This document shows, piece after piece, positions 1-42,304 of a stretch of 42,304 nucleotides of DNA; position 1 is the first letter of the stretch, and each line of letters starts with the position of its first letter. The notes under the pieces are model-generated. The model was given only the letters and a program-made list of their open reading frames with translations, had not been told where the DNA came from and did no database searches. This DNA comes from a virus: positions 1 through 42,304 of the IMG/VR virus record IMGVR_UViG_3300033150_001419, one strand, 5' to 3'. Position numbers and translations under genes: made by a program.

Positions 1-1
1 G

Positions 2-505
2 AACCCCGTCAAAATAGCCATCATCGGCCCGCATGGTGTCGGCAAGACCACGCTCATCAAACAGGTCAAGGAGAAGGTCGGTTCCGAACTTCTGACTCCT
101 CCGGAGCTTGCAAGAGATATTTTGGAAGCCCTAAAAATGGACTGGCGGGATGCGGAATGGGATCGGCTCAGGGACTTTCAGATCACATTGTTCTCATACT
201 CCCTGCTGGTATCGCAAATGCCGGGTCCGTTGCTGGCCGACAGATGCCCCTTGGATGTTCTGGCATATACAACATACCAAAATCCTGCGAACGATATAGT
301 TGGCAGAGTAATCTCCGTAACGCAGCAGGCCGTTTCGCGCTATGATTGCATTTATTTTTACCGAAAAAAAACTTGCACATCTCCTGAACAACAAGTCATC
401 CAGGAGCTTCTTATCAAACTCTGCGCCATGTTTTTGGTGGAACCGCGTTATTTCTGTAGAGATGATACGGATCGCATCGTGGAGGAGATTGCGGAGAGAT
501 ATTAG
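2..505 (+). CDS. P-loop NTPase (AAA/kinase-like), 5' truncated
   Basis: The reading frame is open from base 2, so the start lies outside the window. The first codons give a Walker A loop (GPHGVGKTT) at about residues 9-17. Later there is DRCPLDVLAY (about residue 80), a pattern seen in NadR/thymidylate-kinase-like AAA ATPases of phages. It probably binds ATP and phosphorylates or senses a nucleotide-type substrate, but the substrate cannot be read from the sequence. It is the first gene of a plus-strand group and stops 8 bases before the next ATG, so the two are probably cotranscribed. Family assignment rests on the P-loop and the DR-x-PLD motif only. Confidence 0.75.
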   Translation, partial: NPVKIAIIGPHGVGKTTLIKQVKEKVGSELLTPPELARDILEALKMDWRDAEWDRLRDFQITLFSYSLLVSQMPGPLLADRCPLDVLAYTTYQNPANDIVGRVISVTQQAVSRYDCIYFYRKKTCTSPEQQVIQELLIKLCAMFLVEPRYFCRDDTDRIVEEIAERY

Positions 506-513
506 GAGGAATT

Positions 514-1143
514 ATGACCCCGAAGGAGCGACCGATAATCTTTAGCGCGGAAATGGTCAGGGCTATCCTGGAGGGCCGGAAAACACAAACAAGAAGGCCA
601 ATAAAGCCGCAGCCGCCAGAAGGCTACAAAGATCCCTTCTATAAACGTGATGAACAGCGGTGGTTTTTCAGGGGAATTACACCGGTGGTTGTATGGCCGA
701 TAAAGGGGCTGAAGGCACCTGGCCGGCCTGGGGATAGGCTTTGGATAAAAGAAACTTGGAGAAATAATGGTCGTTGTGAAAATGGAATTCAATACAAGGC
801 TGATATGCCTGAAGAAATAGTTAGTGGATTTATGTGGAAATCTCCCATCTATATGCCACGCTGGGCATCCCGAATCACTTTAGAGATAATGGATATCCGG
901 GTTGAAAGGATACAGGATATTACTGAAAAAGATTTTTTTGCTGAAGGTAGTTATTTTTATGAAAAAGAACCCGGGTTTTCAGCGTGGCATATTGGTAGCT
1001 TCTCTTCACTTGTCAATGAAAATACATGGAAAAACGCTTTTGCTCAACTATGGGACTCCTTTGGGATCAAAAAAGGCTTTGGTTGGGACATGAACCCCTG
1101 GGTATGGGTGATCAAATTCAAAAAGCTGGAGGATGCCTCGTGA
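514..1143 (+). CDS. Phage ASCH/PUA-like hypothetical protein
   Basis: A 209-residue protein with a strong Shine-Dalgarno (taggagga) 6 bases before ATG 514. It has the layout of a widespread phage family: an N-terminal IIFSAEMVRAILEGRKTQTRR block (about residues 8-28), GRPGDRLWIKETW in the middle, then YMPRWASRITLEI followed by VERIQDIT. This fold class (ASCH/PUA-like) is thought to bind RNA or modified nucleotides; the role in phages is unknown. Its TGA overlaps the GTG of the next gene, which suggests translational coupling. No truncation is seen. Confidence 0.8.
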   Translation: MTPKERPIIFSAEMVRAILEGRKTQTRRPIKPQPPEGYKDPFYKRDEQRWFFRGITPVVVWPIKGLKAPGRPGDRLWIKETWRNNGRCENGIQYKADMPEEIVSGFMWKSPIYMPRWASRITLEIMDIRVERIQDITEKDFFAEGSYFYEKEPGFSAWHIGSFSSLVNENTWKNAFAQLWDSFGIKKGFGWDMNPWVWVIKFKKLEDAS

Positions 1144-1855
1144 CCAAAATCGAATGGGCAGATGAGACATGGAATCCCGTAACCGGCTGCACTCCCGTCT
1201 CCGAGGGCTGCAAAAACTGCTATGCCCGGCGCATGGCAAATCGGATGCGGGGACGGTTCGGATATCCGGAGGATGATCCGTTTCGGCCCGCCACCATACA
1301 CGAAGACAAACTTTCGCAGCCCCTGAAGTGGAAAGAGCCGAGAAGGATCTTTGTCTGTTCAATGGGGGATCTGTTCCGACGAAGCGATCCGTTCGAATGC
1401 GTATAGTGGTCGAACACATATATCGCCTCGAAAGGTTGGGGTACGCCAAGGGCTTTTGGGATCATGTTTGGCTCGGTGTCACCGTCGAGAATCAAAAGAG
1501 AGCCGACAAGCGTATCTCAAAGCTCCTCACGATCCCGGCAGCGCACCGGTTCGTGAGCGTCGAGCCAATGCTCGGGCCGGTGGACCTGAAGTGGATCGAG
1601 ATCACGTGTGACGATACAGCGGTGGATTTCGGGATGACGGCCGACCGTCCACCTCGGATTGACTGGGTCATCTGCGGCGGTGAGACCGGCCTGGGTGCCA
1701 GGCCCATGGACCCCGACTGGGCACGAGACCTTCGCGACCAATGCCGTGAGGCCGGCGTCCCGTTCTTCATGAAACGAATGAGCGGGGGAACCGAACCTCC
1801 TCCCGATCTCATGGTGAGGCAATGGCCGGATGCAAAGAGCAAAAATGAAAACTGA
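1140..1855 (+). pseudogene. Three-Cys-motif DUF5131 (phage Gp37/Gp68) gene, frameshifted
   Basis: Starts at GTG 1140 and reads KIEWADETWNPVTGC, then a C-x6-C-x2-CY cluster and RRIFVCSMGDLF, the standard N-terminal half of the DUF5131 family, possibly related to radical-SAM-type enzymes. That frame hits a stop at 1404-1406. The C-terminal half (VWLGVTVENQ, RFVSVEPMLGP, ICGGETG, VPFFMKRM) continues in another frame to 1855. Between the halves only about 30 codons separate GDLF from WLGVT, and the usual segment with the LTKRP motif (roughly 25 residues) is missing. A deletion with frame change is therefore more likely than a single-base sequencing error. Neighbouring genes overlap at both ends. 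Confidence 0.7.
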
Positions 1856-2285
1856 AGACCTCGGCTACATCGTCTGCCCCGAAAAGAAAAGCTTGCCTCG
1901 GGTCCACGTGGAGGCCTGCACTGCGAATTGTCGAAGACGGGCTCAATGCCCGGCATACAAAGCGGTCATTCCGATGGATCAACAACAACAAAAACAAGGA
2001 GGGAACAGCATGGCAAGGATTGGAGAAAAAACACTGGCTCAGGCGGCTGGGCTTTGCGGATCGCTGCTCCGGGAGTACGAAAATGAGATTGACCAGGCCT
2101 TCAAGAAAGCCGAAGGAGACTCCCTGTCTGTCTCCATGACCCTGAAATTCTCCCCCGCCGCCGAGGGTAGCATCAGGGTGGACGCTGGAATCAGTTTTGT
2201 GGCGGAGAAGATAAAGGATACGACTTTCACCTTTGTGGACGAGGAGCAACTCGCCATGTTTGTAGACCCTGCGAAGAAGGGCTGA
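1845..2285 (+). CDS. Hypothetical phage protein, N-terminal Cys cluster
   Basis: A protein of 146 residues from ATG 1845, which overlaps the stop of the previous gene. The N-terminal 45 residues hold five cysteines ending in CRRRAQCPAY, a possible zinc knuckle. An internal in-frame ATG at 2010 has a far better ribosome site (aaggaggg, bases 1996-2003) and would give a 91-residue protein starting MARIGEKTLAQAAG. Two products, or a fusion of two once separate small genes, are both possible. The C-terminal part (SVSMTLKFSPA...IRVDAGISFVAEKIKD) looks like a compact alpha/beta domain found in small phage proteins of unknown role. It ends 2 bases before the convergent late operon. Confidence 0.65.
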   Translation: MKTEDLGYIVCPEKKSLPRVHVEACTANCRRRAQCPAYKAVIPMDQQQQKQGGNSMARIGEKTLAQAAGLCGSLLREYENEIDQAFKKAEGDSLSVSMTLKFSPAAEGSIRVDAGISFVAEKIKDTTFTFVDEEQLAMFVDPAKKG

Positions 2286-2287
2286 CA

Positions 2288-2815
2288 TCATCGGCGTATC
2301 GCCTCGACAAGCCCTTCGAGCATGCCTTTGACATCTCCTGCCTGGACACGTTTCTCTCTGCCCCTATGCCATGCGGACACGCCCAGGATGGACGCCCAGC
2401 CCAACCAGATCCATTGGGGAACCTCGGGCACCGTTTTTCCCGCAAGCGGCAGAACAACGTAAATCCCCAGGACCGCCAAGGGCCACAGGAACCCACACCA
2501 GGGGCGCCAAGAATACTGCGGCCAATGCTCCGACTTAGCCTCCACGCGCATGGTGCGGTTGACAATGTCCAGGCGTCGGGTCAATTCACGTTCGTATTCG
2601 AGATCCGCCAGAGTGATCCTGGCAGTCGTATCTTCGGGCTGCTCCTGGAGCCGGGTCAAGACCTTGGTGGGGGTGATCTCGGCTTCATCCTCCCCCAGGG
2701 ACCGGGCAAGAGCCGACACGGCCGCGCCTGCCGCAGCGCCCGGAGGTCCCAGGAGTGCACCGCCGATCGCAGGTGCAAATCCCATGATTGCCTTGCCTAC
2801 CGCTTTCCAGTCCAT
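2288..2815 (-). CDS. Holin, three-TM type
   Basis: 175 residues starting at ATG 2815 behind ggggaggtaatcaag. The N-terminal region holds a hydrophobic Gly/Ala segment (AIGGALLGPPGAAAGAAVSA), followed by a charged helix (EITPTKVLTRLQEQPED...ELTRRLDIVNRTMRVEAKSEHWPQYSW). A C-terminal pair of membrane segments spans FLWPLAVLGIYVVLPL and WLGWASILGVSAW. This is the layout of the GTA/phage 3TM holin family (known for letting endolysin reach the wall). It is the last gene of the late operon, directly after an M15-type peptidase, as expected for a lysis cassette. A longer open frame runs upstream but belongs to the peptidase region. Confidence 0.85.
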   Translation of the reverse strand: MDWKAVGKAIMGFAPAIGGALLGPPGAAAGAAVSALARSLGEDEAEITPTKVLTRLQEQPEDTTARITLADLEYERELTRRLDIVNRTMRVEAKSEHWPQYSWRPWCGFLWPLAVLGIYVVLPLAGKTVPEVPQWIWLGWASILGVSAWHRGREKRVQAGDVKGMLEGLVEAIRR

Positions 2816-2820
2816 CTTGA

Positions 2821-3244
2821 TTACCTCCCCAAAAGATAGATGTACTCCCCGCCTCTCCGGGTCCAATACTGGGTCCGAGCCTTCGGTCGCAGATCCACAT
2901 GAAACCCGATGGGCAGGAGTTTTTCGTCCCAGTGCCAATCGAAATAGACCCCCACGCCGGTGAATCCCATGCGGGTGAGCAGGTAGAACTGCTCGCGCGG
3001 GGGAGTGTTGGTCCGGAAGTGGAAGTCGCATGCCTTGCATCCCCGGTCTTTGCGATGATAGGAGCGGGGACTGTGCCCGTGCGCGCCGTCCACGTCCACG
3101 CAGCCCCCTACCTTTGCTTTCGAGCCTGGTCTTGACCAGCATGTGGAGCAGGACCCCGTCGATCATGTCTCCCGAGCCCGGATAGAACGGATCATCGAAT
3201 TCTTCCCGGTCAAAAAAAGGGATTTTGTCCCATGGTATAGCCAT
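2821..3244 (-). CDS. M15-type peptidoglycan peptidase (endolysin), frameshifted as read
   Basis: The N-terminal part (MAIPWDKIPFF, ATG 3244) is in one frame. The catalytic part is in the next frame from about 3110 down to 2821: VDGAHGHS-x-x-SYH, CKACDFHF, GFTGVGVYFDWHW and GFHVDLRP. The His/Asp/His pattern (SYH...DFH...HVD) fits zinc D-Ala-D-Ala/L,D-peptidases of the M15A kind used as phage endolysins. The switch falls in a short G-run (ggtaggggg on the minus strand, about 3102-3112), so one lost or added base restores a protein of about 140 residues. It may be a sequencing error or a real mutation. It lies 5 bases before the holin gene. Confidence 0.75.
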
Positions 3245-3251
3245 TTTTCGC

Positions 3252-3641
3252 TTACCCGCCGATGGTGCCTTCCCATCGCTCCTCGATTTTTTCCATTCTC
3301 CTGTCACCGGCCTTGAGGCGCTCGTCAATACGCCCCAGGGTGGTGTTGATGCTGCTCAGCGCTGCAACCATAGTTTCTTTGTCTCTCTCGCGCTTGGTTT
3401 CTATTGCAGAGATATGAGCTTTCAGGTCGTCGATCTTTTGGCAGATAGTGGTTGAGCAATCACTCCTGTCCGACTTGCAATCATCTACCTGCTTCAACTT
3501 TCCCATCTCCTCTCTCATCTCACCGACATCCCTCGTTAGGTTGCGCTGAGTCAGCTTCACAATCCCCCAAGCAACTCCGGAGCCAAAGACGGCAGTGGAT
3601 AAGAGAACAATCGTATAGAGCGATTTCCACATCGTGCTCAT
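3252..3641 (-). CDS. Membrane-anchored coiled-coil protein (possible spanin-like)
   Basis: 129 residues from ATG 3641, whose ATG overlaps the upstream TGA (ATGA). A second ATG at 3632 is better spaced from aaggga and is an alternative start. One N-terminal membrane helix (SLYTIVLLSTAVFGSGVAWGIV, shown here in two parts: SLYTIVLLSTAV, FGSGVAWGIV) is followed by a long charged coiled coil and two Cys near residues 60-70 (DDCKSDRSDCS). This topology resembles inner-membrane spanin subunits, and the place next to endolysin and holin fits lysis. No outer-membrane lipoprotein partner is seen, so the role stays tentative. Confidence 0.6.
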   Translation of the reverse strand: MSTMWKSLYTIVLLSTAVFGSGVAWGIVKLTQRNLTRDVGEMREEMGKLKQVDDCKSDRSDCSTTICQKIDDLKAHISAIETKRERDKETMVAALSSINTTLGRIDERLKAGDRRMEKIEERWEGTIGG

Positions 3642-5368
3642 TCCCTTTCTTCCAGGACCCAGACGGGTCTGTGCGTCCACTCGATGGCCCCGATGTCCGG
3701 GACCTGCCTGCGTATCCTGGGCCGCCCCAGCAAGTCGCGGTCCGACAAGGTGACGCCCGAGTCCAGGGTCCCGGCGTCGATGCAGGGGGAGGTGGAGCGG
3801 AGGTGGAAGTTGCTGGTACCGGAGGGGTCGATGAAGAGGGGGTCGGCTTGGAGATTATTTTCTATTGTGTCTCCATTGCTATCCGAGGTATTCCAAGTAG
3901 AGACCGTCATTGCAGTCCCACGGTAATAAATGTTGGTAACTCCTGAACTATTATAAACTAGGTTGTTTTTGAAGGTATTGTTAAGGTTATCGGAGACGTC
4001 GTCTACTACAATTCCATACCCGTCTAAGCTATCCTTAGAATTAGCTCCACAATTGTAAATGATATTATTAGCTATAATGTTGTTTTCTTTATTATTATCT
4101 CCCTGACGCAACCTTATTCCTGCTTCTTCGCAGTTTATGATACTATTGTTGGCGACAACATTGTCATGACAAACATACGGACTAAAGGCCTGTAGGTCTA
4201 TGCCTTGCGCAGTTCCGTAGGTTTTACAAGGCGAGTTAGTTGTATCTATAATAAGATTACAAAGAAACTTGTTGTTATTGCCGTTTATCTGATTTCGAAC
4301 CGTAAAATCCTGCATAATGTTTCTAGTAACCACATTGTTATAGCATTTTCCTTCAGGGCCGCCTATGCCGACAGCACGGCAGTAAGAAACATTTTTGCCC
4401 GAAAATATATTATCACTGACTATATTATCATAAACACCGTGATAATCTGTTGACGTGACACTAATCTCAACACAATTATGTCCCCAGTTTGCGATATAAT
4501 TAGAGATAATTTTCGAATCAGTTACACCGCTAGTAAACCAAACCCCGCTAGATACAGCAACATCATTGTGCTCGTAATAAGCATTAAATTTGCTATCAAT
4601 AGTATTGTTAGTAATGAACACATTTGTTGAAGGTTCATGTGTACTTGTATTTTCTGTTACCTTTATTCCATTAGGAGAGAGTTCCCCAAAACGACATTCC
4701 GTAATAGTTATATAATTAGAATATCCCACATAAATCGAAGCAGAATATCCTCCTATGATTTGAAGATTTTCCACCTTTACACCAGTAGCCTCTTGTATAA
4801 ATAAAGGATAGTAGTATTTGCTCCCCTTTATTGAGTTATAAGTGGTTGCTGGATTTCCTTCTGAATAAACATACAGCAAAGTGTTCGAAGTGTCATAATA
4901 CCATTTGTATGTTGAATTGACCGCATTTGAAGATTCTGCTTTTATAACTTCTTGGTCGTCAATTAATAGTCTTCCTGGTGTATGACTATAAGTTATATGC
5001 CACACATTGTTTCCATCATCTGTCCAATTGCTGGATTCGTCCCAGCCGTCTACTTCTCCAATAACACTAATGGTAATAGTATCTCCTTCTCTTCCTCTTA
5101 AAATAACTGGATTATCTGCTGTGCCTGAGTCTTCTGCGTACCATCGAATAACACCTGACTCATAGTATGTCTTAGTCCCTCCAGGTGTATCAGCTCTTAT
5201 TTCAACGATGTCCCCAGAGTTTAGATCTTCATTGTTGAAGACACCCCGGATAGATGTATAATCACAGCCGCTGGAGCAAACCGTATAGGTAGTCGCCCAA
5301 GCCCGCAGGCCGATTAGAACAACCAGAACGAACAGCGTCCAAAATATCAGCCTTGTCCTGTTGCGCAT
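3638..5368 (-). CDS. Secreted right-handed beta-helix protein, tail-spike or depolymerase-like
   Basis: 576 residues. A signal-like N-terminus (RLIFWTLFVLVVLIGLRAWA) precedes many short beta-helix turns rich in N-x-I and NN (for example VENLQIIGG, ITNNTIDS, VVANNSIINC, IIANNIIYNC). The C-terminal block ADPLFIDPSG...FHLRSTSPCIDAG...DIGAIEW is the ending seen in choice-of-anchor-Q/beta-helix proteins. Such folds bind or cut polysaccharide. About bases 3860-5250 are clearly richer in A+T than the neighbours, suggesting recent acquisition of this module. A signal peptide is unusual for a virion part, so export to the host surface is an alternative to tail attachment. Confidence 0.75.
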   Translation of the reverse strand: MRNRTRLIFWTLFVLVVLIGLRAWATTYTVCSSGCDYTSIRGVFNNEDLNSGDIVEIRADTPGGTKTYYESGVIRWYAEDSGTADNPVILRGREGDTITISVIGEVDGWDESSNWTDDGNNVWHITYSHTPGRLLIDDQEVIKAESSNAVNSTYKWYYDTSNTLLYVYSEGNPATTYNSIKGSKYYYPLFIQEATGVKVENLQIIGGYSASIYVGYSNYITITECRFGELSPNGIKVTENTSTHEPSTNVFITNNTIDSKFNAYYEHNDVAVSSGVWFTSGVTDSKIISNYIANWGHNCVEISVTSTDYHGVYDNIVSDNIFSGKNVSYCRAVGIGGPEGKCYNNVVTRNIMQDFTVRNQINGNNNKFLCNLIIDTTNSPCKTYGTAQGIDLQAFSPYVCHDNVVANNSIINCEEAGIRLRQGDNNKENNIIANNIIYNCGANSKDSLDGYGIVVDDVSDNLNNTFKNNLVYNSSGVTNIYYRGTAMTVSTWNTSDSNGDTIENNLQADPLFIDPSGTSNFHLRSTSPCIDAGTLDSGVTLSDRDLLGRPRIRRQVPDIGAIEWTHRPVWVLEERE

Positions 5369-5383
5369 CGCCCGGGCCCTCCC

Positions 5384-5830
5384 TTACGGCGTCCTGATGT
5401 AGACGTACACCGTGCCGCTTGCCGATGCCTCGCTCTGATTCGACCATGTGAAGGTATGCGCCCCGGACCAATAGACATAAGGCACCACGGGTTCCCTGCG
5501 TTCCGCTGCGGAGGACGACAGGTTGTTCAATTGCCCGCCGAAGAGGTCGATACCCGCCGCGTTGGTGATGGTGATGTCGTAATCTGCTGTGGGCGAATCC
5601 GCCGGGACGACTTCTGCATAAAGCACCATGCCGGAGATACCAGCGTCGGCAATTGTGGTGTTGCTGCTTGTGCCTGACCAGGCCACAGTGCATTTCCAGA
5701 CCTTGCTTGACAGCTTGGTCCATGATGTCGTTGCGGCAGCCCGCGCCTGTACAGCCAAGGCCAAAAGCAAGCCAATGATAACGATGATCAAAAAGACTAC
5801 GAGTGCATGCTTCCTCAAAAATGCCTTCAT
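5384..5830 (-). CDS. Exported structural-like protein with signal/TM segment
   Basis: 148 residues. Residues 10-32 form a hydrophobic segment (VVFLIIVIIGLLLALAVQARA) ending in an Ala-rich cleavage-like site, followed by a beta-rich domain (TSWTKLSSKVWKCTVAWSG...GMVLYAEVVPAD...YDITITNAAGIDLFGG). The second part resembles small phage structural beta-sandwich proteins. It lies 15 bases before the beta-helix gene and shares with it an export signal, so the two may work together. No enzymatic motif is visible. Confidence 0.6.
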   Translation of the reverse strand: MKAFLRKHALVVFLIIVIIGLLLALAVQARAAATTSWTKLSSKVWKCTVAWSGTSSNTTIADAGISGMVLYAEVVPADSPTADYDITITNAAGIDLFGGQLNNLSSSAAERREPVVPYVYWSGAHTFTWSNQSEASASGTVYVYIRTP

Positions 5831-5861
5831 GTTTCAGGTCCTCCCTTCTGTATTCGTATTG

Positions 5862-6449
5862 CTACGCTGCGGTATCGCCCTCAATGCGGATCGTGAAATC
5901 CACGGCGCTTGCAGCCGAAGCCCCTACGCCAATCACACGCTTGATCCATACGAAGATGATTTCACCTACGCCTAGGTTGGCATCATGGTCCCCCTGGTCT
6001 ACCCCTACACCACCAGCATAGTCTGTCGCTGTAGACCAGTCGCTAATCCCTGAGCCTGTTCCATTATGACCTGTGGTGTTTACGGAGGGAGCAGTACTCT
6101 CATTTGCTATGGTCTGAGCATTCCCGTCAGTAAGGTTTGCCGTTGCCGGAGTCTCAACAGCAAACGAGACACTGTTGCCTGTCCCAACATCGGACTCCTG
6201 GAGGTATACCTTGGCGTTTTGCAGCTCCAGGGACGCATGCTCGTTCTTGATGCAGATGCAGCGATATTCCGTGTCACCCGCCGAAGCCTCAGCGCCAGAG
6301 ACATCATCGAAGAGATTGTTGTCGCTGTCGTCCGTGACCTCCGTGGAACTGCGATAATTACCCAGGGAAGAGTCAGGGTCCGATTGCGCCCCTCCATCGC
6401 TTGTTGCTCCTGTAAGGTACTTCTTTAGATCACTCGCCGTAATAGCCAT
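5862..6449 (-). CDS. Phage structural protein, hypothetical
   Basis: 195 residues from ATG 6449, chosen because ggagggcgat sits just before it; an upstream in-frame ATG at 6470 lacks such a site. The protein is acidic, rich in Gly/Ser/Thr/Asn and almost free of long helices (DPDSSLGNYRSS..., IFVWIKRVIGVGASAAS...DFTIRIEG), as in tail or baseplate beta proteins. The start lies inside the end of the preceding gene (overlap of 25 bases), which suggests coupled translation. No specific family was recognised. Confidence 0.65.
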   Translation of the reverse strand: MAITASDLKKYLTGATSDGGAQSDPDSSLGNYRSSTEVTDDSDNNLFDDVSGAEASAGDTEYRCICIKNEHASLELQNAKVYLQESDVGTGNSVSFAVETPATANLTDGNAQTIANESTAPSVNTTGHNGTGSGISDWSTATDYAGGVGVDQGDHDANLGVGEIIFVWIKRVIGVGASAASAVDFTIRIEGDTAA

Positions 6450-6655
6450 ATCGCCCTCCAAAAATACCAATAAAGGTTATCGTACCACGGCCCCTTGACT
6501 ATCTTGCCGTCAATGAGCCTTCCAGGCCGCTTGGGCCAAACAGCTTTCTCTTCCTTAAAGTCAGTATAACGAAACCTCTGATGTTGGCCAGATCGCAGCC
6601 GATATTTTCCTCGCCCGGTTACAGGGTCGTATTCGTTGATCCATATCTTTTTCAT
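6425..6655 (-). CDS. Small basic hypothetical protein
   Basis: 76 residues from ATG 6655 behind ggaggga. It starts MKKIWINEYDPVTGRGKYRLRSG and ends with an aromatic, basic tail (YWYFWRAIWLLRRVI) that could be an amphipathic or membrane-contacting helix. It sits between the LamG-repeat tail protein and a structural protein in the tail block. No family recognised. Confidence 0.6.
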   Translation of the reverse strand: MKKIWINEYDPVTGRGKYRLRSGQHQRFRYTDFKEEKAVWPKRPGRLIDGKIVKGPWYDNLYWYFWRAIWLLRRVI

Positions 6656-6657
6656 GG

Positions 6658-7923
6658 TCAATCTTCCCTCCACCTTTCTTCGTCCCACGCCAGTTTGCCC
6701 CAGGGCAGGTTGTTCCATCCGTAGCGCGAAAGATCAATGTCTTCCAGGATCCTGAACAGTAACGTCAAGTCTGATCGTACCTTTCCTGCCATGTCATAGA
6801 CTGCTGTGAGGTCGGACCGGGCAATACCCCTGACATCAAAAAGTGCCGTGAGATCCGACGTTATCCTGTTCGCTATATCGTAAACGGCAGTCAAATCAGC
6901 CTGTACAGTCGAAAGAATGTCAAAAAGCGCTGTGAAGTCAGATTGGATACGATTGAGGATGTCGAACCGTGCCGTGAGATCCGACTGCACAATCCCAGCC
7001 ATATCATAGAGACAAGTCAGGTCAGATTGCACTCGACCTGCCATATCGTAGACAAAGGTCAGGTCTGAGTTTATCCTGTTCAGAACATCAAACTTCGCTG
7101 TAAGATCGGATTGAGCCGTATTGAGTAGATCATAGACCAGAGTTAGGTCTGAGTTTACGGTGGTGGTGCCTCCCGCCCCCGCCCCGAAGTCCACCATGTA
7201 CCAGTATTGGGGGACGAGGATGGAGCAGTAGGGCTCGGCGTAGAGTTGGGCGATTTCGGCAAAAGTCAAAACTCTTTCGTATAAGGTAACAAGAGAAATT
7301 ATTCCGTCAAATCCTTCCCCTGGTGTCGCATCACCAACGTTACCTATACAAAGTGCCGCTGTTGTATCAGAACCAAATGTAACCCCGGCACTTCCACTGG
7401 TTCCTGAATCATTATCAATATATAAGCTGGGGGTGTTTCCTGACCCTCCAGTAGTTAAAACATATTGGTGTTCTCCACTTAATAATGTTTTTTCAAAACC
7501 GCTGCTAAAATCCTTACTCTCAAATTTTAACTCGTCAGCAGTATTATTTCTAGCAAATTGCCAACGCATATCAGCCGAATCCCAGCCATCCCTTTTCGCT
7601 ATTAACTGATTATGTCTAGTCTTAGTTCCGCTAAAATTCGCCCGAACAACAATAGATAATGGCCCACCACCGCCCGGATCAAGTGTGCCAATCTTAACCC
7701 TGTCATCATCATAGTTATAATATAATCCTTCGGCAACCCACTCAAGATTTTCTAAATCACTGCTGGACTCATTATGGAAAGCTAAATTGAATATCTTATT
7801 CCCCCCACCCTCATTAAGCAACCAGCACCCCACCTGTCTCTGTGCCAGGGGATGAGTCGGGTCAATCCTGCTGCCGTAGGGAGGCTTTTTGCGCGGATCT
7901 GGGTTTTTAACAAATCGGAACAT
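6658..7923 (-). CDS. LamG/ConA-like tail protein with ten 14-residue repeats
   Basis: 421 residues. Residues about 45-230 form a laminin-G/jelly-roll-like domain (LSIVVRANFSG, YVLTTGG...SLYIDND, FDGIISLVTLYERVLTFAEIAQLY), a carbohydrate-binding fold common in phage receptor-binding proteins. Residues 257-396 are exactly ten tandem 14-residue repeats with consensus x-S-D-L-T-x-x-[YF]-D-[IMV]-x-x-x-[VIA]. A Trp-rich tail (YGWNNLPWGKLAWDEERW) follows. The LamG part is more A+T-rich than the flanks. Likely a trimeric tail or fibre component that contacts the host surface. Its ATG overlaps the upstream TGA (TGATG). Confidence 0.8.
   Translation of the reverse strand: MFRFVKNPDPRKKPPYGSRIDPTHPLAQRQVGCWLLNEGGGNKIFNLAFHNESSSDLENLEWVAEGLYYNYDDDRVKIGTLDPGGGGPLSIVVRANFSGTKTRHNQLIAKRDGWDSADMRWQFARNNTADELKFESKDFSSGFEKTLLSGEHQYVLTTGGSGNTPSLYIDNDSGTSGSAGVTFGSDTTAALCIGNVGDATPGEGFDGIISLVTLYERVLTFAEIAQLYAEPYCSILVPQYWYMVDFGAGAGGTTTVNSDLTLVYDLLNTAQSDLTAKFDVLNRINSDLTFVYDMAGRVQSDLTCLYDMAGIVQSDLTARFDILNRIQSDFTALFDILSTVQADLTAVYDIANRITSDLTALFDVRGIARSDLTAVYDMAGKVRSDLTLLFRILEDIDLSRYGWNNLPWGKLAWDEERWRED
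6736..7155 (-). repeat. Ten tandem 42-bp units coding 14-residue SDLT repeats
   Basis: The ten units are in frame and contiguous (residues 257-396 of the LamG protein). Each carries SDLT (one SDFT, one QADLT) followed by a Tyr/Phe-Asp pair. Linker positions vary (MAGRV, LNRI, IANRI, VRGIA). The base sequence of the units has diverged much more than the protein pattern, so this is an old, selected repeat and not a fresh slippage array. Confidence 0.95.
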
Positions 7924-8366
7924 CAGGCTACCGTCTCGCCGTAGGTGTTATACTTGACTGTGTTTCCGCTTGCTGCCAGGGCTGCTCCGGCCTTATTCTG
8001 CACGAGGATCTTGAACTGATCAGGCGTGGCCATAAGCATCCTTGCAAACACCCGCTGGGTCATAGCTCCTGTCCCCTCTCTCAGGGGGATGATCGCATCA
8101 GGAGCACGGGCAGGCTCCACACTTGATCCCCCATCCTCGAAATTCGTTCCATCCGAGCGGGCTATGAGCCAGATATAGATTACGGGGTTAGTGGACGAGG
8201 ACAAATCCACCGATGCCAGGTAGACCTCAATATCCACAAAAAGGTCCTTGTTTGTGCTGTTGTCTATGGCAGAGCTGATCGCAAGCCCATCGTCGGCCAA
8301 ACTGTCCAGATCTGTACTGAGGGCTGTCGTCCATGACCCATAGCCGGTCCAGGTTACTTCTCCCAT
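7923..8366 (-). CDS. Phage virion structural protein
   Basis: 147 residues from ATG 8366. The pattern TWTGYGSWTTALSTDLDSLADDGLAISSAIDN...DLFVDIEVYLASVDL...PVIYIWLIARSDGTNFEDG is typical of a small beta-rich virion protein carried next to tail-fibre genes in many phages. No catalytic motif. It is immediately upstream of the LamG-repeat gene with stop and start overlapping, and probably forms part of the same tail assembly. Confidence 0.7.
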   Translation of the reverse strand: MGEVTWTGYGSWTTALSTDLDSLADDGLAISSAIDNSTNKDLFVDIEVYLASVDLSSSTNPVIYIWLIARSDGTNFEDGGSSVEPARAPDAIIPLREGTGAMTQRVFARMLMATPDQFKILVQNKAGAALAASGNTVKYNTYGETVA

Positions 8367-8380
8367 GTTTCATCCCTCCC

Positions 8381-8653
8381 CTAAATTTTGCTGTAATCTA
8401 TATCCGCAAGCACTGTATCTATCTTTGATTTTACCGTGTTTATCGTCTCTTGTTTTGTTTTGTACCTTTGTATCTGCTTAGTAACCTTCTCCTGCAACAC
8501 GGTGTCCCCGTCCTTCGGGTTGTGGATCACAGTGAACGTCTGATAGACCGGGTCTCCCTTTTCGTCTGTTCCGATCTGCAGGGAGGTTTCCTCCACCGTG
8601 ACTATGTAGGTCCCGTTATCTCTCCTCGAAATGTGCTTTGTTCTGAGTGCCAT
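8381..8653 (-). CDS. Small hypothetical phage protein
   Basis: 90 residues from ATG 8653, behind aggaggca-type purines. The N-terminal half is a beta-strand-rich stretch (YIVTVEETSLQIGTDEKGDPVYQTFTV in several strands); the C-terminal half is a Lys/Thr/Asp helix (QIQRYKTKQETINTVKSKIDTVLAD). Likely a minor structural or assembly protein in the tail block. Family not recognised. Confidence 0.6.
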   Translation of the reverse strand: MALRTKHISRRDNGTYIVTVEETSLQIGTDEKGDPVYQTFTVIHNPKDGDTVLQEKVTKQIQRYKTKQETINTVKSKIDTVLADIDYSKI

Positions 8654-8720
8654 TGCCTGCCTCCTTTCCCTACCCCCTTATCGCCTTGATCACGCCGCTT
8701 AGAACTCTCTCGACTTCCCT

Positions 8721-9089
8721 CTACTGCGCAACCAACACAAGCGTCAGATTCGCATCATTTATGCCACCGGTTTCTGTGACCTTGAATTTGACGCCGCCCA
8801 CCACCATGCCCATATCGACGTTGTATAGACCCTTGCCATCGTTATCAGGACCCGATGTTTTTCCGAATCCAGTCACGATTGCGCTGCTTCCGTCGGGCAT
8901 CAAGTAATTTGTAAGGTCGTTTGAGCCAAGGGCCTCCACTTTGACTTCGCCATCCCCTGAATTGCTCAGGTAAATGCTCATATATCCCACGGGCGGATTC
9001 CCGACGAATTGAATGGGATCCGTTGTAACCGAACCGCCTGCGGGCACCGTTTGATTTTCCAGTAGTGTTCTTTGCGATACAACCGACAT
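8721..9089 (-). CDS. Hypothetical structural protein
   Basis: 122 residues from ATG 9089. A beta-rich sequence with repeated V-x-V patterns (EVKVEALGSNDLTNYL, GGVKFKVTETGG, LTLVLVAQ), consistent with a small head or tail decoration domain. It follows the 1713-residue virion protein by 18 bases and shares the same operon. No enzyme motif. Confidence 0.6.
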   Translation of the reverse strand: MSVVSQRTLLENQTVPAGGSVTTDPIQFVGNPPVGYMSIYLSNSGDGEVKVEALGSNDLTNYLMPDGSSAIVTGFGKTSGPDNDGKGLYNVDMGMVVGGVKFKVTETGGINDANLTLVLVAQ

Positions 9090-9107
9090 TGTTGCGTCCT
9101 CCCAAGG

Positions 9108-12100
9108 TTATTTGAGCACCTCCCTCATATATTCATGCCGCATGTATTTCGGGGCCTTCCGGGCCTTGGTTACCCCGGCGGGCAAGGTCTTACGGCGTAA
9201 AGCCTCCAGAAACTTGTCATCGTTTTCAACCCAAGATGAAAGGAACAACAGCTCAGTCAATGCGTCCTCGAATTCCTTCGGGCCTTTAGGGCTCATCATC
9301 TGATCCAGGGCCTTGTTTGCCCGCCTTACAACCTCGCCAATCACCCTGGCCTGCCCCACCATGTCACCCGTCTTGACGGCTTCACTCCATCGCTCGGTCC
9401 AATCCCTGGACAGGCTTTGAAATCTTTTTTTGCGGTCATCCAGTTTCTTCGCGTTGTCGTAATACCTTGCTACCCCCTCGGGCAAGATGCCAAAGAATCG
9501 CTTGACGGCTGTTACCGCCGGGCTGTCATCCGTTTCGATGGGCATGCCGGTGATGGGTGTTCGGTACTCGCCTTCCAACATGATTTTGATGGTGTCATAA
9601 GCCCGTTGCGCCTGGACAGGCATCGCCATACGTTTGAGTTTGCGCTCGGTGAAGATCGTTCCTTGATCCGTAAGTTTTTGGTAGAGCAGTGTCAGGCTTT
9701 CTTTTGCGGCCTTGCCGTACCAGCCCAGCAGATCCTCCAATTTCTGCGGCAGGTTGACAGCGATACTTCCTGAAATATCCAGGCCTATTTTCCCGAGCAG
9801 GCCGCGTTTGAGGCCAAGGTCCTCAAGGTCATCATCAAGGTCCCTGCCCCATACAGCCTCCGCAATGGCCTTGGCCGCAAGGTAATATAGGGCCAGGACC
9901 GGGTTGCCCATGGCTCCGACGAGTCCGAATGTCACACCCGCAAAACGCAATGCCTTCTTGGGATCTTTGGCGATACCCTTGGGACTCAGCGCTTCGACAC
10001 TGTATTTTAGCTGATTGAGCAGGAACGATTTGTAAGGGGAAAGCAGCCTCACGGGAGCCTTTCGCAAAATGCCCGGCAGATTTTCACGCCCCACCCGAAA
10101 CTGAGTCTTGTCCACCAGTTCCTTGCCGAAGCCCATAGCGAATGCTTCGCGCAGGGCAGCACTATCGTTGTTTTTGATCTGCCTTGCAAGGGCATGCAGG
10201 CTCGATGTCTTGGGCGCCACTTTGTCGGCCAGCTTCACCGGGTCCGCACCCTTCATGAGTTTGACTTTTGCATAGGACTTGCCGGCATAATAGGTGGCGG
10301 TCCGATTCAACACCTCCACCTTACCGAAGGGCTCCAGCGATGCCTCCAGGCTGCCCTTGAGACCTTCTGCGCCTACAGACCTTTTGGCCCAACCCTTGAG
10401 CCCTTTTTGATGCGGCAATACCTCTCCCGTAATGGCGCTCACTCCCTGGACTACGCCCACCTTGCGCAGCTCCCTGAGCTTGGCCGGATCCCTCATAGCC
10501 CCTTTTGCGGCCCGGTAGCCTGCTATAAAAGCCCGTTCCCCTACAATGGGATAGGTATTCATGATTACCTGCGAGGAATTGGCCGCGATGGAGCTTATAG
10601 AGACACCCAGGTCGTGGACATATTGGAGCAGATTGATATTGTGGAGCATGCGGCGGACATCCTGCCCGGTGGTTCCGGCAAGGATCTTTGTCTTGTGCAG
10701 GGCGATGGCGATGTTTTCCTCCAGCGCAGTGGGGTATCCAAGGGCCGCAGGCAGGGCTTCGTTCTCGATGAAGTCCTTGAGCCTTCTGTGCCCTTTGGGC
10801 ATTTTCTCCATCTGCTTGGCCACCACATTGAGCAGTTTGTCCTGATGCACCTTGCGGACTGCGCCATACAGGTAAATATCCAGCAGCTTGTCCAAGTCAC
10901 GCAGGTAGTTCGGATTGTCCACCAGGCGCTGCATAGCATGGCCGAAAAAGCGTTTCCTGGGCTTGGGCGCAACCTTCCCGGAAAGCAGCGCCTTGACTTC
11001 GTCCGCTGTAAGGACTTCGGCCTTTTCACCAACGGCCTCACGAATCTCCGAGATGAGCTTTCCGTATGCCTTGCGACTCAGGAGCGTTGCTTCGTCACCG
11101 TGAATCTGCGTATCCTGCCAAATGCTGATGTCTTTATCGGGGTTGCTCTTTGCGTATGCCATGGCTTCCGTCAGGGTTTCGAACTTCCGGGCGAATCCGC
11201 CCTTTTCCTTGGCCCAGAACCTGCCGTGGAACACATGCGGCAGAAAATCCTTGCGATATGCGATTTCGGAGCCATGATCTGCGAGGAATTTCCATACATC
11301 ATCAAGCAGGGATCGGATATTCTTGGCGGCCTTTGCCACCCTGTCACTGGGTTCATCCGGCCCTCGGCCATCGAGGATTCTTAAAACTTCGGCCTTCTCC
11401 TTGGCTGACAATCCTGTCAGAGCGGCATCCTTTCTCCCCTTGAAAGAATCGTAATCACCGGCCAGCTTCTCCTTGAACCTGCGCATCTGCTCATAGATCA
11501 GGCGCGTAGGCCTGGTCTGGCTCAGAATGCTTTCTATGTTCCTGAATATAGCGAATGCGCCAGGTCCCCTGATGTCTTCGGTGGGCACTTTGCCCGTCAG
11601 GATATCGTATGCGGCAGCAATACGACCATTGCGCATCCGGTTCAAGGTATGCCTGAATCGCGCCGTTTTTGCAGCGTCCTTCGACTTTTTCAAAACGGAA
11701 AGGTAGTCGGATGGATTGGGGGGAGTTTCTTCTTCAGGGGCCGATTTGCGGGCCTGCAGGCGGGTTGATTCTCTTTCTTGTTGGGTTGGCGACTCAACCT
11801 TTTCTTTTTTCTTTTTCGCAATCTGCGTGGACTCTGCCTGCGAGGTTTCTCCGCGCATGGAATATCCTCCTACCGCGAGGGTGCCGAAAAAATCCTCCGG
11901 TCGAGTAAACCCCTTGCCTTTGAGGCCATTCCTGATGATTTGAAGCATCCTGCGGAGCTTACGCCATACGCGGTGCACGAAACCATGCCCATGGTCTCTC
12001 TTGCGGTTCATGACAAAATCGGCGAATGCGTCGGCCTCTTCTTCTTCGTTCGTGAAATGACGGCTCACCTTTTGGGCGTCCTTTTCCGGGATGAGCCATG

Positions 12101-14249
12101 CCTTGGCTATGTGATACCATTCATGCAGGGCGGTGCGTTCGATGCCCTGGAGATCCTGCAGGCTGGTGGCCAGTTGAACAACCGCTTTCATCTTGCCGAT
12201 GGTGGTAGCCCCAAATACCTCTTGTGTATCGACTCCTTGTTCAGCCCATTGCTTTGCGGATTCTTTGTAATTCAAGCCCGCCAGGTCCACCAGGGGCTTG
12301 ACCTCCAAACGAATACGGTCGATCACCTCCGGGTCCGCACCCGCCCGCTTGAGCCATACGGGAAACAGGTTCGCCACCATACGCGCATTATGAGCCTGCC
12401 TACGGGCAATACGAGCCTGCTGTAGCTTGGTTACTTCTTGCGGTGCTTCCAGTACTCCACCTGCCGGAGCCTCTTGTCCGCCTCGGCTTTGGTCCGGTAA
12501 GGCCCCCCCAGGTGTCGCCTGCGGCCTGTGCGGGGGTCCTTGCTCTCCGATAGGACGTGCCAGCCGTCCTTGCGCTTGACCCTCATCTTCCGTCACCTCC
12601 TGTCGCGGCCCCATATAACCTTCAGGGGTAATTATCTCGGGTTTCGGCACAACGCCTCCCAATCTTTCCGCAGCGCGTTCCAGAAAGTTGGGTCCCGCAG
12701 GCCGTATCAACCTCTGATCTTCCTGCGTCGGGGCGATATCTTTCGGAAGAACGGCCACCTCGGATTCTCGGGTTAGTCGCCCCATCTGCTGCAGGCGGCC
12801 AAGGAGTTCTTCCAAGTTTGGCACTTCGGGCTTGGGTTCGGGCATCCGCCGGGGACCCATGTAGCCTTCAGGAACGGCCACCTGCGGCCCCGCAACAACT
12901 CCTCCAAGTCTTTCTGCAGCCTTTTCGAGGAAGTCGGGTCCGGCGGGTTGAATCAACCTTGGGTCTGCCTGTGGAGGGACGATATCTTCAGGTAGGACAA
13001 CGGGGCTACCGGGCAAGGTACCCATGGCCCTCACCCTTTCCTCTGGTGTCGTTCCAGGGACGGCTTCGGTCAGTTCAATAGGAGGAGCTTCCCCCTTGCG
13101 AAACATACCTGGAGATGCCCCCAGCATACCGACCATGCCGCCAAGAGCCCCCTCGTAAAGCGCTTGCTTCTGAAACGCAGGATCCAGAATCCTATCAAGG
13201 ACCCCTTCCACCTGACTCAAGGCCTGGGCGTCAGGTTGTTCCAGCCAGAGCTGGGTCCACATCTCGGGATAAGACTGGAGATATTCGGTGACGGCCTCGG
13301 TAAGGCCGCCTTCCGCTACAGCCTTCAGCTTTTGGAGAATTCTCGTCCTGGGCTTCCATAGCTTGGCGAGCTTGCCGGCGGAAAACATTTCAAGGGGAGC
13401 CTGCATGACCGCATCCCAAAAGGCAGCGTTAAAAGCCTTGGTGGGATCAACATCGGGCTTTTCCTTGAGAGCGGACTCGTAATCCATGCCGGTGATCTGC
13501 GATAGGATATTCAGCCCGGCCAGGACAGGGCCGCCGGCCATGTAGGACGCCATGCTGGTCCCCAGTTGCGGAACGACTCCTGCAAGATCTCCCAAAACCT
13601 GTTTTGCACCGCCCGCCTCCGCAAGTCTTCGTTGGAAATCCTCGTTCGGAGCCATACGCGGATCCGCAAGGGCCGAGTTCTGAAGCGTTCTCTTTTCCTG
13701 TTCTGCGGCCCAGTCATGAAGACCTTTCGTGATACCGAGACGTCTTGCCAGATTCCTGGCCAGTGTCCCCGGTAGATCAAGGGCTCGCTCTATGCCCTGG
13801 CCCGCAGGCTCCTCCGGGGGTAAAGTTTTACCCTGGTCCAGATGCGCCGCAATTTCATCCTCACCATAACCGCTGTCTTTAAGGGACTGCCGTATGTCGG
13901 TTTTCAGCCCCCGCATCGCCCCCAGCCATGCGGAGGGGTAGCTGCGCGCAACGCGCTTGAGGCCTTCGGTAGCGCCGCCTGCAATGGCTTCACCCCATCC
14001 CATCTCGTCGGCTTGTGTATCGGGGGGAGCAGTGGACACTTCGGTCCTTTGGGGGATGGGCATTCGCTTCGGCACAGCCTCTGACTCAAACAGGAAGTTA
14101 CGCTTGATTTCGTCGCGGTCCTCGGGAGTCAGCGCCCAGTATTCCGGATCCCGTTCGATGAAGGTCTTGAAATAGTCCTGACGAATCAGATTTTGCTCTT
14201 CCGGTGATTTCGCCTGGAACTTGGGATTTTTTTCAATGTCATTCCACAT
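9108..14249 (-). CDS. Giant internal virion (polyvalent) protein with HExxH peptidase-like motif
   Basis: 1713 residues. It opens with MWNDIEKNPKFQAKSPEEQNL, a short head-to-DNA-ejection-type start. Residues about 420-560 hold two copies of a 50-residue segment (LPEDI...AGP-x-FLE...ERLGGVV...EGYMGPR). Residues 709-713 read HEWYH, followed by EEEEADAFADF, the layout of a zinc peptidase (HExxH with a downstream Glu). The C-terminal half is long, helical and partly hydrophobic (LALYYLAAKAIAEAVWG), as in large ejected podovirus proteins. It likely travels in the capsid and enters the cell with the DNA. A second gene lies in another frame inside the Pro/Gly/Gln-rich linker near residues 555-607. 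Confidence 0.8.
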   Translation of the reverse strand: MWNDIEKNPKFQAKSPEEQNLIRQDYFKTFIERDPEYWALTPEDRDEIKRNFLFESEAVPKRMPIPQRTEVSTAPPDTQADEMGWGEAIAGGATEGLKRVARSYPSAWLGAMRGLKTDIRQSLKDSGYGEDEIAAHLDQGKTLPPEEPAGQGIERALDLPGTLARNLARRLGITKGLHDWAAEQEKRTLQNSALADPRMAPNEDFQRRLAEAGGAKQVLGDLAGVVPQLGTSMASYMAGGPVLAGLNILSQITGMDYESALKEKPDVDPTKAFNAAFWDAVMQAPLEMFSAGKLAKLWKPRTRILQKLKAVAEGGLTEAVTEYLQSYPEMWTQLWLEQPDAQALSQVEGVLDRILDPAFQKQALYEGALGGMVGMLGASPGMFRKGEAPPIELTEAVPGTTPEERVRAMGTLPGSPVVLPEDIVPPQADPRLIQPAGPDFLEKAAERLGGVVAGPQVAVPEGYMGPRRMPEPKPEVPNLEELLGRLQQMGRLTRESEVAVLPKDIAPTQEDQRLIRPAGPNFLERAAERLGGVVPKPEIITPEGYMGPRQEVTEDEGQAQGRLARPIGEQGPPHRPQATPGGALPDQSRGGQEAPAGGVLEAPQEVTKLQQARIARRQAHNARMVANLFPVWLKRAGADPEVIDRIRLEVKPLVDLAGLNYKESAKQWAEQGVDTQEVFGATTIGKMKAVVQLATSLQDLQGIERTALHEWYHIAKAWLIPEKDAQKVSRHFTNEEEEADAFADFVMNRKRDHGHGFVHRVWRKLRRMLQIIRNGLKGKGFTRPEDFFGTLAVGGYSMRGETSQAESTQIAKKKKEKVESPTQQERESTRLQARKSAPEEETPPNPSDYLSVLKKSKDAAKTARFRHTLNRMRNGRIAAAYDILTGKVPTEDIRGPGAFAIFRNIESILSQTRPTRLIYEQMRRFKEKLAGDYDSFKGRKDAALTGLSAKEKAEVLRILDGRGPDEPSDRVAKAAKNIRSLLDDVWKFLADHGSEIAYRKDFLPHVFHGRFWAKEKGGFARKFETLTEAMAYAKSNPDKDISIWQDTQIHGDEATLLSRKAYGKLISEIREAVGEKAEVLTADEVKALLSGKVAPKPRKRFFGHAMQRLVDNPNYLRDLDKLLDIYLYGAVRKVHQDKLLNVVAKQMEKMPKGHRRLKDFIENEALPAALGYPTALEENIAIALHKTKILAGTTGQDVRRMLHNINLLQYVHDLGVSISSIAANSSQVIMNTYPIVGERAFIAGYRAAKGAMRDPAKLRELRKVGVVQGVSAITGEVLPHQKGLKGWAKRSVGAEGLKGSLEASLEPFGKVEVLNRTATYYAGKSYAKVKLMKGADPVKLADKVAPKTSSLHALARQIKNNDSAALREAFAMGFGKELVDKTQFRVGRENLPGILRKAPVRLLSPYKSFLLNQLKYSVEALSPKGIAKDPKKALRFAGVTFGLVGAMGNPVLALYYLAAKAIAEAVWGRDLDDDLEDLGLKRGLLGKIGLDISGSIAVNLPQKLEDLLGWYGKAAKESLTLLYQKLTDQGTIFTERKLKRMAMPVQAQRAYDTIKIMLEGEYRTPITGMPIETDDSPAVTAVKRFFGILPEGVARYYDNAKKLDDRKKRFQSLSRDWTERWSEAVKTGDMVGQARVIGEVVRRANKALDQMMSPKGPKEFEDALTELLFLSSWVENDDKFLEALRRKTLPAGVTKARKAPKYMRHEYMREVLK
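12431..12586 (-). CDS. 51-residue basic phage protein nested out of frame in the giant virion gene
   Basis: ATG 12586 is preceded by the near-perfect ribosome site aggaggtga with 6-7 bases of spacing. The protein starts MRVKRKDGWHVLSES, continues LGGPYRTKAEADKRL, ends RQVEYWKHRKK and stops at 12431. This is the layout of a small conserved phage protein (about 45-55 residues, basic, with the GGPY-x-[ST]-K-x-EA-x-x-RL-x-QVEY-x-KH pattern) that usually stands as a free gene. Same strand as the host gene but shifted by one frame. In the giant protein the overlapped stretch is a low-complexity linker. The role is unknown. Confidence 0.75.
   Translation of the reverse strand: MRVKRKDGWHVLSESKDPRTGRRRHLGGPYRTKAEADKRLRQVEYWKHRKK
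12604..13003 (-). repeat. Two direct copies of a ~50-residue segment in the giant virion protein
   Basis: Copy 1 is about 12848-13003 and copy 2 about 12604-12758. Both encode VLP-[EK]-DI-[VA]-P, then RLI-[QR]-PAGP, FLE-[KR]-AAERLGGVV and EGYMGPR. Most positions are identical, so this is an internal duplication in the linker region, and it ends right where the nested gene's ribosome site begins. Confidence 0.85.
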
Positions 14250-15262
14250 CAGTCAAGACCGTATTTTTTCTTGAATTCATCGACCGAAGGAGTCTTTTGA
14301 TGGGAGCCTAGATATCCCATCACAATAGTTCTTGCTCGATCCAGGGCGATCTTATCTTCCGGGGCCAACGTCGTCCCCCCGAACAGCCTTTGTATGCGCG
14401 GATCCTCGATGGCCTTGGGATTGCTCATGATCAACATATCGAGTCCGCTCCTTGGTGCAGTCTTTTTCGCAAAGGTAGCAATCACTTTTAAAGCAGTCTG
14501 GACATACGGAGGGATGCGCTCCGCCTGTTGGGCCGCCCTTGTCTTTCTTGCCAGATCTTCCGCGCGGCGCGCCCTTTCCTTGTACGGTACCTTCATGCCG
14601 AGGTTTTCCATGGTGTCGAACCTGGCATCCTCCGGCAAGGGGTTGATATAGTCCGCAAGAGTGGTGTACCTGGATATCCCGCGTTGCGCCTCGTTTTTCC
14701 CGGTCTCTTCCGCCAGGATCCTTCTCCGCCGCAGGTTTTCGGAAAAAGGCGTTCCAAAGGACGGCGCAAGTATGTCCATGGGTTCGAAGCCGTAATCGCT
14801 CAGCCGAGGCACAAGGCCCTCGACTTCCCCCATTCTCCGAGCCGCGCTTGCACGTCCTTGCAGTTCCGCCTGTCGCACGGGAAAATTCCCGAGCATGTCC
14901 GCTTTCGCAAGAGCCCTCTTTGCTTCGGCTCCACCCTCTATGGCGGCTTTTGCTTGGGCTATTGCGGCCAAGGACGGCCCCCTGTCCATGTCCAGCACGT
15001 TACGCTTGACATTCATGGAGTACGGCATCTCCCTGTAGTCGCCACCTGCTGCGCTCCCAAGATAGCCCGTCTCGTTTCCACTCACGGTCTTCGTGGGCCA
15101 TGACGTGCCGTAATAGGCATCATATGCAAGGAGATCGTTCTCGGTGGGCATGGCATCAGCCCCCTCGAACAGCCTGCGTTGCATGTACCGCCCGAGAGTG
15201 GCTTCGGCGTCTTTTATGCGCTGCCTTTCGATATCCTTCTTGATCAATTCAATAAGGCCCAT
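14249..15262 (-). CDS. Internal virion-like protein, hypothetical
   Basis: 337 residues from ATG 15262; its stop region touches the start of the giant virion gene. Mostly helical and Ala/Arg/Glu-rich (AIAQAKAAIEGGAEAKRALAK, RRAEDLARKTRAAQQAERI). It is placed between other predicted internal virion proteins, as gp14-gp16-like ejection proteins are in podoviruses. No catalytic motif is visible; the role is inferred from size, composition and position. Confidence 0.65.
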   Translation of the reverse strand: MGLIELIKKDIERQRIKDAEATLGRYMQRRLFEGADAMPTENDLLAYDAYYGTSWPTKTVSGNETGYLGSAAGGDYREMPYSMNVKRNVLDMDRGPSLAAIAQAKAAIEGGAEAKRALAKADMLGNFPVRQAELQGRASAARRMGEVEGLVPRLSDYGFEPMDILAPSFGTPFSENLRRRRILAEETGKNEAQRGISRYTTLADYINPLPEDARFDTMENLGMKVPYKERARRAEDLARKTRAAQQAERIPPYVQTALKVIATFAKKTAPRSGLDMLIMSNPKAIEDPRIQRLFGGTTLAPEDKIALDRARTIVMGYLGSHQKTPSVDEFKKKYGLD

Positions 15263-15277
15263 AGGTAGCCTCCGTTT

Positions 15278-16132
15278 CTACATGCCATAGCTGGCTTGAC
15301 CTCGGCCGGTTACAGACCATGCGCTGCCCCTGCTCCCGAATTTCCGATAACCAGACTCTTCTCCCGTGAGGCCGAGGTACCGCAAGGCCAGTTCCATGGC
15401 CCGGCTGTTTTCGGGCAGTGTCCGCAGGAATTCCTCATAAGCCGCATCGCGGCGTGCCTGCTCAAGGCTTCGCGGCAAACTGCCCATCATCATGGCCGCC
15501 TGTGCCTGCCTGAGCGGTGTCTCCGCCATCACCTGGCCCAAACTTGCAGCCCCGGGAGCCGCTTCGTAGGCCCGGCGTTCCCTCTCCCTGGCGATGTCGC
15601 GGCGTGCCTGCTCGTCCCGATACTTGAGATTTGCAAGGGTCTCGGCGAGTCTGCTGGCCACATCCCCCAGGAGCCGGTGCTGTTGGCCCGAATGCACCCC
15701 GCTGAAATACATGCCGCGCAGGTTGGCATTGCGGGCAATGGTGTTTTGCAGGTCCGGCAGATCGACACCCATTACGCGGTTCCGAATACTTGCATACAAT
15801 GCCTCGGATGTGGCGGGATCCACGATAGGCTTGTAGTTCTGGTCCATGGCCCTGGTGTATTCTTCGGCCGCACGTGTCTGAAGGCCCGGAACGCCCGAGG
15901 ACGTGTATTGCCCAAGGAGATTCAGCCCTTGCGATTCCTGGGGTGATAGTCCGGCCACCCGTTCTCCGGTAAAGCCGGGGGAAGGTTTGCCGACTGTCCC
16001 TTCCAGCCATTTCCCGAGCCTGTTCGCAACACTCCTTTGCTCATCGGTCCACAAGTTGCGATGTGAATATTCGTGCCCTTTGGACTTTGCACGAGAATAT
16101 TTTCCGGTTAAGCTTGCCGCACCTCCCCACAT
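15278..16132 (-). CDS. DNA-ejection / internal virion-like protein
   Basis: 284 residues from ATG 16132. After a short Gly/Lys-rich start it reads LSPQESQGLNLLGQYT and a long helical, Arg/Ala-rich region (DVASRLAETLANLKYRDEQARRDIARERERRAYEAAPGAA in successive helices), a layout seen in podovirus internal core or DNA transfer proteins. It lies 16 bases upstream of another predicted virion protein. The function is inferred from context. Confidence 0.6.
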   Translation of the reverse strand: MWGGAASLTGKYSRAKSKGHEYSHRNLWTDEQRSVANRLGKWLEGTVGKPSPGFTGERVAGLSPQESQGLNLLGQYTSSGVPGLQTRAAEEYTRAMDQNYKPIVDPATSEALYASIRNRVMGVDLPDLQNTIARNANLRGMYFSGVHSGQQHRLLGDVASRLAETLANLKYRDEQARRDIARERERRAYEAAPGAASLGQVMAETPLRQAQAAMMMGSLPRSLEQARRDAAYEEFLRTLPENSRAMELALRYLGLTGEESGYRKFGSRGSAWSVTGRGQASYGM

Positions 16133-16147
16133 CGGTCTGTCCTCCCA

Positions 16148-16333
16148 TCATGGCTCAAGGGCCGTGACCCTTGAGTCCAGGTTATTGATTGCCGTTGCCA
16201 GTTTTTTGTCTCTTCCGCCCTCCAGGACCCGCAGGGTGAGCAGGAACCTTTCGATCTCCTTGAGGGACGCCTTGATATCATCGGGGTCCAATCGTGGCAT
16301 TTCCGGCCAATCTTTGGTGCTGCGTACCAGCAT
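16148..16333 (-). CDS. Small hypothetical protein
   Basis: 61 residues from ATG 16333, chosen over an upstream ATG at 16387 because gaggattggta precedes it and the start overlaps the TAA of the tail stabilisation gene (TAATG). It is largely one helix (DDIKASLKEIERFLLTLRVLE...LATAINNLDSRVTALEP) likely to form a coiled coil. Probably a minor tail or assembly protein. Confidence 0.6.
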   Translation of the reverse strand: MLVRSTKDWPEMPRLDPDDIKASLKEIERFLLTLRVLEGGRDKKLATAINNLDSRVTALEP

Positions 16334-17934
16334 TACCAATCCTCCCCAACTACTTCGTATTCGATCCGCAGAATTTTCACGGACCAAGCCGCAGAGCCCA
16401 GGAATTTGAAGCTGAAATGAGACCCCTGCACTGCGAGGTTGACGCTGGTTATGAAGTAGTTCTTGCTTGGATCATCGGCATCCAAGGATATGGACGCAGA
16501 CATGTTACCGTCCTCATCAAGCACCACCGGGTTTGTATCGTCGAGGTCCTTGTAAACCGCAAGGGTTACGCTGCCTGCCCCTGCGTTTTCCACCTCCAGG
16601 ATCAGGCGATGCACAACCTTGATTGTTTCTTCTTTGTCGTCCAGCGTATCCCACGGTGTCCGGTAGTATCCCGTAAGGGTTTCGCCGTCGTCATCGGCCC
16701 CGTCCAGCCACTTTCGCACATAGCCGTCAGAACACCCGAAAAGAACCTCGGGATTATTGGCCAGGAACTTTCGGGAATCATACCCGTCGGGGTCGTCCCA
16801 CTCATCGAATGTGTCATATGGCAGAGTGTCGTATGTGTACTCCTCGTTGAGCAGTGCAGTTCCCAGGGCCGTGATTGCAACCGGCTCATCTTCCTTGATC
16901 CACCATGAGCCGTCCAGAGCGTCGTAAATGATGAGGGTGTCGTTTGATTCGTTGGAGCCGGAAGGCACGGCCCAGATGATTTTCCGGTCGTTGCGGATAG
17001 CCACCCCGCAGGCGTTCACCTTGTATGTGGGGTTGATATTGCGTAAGGTCTTGTCTATGCCCCTGCTGAGAGGCTTGTAGTCCATGCCGTCGAACATGTA
17101 GATGTTCAGATCCCAGCCCAGAAAGTAATGCGCCTCGTGCTCCCACCCATATTGCACCACCACCTGATCATTGAGAGGACCTACGCCGTTCACGTAGTTT
17201 TCATTGACATCAAAAATATCGTCCCCTCCGATGTAATCCACCAGGGTGATGGACTCTTCCTTGTAGACCACCAAGCGGTCCCTGAGCAGCCTGCACGAGA
17301 CGATGAAGTCGCTTGTCTTTCTAAGGTCTAAGTAATTGTCGGCAGGGTATGACTCGCCATTCCCTACGGCAGACCATCGGACCCTGCGGGGGTTGGCGGT
17401 GCCTGATTCCTCCAGGTTACCGAAAATAGCATAGTTCTCGAACGAACATCCGCACAGGGCCTTAAAGGTGGTGGTGTCCTGAGTGAGGGCGGCTAGATCA
17501 CCCGAGCCCGTCCACTTCATCACCGCATCGTTGTAGTTGGTGATGATCAAGATTTCGTTCCCGGTAGAATCAAAGAACGGAAACACAACGTAACCATCAT
17601 TTACGCCATTCGTGAAATCTCCGGGGTCCGCAGGTTGAATCTCGTCCCATTCGCCCGTGCCGGTATTGTACTTGTGCGCCTTGTCTCGCGAGAAGGCCAG
17701 AAGATAGGTTGATCCTGTCTCAGTGTCCCATGTATAGATCTTCTGCACGGCCACATCATCGCCCGTGCCGTCAAGAGCATCCGAAGAGAACTTGGTCTTG
17801 CCTGGTATCCGCCTGATCCTGCCGTCCACGGGCCACATCCCTGAAAGTTCGGGGCTGTAATGCCGTTGCACAAGCTGTGACGGCAAGTCGTTTCGCAGCC
17901 CTCCGAGGGGAGGTATGGGATAGGTTCGTTTCAT
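16333..17934 (-). CDS. Tail stabilisation / beta-propeller tail protein
   Basis: 533 residues from ATG 17934. The N-terminus (YPIPPLGGLRNDLPSQLV) and the repeated blade-like strands (IYTWDTETGSTYLLAFS, GYVVFPFFDS, RDRLVVYKEESITLVDYIGG, WEHEAHYFLGWDLNIYMFDG) match phage tail proteins that fold as a beta-propeller below the portal, comparable in role to P22 gp10. The C-terminal part (LILEVENAGAGSVTLAVYKDLDD) is a beta-sandwich. Its position next to the fibre and adaptor genes supports a short-tail machine. Confidence 0.7.
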   Translation of the reverse strand: MKRTYPIPPLGGLRNDLPSQLVQRHYSPELSGMWPVDGRIRRIPGKTKFSSDALDGTGDDVAVQKIYTWDTETGSTYLLAFSRDKAHKYNTGTGEWDEIQPADPGDFTNGVNDGYVVFPFFDSTGNEILIITNYNDAVMKWTGSGDLAALTQDTTTFKALCGCSFENYAIFGNLEESGTANPRRVRWSAVGNGESYPADNYLDLRKTSDFIVSCRLLRDRLVVYKEESITLVDYIGGDDIFDVNENYVNGVGPLNDQVVVQYGWEHEAHYFLGWDLNIYMFDGMDYKPLSRGIDKTLRNINPTYKVNACGVAIRNDRKIIWAVPSGSNESNDTLIIYDALDGSWWIKEDEPVAITALGTALLNEEYTYDTLPYDTFDEWDDPDGYDSRKFLANNPEVLFGCSDGYVRKWLDGADDDGETLTGYYRTPWDTLDDKEETIKVVHRLILEVENAGAGSVTLAVYKDLDDTNPVVLDEDGNMSASISLDADDPSKNYFITSVNLAVQGSHFSFKFLGSAAWSVKILRIEYEVVGEDW

Positions 17935-17936
17935 CG

Positions 17937-18947
17937 TTAACTATTGGCCCAAACGATGTTGACTCCGCGGACATACCAAGTATTGGCGCTACTATCAACT
18001 TTGACCTGAACGTAAATATTCTGCCAAGTGCCCGGTGTCCACCCCAACCCGGAGATATCCCAGGATGTTGACAGATCCACCCATCCGTAATCGGTACTGT
18101 TGCGGGTCACCTGCCCGGACACGTTCGACCCGTCAGACAGTCTGCAATAAGCCGTGTCGCCACCGGTGGCTTTGAGCTCCGCGGAAAAGGTCAGGTGAGT
18201 AAAGGATCCTGGATAATAGATCTTGATTTTCTTGACGTTGGTCAGGTCATATCCGGTGTTCGATCCTGATGTCTCGGTACGGTCCGTCCAGGCGGACACG
18301 ATCCCATCTGCAATCTTCGCTCCCGTGACGGCCCCGGAGCCTATCTTCTCGCTCGTGACAGCCCCCGATCCAATCTTGTCTTCCGTGACCGCACTCGTAG
18401 CGAGCTTGGCCTCTGTTACTGCGAACCCATTAAGCTTGGTTGTGGTGACAGAGGAGGTTGCGAGCTTGGCGGCTGCGACTGAAAACGCGGCCAGTTTATC
18501 GCTGGTCACTGCGCTCGTTGCGAGCTTGGCGGCCGTTACCGCAAAACCTCCCATTTTATCCGTGGTAACGGCACCGGTATCGAGCTTTGCTTCCGTTACT
18601 GCAAAGGGTTCCAAGTATATCTTGCCGTCCGTGCCGGTGATCTGCACAGGCGTGCCGTCGTCTTCCGGCACCACGAACAGCGCAGGAGACCCGCCCACAT
18701 CCTTGGCATAGATCGCCATCTCATCAGTGTTTGTGGAAGGCGTGGCGGTCTGCTCGACGAGCGTGACCTTCTTATGGAAACCTATCTGGGAACCCGAGGA
18801 GCCGAACGGAGTGGTTTCCGAACTCTGAAAAAAATGATCCGCCGCAAGACGCTCCCTCACAGCAGTCTTGAGCGACCGGATAAAGTCATCTGTCTGCTTG
18901 GGATTGTCGCTTCCCGTGGGGCTTGCTTCATTCCATGTTTCCGCCAT
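17937..18947 (-). CDS. Tail fibre with ten decapeptide repeats
   Basis: 336 residues from ATG 18947. The N-terminal region (TWNEASPTGSDNPKQTDDFIRSLKTAVRERL, two segments) is typical of phage fibres that attach to the tail. Residues 115-214 are exactly ten decapeptides of the type x-[AS]-V-[TA]-x-x-K-[LIM]-x-x, the collagen-like or beta-spiral stalk known from tail fibres. The C-terminal 120 residues form a beta-rich head (KIKIYYPGSFTHLTFSAEL...WQNIYVQVKVD) likely to touch the receptor. Confidence 0.8.
   Translation of the reverse strand: MAETWNEASPTGSDNPKQTDDFIRSLKTAVRERLAADHFFQSSETTPFGSSGSQIGFHKKVTLVEQTATPSTNTDEMAIYAKDVGGSPALFVVPEDDGTPVQITGTDGKIYLEPFAVTEAKLDTGAVTTDKMGGFAVTAAKLATSAVTSDKLAAFSVAAAKLATSSVTTTKLNGFAVTEAKLATSAVTEDKIGSGAVTSEKIGSGAVTGAKIADGIVSAWTDRTETSGSNTGYDLTNVKKIKIYYPGSFTHLTFSAELKATGGDTAYCRLSDGSNVSGQVTRNSTDYGWVDLSTSWDISGLGWTPGTWQNIYVQVKVDSSANTWYVRGVNIVWANS
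18306..18605 (-). repeat. Ten tandem 30-bp units coding AVTxxKL repeats
   Basis: In-frame, contiguous, ten units of 30 bases with the protein pattern AVT-x-x-KLA-x-x. Codon choice differs between units although short blocks such as the bases coding SAVT are shared. This is the stalk of the fibre; recombination between units could change stalk length. Confidence 0.95.
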
Positions 18948-18962
18948 TTTCTCGTCCCCCTG

Positions 18963-19595
18963 CTACCCTTGTAGCTCCATTTGCAGGTCCTGATTCGCCA
19001 TGGCGATGCCTTCGTCATCATTGATCAGCTCAAGCAGTTTGCCTTCCGCGAGATCTCTGAACACTATGGCGTCATCGTATTTCTTGACCCGCAAGAAACC
19101 GGCCTCTATGGCCCGGTACTCCATGAATTTGTGAATTGAGTCTAAAAAGTCCTGTTCGTCCGAATCAGAGGGAGCGTCATCCGAAGTGATCTCGGAAAAC
19201 CATCGGTAATATTCCAGCGTGAAGGTGTAATCCTGGTCCGCCTTGCCGTACAAGACGCCCTGCCCATTCCAGATCCGATAAAGCAAAGGTCTTCCTTCGT
19301 CGTCCGTGTTGTAGGCTTCAATCCCATCCTTGAGGGCTTTTTTTGCCCTGCGGTAGCCCGTGCCGTCGGAATCGGACATGTACGGGTTCAGCTCTTGCTT
19401 GAAGTCCGAAGGCAGGGTAAAGGTGGTGTCTCCCTCCGATACCGTCACGCTCGTGGAAGTCTCGGCGAACCGCCAGTTGTGCCGGCGTTGCGCTTCTATA
19501 TGCGCCTCACGTATGGCCTCGTTCACGGTCTCAGTAAGTGCCGACCCCACAAAGCGCTGCACTCTTGTCCGGATGGTCGCTCTCGTCTCGCTCAC
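18963..19595 (-). CDS. Head-tail adaptor protein
   Basis: 210 residues. The start is GTG 19595, supported by gaggagg nine bases upstream and by the family-like beginning TRATIRTRVQRFVGSALTETVNEAIREAHIEAQRRHNW. Phage adaptor proteins of podovirus-like phages share this start, a Leu-Pro-Asp/Ser-Asp-Phe turn (TLPSDF) and a YR-[IL]-x-[ND] strand. It joins portal and tail. The first 65 bases overlap the end of the glycosyltransferase gene, so translation is probably coupled. Confidence 0.75.
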   Translation of the reverse strand: MSETRATIRTRVQRFVGSALTETVNEAIREAHIEAQRRHNWRFAETSTSVTVSEGDTTFTLPSDFKQELNPYMSDSDGTGYRRAKKALKDGIEAYNTDDEGRPLLYRIWNGQGVLYGKADQDYTFTLEYYRWFSEITSDDAPSDSDEQDFLDSIHKFMEYRAIEAGFLRVKKYDDAIVFRDLAEGKLLELINDDEGIAMANQDLQMELQG

Positions 19596-20901
19596 TTTCC
19601 TTTGCCTCCTCGCGGGCCAGGAACACTTCGTGGTCCTGCCAATCGTACACGTAATCCCCTATGTGACCGATCTCGATTGAGAAGTCACAGTAGACAGGGA
19701 ACCCGGCCGCATCGGCCCGCACGAAGAAGTTGATGTCTTCGCTCACGTAGGTGTGATCCCGGATGATCGCATCGGGATGCACATTGATGTCTTCGGGGGG
19801 GCGGATATACTGCTGATAGAACCACGGAAAATCCACCTTCCTGAAGACGTCGAGGGAGGTCCAACACATCCCGGTCCCACCAGTCTGAACCCTGCGCAGC
19901 TCTCCCTTGGAGGGGGGAACATGAAGCGTCATCAGCCTGCCTTTGTCCAGCATGCCCACCACCGGCCCGTATGGCGGGGCCTTCTTGTAGGCGTTGCACA
20001 ACACGATGTCCTTGCCGTGCGACAAGAGCTTGACCAGCGTATCCTCCGGAAACGCCATGTCCGCGTCGATCCATAGAATACCCCGGGCCTCGGGATGCCG
20101 CTTCAGGACATCGTCCACGATAAGATTGCGGGCATGCTCGACAACGGCGTTGCGCTTGACGATCTTGACAACGTTCAACCCCGCCCTGGCCGAATAGACG
20201 AGCAGCCTGAAAAGGTCGTTCCAGAACCGTTCTTTGCCGTCGCCATAGCAGGGGATTCCCACTACCACGGTGCTTGGGCTCGCATACTCCCGTGCGGAGA
20301 ATCCTGCGGCCTTTCGTTTGTTGTAAAGGGCTATGTCTTTTTCTCTCACCTGCTTGGAGTAAACCCTGTCGTAATCGGCATCCATCGCCACGGCCTTGTC
20401 GATGATGGGGTTGACATGCTTTATCACGGCATCCTCGGCCCAGGCATACCTCCCCATGGCCTTGCATCGCTCGGTCAGTTCCAGATCACACATGGTGTGG
20501 ATGTAGCCCGTATGGAAAAACTCCCCACCCAGCAGGGGCAGCAGGCGTTTATGGGCCAGCCAGTGCGTGGCCATGAGCCAACCGTCATGGACCAGATCAT
20601 TGAATCCTACGAGGCCCCACCCTTGGGGAAATCGGGACATGCGTTCCAGGGCGATCTTCAGGAAGTTTTTCTGCGGAATGGTATCGTCGCCTACGAAGCA
20701 GATCATTTGCCCGGCTGCGCGACTCACGAGCCGCTTGAGCATTTTCGGGCACCCGATACGATCCTTGTCCTCTTCGCAGAGAAATTCATATTGCTCGTCC
20801 GGGATTCCGGCGTTGATCTTGCACGCCGTGAGTGCCCGCTTGACGCCTTTTTTCCGGATCCAGGGGATAACGATACTTACGATAGGGGTTTGATTTTCCA
20901 C
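19531..20901 (-). CDS. Two-domain glycosyltransferase (GT-A type)
   Basis: 456 residues. Domain 1 (about 1-180): VSIVIPWIRKKG, then a FVGDDTIP metal-binding loop. Domain 2 (about 205-430): TVVVGIPCYGDG, AVVEHARNLIVDD, WIDADMAFP (the DxD motif) and a GG-x-GMCW acceptor-side loop. Both resemble family-2 glycosyltransferases that move a sugar from a nucleotide donor. It is set between capsid and adaptor genes and overlaps both neighbours (25 and 65 bases), so it is made with the virion. It may decorate the capsid, tail or cell surface; the donor sugar cannot be read. Confidence 0.8.
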   Translation of the reverse strand: MENQTPIVSIVIPWIRKKGVKRALTACKINAGIPDEQYEFLCEEDKDRIGCPKMLKRLVSRAAGQMICFVGDDTIPQKNFLKIALERMSRFPQGWGLVGFNDLVHDGWLMATHWLAHKRLLPLLGGEFFHTGYIHTMCDLELTERCKAMGRYAWAEDAVIKHVNPIIDKAVAMDADYDRVYSKQVREKDIALYNKRKAAGFSAREYASPSTVVVGIPCYGDGKERFWNDLFRLLVYSARAGLNVVKIVKRNAVVEHARNLIVDDVLKRHPEARGILWIDADMAFPEDTLVKLLSHGKDIVLCNAYKKAPPYGPVVGMLDKGRLMTLHVPPSKGELRRVQTGGTGMCWTSLDVFRKVDFPWFYQQYIRPPEDINVHPDAIIRDHTYVSEDINFFVRADAAGFPVYCDFSIEIGHIGDYVYDWQDHEVFLAREEAKESERDESDHPDKSAALCGVGTY

Positions 20902-21389
20902 CAGTCCTCCAACAGCCTCATGAGTCTTTCATGATACGTGACGGCCAGGTTATACCCGCGCTCCGGGGGCCAGTTTTCCCGGACGGCGAGAGACCGGGCC
21001 ACCTCCAGGGGGTCCCGGAAAGAAGCCACAAGGTGCGGGTTTTTCAAGTGGGGAAGGTAGGCTCGTGCCGTAAGGGTGTTTCGCGGATCTTTCCATCCCC
21101 ACAACGGCTCGCGTTCTTTGGCCCTGACAAGCCGCACAATGTCTTTTTCGTGCCTCTTCCCGGCCTCCAGGATCGCTTGTTCGGGTGGAGGGTTGTCCCA
21201 TGACCCTCCCGCATTGGCCAGAAGCCAATCGTTCATGGCGATGAAATCCACATCTTCCCAGTGGCCATATGGATTTGACGGCATGGCGCCCAGCAGGGCG
21301 TCCCCCACATGCACGCCCGCGAGGGACAATCCTTTCGCCACCAAGGACGTGGCCGATCTATGCATGCCGATCATCAGGAATGTTTTCAT
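20877..21389 (-). CDS. Sulfotransferase-family protein
   Basis: 170 residues. The N-terminal LMIGMHRSATSLVAKGL is the phosphate-binding loop of sulfotransferases that use PAPS, and WGWKDPRNTLTARAYLP plus LVASFRDPLEVARSL is the matching 3'-phosphate site (K-x-P...R-DP). Family members move sulfate to sugars or peptides. The protein is short but holds both binding motifs. It overlaps the glycosyltransferase by 25 bases and the preceding gene by 4, so sugar transfer followed by sulfation is a likely two-step modification. Confidence 0.8.
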   Translation of the reverse strand: MKTFLMIGMHRSATSLVAKGLSLAGVHVGDALLGAMPSNPYGHWEDVDFIAMNDWLLANAGGSWDNPPPEQAILEAGKRHEKDIVRLVRAKEREPLWGWKDPRNTLTARAYLPHLKNPHLVASFRDPLEVARSLAVRENWPPERGYNLAVTYHERLMRLLEDWWKIKPLS

Positions 21390-21646
21390 CTGCCAAACAA
21401 TTTTGCGGTAATCGTTGCCTCTTCGAGGATCTCCACCTCGTTGTCGACCGGCTCGGGCTCGGGCTCTTTCTCGGGTCTGATACTGATATACCGGCCCCAG
21501 CCATGGCTTTTCTTGATGGCATTGATGGCCTTGCGATCATCCGTCACGAACTCTCCGTTCTGAAACTCGATCATGTAGTTTAGTTTCGCCGAGATGATCT
21601 TGAGGTTTGGCCTCGTAGGGCAAATAAACACCGTTCTTTTCGCCAT
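21386..21646 (-). CDS. Hypothetical protein next to capsid gene
   Basis: 86 residues from ATG 21646, with ggagaaa upstream; its TGA overlaps the sulfotransferase ATG. An N-terminal strand-rich half (RTVFICPTRPNLKIISAKLNYMIEFQNGEFVTDD) and an acidic Pro-Glu tail (EKEPEPEPVDNEVEILEE). In this place phages often carry a small capsid-linked protein (the FxNG-x-[FY]-x-T-x-[DN] block resembles those that follow capsid genes). Exact role not known. Confidence 0.6.
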   Translation of the reverse strand: MAKRTVFICPTRPNLKIISAKLNYMIEFQNGEFVTDDRKAINAIKKSHGWGRYISIRPEKEPEPEPVDNEVEILEEATITAKLFGR

Positions 21647-21654
21647 TTTCTCTC

Positions 21655-21692
21655 CTGAGAGGGGGCCCGCCCCCCAGGGGATCAGGGGGCGG
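21655..21692 (-). terminator. GC-rich inverted repeat after the capsid gene
   Basis: Bases 21661-21675 (ggggcccgcccccca-type) and 21681-21692 (tcagggggcggggg) can pair as CCCGCCCCC with GGGGGCGGG, giving a 9-bp stem around a short loop. It lies between the capsid stop (21703) and the next ATG (21646). There is no clear T-tract, so it may weaken read-through or protect the capsid mRNA 3' end rather than act as a full terminator. Confidence 0.55.
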
Positions 21693-21702
21693 GGGTTATG
21701 GC

Positions 21703-22896
21703 CTACGATGCACTGTAGGCGTTGACGTTGGTGAGGAGGCCATGCACCTTTTCGTGCTGGATTTCGAGCCCCGCCTCCGTCAGGTACTCATCCGTGGTTT
21801 TGTCCTCGCCGGCGGTCTGCCGGTTTTTCAGGAGCTTGGTGTCACGGTTGACGCCGTTGCCCTTGAGAGGACGATAGATGATATGTTTCGGCTCGATGAA
21901 CAGGCCGATCTTCGTGTGAGGCACCAGCTCATTGAAAAGCGGGTGATTCTTGAAGTAGACCGTTCCGAACGGGGTAATCCACTTGACCACCTTGATGCCC
22001 GCAACGGATGTGTCCGCCTGCAGGTTCACCGTGTAGATGTTCCTCGCGATCTGGTTGATCACCATGAGGAACTTGTTTCCGCAGAAGCACAGCTTCTCGT
22101 CGGAGCCGTAGGCGAACAGCCCTCGCAGGAAATCTTCCCATGCGGCTGCGGTGAGATTCCCACCCGACACTTCGGTGACGTTCGTGGTCAGGAAGCTGAT
22201 GATCCCGCCGGTGGCGCGTTTGGGCTCGGAGCCCGTGAGATCTTCCTTGCGCTCGCCGAAGATGAACGCACGTTCCATGTCCACGGTGTGCTGGTCCAGG
22301 GCCTCCAACTTCATTTGCTGGTACGCGGCCCCGGTGCGCTGCCTGGTGGCGCGGGCGGTGTTGGTGAGGTTCAGCGGATGCCTGAAGATGGCGGTGTAGT
22401 TGTACCGCTTGGTGGGATCGGTGTAGAGGGAGCTTCTGACCCCCGCACCTTCGGCGATGGCCGTTCCGCACACGAACAGGTAGTCATTGTCGGAAATGCC
22501 GGTCGCCGCCGTGGTTCCGTAGCCACGCGCTACGGTTATGGCCGTTGCAGACGACTGATTAGCCGTCACCCTCATGACCTCACCGGTGCTGTCGTTCTTC
22601 AGGAGATCGTCCGCCCTGAAGACCGTTGCGCCGGGGCCGTCGATGGTGAGGCTCGTAGCCGTGCTGTCATACCCCGTTGAATAGTTCACCTGGCAGTGCC
22701 TGATGGGCAGGCCCTTTTCGAACCAGTTGAACTCGGGGTCGTTGGTGGGTTCCCGCCTCATGGCCGCGATCAGGGCGTTGAGCGGGGCCTTCTGGTTGCT
22801 TCTGGGGTAGAGACGAAGAATCGTCTCGCGCCAATTTTTCGGTCTTTCGTCTGATGTCAGGTTCGCGGTGTCGCGCAATCCAAGGATCGTTGCCAT
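21703..22896 (-). CDS. Major capsid protein, DUF5309/SU10-like
   Basis: 397 residues from ATG 22896. Key blocks: FNWFEKGLPIRHCQVN, YNYTAIFRHPLNLTNTARATRQRTG, ERAFIFGERKEDL..., KRATGGIISFL, and the C-terminal LIEPKHI-type strand ending IQHEKVHGLLTNVNAY. This is the DUF5309/SU10-type capsid family with an HK97-like fold. It lies directly after the scaffold gene. Hundreds of copies would be needed per particle, in keeping with its strong ribosome site (aaggagtacg). The sequence directly after its stop (21660-21700) is G/C-rich and forms a hairpin (see separate entry). Confidence 0.88.
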   Translation of the reverse strand: MATILGLRDTANLTSDERPKNWRETILRLYPRSNQKAPLNALIAAMRREPTNDPEFNWFEKGLPIRHCQVNYSTGYDSTATSLTIDGPGATVFRADDLLKNDSTGEVMRVTANQSSATAITVARGYGTTAATGISDNDYLFVCGTAIAEGAGVRSSLYTDPTKRYNYTAIFRHPLNLTNTARATRQRTGAAYQQMKLEALDQHTVDMERAFIFGERKEDLTGSEPKRATGGIISFLTTNVTEVSGGNLTAAAWEDFLRGLFAYGSDEKLCFCGNKFLMVINQIARNIYTVNLQADTSVAGIKVVKWITPFGTVYFKNHPLFNELVPHTKIGLFIEPKHIIYRPLKGNGVNRDTKLLKNRQTAGEDKTTDEYLTEAGLEIQHEKVHGLLTNVNAYSAS

Positions 22897-22926
22897 TGTT
22901 TACGTACTCCTTTCGGCGGCACCTAC

Positions 22927-24030
22927 CTAGGCGGACAACAAATCCATCATCTCCTTTTGCTGTTCGTCAACCTGCACGCCTCGGTCGCCGCCCGTCCTGA
23001 CATCCTCGGTTTCGGCAAAGGTTGCTTGTTCCTGCTTTTCGCGTTCCTTCTGTTCCAGGAGGGCCTGATCCACCAGGTGTCGCTTGTAATACTCCGGGTT
23101 GTACTGACTGAGGGCCGTCTCCAATAGCTCCACGGAGACATCATCCACAGGGGTGCGGGCAAAGTGGCTCATTGCAATCCACTGCTGAAACGCCTGCATT
23201 CCCTCCGGAGTGCCCAAGAGCTTGGGGTGCCTGTCGGCCAGGGATTTATAAACTCCCTCGACACGCTCCTTGCGTTGACGATAAAGCGCCTGTTCCCGCT
23301 CCGACGTTATGGACTGCGTTGTGTCTGAAACGGTCCTCAGTTGATCCTGCAACTGCTTGACGGTCTGATGCTGCCTCATGATGAGGTCATACATGGCCGG
23401 GTCGGCCTCTTTGAAGTACGCCTCCTCTTCGGCGTCCTTGAAAGGACCGTCATACTGCTGCGGTTGCGTTCCTGCGGCGGCCTGATCCTGCGGTCCAGCG
23501 TGGCCTTGCTCACGTTCCGCTGCGGTCTGCACGCCCAGGGAGAAAAACTCCATAATCTGCTGCGGTGTGAGTTGATACTCCTGTGACACATCAAGCAGGG
23601 GCTTTATTCCCTGGTGCAGGCGCTGATAGTTGGCCACCTGTTGGTAGGCCGTAACCAGATCCTTGACAGGAACGTCCCTTTCCGTGCCGTCGGGCAATTT
23701 GACACGGTATTCCTCTTCCTGCTGGTCGGTCAGACCCTCCTGGTCTTGGGTCTGCGTTTCGCTCTCGTCTTTTTCTTTGCCTTCCTCCTCAGATGTCTTG
23801 TTGTCGTCCCGGCTTGAGGTTTCTTCCTCGTCCTTCGCTTCGGTCTCATCCGCCGGTTGGCCTTCCTGCTCCTTGTCGGACGCCTCGGTTTCGGACTCCG
23901 TGCCTTCTTCGTCGCCGAGCATGTCAAGCATTTCGTCCACCTGCTCGGGCTCATCCACGTAGGTTTCATCAGGCACGGTTGCTTCTTGGGTTTGCTTTTC
24001 AGTCCCCGTTTCTTCGGGCTTGTCTCCCAT
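22927..24030 (-). CDS. Capsid scaffolding protein
   Basis: 367 residues. The first 120 residues are extremely acidic and rich in Glu/Asp/Thr/Gln. They are followed by YRVKLPDGTERDVPVKDLVTAYQ, a short domain common in podovirus scaffolds, then helical regions (EREQALYRQRKERVEGVYKSLADRH) and a basic/Glu-Gln tail. It guides capsid assembly and leaves the finished head. It lies between portal-side genes and the capsid gene, as expected. Confidence 0.8.
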   Translation of the reverse strand: MGDKPEETGTEKQTQEATVPDETYVDEPEQVDEMLDMLGDEEGTESETEASDKEQEGQPADETEAKDEEETSSRDDNKTSEEEGKEKDESETQTQDQEGLTDQQEEEYRVKLPDGTERDVPVKDLVTAYQQVANYQRLHQGIKPLLDVSQEYQLTPQQIMEFFSLGVQTAAEREQGHAGPQDQAAAGTQPQQYDGPFKDAEEEAYFKEADPAMYDLIMRQHQTVKQLQDQLRTVSDTTQSITSEREQALYRQRKERVEGVYKSLADRHPKLLGTPEGMQAFQQWIAMSHFARTPVDDVSVELLETALSQYNPEYYKRHLVDQALLEQKEREKQEQATFAETEDVRTGGDRGVQVDEQQKEMMDLLSA

Positions 24031-24093
24031 GTCTCCTCCCCTTTGGCTACTACCCTTTACATGGGGCGTTTGGCCGCTAAGTGTTGATGTTTA

Positions 24094-24438
24094 CTAAAAA
24101 AACCTGCCATCTTTAGCAGCTTCCACCGCTTGCGTGTACTGTTCGATATCTTCTTTTTCTACGGCGATCTGCGCTTCGGCCTCCTTGATCACCTCTTCCG
24201 GATAATTCAGAAAGGCCTCCGTGAGCAGAATTGCCGCACGGGTGGCCTTGACATCGGCCAGGGAACATTCCATCAGGGTTTCCCGAAGCTGCCGGAGGTC
24301 AGCTTCCAATCGCGGCTTGAACAGCTTTTGCCAGAAAGGCGACTTCAGGGCTTCTTTTGCGTAGCCCCGATAATTTTCCCATCGCCTGACATTTGCGTTG
24401 AGGTCCTCCAACACCTCGTTTTCCGCGTCTTCCGTCAT
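24094..24438 (-). CDS. Helical hypothetical protein in the portal-scaffold interval
   Basis: 114 residues. An all-helical sequence (NEVLEDLNANVRRWENYRGYAKEALKSPFWQKLFKPRLEADLRQLRETL in consecutive helices) with a Lys/Glu C-terminus. Its ATG (24438) overlaps the portal stop by 4 bases. Likely a small assembly or structural partner of the portal or scaffold. No family recognised. Confidence 0.6.
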   Translation of the reverse strand: MTEDAENEVLEDLNANVRRWENYRGYAKEALKSPFWQKLFKPRLEADLRQLRETLMECSLADVKATRAAILLTEAFLNYPEEVIKEAEAQIAVEKEDIEQYTQAVEAAKDGRFF

Positions 24439-26321
24439 GCCGCCATGCCCTCCCTACCGAATTGTTCCACGGGGATCACGTCCCCGGCTTCCACCATGCG
24501 TTGTATGTTCTGATCAGGCGTCACGTTCGCCTTGATCCTGAAGTCGTCCACGTTTTTCACGCCCAAGGCCCTTGCGAACCTGGAAAAGATCTCGAACAGG
24601 TCGAAGACCTGGGCCAGGGGCGGCACCTGCGCGATGGTCTGAAACATCTGCAGCCATACCTCGGCGTCCTTGTCGGGCGTTATGGGCAGGCGTCCGTCAT
24701 TGATGGGATAGTCAAACATCCCCACGATATCCTCGGGCGCAACGAGAATGTCGTCCTCATGGTCCATCTGCAATTCCTTCGCATAGTCGCCCACTACGCG
24801 GTAAAAACGGCTTTCGCTGAGGAACTGCTGGTTGTTCATCACGCTCATTTCAGCCAGGGGTACCAGCCCTTGTGCATAGAGAAGCCTTGCCCCAGTGGAA
24901 AGGATGTTTGCGCCCGATGCGGTCATCTTGGCGATTTCCGTGGCGGTGCGCTTGACTTCGGTCTCGATGCCGTGGAGGGCGTCCGGGGTATGGCCCCTGC
25001 GTTTCATCATGTCGGCCAGGTACTGGGCATCGGCCATGTGGCTCTGGGTGGCGTCTCCCACCCGAAGCTGCTTGATCACGTGCTCAATGGAGACATTCTT
25101 GCGCCACAGCTCCTTTTTGAGCCTGATGATCTTGGCCGCCATCGGCTTGGTAATGTCGCGGATATTCACTGCGGTGGGGTCCACCACGAGGGTATCATTG
25201 AGAAATCTGCGGACATTTTCGATGTGGGAGTTGTACATCCAGTTCAGGAGGTCCTGCATCCCCTGGACGCTCTCATAAAAACCCTGCGAAAACAGGTTGT
25301 TACGGTCGTAATCATATTGGCCCACTACACACGGGAATCTTCCATGGGCGTTGATCATGCGCTCGGAGCGGATCAGGACGCGCTCGTTTGCCACGGTGAA
25401 TATCCAGATTTCCGGCCGGGTGCTTTCGGTCAGCTCGTAGTCGGCGGGCACCAGTTCGATGTAGAACTCCCAGATCTTGAACCAGGGGTTGTTTTCATCC
25501 AGGGACATTTCGCGGGCATCCGCGTTGCTCCCGGCCCCCGTGGTGTCATGACGGTCCTCATCTTCGGCAGGATAAACGCCGGGGTACTCACTGCCGGGGC
25601 TTTCAGCTTTGAGGTACTCGACGTTGTAGTAGACCCCCTTTTCGGCCATCTGCTTCAGGTAGTAGTAAGATCTTCCGTATTCGTAGCCCACAAACTGGCC
25701 GTCCTGGACCTTGGCCGTGGGCACGCGCGGGTCGGGGAAAAACTTGCGCGGATCGGTGTTTGAGTACTTGGGGCCTTCGTAGGCCATGACCCGTTTTTCG
25801 ACACGTTTATTGACCACATGGGGCACCGGGTACGGCACGATGGTGGGAACAGTCACGAAAGCGGTGGTATAATCCCTGCCGAAAACGTTCTTGATGTCTC
25901 CCATGCCGTAGCGGAGGATATCGTTGAGCCATTGGTAAAGGCACAAGATGAGGCGTTGGCGTTCGTTCTGATAATCAAGCACGATCTCGTGCAGCTTCGC
26001 CGGTTTGACGTCCTCGGGCCCCCTGGGGTGCAACTTCATGATGGGCCGCTGGCCGGCGAAAACGTCGATCCAGTATGTGAGAATGACATCCTTGCAGGCC
26101 CTGGATACCGGAATGTAGATCTGCCGTTCGAAGGGATTCATCTTGCGGCCCTTCTCGTCGGTTTCCGTGACGTCGATGAAGGCGGCGTCCATTTTCTCGG
26201 CCTTGGTCCAGGAACTATACCTGCCCTCCATGTACTTCTTGGAGAGACGATGGCAATCAGTGACGAGCTTCACCAACGTCTGGTGCCTTGGGTCCGTTCT
26301 GGGTATTTGCATTCGTTCCAT
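24435..26321 (-). CDS. Portal protein
   Basis: 628 residues from ATG 26321. Features seen in large podovirus portals: an N-terminal helical region, FERQIYIPVSRACKDVILTYWID, a WI/YG-rich mid domain (EFYIELVPADYELTE...RPEIWIFTVANERVL), then MQDLLNWMYNSHIENVRRFLNDTLVVDP, the crown-side helix pattern of portal proteins, followed by KRTATEIAKM and a C-terminal barrel part. It forms the ring through which DNA enters and leaves the head. It directly follows terL and precedes the scaffold. Confidence 0.85.
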   Translation of the reverse strand: MERMQIPRTDPRHQTLVKLVTDCHRLSKKYMEGRYSSWTKAEKMDAAFIDVTETDEKGRKMNPFERQIYIPVSRACKDVILTYWIDVFAGQRPIMKLHPRGPEDVKPAKLHEIVLDYQNERQRLILCLYQWLNDILRYGMGDIKNVFGRDYTTAFVTVPTIVPYPVPHVVNKRVEKRVMAYEGPKYSNTDPRKFFPDPRVPTAKVQDGQFVGYEYGRSYYYLKQMAEKGVYYNVEYLKAESPGSEYPGVYPAEDEDRHDTTGAGSNADAREMSLDENNPWFKIWEFYIELVPADYELTESTRPEIWIFTVANERVLIRSERMINAHGRFPCVVGQYDYDRNNLFSQGFYESVQGMQDLLNWMYNSHIENVRRFLNDTLVVDPTAVNIRDITKPMAAKIIRLKKELWRKNVSIEHVIKQLRVGDATQSHMADAQYLADMMKRRGHTPDALHGIETEVKRTATEIAKMTASGANILSTGARLLYAQGLVPLAEMSVMNNQQFLSESRFYRVVGDYAKELQMDHEDDILVAPEDIVGMFDYPINDGRLPITPDKDAEVWLQMFQTIAQVPPLAQVFDLFEIFSRFARALGVKNVDDFRIKANVTPDQNIQRMVEAGDVIPVEQFGREGMAA

Positions 26322-26336
26322 GGGCCTTCTCCGGCG

Positions 26337-27863
26337 TCAACTGAAAAAGCTCTGATAGCCCGGCATGGCGTCCGGGTTGTCGATTATGTCCTCGTCGAAC
26401 TCGCTCTCGGCGTCTTCGGGCACGGGCGCGAAGATGTCCACTTCCGGATCCTCGGCCCTGCTGATAACATCAAGGACATCGTCATCCGTGGTGTACGGCC
26501 ACCACTTGAACTTGTCGATGATCATCGGGATAAGGTCCACACCCTCATAAACCAGGATCCTCGGCAGAAAAAACTGTCCGGCCGCCATTGGCGCCACCAG
26601 CCTGCGGATACGATCTGATTTCGCGGTCTTGCCCCCTATAGGGGTGATATGGAAGTATATTCCTTCGGCCTCCATGCGCTCTTCGAAATACTGGATGTCG
26701 GACTGCATACCGTATTGCTCATAGTATATGCCGATGGTGTCATGATGTTTCTGCACCAGATCTCTTAAAGCCCTCCACCGCTCAGCCAGGTTAAGCTTGT
26801 CGTAGACCATGTCTTCCAAGAAACGATTGTTTCGGTTGCAACGGGAGATCACCACCATGGCCGTGTTGTCGGAATCCTTCTTCTTCTCGTTGGCGGGATC
26901 CACCAGGATGATTTTGTTGCGATACTCGGGGAGCTTGCCGTAGAATTTTATCCACTCGGGCTTGAAGGTCTGATTTTCATCGGCCACCGGGTTGAGCAAT
27001 TGCTGACAGGCAAAAACATAAGGGCCTTGCTCCAACCGCAGCTCTTTAAGCCTTCCCTCGGACAGCAACACCGGCTTGCCGGTGGGAGTACCATCCACAG
27101 TGGCGGCATGTATCCTGCAGCGATAGTTTTTTTTGGATCGCAGTTGCATGTAGAGGTCGGCATGATGATAATGCGTGCCGCAGACCAGCTTCTCGCCGCC
27201 ATCGGTCCCCAGGGAATGGGAGATCTCATATGCCTTGATGGTTTTCTTGATGCTCTCGGCGCTCCTGCAGCCATCCTCGGTCACGACGTCATCATAGATC
27301 CGCAGGTCGAAATGCTTGCTGGTGGGCTGGCCATCCACCAGGCCCCACCCCTCTATGGTAGCCTCCTTGAAATGGCTGGTACGCTGGAAGATGAGGCCGT
27401 CATCCTCGGACCACTTGGGGCTCTGCGTTTTAGGCCTGGCGTAAAATATGTCCGGGAACCACAGCTTGAGAGGAGGGTCGCTCTCGGCCGTCTGCTTGAT
27501 CTGCCTCAGAAAGCCTTTCGCGATCGGGCGGGTATGGCTGAAAATGCAAATCCTGATGTTGGGATTTCGGATGATTCGCTGAAAAGGCAGGCCATAGGTC
27601 AGAATGGTGCTCTTGTAGTGCTCACGTGCCCATAAGTCTAAAGTATCACTCGATAGTTCCTCTACCTCCCTGATTCTCTCCACAAGCCATGGATGGTTGA
27701 TGTCTTTCCTCTCCAGCCCGAAGTACAACAGGAAGAATAAGTCATCCTTCGCCATCTGCCGATATCCCTGGATCCGGTCTATCTCGCCCGAGGCGACAGC
27801 TTGGAAAAACGCTACATAGTCATGCTTGTACGGCGCTCCGGGTATCGGTTCGAAATCCGACAA
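26337..27863 (-). CDS. terL: Terminase large subunit
   Basis: 508 residues. The ATPase domain has the relaxed Walker A region AREHYKST (about residues 79-86) and a Walker B DLRIYDDVVTED (about 186-197). The nuclease domain begins with ILVDPAN (Asp322) and carries the acidic positions expected for the RNase-H-like site (YEQYGM, and the D-cluster near residue 470). It packages DNA and cuts concatemers. The start appears to be TTG at 27863, one base after the terS TGA and behind a ggaggggggaacc purine stretch; no ATG is near in frame. Confidence 0.88.
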   Translation of the reverse strand: MSDFEPIPGAPYKHDYVAFFQAVASGEIDRIQGYRQMAKDDLFFLLYFGLERKDINHPWLVERIREVEELSSDTLDLWAREHYKSTILTYGLPFQRIIRNPNIRICIFSHTRPIAKGFLRQIKQTAESDPPLKLWFPDIFYARPKTQSPKWSEDDGLIFQRTSHFKEATIEGWGLVDGQPTSKHFDLRIYDDVVTEDGCRSAESIKKTIKAYEISHSLGTDGGEKLVCGTHYHHADLYMQLRSKKNYRCRIHAATVDGTPTGKPVLLSEGRLKELRLEQGPYVFACQQLLNPVADENQTFKPEWIKFYGKLPEYRNKIILVDPANEKKKDSDNTAMVVISRCNRNNRFLEDMVYDKLNLAERWRALRDLVQKHHDTIGIYYEQYGMQSDIQYFEERMEAEGIYFHITPIGGKTAKSDRIRRLVAPMAAGQFFLPRILVYEGVDLIPMIIDKFKWWPYTTDDDVLDVISRAEDPEVDIFAPVPEDAESEFDEDIIDNPDAMPGYQSFFS

Positions 27864-27864
27864 C

Positions 27865-28353
27865 TCAGGTTCCCCCCTCCCCCTTCTTCTTCTCCTTCTT
27901 GAACTTGCTCAAATCCACAGGATCCGCTCTCCTTCCCCCACCATCATCACCAACCCCCATCCACTTGAACTTCACCTTCAGGATGTCCAAAAGTCGATCA
28001 TGTGCCTTGTTGCGGTCCTTCAACGGCAAATACAGGGGGTCCGATTCCGAAGAAGCTCCATCAACCAACTTCCCCTTGAACTGGATGTACTGGAACTCCA
28101 TCATCTCCTGAAGACACTTCAAATCGCTCTCCACGGTCTCCAGGAGAAATTCTTCAACCTTCGGCTGGACAACCTTACGCCTGCGCTCCTCAACAGACTT
28201 CAGCCAGCGCCTCACCGCACTCTGGCTGATTTTCTCCTTACCCTGCATCTTCTCGTTCAGCTTCTCCGCTATAGCCTTCGTAGAAAAACCATGACCACGA
28301 AGCTGCAAGGCGTATTGGTCAAGATTGAAACGCTCTATCTTCGGAACGTACAT
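27865..28353 (-). CDS. terS: Terminase small subunit
   Basis: 162 residues. ATG 28353 is chosen since agagg lies about 10 bases upstream and homologous starts read MYVPKIERFNLDQYA; a longer frame from 28410 lacks a ribosome site. Residues about 25-60 (FSTKAIAEKLNEKMQGKEKISQSAVRRWLK) form a helix-turn-helix for binding the packaging site. The C-terminal part is Lys/Arg/Gly-rich and contacts the large subunit in this family. First gene of the late operon, with the 1.1-kb non-coding region upstream. Confidence 0.8.
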   Translation of the reverse strand: MYVPKIERFNLDQYALQLRGHGFSTKAIAEKLNEKMQGKEKISQSAVRRWLKSVEERRRKVVQPKVEEFLLETVESDLKCLQEMMEFQYIQFKGKLVDGASSESDPLYLPLKDRNKAHDRLLDILKVKFKWMGVGDDGGGRRADPVDLSKFKKEKKKGEGGT

Positions 28354-28574
28354 CCTCGAAAAACCTCTAAAGGCCGTTAACTTAAAATTTAAACGCCTGT
28401 ATATTAACACATGCTTAATGCGTGTTCAACAAAAAAATGATAGCACTAAAATTTATAGCTATTTCAGATAGATAAGTGGGGAGAGGCGCGCTAATAGCCA
28501 AAAAATAACGTAGAGGTGGGAAGGGGCTAAATTGATATGGGGGGAGGGGTGACCTGCCTGGCGACATGCCTTGA

Positions 28575-28588
28575 TGACCAGGTGGTCA
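28575..28588. promoter_or_regulatory. Palindromic operator candidate, copy 1
   Basis: TGACCA-GG-TGGTCA, perfect 6-bp arms around GG. Identical to the copies at 28900 and 28933. Dyads of this size bind dimeric repressors or activators. It is nearest to the terS side of the region, about 220 bp upstream of the terS start. Confidence 0.6.
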
Positions 28589-28749
28589 CTTTTTGGGCTT
28601 GGGGGAAAGAATAGTTATGTGTAGTTAAGAGGAGTTGGAAAAAATAAGGATGGTTTGACGGTCTACGCAATAGAATAAGCCCTGGCTCAACAATGCTCAA
28701 CCTTGCCTGCCGTGTTGATATATCCCCCCAGGCGGGGGCTTGTAAGTGG

Positions 28750-28777
28750 TTGAAATCACAGTTGGTTAACATATAAT
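28750..28777 (+). promoter_or_regulatory. Sigma70-like promoter candidate
   Basis: TTGAAA (28750-28755), 16-bp spacer, TATAAT (28772-28777). Good match to the consensus, in an A+T-rich patch. It points right, with an expected start near 28784 and no gene for 700 bases. It could give an untranslated transcript or drive the 29490 operon through the palindrome pair at 28900-28946. Confidence 0.5.
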
Positions 28778-28899
28778 ATATTATCAACACCTTTTGGCGG
28801 ACCTTGTAATATCAGGCACTTAGGCATCTCCCATAGGGCCATGAGGACCTCAATGGAGTCCCGGCAAAAGAATGAGTTAGATTGAGTTGGCCGGTAAAA

Positions 28900-28913
28900 T
28901 GACCAGGTGGTCA
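28900..28913. promoter_or_regulatory. Palindromic operator candidate, copy 2
   Basis: Same 14-bp dyad TGACCAGGTGGTCA. It lies 33 bp (centre to centre) from copy 3, about three helical turns, which would place two bound dimers on one face of the DNA. Confidence 0.6.
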
Positions 28914-28932
28914 CCATGGCAGCGCTGGAAGG

Positions 28933-28946
28933 TGACCAGGTGGTCA
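28933..28946. promoter_or_regulatory. Palindromic operator candidate, copy 3
   Basis: Same 14-bp dyad, here extended to 18 bp (GGTGACCA-GG-TGGTCACC, 28931-28948). The longest match of the three, so perhaps the strongest site. Confidence 0.6.
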
Positions 28947-29254
28947 CCCTCTCCCTCCAGGGCACTAAACCTCCTCCCCACCCTCCCTCTCCCCTCTTTT
29001 CAGCGTCAACCCTAACGTATCTTACTTACAATTTCCTACGATTTCTTATCCCACAAGATCTCCCCTTTTAGACCGCAGATATCCCACCTATCATCTCTCT
29101 ACCTCCCCTATATTAAACACCACATATAAGTACATGACCCCCTATCCCCCCCCTATAGTCCCCCCCCTTCCCCCCTTAGCTCCGTAGATCTAGCCATTAG
29201 CTACCTAGCAGCTAGCTATCTCGAAAAAAAGATACCTGAGAGATAAAAAAGTGC

Positions 29255-29283
29255 TTGACACACAGATATAGATCATATATATA
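29255..29283 (+). promoter_or_regulatory. Early rightward promoter
   Basis: TTGACA (29255-29260), 17-bp spacer, TATATA (29278-29283). Expected start near 29290, just ahead of the structured leader and the gene at 29490. The best promoter in this region. Confidence 0.65.
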
Positions 29284-29334
29284 TATGGAGTCAACAATCC
29301 ACTGGCATGCGGCTGCCATCGTGGATTTCATTCT

Positions 29335-29460
29335 TTGCCGGGGCAAGGCCTTTGGCCTCGGCGATGCCTACCATCGCGGCGCCACGGTTGTCCTCGTTTG
29401 CGTGGGGGAACCTCGCCGCAAAGACCGGTTTAACTTCCTCGCGGGCTTGTTTCGCGAGGA
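29335..29460 (+). ncRNA. Structured 5' leader RNA with several perfect hairpins
   Basis: Between the promoter at 29255 and the gene at 29490 a run of stems can form: AGGCC/GGCCT (29346-29350, 29354-29358), GCGAT/ATCGC with a 7-base loop (29361-29365, 29373-29377), TTTGCG/CGCAAA closing GGGGGAACCTC (29397-29402, 29417-29422) and TCCTCGCG/CGCGAGGA with a 9-base loop (29436-29443, 29453-29460). The last stem ends about 18 bases before the ribosome site (aaggagg). An open frame from 29307 runs through it into the gene but has no ribosome site. Likely a cis-acting regulatory leader or a small RNA; class not assigned. Confidence 0.55.
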
Positions 29461-29489
29461 CTTCACTCAATAACTACAAGGAGGATATC

Positions 29490-30032
29490 ATGAACACATT
29501 TGAGACCGAGAAACAAGCCAGAGAGTACGCGGCCAATACCTCCGCGAGATACATTGTGGAGATCGAGCACCGAGACCGGGGCCGGTGCCTAGTCTGCGCG
29601 AGGGTCGACGCGGACCAGCTTCGGAGAGTGGAGGTGCCCGAGGTAACACGCGTGATCAGGGATGTAGTGGATCTCCGGGCCGAAGCCGAAGCCAGGCTGA
29701 AAGCCAACGTCCTGGGCCTGGATGAGCTCCGGGCGGCATATGAGGATGCGGAGCGCGAGCGCGTGGAGTACCAAAGGATGATGGAGGATGAATACAACGA
29801 TGGGGCCAGGCCTCCCAGACCCGCCGGGGATCCCGCCGAATTAGCCGCAAAGTATCCGGTTGCCGCCGCGTATCTCAAGGCCGAGGCCTGGAGCATGGCC
29901 TCCCATTACGCCAAAGCCGCCGCAGGCCGCAAGGCAACGGAAAGCATCGCCAATGGCGAGGATTACAAAACCGCTCTGGAAACGATGGAAAAGGAATGGG
30001 CGGAGCACTGCAACGCCCATATGTGGGATTAA
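29490..30032 (+). CDS. Hypothetical early phage protein
   Basis: 180 residues from ATG 29490 behind aaggagg. The N-terminal third is beta-rich (ARYIVEIEHRDRGRCLVCARVDADQLRRVEV), the middle a long charged helix (LRAEAEARLKAN...RAAYEDAERERVEYQRMMEDEY), and the C-terminus (YLKAEAWSMASHYAKAAAGRKATESIANGEDY...MEKEWAEHCNAHMWD) matches a pattern found in small conserved phage and mobile-element proteins of unknown function. First gene of an early plus-strand group. Confidence 0.75.
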   Translation: MNTFETEKQAREYAANTSARYIVEIEHRDRGRCLVCARVDADQLRRVEVPEVTRVIRDVVDLRAEAEARLKANVLGLDELRAAYEDAERERVEYQRMMEDEYNDGARPPRPAGDPAELAAKYPVAAAYLKAEAWSMASHYAKAAAGRKATESIANGEDYKTALETMEKEWAEHCNAHMWD

Positions 30033-30058
30033 CCCGTAAAATAAGAAAGGAGGAAATC

Positions 30059-30355
30059 ATGAGAAACAGACTGGAAAAACTCACCATAGTCGCGAGGGGG
30101 CTCTATCTCCATTACAAAGACAGAATCAAGGCATATCCCCGCTCTGGACCGCATGGCGGGGCAAATGCAGCGTGTGACTGGGCACAACCCTATTGGTATC
30201 ACACGGGGAATGCTGCAATCAGCAGGGCATGCAATGAGGCTGGTGTCCCGACCATGCCTTATTGGTCAGGATCTGCGCCCACACCCGCTACGTCTATCCC
30301 CGCCTGCATGGCCGAGGGGATGGAACGGGCATATCGGACGATAATGGGGAAATAG
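30059..30355 (+). CDS. Hypothetical early phage protein
   Basis: 98 residues from ATG 30059 with the strong site aaaggagga. Contains SGPHGGANAACDWAQPYWYHTGNAAISRACNEAGVPTMPYW in two blocks, with conserved Trp/Tyr/His positions, and a C-terminal helix. Upstream and downstream genes are 26 and 32 bases away in the same direction. No known fold recognised. Confidence 0.7.
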   Translation: MRNRLEKLTIVARGLYLHYKDRIKAYPRSGPHGGANAACDWAQPYWYHTGNAAISRACNEAGVPTMPYWSGSAPTPATSIPACMAEGMERAYRTIMGK

Positions 30356-30387
30356 CACTCAAAGAAAAAAAAGGGGGGGGCTGTAAA

Positions 30388-30588
30388 ATGAGATGCAAAT
30401 GCTGGTACCACAGATATGATGTTGTCCACACCGTAAAAGGTGATGATGCCGTGTATGATCACTCACAGGGCACTTGGGACTTGTGCCTGAGAGGGAAGGA
30501 AATAGAAACGTATCCATCCAGCATATATCGGCACGGCATGACGGCCGATGAGCTCAGGCGACAAGCAAACGAAAGGAGGAGGCCATGA
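30388..30588 (+). CDS. Small Cys-containing hypothetical protein
   Basis: 66 residues from ATG 30388 (MRCKCWYHRYD). The upstream aagggggggctgta is a purine-rich but non-standard ribosome site. It has a C-x-C pair near the start and a third Cys near residue 38 (DLCLRGKEIETYPSSIYRHG). Its TGA overlaps the next ATG (ATGA). Function unknown. Confidence 0.6.
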   Translation: MRCKCWYHRYDVVHTVKGDDAVYDHSQGTWDLCLRGKEIETYPSSIYRHGMTADELRRQANERRRP

Positions 30589-30836
30589 GGTTTGTTGAAT
30601 TAGGGTGGGGTGAAGAGAATGAGATCCGATCGCAGATCTTAAAAATGACCGTCATTCGCGATGACGATGCGGCAGCGGCGGGCTATTATCCCTACTATCT
30701 CGTGACTGGGGACATAGATGCAGCCACAGCTGAATATGCCAAGGATGGCGGCACGGTCTCAGCCGCATGGACCGTGGGGGAATTTATTGCGGGCCTTGTG
30801 GACGAAGCCGCCCTGGAGAGGCTGCAACAGACATAG
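30585..30836 (+). CDS. Hypothetical protein, possibly frameshifted near its end
   Basis: 83 residues from ATG 30585. After the stop at 30834-30836, frame +2 from about 30818 continues without a stop to 30928 and reads DIASIKAEWLANDGGLTMAAS, which looks like a copy of the in-frame segment GDIDAATAEYAKDGGTVSAAW. Either the gene once carried two such units and a single-base change cut the second, or a ribosomal frameshift makes a longer form. Function unknown. Confidence 0.6.
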   Translation: MRFVELGWGEENEIRSQILKMTVIRDDDAAAAGYYPYYLVTGDIDAATAEYAKDGGTVSAAWTVGEFIAGLVDEAALERLQQT

Positions 30837-30974
30837 CCTCAATCAAGGCCGAATGGCTCGCCAATGACGGCGGGCTCACCATGGCCGCTAGTGATGCTAT
30901 CGCCTTCGGGCGCGGGCTCATCAATTGATAAGTCCGGCAGACCATAAAACGAGTGAGTCCAAAGGAGTAAAAAA

Positions 30975-31412
30975 ATGAAACCATACCGAATGGTTGCGCC
31001 TCGTCTCTCAGAACGGGGATATAAATTTTACAAGACTTTGTTTAAGTCCCTTGGTGGTGGTTGCGAGTGGATGCTGGAGGCTGCGGCCTGGCTTTACCCT
31101 GCTACCATCAAGGGCCTCAAGGGTTGGCTCTCCAGGCAGGAGTTGAAGCTGATCCTGGAGGTGTCCTCGGGCCTGGTCGTAAACCCCGAGCTTGCGGGAC
31201 ACCAGCTACCTCTTGCCTGTGATCAGGCTATGAGCTTGGATGGCCTCGACAAAAAACATGGCGTCGATGCTCAGGTCCTGTTGGGTAAGCTGGGCGATCT
31301 CAGTGACTGGGAGAGGACATGCCTGGAGATATGGGCATCGGGGTTCTGGAATTCAAAAGCCTATGACCAGGAAGACGGCCTCAATAACTACCTTAAGACG
31401 TTAGAAAAATAG
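30975..31412 (+). CDS. Hypothetical protein, end of the early plus-strand group
   Basis: 145 residues from ATG 30975 with aaaggag 7 bases upstream. Mainly helical with conserved-looking blocks (FKSLGGGCEWMLEAAAWLYPATIKGLKGWLSRQELKLILEV, in two helices, and WERTCLEIWASGFW). No motif of known function. It ends 6 bases before the convergent gene at 31419, with almost no room for a terminator. Confidence 0.7.
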   Translation: MKPYRMVAPRLSERGYKFYKTLFKSLGGGCEWMLEAAAWLYPATIKGLKGWLSRQELKLILEVSSGLVVNPELAGHQLPLACDQAMSLDGLDKKHGVDAQVLLGKLGDLSDWERTCLEIWASGFWNSKAYDQEDGLNNYLKTLEK

Positions 31413-31418
31413 TCGGTC

Positions 31419-31904
31419 TCAGCCGCTCTTTTTCACCTCCTCTCCTTCTTGTGGTATGCCCGAAAATCTGTAATGCACTGGCGGAAGACGCTCAAGCCAC
31501 TCGCGCGGCACGTCGATGGCTTGGTCCCAGGTCTGCCAGGATCGCCGGTCTTTTTGGTCCCAAAAAGCATACTCATGCACTCGAAAAAAGTGCTTCTTTC
31601 GGCGCGCATTGGCAGGGTCTTGTGCGCCTACAAGCTGCGCAATGAGGACCGCATCCGACGGATGCCAGGGGATCTTTTCGAGTTTACGTCTCCGAGCCGT
31701 AACGGCAGAATATTGACCCGCCGTGACCTGGATGTAGACATGGGATCCATCCGCCATCTTGCCCACGATATCGGACCCGAAAAAATCCACGGCCTGCCAC
31801 TTGGTGCGGATCGCTTTGCGGGTGATCGCGCAACCCAATTGCAGGGCCAGCCACACACCAGCCTTTTCGGCCTTCTGCCTCAGATGTTTTGCGTTGGCTT
31901 TCAT
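31419..31904 (-). CDS. Putative nuclease-fold protein (PD-(D/E)XK-like)
   Basis: 161 residues from ATG 31904, chosen since ggagggcaat is directly upstream. The centre reads DFFGSDIVGKMADGSHVYIQVTAG, an Asp followed after about 20 residues by IQVT-type strands, as in compact PD-(D/E)XK nucleases or Holliday-junction resolvases (usually E-x-K; here Q-V-T, so activity is uncertain). A conserved RRRKLEKIPWHPSDAVLI follows. It is the last gene of the leftward replication group, a common place for a resolvase. Confidence 0.5.
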   Translation of the reverse strand: MKANAKHLRQKAEKAGVWLALQLGCAITRKAIRTKWQAVDFFGSDIVGKMADGSHVYIQVTAGQYSAVTARRRKLEKIPWHPSDAVLIAQLVGAQDPANARRKKHFFRVHEYAFWDQKDRRSWQTWDQAIDVPREWLERLPPVHYRFSGIPQEGEEVKKSG

Positions 31905-32036
31905 ATTGCCCTCCATTTTCGACGATTTTATCTCGACCTATACTTCCCTATGCACCAGAGGGAGATCGTAAACCCTGCCCCCCAAAACGACACGATTCGG
32001 CCATATCTTGGGGCTTGGCAACACCCCGTTTCCCGG
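31905..32036. other. Short interval with only fragmentary frames
   Basis: Between the Cys-rich 28-residue ORF and the nuclease-like gene, two short overlapping frames occur on the minus strand; one ends RVVLGGRVYDLPLVHREV and looks protein-like. Neither has a good start and site, so this may be a remnant gene split by a frameshift. Confidence 0.35.
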
Positions 32037-32123
32037 TCACGCTTCATAATCCGGGCAGTTTCTGGCCATCTCGGCTCCGAAGCAGTTAAAACAATTTTCG
32101 CAGCTTCTCTCCCTAGGAGACAT
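32037..32123 (-). CDS. 28-residue Cys-rich microprotein
   Basis: ATG 32123 preceded by gggagaaag. The protein has C-x2-C-x2-C...CPDY spacing (CENCFNCFGAEMARNCPDY, residues 8-26), a possible zinc knuckle, like several other small proteins of this genome. Overlaps the end of the upstream gene by 11 bases. Very short, so the call rests on the ribosome site and the Cys pattern. Confidence 0.45.
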   Translation of the reverse strand: MSPRERSCENCFNCFGAEMARNCPDYEA

Positions 32124-32295
32124 CTTTCTCCCGCTCCTGACATTTTTGCACTGATATCTCCGGCAACTCGGCCAAGTTATTCAGTATACTGTGGGAGTTA
32201 TCCCTGAAATCGTCCCTGATAATATCCGGATGCACGTCTTCGTAGTCTGCCAAGAACTCCGGGTCGTTGATTTTGATTGTGATTATAATGGCCAT
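32113..32295 (-). CDS. Small hypothetical protein
   Basis: 60 residues from ATG 32295, with gggagaaag about 12 bases upstream. An N-terminal hydrophobic strand (AIIITIKIND) is followed by an acidic helix region (PEFLADYEDVHPDIIRDDF). Two bases separate it from the upstream gene's stop. No family recognised. Confidence 0.55.
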   Translation of the reverse strand: MAIIITIKINDPEFLADYEDVHPDIIRDDFRDNSHSILNNLAELPEISVQKCQEREKDVS

Positions 32296-32297
32296 GG

Positions 32298-32561
32298 TTA
32301 ATCTTTCTCCCATGGATTTCCTCCCCGCAGATCCTCAAAATCTTCGGGCTCAACCGCATACCAGACTCTACAAGGCTGTATTACCCAATACTCGCCCTCT
32401 TCCGGCTCATCAGTTATTAGCTGGGGTTCCTGGAACAGCGGACACCAGTCACCGCAGGAAATAGGGTTAGAATCAAATGGGCAAGTTTGTGCCTTCCATT
32501 GCTTCTTCCTGGTCCCACGCTCAAACCACAGGTTCCCCTGCTCATCAATGCGTACTTTCAT
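32298..32561 (-). CDS. Cys-rich hypothetical protein
   Basis: 87 residues from ATG 32561 with aggaggaaggaacc upstream. Contains TCPFDSNPISCGDWCPLF (four-part Cys cluster, residues about 26-43), a likely metal site, followed by an acidic YWVIQPCRVWYAVEPEDFEDL stretch. Small phage proteins with CGDWCPLF are common near replication genes. Precise role unknown. Confidence 0.65.
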   Translation of the reverse strand: MKVRIDEQGNLWFERGTRKKQWKAQTCPFDSNPISCGDWCPLFQEPQLITDEPEEGEYWVIQPCRVWYAVEPEDFEDLRGGNPWEKD

Positions 32562-32576
32562 GGTTCCTTCCTCCTT

Positions 32577-33407
32577 TCACACGTTCCATAGCTCGCCTCT
32601 GGTTTTGGGTTTTTGCTGTTGGGGCGAAGCCCGCGCCTTGTCTTGCGCCCTGGACAGCCAAGAATTGATGTGCCGAAGGATCCCCCTGGAGGTTTTTCGG
32701 TTCTTGGGGTTGGCCAGGTTCCAGCCTTTGAGCTTTTTCAGTTCCCCCAGGATATCGACCGCAGGATAGAGGTCCGTCCACTCGTCGATCATCTGTTGCG
32801 TGACGGGATACTCTTGAGGCTTGCCGTCTCCGTTGCGGTGGATCAGGGGGATTGTGATAACGGGCTTTACGGGCGGGGACGGCGGCGCGGCGCGATCTTT
32901 ATCGCGTCGTGCAGACTTCAAAGAATCTCTATGGGTATTATTTATTAAATACCTAGGTACTGTCTCTTCTTTCTTTACATTCTTTACATTCTTGTTTGTG
33001 TTACTTGGTTGATACTTGGTTGTTACTTGGTTGTTACTTGGTTGTTCCTTTGGTTGTTCCTCTTTAGTTAATTCAGATTGATATTTATCCCAATTACAGA
33101 TAGTTACGACACTATAATGGGTGTTACTTTGGATGTTCAAATTTTCAAGTTTTTTTAATTTCAACATGCGCTTATACGTAGATGTGGGTTTATCGCCTAA
33201 TTCCGCCGCTGCCTGGTTGCGTCCGAAGATAAACTGGCCCGGCTGAAGCTTAACTTCAGTTTGGCCTCGTCCTGTAGTAACAGTAACCCAACGCTCTTCA
33301 TGGCTAGCCTTCATCAAACACCAACTCCATAGCTGCCATAGGGCTTTGTTCTTAAAAATAGAAGTCCGAAGGCTTTTTCTGTAGAGTTTAACCCATCCAT
33401 CTTCCAT
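32577..33407 (-). CDS. Replication initiator-like protein (phage O / DnaD-type)
   Basis: 276 residues from ATG 33407 (MEDGWVKLYRKSL); an in-frame ATG at 33419 is possible but adds no homologous residues. The N-terminal 110 residues form a winged-helix domain (QFIFGRNQAAAELG...STYKRMLKLKKLENL), followed by a Lys/Gln/Asn/Thr linker and a C-terminal helix region (WTDLYPAVDILGELKKLKGWNLANPKNRKTSRGILRHINSWL) seen in phage replication proteins that recruit the DnaB helicase. The helicase is encoded 700 bases upstream in the same direction, with the cassette-like units between them. Confidence 0.7.
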   Translation of the reverse strand: MEDGWVKLYRKSLRTSIFKNKALWQLWSWCLMKASHEERWVTVTTGRGQTEVKLQPGQFIFGRNQAAAELGDKPTSTYKRMLKLKKLENLNIQSNTHYSVVTICNWDKYQSELTKEEQPKEQPSNNQVTTKYQPSNTNKNVKNVKKEETVPRYLINNTHRDSLKSARRDKDRAAPPSPPVKPVITIPLIHRNGDGKPQEYPVTQQMIDEWTDLYPAVDILGELKKLKGWNLANPKNRKTSRGILRHINSWLSRAQDKARASPQQQKPKTRGELWNV

Positions 33408-33457
33408 TGCTAATTCCATTCAACCACGAAGGGCCTGTGGGGGAAAGACAACCCGCC

Positions 33458-33512
33458 CCATAACGTTTTAGTTCAGCGGTACGAAGCATCCGTCCGAAAC
33501 GGCTTGTTAGCC
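33458..33512 (-). other. attC-like site after cassette unit B (degenerate)
   Basis: Read on the minus strand: GGCTAAC (33512-33506), then AAGCCG, a GGACGG-type inner arm, CCGCTGAA, and GTTATGG (33464-33458). Length 55 bp. The outer boxes pair except for one position and the inner arms only loosely. The ORF above ends inside it, as often happens in integron cassettes. Confidence 0.4.
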
Positions 33513-33721
33513 GACATTAAAAGCGGCTGTAGGGGTTTATTGAACGTCAACACATTGAGCCATATTCTTCCGCTGAACAAAATTTTCAGTCGTTCTCTAA
33601 TAGACGGCTTCCAACAGGTTATAATTTCACCATCTTCCATTTTTAGTGCTGGCAACGGCCTATATTCTGGCTGATTTTCAGCATAGGTCACATTGCACTC
33701 TGGAAATTTTACGATGTCCAT
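33473..33721 (-). CDS. Conserved small phage protein (cassette unit B)
   Basis: 82 residues from ATG 33721 behind gaaaggaaaaat. It starts MDIVKFPECNVTYAENQPEYRPLPA and continues CWKPSIRERLKILFSGRIWLNVLTFNKPLQP, a small conserved phage protein of unknown role (the PEYRPLPA...CW-x-x-[ST]-x-x-ER...GRIWL pattern is characteristic). The start lies 19 bases after a GTTAGCC box and the stop falls inside an attC-like site, so it has the form of an integron gene cassette. Confidence 0.65.
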   Translation of the reverse strand: MDIVKFPECNVTYAENQPEYRPLPALKMEDGEIITCWKPSIRERLKILFSGRIWLNVLTFNKPLQPLLMSANKPFRTDASYR

Positions 33722-33733
33722 ATTTTTCCTTTC

Positions 33734-33792
33734 GGCTAACGCTGAGGGTGAGCGGACGCTGAAAAACGCGCCGCTCACCCCGCTTGTTAGCC
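33734..33792 (-). other. attC-like site (59 bp) between cassette units A and B
   Basis: Perfect nested inverted repeat. Plus strand: GGCTAAC, 5-base spacer, GGGTGAGCGG, 15-base loop, CCGCTCACCC, 5-base spacer, GTTAGCC. The outer 7-bp boxes and the inner 10-bp arms pair fully, with unpaired spacers between them, which is the attC plan (R, spacer, L). The box GTTAGCC differs from the usual GTTRRRY at one base, matched by the complementary change in the other box. Confidence 0.55.
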
Positions 33793-33805
33793 ACCTGTTA
33801 TGAGT

Positions 33806-34027
33806 TTAGAACATTGCCTTTTCGGAATTAGTCACTTCCCGATAGGCAGTTTCAAATGTTTCTTTTGGAGACCACGACGTGTATCCATCTGGATATTTCA
33901 CGAGGTATCCGGGCCGTGTTTCACGATTTGATACGTCCTGCCCCTTGAAGTCTTTAAGGAAAGAACATTCGTCAAGGGGGTAAGCAGCGATGATCTTTGA
34001 TCCGATGTACAACTTTTCTTCTGGCAT
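33806..34027 (-). CDS. Conserved small phage protein (cassette unit A)
   Basis: 73 residues from ATG 34027 behind aaaggagtc. Reads KLYIGSKIIAAYPLDECSFLKDF, then DVSNRETRPGYLVKYPDGYTSWSPKETFETAYR. This YPDGY-x-SWSPK family occurs in many phages; function unknown. A GTTAGCC box lies 24 bases upstream and an attC-like hairpin starts 13 bases after the stop. Confidence 0.65.
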   Translation of the reverse strand: MPEEKLYIGSKIIAAYPLDECSFLKDFKGQDVSNRETRPGYLVKYPDGYTSWSPKETFETAYREVTNSEKAMF

Positions 34028-34050
34028 AATGACTCCTTTCTTGTTTTGGT

Positions 34051-34057
34051 GGCTAAC
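34051..34057 (-). other. GTTAGCC box ahead of cassette unit A
   Basis: Third exact copy of the GTTAGCC box, oriented as the others. It interrupts a short open frame that starts at 34108 (MNRRHMQKKLREAHNRK) and overlaps the DnaB stop; this frame runs on in phase into unit A. It would be the upstream boundary of a 317-bp cassette (34056-33740). Confidence 0.4.
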
Positions 34058-34100
34058 CTTTCGATTATGGGCTTCCCGGAGCTTCTTTTGCATATGTCGT

Positions 34101-35816
34101 CTATTCATCCCAATACCGATCCGGATTCGCCCAGTCGTCGAGCTTTTGGGTCCAGCGATCAAACCGCAGCACAGTTTTCCATGTGCCTACATCCCGGCCT
34201 TTCAGTCCCGCCACTTCCATGGCCTCGGCCTCGTTGTCCTCACGATACAAGCCGATCACCACGTCGGCGTTCTCCTCCAGACGGCCGGAGTTATGGGTAA
34301 CAAGCCCATTTGCCAAGAAAGCTCCGGTAGCAGGGACATTGATATCCCAAACAGACTGAACGCCACTTGGCTCAATAGTTCGTATCGACTCAAATTGAAT
34401 ATCATTGTCGGCCCACAGCCGTGCAGTAGCTACCTTATCGTGGCCCTTTAAGCCTCCAAGGGGCACCCATCCACGTTCAGTAAGCACCGGATGGTTGGTT
34501 GTTCCGATGATTTCCCTCCCGGTTTGCGTAACGACTCGCAAAGTTGGCTTTTGCCCCCGCCACCACTTGCGCCTCACCTCCGCCATTGTAACCCGCATTT
34601 CTTTTTGGTTGTACGCAAGGATGACTTGTCCCGGCTTAACGTCTCCCAATGTAACCGGACACCCGCTTATGGCGTCTATCAGCATGGTTCCACCCACAAG
34701 ACATTCCCTCATGTCACTTAGCATGGGCCGCCTGTTGGACCGCGCCTCGACAGCTCGGTTGAGCTGGCAGAGGATCACGACAGGGACCTTGAGATCCTTT
34801 GCAAGACTCGTAAGCATTTCGGAGATGTACCCAAGCTCCAGGTGTTGGCTCTGGTGGCGTTTCAGGCTGCTCATCCGGATGATATGATCGACAAAGATAC
34901 AGCTTACAGGCATTTCAAAATGGATTGCTTCGGATATCGCCTGCAAGTTTTCGATTTTTTTGTATTTTGGTTTGTCGATGATGATAAGGCGGGAGGAGGA
35001 GATGGCATCGCACGTCTTGATGAGCCTTGACCACTGGCCATCCTCGATGTTGCCGCTGCGGATCCGGGAGAGCCAAATCGCCGACCGGGCCGACAGCCTT
35101 CTCCTGGTGAGAGCCTTGGCGTTGGATTCCAAAGCGAAAAACAGAGCATGCCCAGGCTCATGATCCGCTATATGGTCCGCCATGGTGAGGGCCAGAGCGG
35201 TCTTTCCCACGGAGGGCCTTGCGATGATATACACCGTGGTTTCGGGCTCCAGGCCGCCCATGTGATGGTCGATGTTGCCAAGACCCGTGAGGATGCCGGG
35301 GTTTGTTTTCCCCTCTGCTCGCCGCCGCTCGATGTCCCTGTAGACCTCATTGACCAGGGAGCTTGGCGGGAGCCAATCCTCGCCGGTGGTCTGGGCCTCG
35401 ATGGCCTGGATGGAGGATCTGAGGCCCGACAGAACGCCGTCCACTTCGGATGCGGCATCGGTGGCGTGGGCCATAGCCTCGTGGCAAGCCCGGATGATAC
35501 GCCTGCGCTTTGCCATCTCCTTGACTTGCCGGAGATGGTAGTCGATGGCTGTAGCGGTGGGAATCTCGGCGGCCAAATCGAAGATGTACTCGGCCTTGAT
35601 TTTCCCCTTGCCGGATAGCTTGTCGACCGCCTCCGTCACGGCCAGAGGGTCCCCGACAGGGGCCGATTGGAGGGCCTCCCATATCAGGGCATGCTTCCGG
35701 GAATAAAAATCCCCTGGAGCCAAGCTCTTGGTGGCCCTGGCCCGTGCCCCGGCGTCCAGGATACAGGCCCCGAGGACGTAGCGCTCGGAGTCTACGCAGC
35801 TTGGGAGTTCCGGCAT
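34101..35816 (-). CDS. dnaB: DnaB-type replicative helicase carrying a mini-intein
   Basis: 571 residues as translated; 433 after intein removal. N-terminal DnaB domain (VLGACILDAG...FYSRKHALIWEA), Walker A ARPSVGKTAL (about 199-208), Walker B SCIFVDHI (about 305-312), then LCQLNRAVEARSNRRPMLSDMRE. The intein (372-509) sits after this Glu, and the helicase continues SGRLEENADVVIGLYR, the normal DnaB motif. The intein begins with Cys and ends His-Asn before Ser. The helicase unwinds DNA at the phage fork. Its first bases overlap the gene upstream by 25 bases. Confidence 0.9.
   Translation of the reverse strand: MPELPSCVDSERYVLGACILDAGARARATKSLAPGDFYSRKHALIWEALQSAPVGDPLAVTEAVDKLSGKGKIKAEYIFDLAAEIPTATAIDYHLRQVKEMAKRRRIIRACHEAMAHATDAASEVDGVLSGLRSSIQAIEAQTTGEDWLPPSSLVNEVYRDIERRRAEGKTNPGILTGLGNIDHHMGGLEPETTVYIIARPSVGKTALALTMADHIADHEPGHALFFALESNAKALTRRRLSARSAIWLSRIRSGNIEDGQWSRLIKTCDAISSSRLIIIDKPKYKKIENLQAISEAIHFEMPVSCIFVDHIIRMSSLKRHQSQHLELGYISEMLTSLAKDLKVPVVILCQLNRAVEARSNRRPMLSDMRECLVGGTMLIDAISGCPVTLGDVKPGQVILAYNQKEMRVTMAEVRRKWWRGQKPTLRVVTQTGREIIGTTNHPVLTERGWVPLGGLKGHDKVATARLWADNDIQFESIRTIEPSGVQSVWDINVPATGAFLANGLVTHNSGRLEENADVVIGLYREDNEAEAMEVAGLKGRDVGTWKTVLRFDRWTQKLDDWANPDRYWDE
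34290..34703 (-). other. Mini-intein in DnaB, 138 residues
   Basis: Residues 372-509 of the translated helicase. Block A: CLVGGTMLI with Cys1. Block B: GTTNHPVLT (the T-x-x-H motif). Block F/G: VWDINVPATGAFLANGLVTHN, ending His-Asn, followed by Ser+1 of the C-extein. No homing-endonuclease domain (no LAGLIDADG pair) and almost no linker, so it is near the minimum size for splicing. The site splits LS-D-MRE from SG, inside the conserved DnaB motif near the nucleotide site, a usual intein position. Confidence 0.9.
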
Positions 35817-35986
35817 ATCTCCAGCTCCATCTCCAACCTGCGTTTACTCCGACTTACCCGAGCGATGGTTTTGGTGATGGACAGCCTCTTCTCCTCGGCC
35901 TCTGCAAGGTCTCTCCTCAACAACCCCAAGGCTTGGCCCAAAAGATGGATACGACGTTCTAGTTCTTCATACGGCGTTAGAGTCAT
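35792..35986 (-). CDS. Small coiled-coil protein upstream of DnaB
   Basis: 64 residues from ATG 35986 (MTLTPYEELERRIHLLGQALGLLRRDLAEAEEKRL), with ggaggggatgtc upstream. Almost wholly one or two helices with heptad Leu, so likely a coiled-coil partner of the helicase or initiator. Its start overlaps the previous stop (ATGA) and its end overlaps the helicase start by 25 bases. Confidence 0.65.
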   Translation of the reverse strand: MTLTPYEELERRIHLLGQALGLLRRDLAEAEEKRLSITKTIARVSRSKRRLEMELEICRNSQAA

Positions 35987-36243
35987 GACATCCCCTCCCG
36001 GCATCCCAGGCATGGCTTGAGTTCGGGCTCCACATACCGCCCTTGAGCCATAGCCTTGGTCCTGCGCCGCTCGCATGCCGACCGGAGCATCCGGCAAGCA
36101 TACCGGGGGCAATAGACACCCTCGGGGCCGTTGAGGAGCCTGTCCGCCTCCGCCCGGTCATAGACAAGCGGCTTGGGTAAGGGTCGGAGCATGGGGTCGG
36201 GATTGTCGGTGATTTTGAACGAAAGAAAGACTTCGGCAATCAT
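35983..36243 (-). CDS. Cys-rich zinc-finger-like small phage protein
   Basis: 86 residues from ATG 36243 (strong site aggaggtacccc). Cys at YCPRYACRMLRSAC and at CLGC near the C-terminus, spaced like a four-Cys zinc site with basic residues between (ERRRTKAMAQGR). Similar small proteins sit beside replication genes in many phages and may touch DNA. First well-supported gene of the DnaB group. Confidence 0.7.
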   Translation of the reverse strand: MIAEVFLSFKITDNPDPMLRPLPKPLVYDRAEADRLLNGPEGVYCPRYACRMLRSACERRRTKAMAQGRYVEPELKPCLGCREGMS

Positions 36244-36445
36244 GGGGTACCTCCTGCGGGTTTGCTTTGGGTTATGGCCCGCCCTCGCCCGAAGGCCCCG
36301 CTCCAGGGCTCGGGGGGCCTCTCTCTATCCCGGCTCTCATCCCTCCTCTCGTGCCGTTTGGGGGGGGGCTGGTAAGGATTCCGGAGTTGCCATGCCTACG
36401 AGGTACAAGGTGAGGCTTTTTAGGTGGACTAACCAACGAAAACTG
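36244..36445. other. 202-bp G+C-rich spacer
   Basis: No gene or clear promoter seen. It contains G/C-rich runs (for example nine G near 36361-36369) and a possible stem CCGAAGGCCCC...GGGGGGCC near 36289-36322. It separates the repressor from the replication group, so read-through from the repressor promoter may be attenuated here. Confidence 0.4.
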
Positions 36446-36841
36446 CTACTCGATTTCGCAGATTGATTTGCAGATCCGCGCCTTCTTGGAGTCTCTCATC
36501 AAGGCCAGAATGAGTTTTTCATTGGCCTGTATCCAGGACGTCATCCGAAGCCGCTCAATCTGCTCCTCGCTGAATTTTTTCCCGCTCTTTTCCTCCACCT
36601 GCTTGTAAGTCAAGGCCAGACCTCCAATAAGTTTGTTGAAATAATAGTGGGACACATCCCTGGCAATGCCGGGGGAATGACGGTCTTTAAGCCCACACGC
36701 CTTGGCAAATTCCGCCCATCGTTGGGGATCCAGGCCGCATTTCTGCATCCATTCGCCCTTCCGTAGCCCTTGGGCTTGGGCTTCCTCCCATAAAAAAGGA
36801 AAGTATTCGTTGAAATTTATCTCGGGTTTTTTGGAGTCCAT
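36446..36841 (-). CDS. Phage repressor-like DNA-binding protein
   Basis: 131 residues from ATG 36841. Two helix-turn-helix-like segments are visible (EAQAQGLRKGEWMQKCGLDPQRWAEF, residues about 18-43, and LALTYKQVEEKSGKKFSEEQIERL, about 78-101). It has no RecA-type self-cleavage domain. It is transcribed away from the exonuclease/annealase group and faces an operator region with three copies of GCCACCC. The predicted -10 lies 7 bases from the ATG and there is no ribosome site, so the message looks leaderless, as for lambda cI. Confidence 0.65.
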   Translation of the reverse strand: MDSKKPEINFNEYFPFLWEEAQAQGLRKGEWMQKCGLDPQRWAEFAKACGLKDRHSPGIARDVSHYYFNKLIGGLALTYKQVEEKSGKKFSEEQIERLRMTSWIQANEKLILALMRDSKKARICKSICEIE

Positions 36842-36847
36842 GGCGCA

Positions 36848-36876
36848 TAGATATCAAAAATTGCCACCCGTGTCAA
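36848..36876 (-). promoter_or_regulatory. Repressor promoter (leftward), likely leaderless transcript
   Basis: On the minus strand TTGACA (36876-36871), 17-bp spacer, TATCTA (36853-36848). The spacer contains an operator copy. The start point would fall at about 36841, on the A of the repressor ATG. Confidence 0.6.
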
Positions 36877-36933
36877 TAATAAAAAATAAACTGCCACCCA
36901 TAAAATTTTTTTCTTGACACAGTTTGCCACCCA
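36861..36933. promoter_or_regulatory. Three operator copies, TTGCCACCC type
   Basis: Copies at 36861-36870 (TTGCCACCCG), 36891-36900 (CTGCCACCCA) and 36924-36933 (TTGCCACCCA), all in one orientation and 30 and 33 bp apart, about three helical turns each. Copy 1 lies in the spacer of the leftward promoter, copy 3 in the spacer of the rightward promoter, copy 2 between them. Copy 1 is part of an imperfect 16-bp dyad (TTGCCAC-CC-GTGTCAA). Confidence 0.6.
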
Positions 36934-36942
36934 TGGTATTTT
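36914..36942 (+). promoter_or_regulatory. Early rightward promoter of the recombination operon
   Basis: TTGACA (36914-36919), 17-bp spacer, TATTTT (36937-36942). The operator copy 3 lies exactly between the two elements. Start expected near 36949, then an SD-led gene at 36975. Confidence 0.65.
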
Positions 36943-36974
36943 GTCACAAACTTGATATCCAATGGAGGCTCGCC

Positions 36975-37115
36975 ATGGTCGAACTACCAACATGGGTTCA
37001 AATAATAACTGCTCTGTGGCCATACATCGGCCCCGTAATCGCGGGTATCGCCTGCGTAGCGGCCCTCAGGGCATTCTTGGCGATCTTCAGGGAGGACGAC
37101 GACGACAATGAATGA
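36975..37115 (+). CDS. 46-residue membrane protein
   Basis: ATG 36975 with ggaggctcgcc upstream. MVELPTWVQIITALWPYIGPVIAGIACVAALRAFLAIF (read in two halves) is one or two membrane segments followed by an acidic tail (REDDDDNE). First gene after the early promoter. Size and place recall small early phage membrane proteins that alter the host envelope or block other phages; this is inference only. Confidence 0.55.
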   Translation: MVELPTWVQIITALWPYIGPVIAGIACVAALRAFLAIFREDDDDNE

Positions 37116-37278
37116 TTGCAAGTATCGCAACTGGAGGAATGGGAATTTTTGCTGGAAATACCCGGAGCATGGTCCCTTCTGCCCGTACAGGCAGGATGAA
37201 GTGGAAAGATGCTCAGGGTATCAACCTCGTGAGGAGGAGAAGCATGGACCGCAAAGAGTGGCTGAAAGAACGACATAA
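37108..37278 (+). CDS. 56-residue Cys-rich protein
   Basis: Starts at ATG 37108 (MNDCKYRNWRNGNFCW), overlapping the end of the previous gene by 8 bases, and ends at 37278 inside the start of the exonuclease gene. Four Cys with CPY and CSGY spacing suggest a small metal-bound fold. Similar CKYRNWRNG proteins occur in phages. No known function. Confidence 0.6.
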   Translation: MNDCKYRNWRNGNFCWKYPEHGPFCPYRQDEVERCSGYQPREEEKHGPQRVAERTT

Positions 37279-38182
37279 GGGTCTCGGGGGCTCGGACTCC
37301 CCCGTGGTTTTGGGTGTCAACCCCTGGAAGAAACCCGTGGACCTGTGGGCCGAAAAGCGGGGGCTAATAGAAGACGACCAGGAACCTTCCCCCGCGATGC
37401 GGAGAGGCACGGCCCTTGAGCCTATTGTCGCGGACATGTATACGCAAGCCGCAGGTGTTACAACCGCTGTGGAGCCGGAAATCCTGGTGCATCCTGAACA
37501 TCCGTGGATGCTGGCCAACATCGACCGGCACATCCTCACCCCGCCCGACAACCCCGGCGTTTTGGAAATCAAATGCCCCGGCATCAGCCGATTCGGCAAG
37601 ATCCAGCGCGGAGGACTGCCTGACTATTACCAGGTCCAGCTTCAGCATTATCTTGCCGTCACGGGCCGAAAATGGGGCGCATTCGCCGTGTTTAACGCCG
37701 AACGATGGGAGATGGTCTTCTTTAATGTGGACCGGGACCAGGAGATCATCGACCTTATCATCGCCAAGGACGCCGAGTTCTGGACGTTGGTGCAGACAGG
37801 AGAAGAACCGGCTCCAACCAAAGAGTCTCCGGTCCTGAATCTGCCCCCCACGGAGCCTGCCGAAGTCCTTACCCTGGACACCCCGGAATGGAAAATCGCG
37901 GTAGAACAGTACCGCGAAGCCAAGGCCTTGAGAGAAGAGGCCGAGGCCCTGGAGACTCAAGCCAAGCGGGAAATTCAAAGCATGCTTGAGGAGCACAACG
38001 CAGAGGTAGCCGAGGGCGCAGGCCTCCGGGTCTATTGGCGTGAGCAGGCGGGGCGCAGGTTTGTCGACAGCAAAAAGCTCAAGGCCCTGTACCCCGATAT
38101 CTATAACCAGGTCCTGAAACAGGGAAAACCCTATCGCGCCTTTAGGGCCTACATCCTCAAGGAGGTAAGCGACGATGAGTAG
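37244..38182 (+). CDS. YqaJ-type phage exonuclease (lambda Exo fold)
   Basis: 312 residues from ATG 37244 with gaggaggaga upstream. GGSDSPVVLGVNPW (residues 15-28), AMRRGTALEPIV (51-62), NIDRHI with Asp94, and LEIKCPG with Glu108/Lys110 form the PD-(D/E)XK site, and YYQVQLQHYL follows: the YqaJ viral recombinase pattern. It resects double-stranded ends so that RecT can pair the single strand. Its stop overlaps the RecT start by 8 bases. A C-terminal charged helix region (REAKALREEAEALETQAKREI) is typical for YqaJ fusions. Confidence 0.85.
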   Translation: MDRKEWLKERHKGLGGSDSPVVLGVNPWKKPVDLWAEKRGLIEDDQEPSPAMRRGTALEPIVADMYTQAAGVTTAVEPEILVHPEHPWMLANIDRHILTPPDNPGVLEIKCPGISRFGKIQRGGLPDYYQVQLQHYLAVTGRKWGAFAVFNAERWEMVFFNVDRDQEIIDLIIAKDAEFWTLVQTGEEPAPTKESPVLNLPPTEPAEVLTLDTPEWKIAVEQYREAKALREEAEALETQAKREIQSMLEEHNAEVAEGAGLRVYWREQAGRRFVDSKKLKALYPDIYNQVLKQGKPYRAFRAYILKEVSDDE

Positions 38183-39290
38183 TCTACCCGCAGTCAACCG
38201 AGTCCAAACCATCAGGGATCTTCTTGCCAAGAGCAAGGGTCAAATCGCGGCGGCCTTGCCCCGCCACCTTACCCCGGACAGGATGCTTCGCATCGCCATG
38301 ACGAGCATCCAGAGCAACTACAGGCTCATGGAGTGCGACCCCAAGTCCCTCGTAGCCGCTGTGATGGAGGCATCGCAGTTAGGGCTTGAGCCCGACGGTG
38401 TCCTTGGAAGGGCTTACCTGATCCCGTACAAAGTCAAGGGCCAATACAAGGCTCAGCTTCAAATCGGATACAGGGGTTTCCTGGATCTCGCGCGAAGATC
38501 CGGCCAAGTAATCACGCTGTACGCCCACGTCGTCCATGAGAACGATGAGTGGGATTTTGAATACGGCCTGGAGCCCACCCTGCACCACAAGCCTACCAAG
38601 GACGATCCGGGAGAAATGGTGGGAGCCTATGCTGTCGTGCGTCTCAAGGATGGCGGATACGACTTCGAGTGGATGTGGCGACGTGAGATTGACGCCATCC
38701 GCAGATCCAGTAAAGCCGCCGGTGACGGCCCCTGGGTCACGCACTATGAGGAGATGGCAAAGAAGACGGTGATCCGCAGGCTTGCCAAACGGTTGCCCCT
38801 GAGCATCGAATTTCAACGAGCCGCCGTTGCGGACGAATACGCAGAGGCGGGCGTGTTCACGGAAGATGTGGTGGACATGACTACGGGTGAGGTGGTGGAC
38901 GTCCAAGCGAAGACAAAGATGAAGCTGGAGGCCCTCAAGGAGAAAATGAAACAGGACAATGTTTCCGAGCTTCCCGAACCACAGGAAGTTCCCTCCATCC
39001 GGGACGAGTTCATCAACCTCCGAAGCGCCGGTTTCGCCACATGGGTCTGGCAAAATCGCGACAGGCTCTCCCAGGCTTCCCCCGAAATCATCGAGGAAGC
39101 GCGCGAGAAGTGGAAGAAGTTCTACCCGCAAGACGCATTCCCTCTTGACAGGGACAAGGACGAAAAAGAGATCACCCAGGAACCCCCCGTCACGCTGATA
39201 TCCTGCCCCGATCTCGATGGCAAGGGACGGCCTGCTACCGACTGCGATGAGTGCAAGTATCGGGCGGGATGTCCTTCGTGGGACGAATAG
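38175..39290 (+). CDS. recT: RecT-family single-strand annealing protein
   Basis: 371 residues. N-terminal RecT core: LTPDRMLRIAMTSIQSN, SLVAAVMEASQLGLEPDG, AYLIPYKVKGQYKAQLQIGYRGFLDLARRSG, GAYAVVRLKDGG, and RRLAKRLPLS near residue 205, all in the expected order. A C-terminal extension ends CPDLDG...DCDECKYRAGCPSWDE, an added Cys4 knuckle not part of the usual core. It anneals complementary single strands after resection by the YqaJ exonuclease encoded just upstream. Confidence 0.9.
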   Translation: MSSLPAVNRVQTIRDLLAKSKGQIAAALPRHLTPDRMLRIAMTSIQSNYRLMECDPKSLVAAVMEASQLGLEPDGVLGRAYLIPYKVKGQYKAQLQIGYRGFLDLARRSGQVITLYAHVVHENDEWDFEYGLEPTLHHKPTKDDPGEMVGAYAVVRLKDGGYDFEWMWRREIDAIRRSSKAAGDGPWVTHYEEMAKKTVIRRLAKRLPLSIEFQRAAVADEYAEAGVFTEDVVDMTTGEVVDVQAKTKMKLEALKEKMKQDNVSELPEPQEVPSIRDEFINLRSAGFATWVWQNRDRLSQASPEIIEEAREKWKKFYPQDAFPLDRDKDEKEITQEPPVTLISCPDLDGKGRPATDCDECKYRAGCPSWDE

Positions 39291-39316
39291 ATGAATAAAT
39301 TACAGAGGTAATCAAA

Positions 39317-40294
39317 ATGAAAGCTGCTGTCGGGGGAGTAATCCAATACAACGTCACGGACGCCGCCATTGAAAAGATGCGGAGGGAATACCTCCCTTTA
39401 AAGATCGTAGACATCCATGATGGCGCGGGAATCGCCCAGGTCCACCAAGCCAGGATGAAAGTGAAGCGAACCCGCGTGGCCGTCGAAAAGCGCCGGAAGG
39501 AACTGAAAAGGGACGCCCTGGAATGGGGGCGCAAGGTGGATGCCGAGGCAAAGCGTATCTTTGGTCTCCTGGAACCCATCGAGTCTCATCTCAAGGCTGA
39601 AGAAGAGAAGGTCATCAGGGAAAAGGAGCGAATCAAGGCCGAGAAGGAACGAAAAGAAAAGGAAAGAGTGGATGGGATTCGCCGGAAAATATCTGCGATA
39701 CAGGGCGTTATTTTGAAGGCCCACACGATGAATTCGGGGCAAATCGCAAAACTGATCGAGTCTCTGGATACGCAGGACGAACCCAGTGAGGAGGAATTCG
39801 CCGAATTCACCGAGGAGGCCCGTCAGGTTCGTGCGAAAACCCTGGCGGATCTTGGCGAATTGTACGAGGCCAAGGTGGCTCAGGAACGGGCCGAAGAAGA
39901 GCGCCGAAAGGAAGAGGCGCGGCTCGAAAAACTCCGGAAGGAACGGGAGGCAGAAGAACGTCGCTTGGCCGAGGAGCGGCGAAAACTGGAAGAGGAACGC
40001 GCCCGCATTGAAGCGGAAAGGCGAGCGGAGCAGGAACGCAAGGAACGGGAGGAAAGAGAAAAGCGCGAGGCAGAAGAACGCGCCAGGAAAGAAGCAGAAG
40101 AAAAAGCCCGCATGGAGGCCCTCCGTCCCGACAAGGAAAAGCTTCTGAAATTCGCCGACCGCATCCAGGGGATTGAGGTACCCGAGGTGATGTCTGATGA
40201 GGCCAAGGAAATTTCCGCGCAGGCAAAAGTGCGTTTGGACCGCATCGCCGAAGAAATCAGAAGCAGCGTGAATGGTCTACGCCCGGGAGGCTGA
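39317..40294 (+). CDS. Long coiled-coil phage protein after RecT
   Basis: 325 residues from ATG 39317 behind agaggtaatcaaa. After a globular start (YNVTDAAIEKMRREYLPLKIVDIHDGAGIAQV), more than 150 residues are nearly pure Glu/Arg/Lys/Ala coiled coil (residues about 185-270). Proteins of this shape accompany RecT/exonuclease modules in several phages and may tether or regulate the nuclease. No catalytic motif. Confidence 0.65.
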   Translation: MKAAVGGVIQYNVTDAAIEKMRREYLPLKIVDIHDGAGIAQVHQARMKVKRTRVAVEKRRKELKRDALEWGRKVDAEAKRIFGLLEPIESHLKAEEEKVIREKERIKAEKERKEKERVDGIRRKISAIQGVILKAHTMNSGQIAKLIESLDTQDEPSEEEFAEFTEEARQVRAKTLADLGELYEAKVAQERAEEERRKEEARLEKLRKEREAEERRLAEERRKLEEERARIEAERRAEQERKEREEREKREAEERARKEAEEKARMEALRPDKEKLLKFADRIQGIEVPEVMSDEAKEISAQAKVRLDRIAEEIRSSVNGLRPGG

Positions 40295-40297
40295 AAA

Positions 40298-40576
40298 ATG
40301 CTTTGGTGGACATGGAAGGATATGCTTTACGCGGGGCTGATTGTCTTTGTTACCGTTGTTATTATGTGGTCAGGTATTCATTACGCCAGACAAGAGACAG
40401 GGGAAAAACAACGCCTTGCCAAGCGTATCGAGCTGCTCGAAAAACAGGTCGGATCTTTGCAGATCAAAATAACCAAAATGAAAGCCAGTACGCCGAAAAT
40501 CGAGGTACAACGCGCCACCATTTATACCGGCGAAGGCGAGGTTATTGTTGAACCCCGGAGGAATATCAACCAATGA
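40298..40576 (+). CDS. Small membrane-anchored coiled-coil protein
   Basis: 92 residues from ATG 40298. An N-terminal membrane helix (MLYAGLIVFVTVVIMWSG) and a short leucine zipper (KRIELLEKQVGSLQIKITKMKA), ending in a strand-like tail. Function unknown; it could anchor a nucleic-acid protein to the membrane. Overlaps the next short frame by 4 bases. Confidence 0.6.
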   Translation: MLWWTWKDMLYAGLIVFVTVVIMWSGIHYARQETGEKQRLAKRIELLEKQVGSLQIKITKMKASTPKIEVQRATIYTGEGEVIVEPRRNINQ

Positions 40577-40725
40577 TTCTGGTACCCCAAAACGTACTCA
40601 GGCGGTGTGGAGACCGAGCCATAAAATCGGATCAGCGGAGAGACGCAAGTCAAGTATGCCTGTGGCTCTGGGGATGGGTGCGCCCCCCTTGGCGGGAAAC
40701 CGTTAACGACGTTGATCAAGGGTAG
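40573..40725 (+). CDS. Possible 50-residue ORF over a structured RNA region
   Basis: Open frame from ATG 40573 (ATGA overlap with the previous stop) to TAG 40725; a ggagg lies 11 bases upstream, slightly far. The protein (MILVPQNVLRRCGDRAIKSDQRRD...) has unusual Trp/Arg/Pro content and no family. As the same bases form nested hairpins, the ORF may be chance. Confidence 0.3.
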   Translation: MILVPQNVLRRCGDRAIKSDQRRDASQVCLWLWGWVRPPWRETVNDVDQG

Positions 40726-40737
40726 CCCGGGGGCACC
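40603..40737 (+). ncRNA. Candidate structured RNA between early genes
   Basis: Nested stems: CGGT/ACCG (40603-40606 with 40613-40616), GAGCCA/TGGCTC (40616-40621 with 40663-40668), an outer GGTG...CCCCC with GGGGGCACC (40677-40688 with 40729-40737), inside it CTTG/CAAG (40688-40691 with 40717-40720), and a CGG-GAAA-CCG hairpin with a GNRA loop (40693-40702). This depth of nesting in 135 bases is more than expected by chance. It lies between a membrane protein gene and the SD of the next gene. I could not assign it to a known RNA class. Confidence 0.45.
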
Positions 40738-40774
40738 AGAACTAAAACAACAACCATGCATGCAGGAGAACACC

Positions 40775-40978
40775 ATGACGGTAGCAGAAATGAAAATGAA
40801 GAAAATCGTTATCAAGAATTGCAGTGCCGAAGATGTCGAAAACGCAGTGAAGGCATGCTTCGCGGCACTCTATCACCCATTTTTGGTCGAAGATGCTCCG
40901 CTCATCATCATGTCGGCCCATCGTTATGCCTTTAGGCAGAAAGGGAAGGATTATGGATACAGGCGAAGGAAGGTTTAA
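40775..40978 (+). CDS. Hypothetical small phage protein
   Basis: 67 residues from ATG 40775 behind gcaggagaacacc. Reads KMKKIVIKNCSAEDVENAVKACFAALYHPFLVEDAPLIIM in two blocks: a strand, a helix, and a basic C-terminus (RRRKV). The end overlaps the next gene by 26 bases. No family recognised. Confidence 0.6.
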   Translation: MTVAEMKMKKIVIKNCSAEDVENAVKACFAALYHPFLVEDAPLIIMSAHRYAFRQKGKDYGYRRRKV

Positions 40979-41141
40979 ACAACTTAATAATTTAGCAGAG
41001 CTTAAGGATCTTAGAGAAAAATATCCTAAATCAAAGGGTGTTTTTACAGTTGGCGAAGAGCTGGAGATTAAGGGGAGCAAGTTCAAGGTAAAAGATATTT
41101 CTCCTTTTGGGATCAAGCTCAAATTATTAAAACAGGCATAA
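40953..41141 (+). CDS. Conserved small phage protein
   Basis: 62 residues from ATG 40953 (MDTGEGRFKQLNNLAEL), with aagggaagg upstream and a 26-base overlap with the previous gene. The C-terminal half, FTVGEELEIKGSKFKVKDISPFGIKLKLL, is a compact beta domain known from small phage proteins (starts M-[DE]-x-G-x-[FG]-x-x-x). The stop lies inside the next structured region. Function unknown. Confidence 0.65.
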   Translation: MDTGEGRFKQLNNLAELKDLREKYPKSKGVFTVGEELEIKGSKFKVKDISPFGIKLKLLKQA

Positions 41142-41257
41142 CAATCCACTGGAGCGGATTGCTAATACTTGCGGGTAACGTATTGGTCTTTGAGTTTCGG
41201 GTGGCCACGTAAACGAGGTGGGGTCGTTACCCGCAACCGCTCAGCTAAACGTTATAA
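41136..41257 (+). ncRNA. Large inverted repeat, attC-like or RNA stem
   Basis: A perfect 12-bp inverted repeat (TTGCGGGTAACG/CGTTACCCGCAA, 41173-41184 with 41229-41240) sits inside an outer pair ATAAC/GTTAT (41138-41142 with 41251-41255) and a CTG-G-AGCGG/CCGCTCAG arm that leaves one unpaired G. Outer box, unpaired spacer, inner arm with one extra base is the attC plan. Yet it may equally be the first stem of a structured RNA that runs to 41409. Confidence 0.4.
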
Positions 41258-41409
41258 AGAGGTCGGTGATTCCACCGATGTAAACCGCGTCGGAAAGTCA
41301 ACGCAGTAACCCAACCACCGGCAAAAGGAAAGGGGTTGAAAGTGTTTCAGTCATAGAAGAGTCACAAGGTCACTTGCGCCCTTCCCCACCAGAGCCGGGG
41401 TGGGGAGGG
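41258..41409 (+). ncRNA. Hairpin-rich non-coding stretch before the 41441 gene
   Basis: No gene seen. Stems: TCGGTG/CACCGA (41263-41268 with 41273-41278), GCGT/ACGC (41287-41290 with 41301-41304), AACCC/GGGTT (41308-41312 with 41333-41337) and an 11-bp stem ending CCCCACC/GGTGGGG (41380-41390 with 41399-41409). The last hairpin is followed by a short T run and then the SD (ggaggagga) of the next gene, so it might terminate or gate transcription. Confidence 0.4.
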
Positions 41410-41440
41410 TGCCTTTAAACCACCGGAGGAGGAGGGAAAA

Positions 41441-41659
41441 ATGAAGACTGCCTACTTAAAGCGCGTAGACGACTCGGACATGGTTTTTATCGGTGTTCGA
41501 GTCAACATGACAACTCTTCTGCCTGAGCCTAAGTCCTACATAACCCCGGTTGCCATGATACACGTTGACTGGCTTGACGATTTGTTCGGGGTTGACCCGG
41601 CAAAAATTGACGATGAATGGACTGCGATACTGAGATATGGGTTGGAGAATGATGAGTAA
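41441..41659 (+). CDS. Hypothetical small phage protein
   Basis: 72 residues from ATG 41441 (strong site ggaggaggaggga). YLKRVDDSDMVFIGVRVNMTTLLPEP, then MIHVDWLDDLFGVDPAKIDDEW: an alpha/beta mini-domain with an acidic end. No family recognised. Confidence 0.6.
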   Translation: MKTAYLKRVDDSDMVFIGVRVNMTTLLPEPKSYITPVAMIHVDWLDDLFGVDPAKIDDEWTAILRYGLENDE

Positions 41660-41712
41660 AGGCGGCGGAGGCCACGAGAAGGCCGCAGGATTCCAAACGG
41701 AGGTAATTGACG

Positions 41713-41895
41713 ATGTACTATCGCATCACAACTTACGATCAGAGCGGGCAAAAGGAGATCGTCCTTGAAGACCAGGACGACGACAACATCATGGATATGG
41801 CGGAAACCTGTCTCCAGGACCTTTTCAATGGAGATATCAAGAGCTTGGTCGTCAGCCGGATCACCGGCAGGCCGGGCATGAGGGATGATCTGTAG
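41713..41895 (+). CDS. Hypothetical small phage protein
   Basis: 60 residues from ATG 41713, with ggaggtaattgacg upstream; an in-frame TTG at 41707 is less likely. YYRITTYDQSGQKEIVLEDQDDDNIMDMAETCL, an acidic strand-helix fold. A short frame (41652-41768, starting MSKGGGGHEKAAGF) overlaps it and is not accepted. Function unknown. Confidence 0.6.
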   Translation: MYYRITTYDQSGQKEIVLEDQDDDNIMDMAETCLQDLFNGDIKSLVVSRITGRPGMRDDL

Positions 41896-41904
41896 GGGGG
41901 AATT

Positions 41905-42165
41905 ATGGAATGTCCGCTTATAAATAAAACGATTAAACCAAGTAAAAATAACGTACCAATTAATTATAAAGATTTGGGTGGCGACACGGATTATGTCTTT
42001 TGGAAGCATAATGATGGATTTGGCACGACGTCATTGGTTCAGTTCTGTACTCGTTTGGGCCGAAAAAAGGACGTTTTTGAGTGCCTAAACGAGGATGAGT
42101 GGAAACAGTGCCGTGCTTACCGGGCTTATCTTTCTCGCCATGTTGGAGAAACGCATGCATCCTAA
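41905..42165 (+). CDS. Hypothetical protein with two to three Cys
   Basis: 86 residues from ATG 41905 behind agggggga. Reads PINYKDLGGDTDYVFWKHNDGFGTTSLVQFCTRLGRKKDVFECLNEDEWKQCRAY, ending YLSRHVGETHAS. The Cys positions (P-C near start, QFC, ECL, QCRA) could bind metal. Overlaps the start of the last partial gene. Confidence 0.6.
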   Translation: MECPLINKTIKPSKNNVPINYKDLGGDTDYVFWKHNDGFGTTSLVQFCTRLGRKKDVFECLNEDEWKQCRAYRAYLSRHVGETHAS

Positions 42166-42304
42166 TACAGAATTTATTATAGACTGGACGGCTCGCATGA
42201 TGAATAAAACGGATTTCTGCGGCGCTATTTTCCCGGAAGCGCTAGCATGTTTCATGGATGAAGCCGGTCAAGAAAATCCGTCCGATGCCGCCGTTGAAAA
42301 AGCG
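42155..42304 (+). CDS. Hypothetical protein, 3' truncated
   Basis: Open to the window end from ATG 42155 (ttggagaaacgc upstream; an in-frame ATG at 42140 is also possible). Reads MHPNTEFIIDWTARMMNKTDFCG. Too short to place in a family. Confidence 0.5.
   Translation, partial: MHPNTEFIIDWTARMMNKTDFCGAIFPEALACFMDEAGQENPSDAAVEKA

Follow-up and report, generated by a model that had tools for sequence, protein, structure and literature searches.

How did small single-gene units resembling the cassettes of integrons come to lie in the replication module of a phage? This question is raised by a 42.3-kb IMG/VR virus record, whose whole stretch of 42,304 nucleotides is called the window in the following. 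The record carries genes for phage terminase, portal and head proteins, DnaB, a DnaD-like helicase loader and RecE/RecT. Two of the units, A and B, lie on the minus strand with DnaB on one side and the helicase loader on the other. DnaB itself contains an in-frame intein (34101-35816; Pfam Intein_splicing, residues 389-509). An earlier note on this DNA had read A and B as integron-like cassettes, a reading that is supported by their boundaries, their self-complementary boxes, their attC-like ends and an empty site in a related phage. We conclude that A, B and a third unit, C, are integron gene cassettes that encode no integrase themselves, probably inserted at G / TT by the integron integrase of a bacterial host.

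The three boxes described in the earlier note are all present on the minus strand (GTTAGCC at 34057-34051 and at 33740-33734, GTTATGG at 33464-33458). Both A and B consist of one ORF, a start box exactly complementary to their own R'' and an attC-like 3' end. The cassette plan proposed for the two units applies in full to A, which has an R box, a leader with a ribosome-binding site, an ORF and the arrangement R''-L''...L'-R', and in part to B. In A, the 59-nt hairpin with 7-bp boxes, 5-base spacers and 10-bp arms is built as claimed (7 + 5 + 10 + 15 loop + 10 + 5 + 7). As single-stranded DNA, it folds with -23 kcal/mol (z of -5.4 and -5.9 for the two strands), and no shuffled sequence was equally stable. 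The extrahelical base usual in L'' is absent from attC A, where a bulge is found only near the loop. The hairpin of B had been described as weaker and as containing the ORF stop, both of which hold (z -1.3 to -1.7). When B is treated as an excised circle, in which R' is its own TTAGCC, the outer boxes pair in 7/7 positions (z -1.5). The R'' of attC B doubles as coding sequence for conserved ANKP residues of the ORF B family; judging from this overlap, attC B may have formed within its gene. The start codons lie 23 bases (A) and 12 bases (B) after the end of the box, which corrects the distance of 19-24 bases given previously. The first box interrupts a short ORF that begins at the DnaB stop, as had been noted; this ORF starts at 34108 and is cut at G / TT.

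A third cassette, C, which was missed in the earlier note and lies outside the coordinates given there, was found 7 kb away on the plus strand. It follows the same plan of R box, short leader, one ORF and attC. Its attC site has an L stem with an extrahelical base and a long terminal structure, is better than attC B, and folds with a z of -4.1 in the excised form. The stop codon of ORF C lies in R'', as is the case in a related array (L003, see below). Taking out C at G / TT opens a 68-codon ORF, located downstream of the recombination module. Considering R''/R', spacers and L stem together, the attC sites of A and C are clear and that of B is weak. The GC content is 0.42-0.47 in the three cassettes versus 0.54 for the window; a search against Rfam gave no match. 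The features are listed in Table 1.

Table 1. Positions of the cassettes, their attC sites and the interrupted phage ORFs in the window.
Feature	Position	Strand	Remark
DnaB helicase gene with in-frame intein	34101..35816	-	Upstream of target 1
Left half of target-1 ORF (MNRRHMQKKLREAHNRK..)	34057..34108	-	Start in DnaB stop; last base is the G of box 1
Start box 1, G / TTAGCC	34051..34057	-	Reverse complement of attC A R'' (GGCTAAC)
Cassette A, 317 bp	33740..34056	-	Spans TT of box 1 through G of box 2
ORF A, 73 aa	33806..34027	-	PHROG 9467/32732/872 phage family
attC A, 59 nt	33734..33792	-	R'' GGCTAAC, 5-nt spacers, 10-bp L stem, R' GTTAGCC
Cassette B, 276 bp	33464..33739	-	Spans TT of box 2 through G of box 3
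ORF B, 82 aa, conserved phage protein	33473..33721	-	Stop within attC B
attC B (weak)	33458..33512	-	R'' GGCTAAC; R' GTTATGG forms the target-1 junction
Right half of target-1 ORF (..VMGRVVFPPQALRG*)	33420..33463	-	Homologous to L002
DnaD-like helicase loader gene	32577..33419	-	Downstream of target 1
Left half of target-2 ORF (MTVAEMKMKKIVIKNCSAEDVENAVKACFAALYHPFLVEDAPLIIMSAHR..)	40775..40923	+	
Start box of cassette C, G / TTATGC	40923..40929	+	Reverse complement of its own R''
Cassette C, 328 bp	40924..41251	+	
ORF C, 62 aa (MDTGEGRF...), conserved phage protein	40953..41141	+	Stop TAA within R''
attC C	41136..41257	+	R'' GCATAAC; R' GTTATAA at the target-2 junction
Right half of target-2 ORF (..YKEVGDSTDVNRVGKSTQ*)	41252..41309	+	

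A circular excised cassette requires a start box complementary to its own R''. In A, B and C this complement is exact (7/7). Without any trained profile, such perfect pairs enclose three of the 147 small ORFs of the window, where 0.07 would be expected (P ~5e-5). Elsewhere they were found for 9 of 6,257 small ORFs, five of them in L003 and one in L124, two phage loci described below, and for 2 of 4,220 in background loci. A detector based on the start-box/R'' rule recovered three units in the window and none in 40 Markov copies of it; with a fitting ORF, the same detector found 6 to 7 units in 1.76 Mb of other phage loci, three of which are in L124. Chains of at least two units, again identified without a trained model, occurred at three places in 2.74 Mb of loci and were absent from Markov-shuffled copies. 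The start-box/R'' detector also scored L170. In L104 and L234/L235, the perfect start-box pairs appear to be coincidental.

The attC sites were additionally scored for box profiles, box pairing and L stem with a scorer trained on 24 attC sites from class 1, Shewanella and Vibrio integrons. Leave-one-out scores of the training sites ranged from 22.8 to 49.8, and the held-out attC of phage TJE1 reached 41.3. With 43.6, attC A ranked first among the attC-like sites of 1.73 Mb of phage DNA. For attC B, the score was 31.2, near background, and 37.4 as excised circle; attC C obtained 37.1, and 43.6 as circle, in the same scan (41136-41257, plus strand). A crude covariance model of our own with 7 base pairs, which also misses the attC of TJE1, gave 14.9 bits for attC A (E 0.18), and its top match in the window was a chance site at 7905-7953. 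This last result would fit an explanation by chance, according to which the units are small phage genes separated by terminator or operator hairpins that happen to resemble attC sites, as would the position of attC A, a strong hairpin close to a stop codon, and the occurrence of homologues of A, B and C between ordinary genes without attC. Such coincidence is, however, very improbable in the light of the start-box/R'' complementarity in three units, the lack of unit chains in shuffled DNA, the clear arrays in L003 and L124, which follow the same plan, and the empty site described next.

When the flanks of A and B are joined between G and TT, an ORF of 31 codons results (MNRRHMQKKLREAHNRKVMGRVVFPPQALRG). 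The same ORF is present without interruption (...QKKPWESFNGNVKGWVVFPPQA...) in the phage contig L002, just upstream of its helicase loader gene; L002 had been found via the helicase loader, with 73% identity over the matched N-terminal part. At the DNA level, L002 aligns with the joined flanks ungapped over the junction, matching 29 of 34 bases on the right and 28 of 45 on the left. A value of 28 was reached by only 1 of ~84,500 placements on both strands of the window; between L002 and the end of attC B, only 15 of 45 bases agree. The ungapped match indicates that the insertion consists of exactly A and B. The earlier note had looked to a relative lacking units for a clean boundary between G and TT, and L002 provides it. 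It is the only empty-site relative that was found in IMG/VR (~70% identity). Searches with DnaB as query found no relatives. For target 2, no empty relative was found; the sole match, L219, was rejected as a chance match of 15 residues. The single match to the target-1 motif in a bacterial genome, Geosporobacter (L184), lies in an unrelated reading frame, and integrase searches around this one bacterial locus gave nothing above the cut-off.

Both targets are phage ORFs and share the junction G / TTAT (G / TTATGG at target 1 and G / TTATAA at target 2), and the insertions are flanked by phage genes. The cassettes are thus joined to sites that are neither attI nor attC, with cleavage at G / TT, as is characteristic of attG sites. 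The reported minimal requirement of IntI1 at secondary sites is GNT, extended to GTTRRRY (PMC10127599), and cassettes are reported to enter bacterial genomes at attG sites (Loot et al. 2024, Nat Microbiol 9:228, as cited in PMC12901181). We propose that an integrase supplied by the bacterial host would act on the folded attC of circular cassettes and on short G / TT sites of the phage, in a reaction of the attC x attG type. One or two such events would have placed A and B in the small ORF between DnaB and the helicase loader, and a separate event would have placed C in the small ORF downstream of the recombination module.

The presence of cassettes in phages as such is not new. The earlier note had considered them rare or unreported, but Qi et al. 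2023 already reported 17 clusters of attC sites lacking an integrase (CALINs) from phages, and some of these attC sites recombine with attI1 through IntI1 (PMC9892861). For their phages, these authors suggested entry by homologous or illegitimate recombination (PMC9892861). Applied to the window, genuine cassettes would have been carried in with a piece of a bacterial array, which is conceivable since recombination in phages is free and this one has RecE/RecT-type genes. The data nevertheless make this route unlikely: on both sides of target 1 the phage sequence resumes at G / TT with no base gained or lost relative to L002, the G / TTAT junction is common to two separate insertions, and no flanking integron remnant such as an attI or a partial cassette was seen. 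Given the clean empty site, site-specific entry is favoured here over the type of recombination suggested by Qi et al.

No match to PF00589 recombinases was found in the record of the window, which hence contains no IntI and, lacking an intI gene, no complete integron. A and B constitute a CALIN, that is, at least two attC sites close together without intI, if the weak attC B is counted; attC C stands alone with its single cassette. We infer that the enzyme was an IntI and that it came from the host. It is also conceivable that another recombinase, carried for example by a related phage, moved the cassettes. A tyrosine recombinase does adjoin the array in L124 and has a weak match to the integron integrase model (31.8 bits, cut-off 265), yet its best family is that of ordinary phage integrases (PHROG 1). 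Since the record of the window is also devoid of PF00589 and those of L003 and L002 gave no match to TIGR02249, we assign this alternative a very small probability.

Two related phages carry larger arrays. In L003 (IMGVR_UViG_3300022542_000228), positions 429-4203 hold at least eight integron-type cassettes with small ORFs, located upstream of a loader homologous to that of the window; several of these units have 9/9 box complements, and the individual hairpins are modest. L124 (IMGVR_UViG_3300008516_000145), which was retrieved through its homologue of ORF A, contains about five cassettes at 3613-4863 adjoining this homologue and shares portal and head PHROGs with the window. It is possible, though we advance it only tentatively, that related phages regularly gain small accessory phage genes as cassettes, with host integrases inserting circles at G / TT beside replication and recombination genes, and that some of them, as in L003 and L124, grew arrays. 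In L124, short tandem repeats occur at 3040-3400 within a gene upstream of the cassette array.

The products of the three cassettes are members of phage protein families that have many homologues outside cassettes. These homologues were tested for cassette boundaries, and almost all are without them; one homologue (L121) has a box with one mismatch. Most homologues have no attC, so that it is this lineage, and not the gene families, that is characterized by the cassette state. ORF A is homologous to the N-terminal part of proteins annotated as DUF2829 and is predicted with high confidence to form a small domain with a beta/alpha fold. Its fold and the DUF2829 annotation had suggested the anti-defence protein Tad2. 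As the structural match is insignificant (E 0.57, TM 0.41) and Pfam gave no DUF2829 match, no Tad2 function is claimed for ORF A. The structure model of ORF B is poor (pLDDT 49). Each cassette is oriented as the neighbouring phage genes and would therefore be readable from phage promoters, which may stand in for an integron promoter. The cassettes may continue to recombine, and their cargo may benefit the phage.

The units resemble the phage CALINs of Qi et al. 2023 (PMC9892861) in that attC cassettes without an integrase, containing small ORFs that lack an assigned function, reside in a phage. They differ in that the boundary is fixed at G / TT by an empty-site relative, in that two separate insertion sites exist in one genome, and in that C, as a single cassette, would be missed by the rule of two attC sites applied there. 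Phage-borne cassettes had already been published; the empty site, the two separate sites in one phage and the phage-type cargo are new. As in the attG insertions of Loot et al. 2024, to the extent that they are described in the citing paper, cassettes are found outside integrons at short, non-classical sites; those insertions were described for bacterial genomes, whereas the target here is a phage, and the likeness is drawn without comparison to the attG consensus. With mobile and sedentary chromosomal integrons, the units share R boxes, L stems, one ORF, a short leader and a stop in or near R''; unlike in these, the search revealed no intI, and the cassettes occupy two places and are directed as the phage operons.

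The route by which cassettes enter phages had previously not been known, and accidental recombination had been proposed. Integrase-driven capture is suggested by the empty site cut at G / TT, together with a second, similar insertion elsewhere in the genome, and thereby becomes testable. If this is true, integrons would provide a route of gene exchange between phages too, beyond bacteria; if it is general, phages would be able to draw on the cassettes available in their hosts, and genes of phages could travel as cassettes.

Some further structures were observed in the related loci. An attC-like hairpin lies directly 3' of the ORF A homologue in L122 (5242-5301); its R' box is altered, and it is possibly a decayed site. 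Downstream of a replication gene, L175 has consecutive short genes (3115-5230), which include the closest homologue of ORF B and are separated by putative attC-like remnants and repeated GTTAGAAAGGGGGAAGCGATGGA leaders. In L220 (2900-3400), an AT-rich palindrome, TGTAAATTAAATTTACA, precedes consecutive small genes and is perhaps a phage operator or promoter. Finally, a gene at 6696-7130 of L175 encodes a protein built of short DSVW-type repeats.
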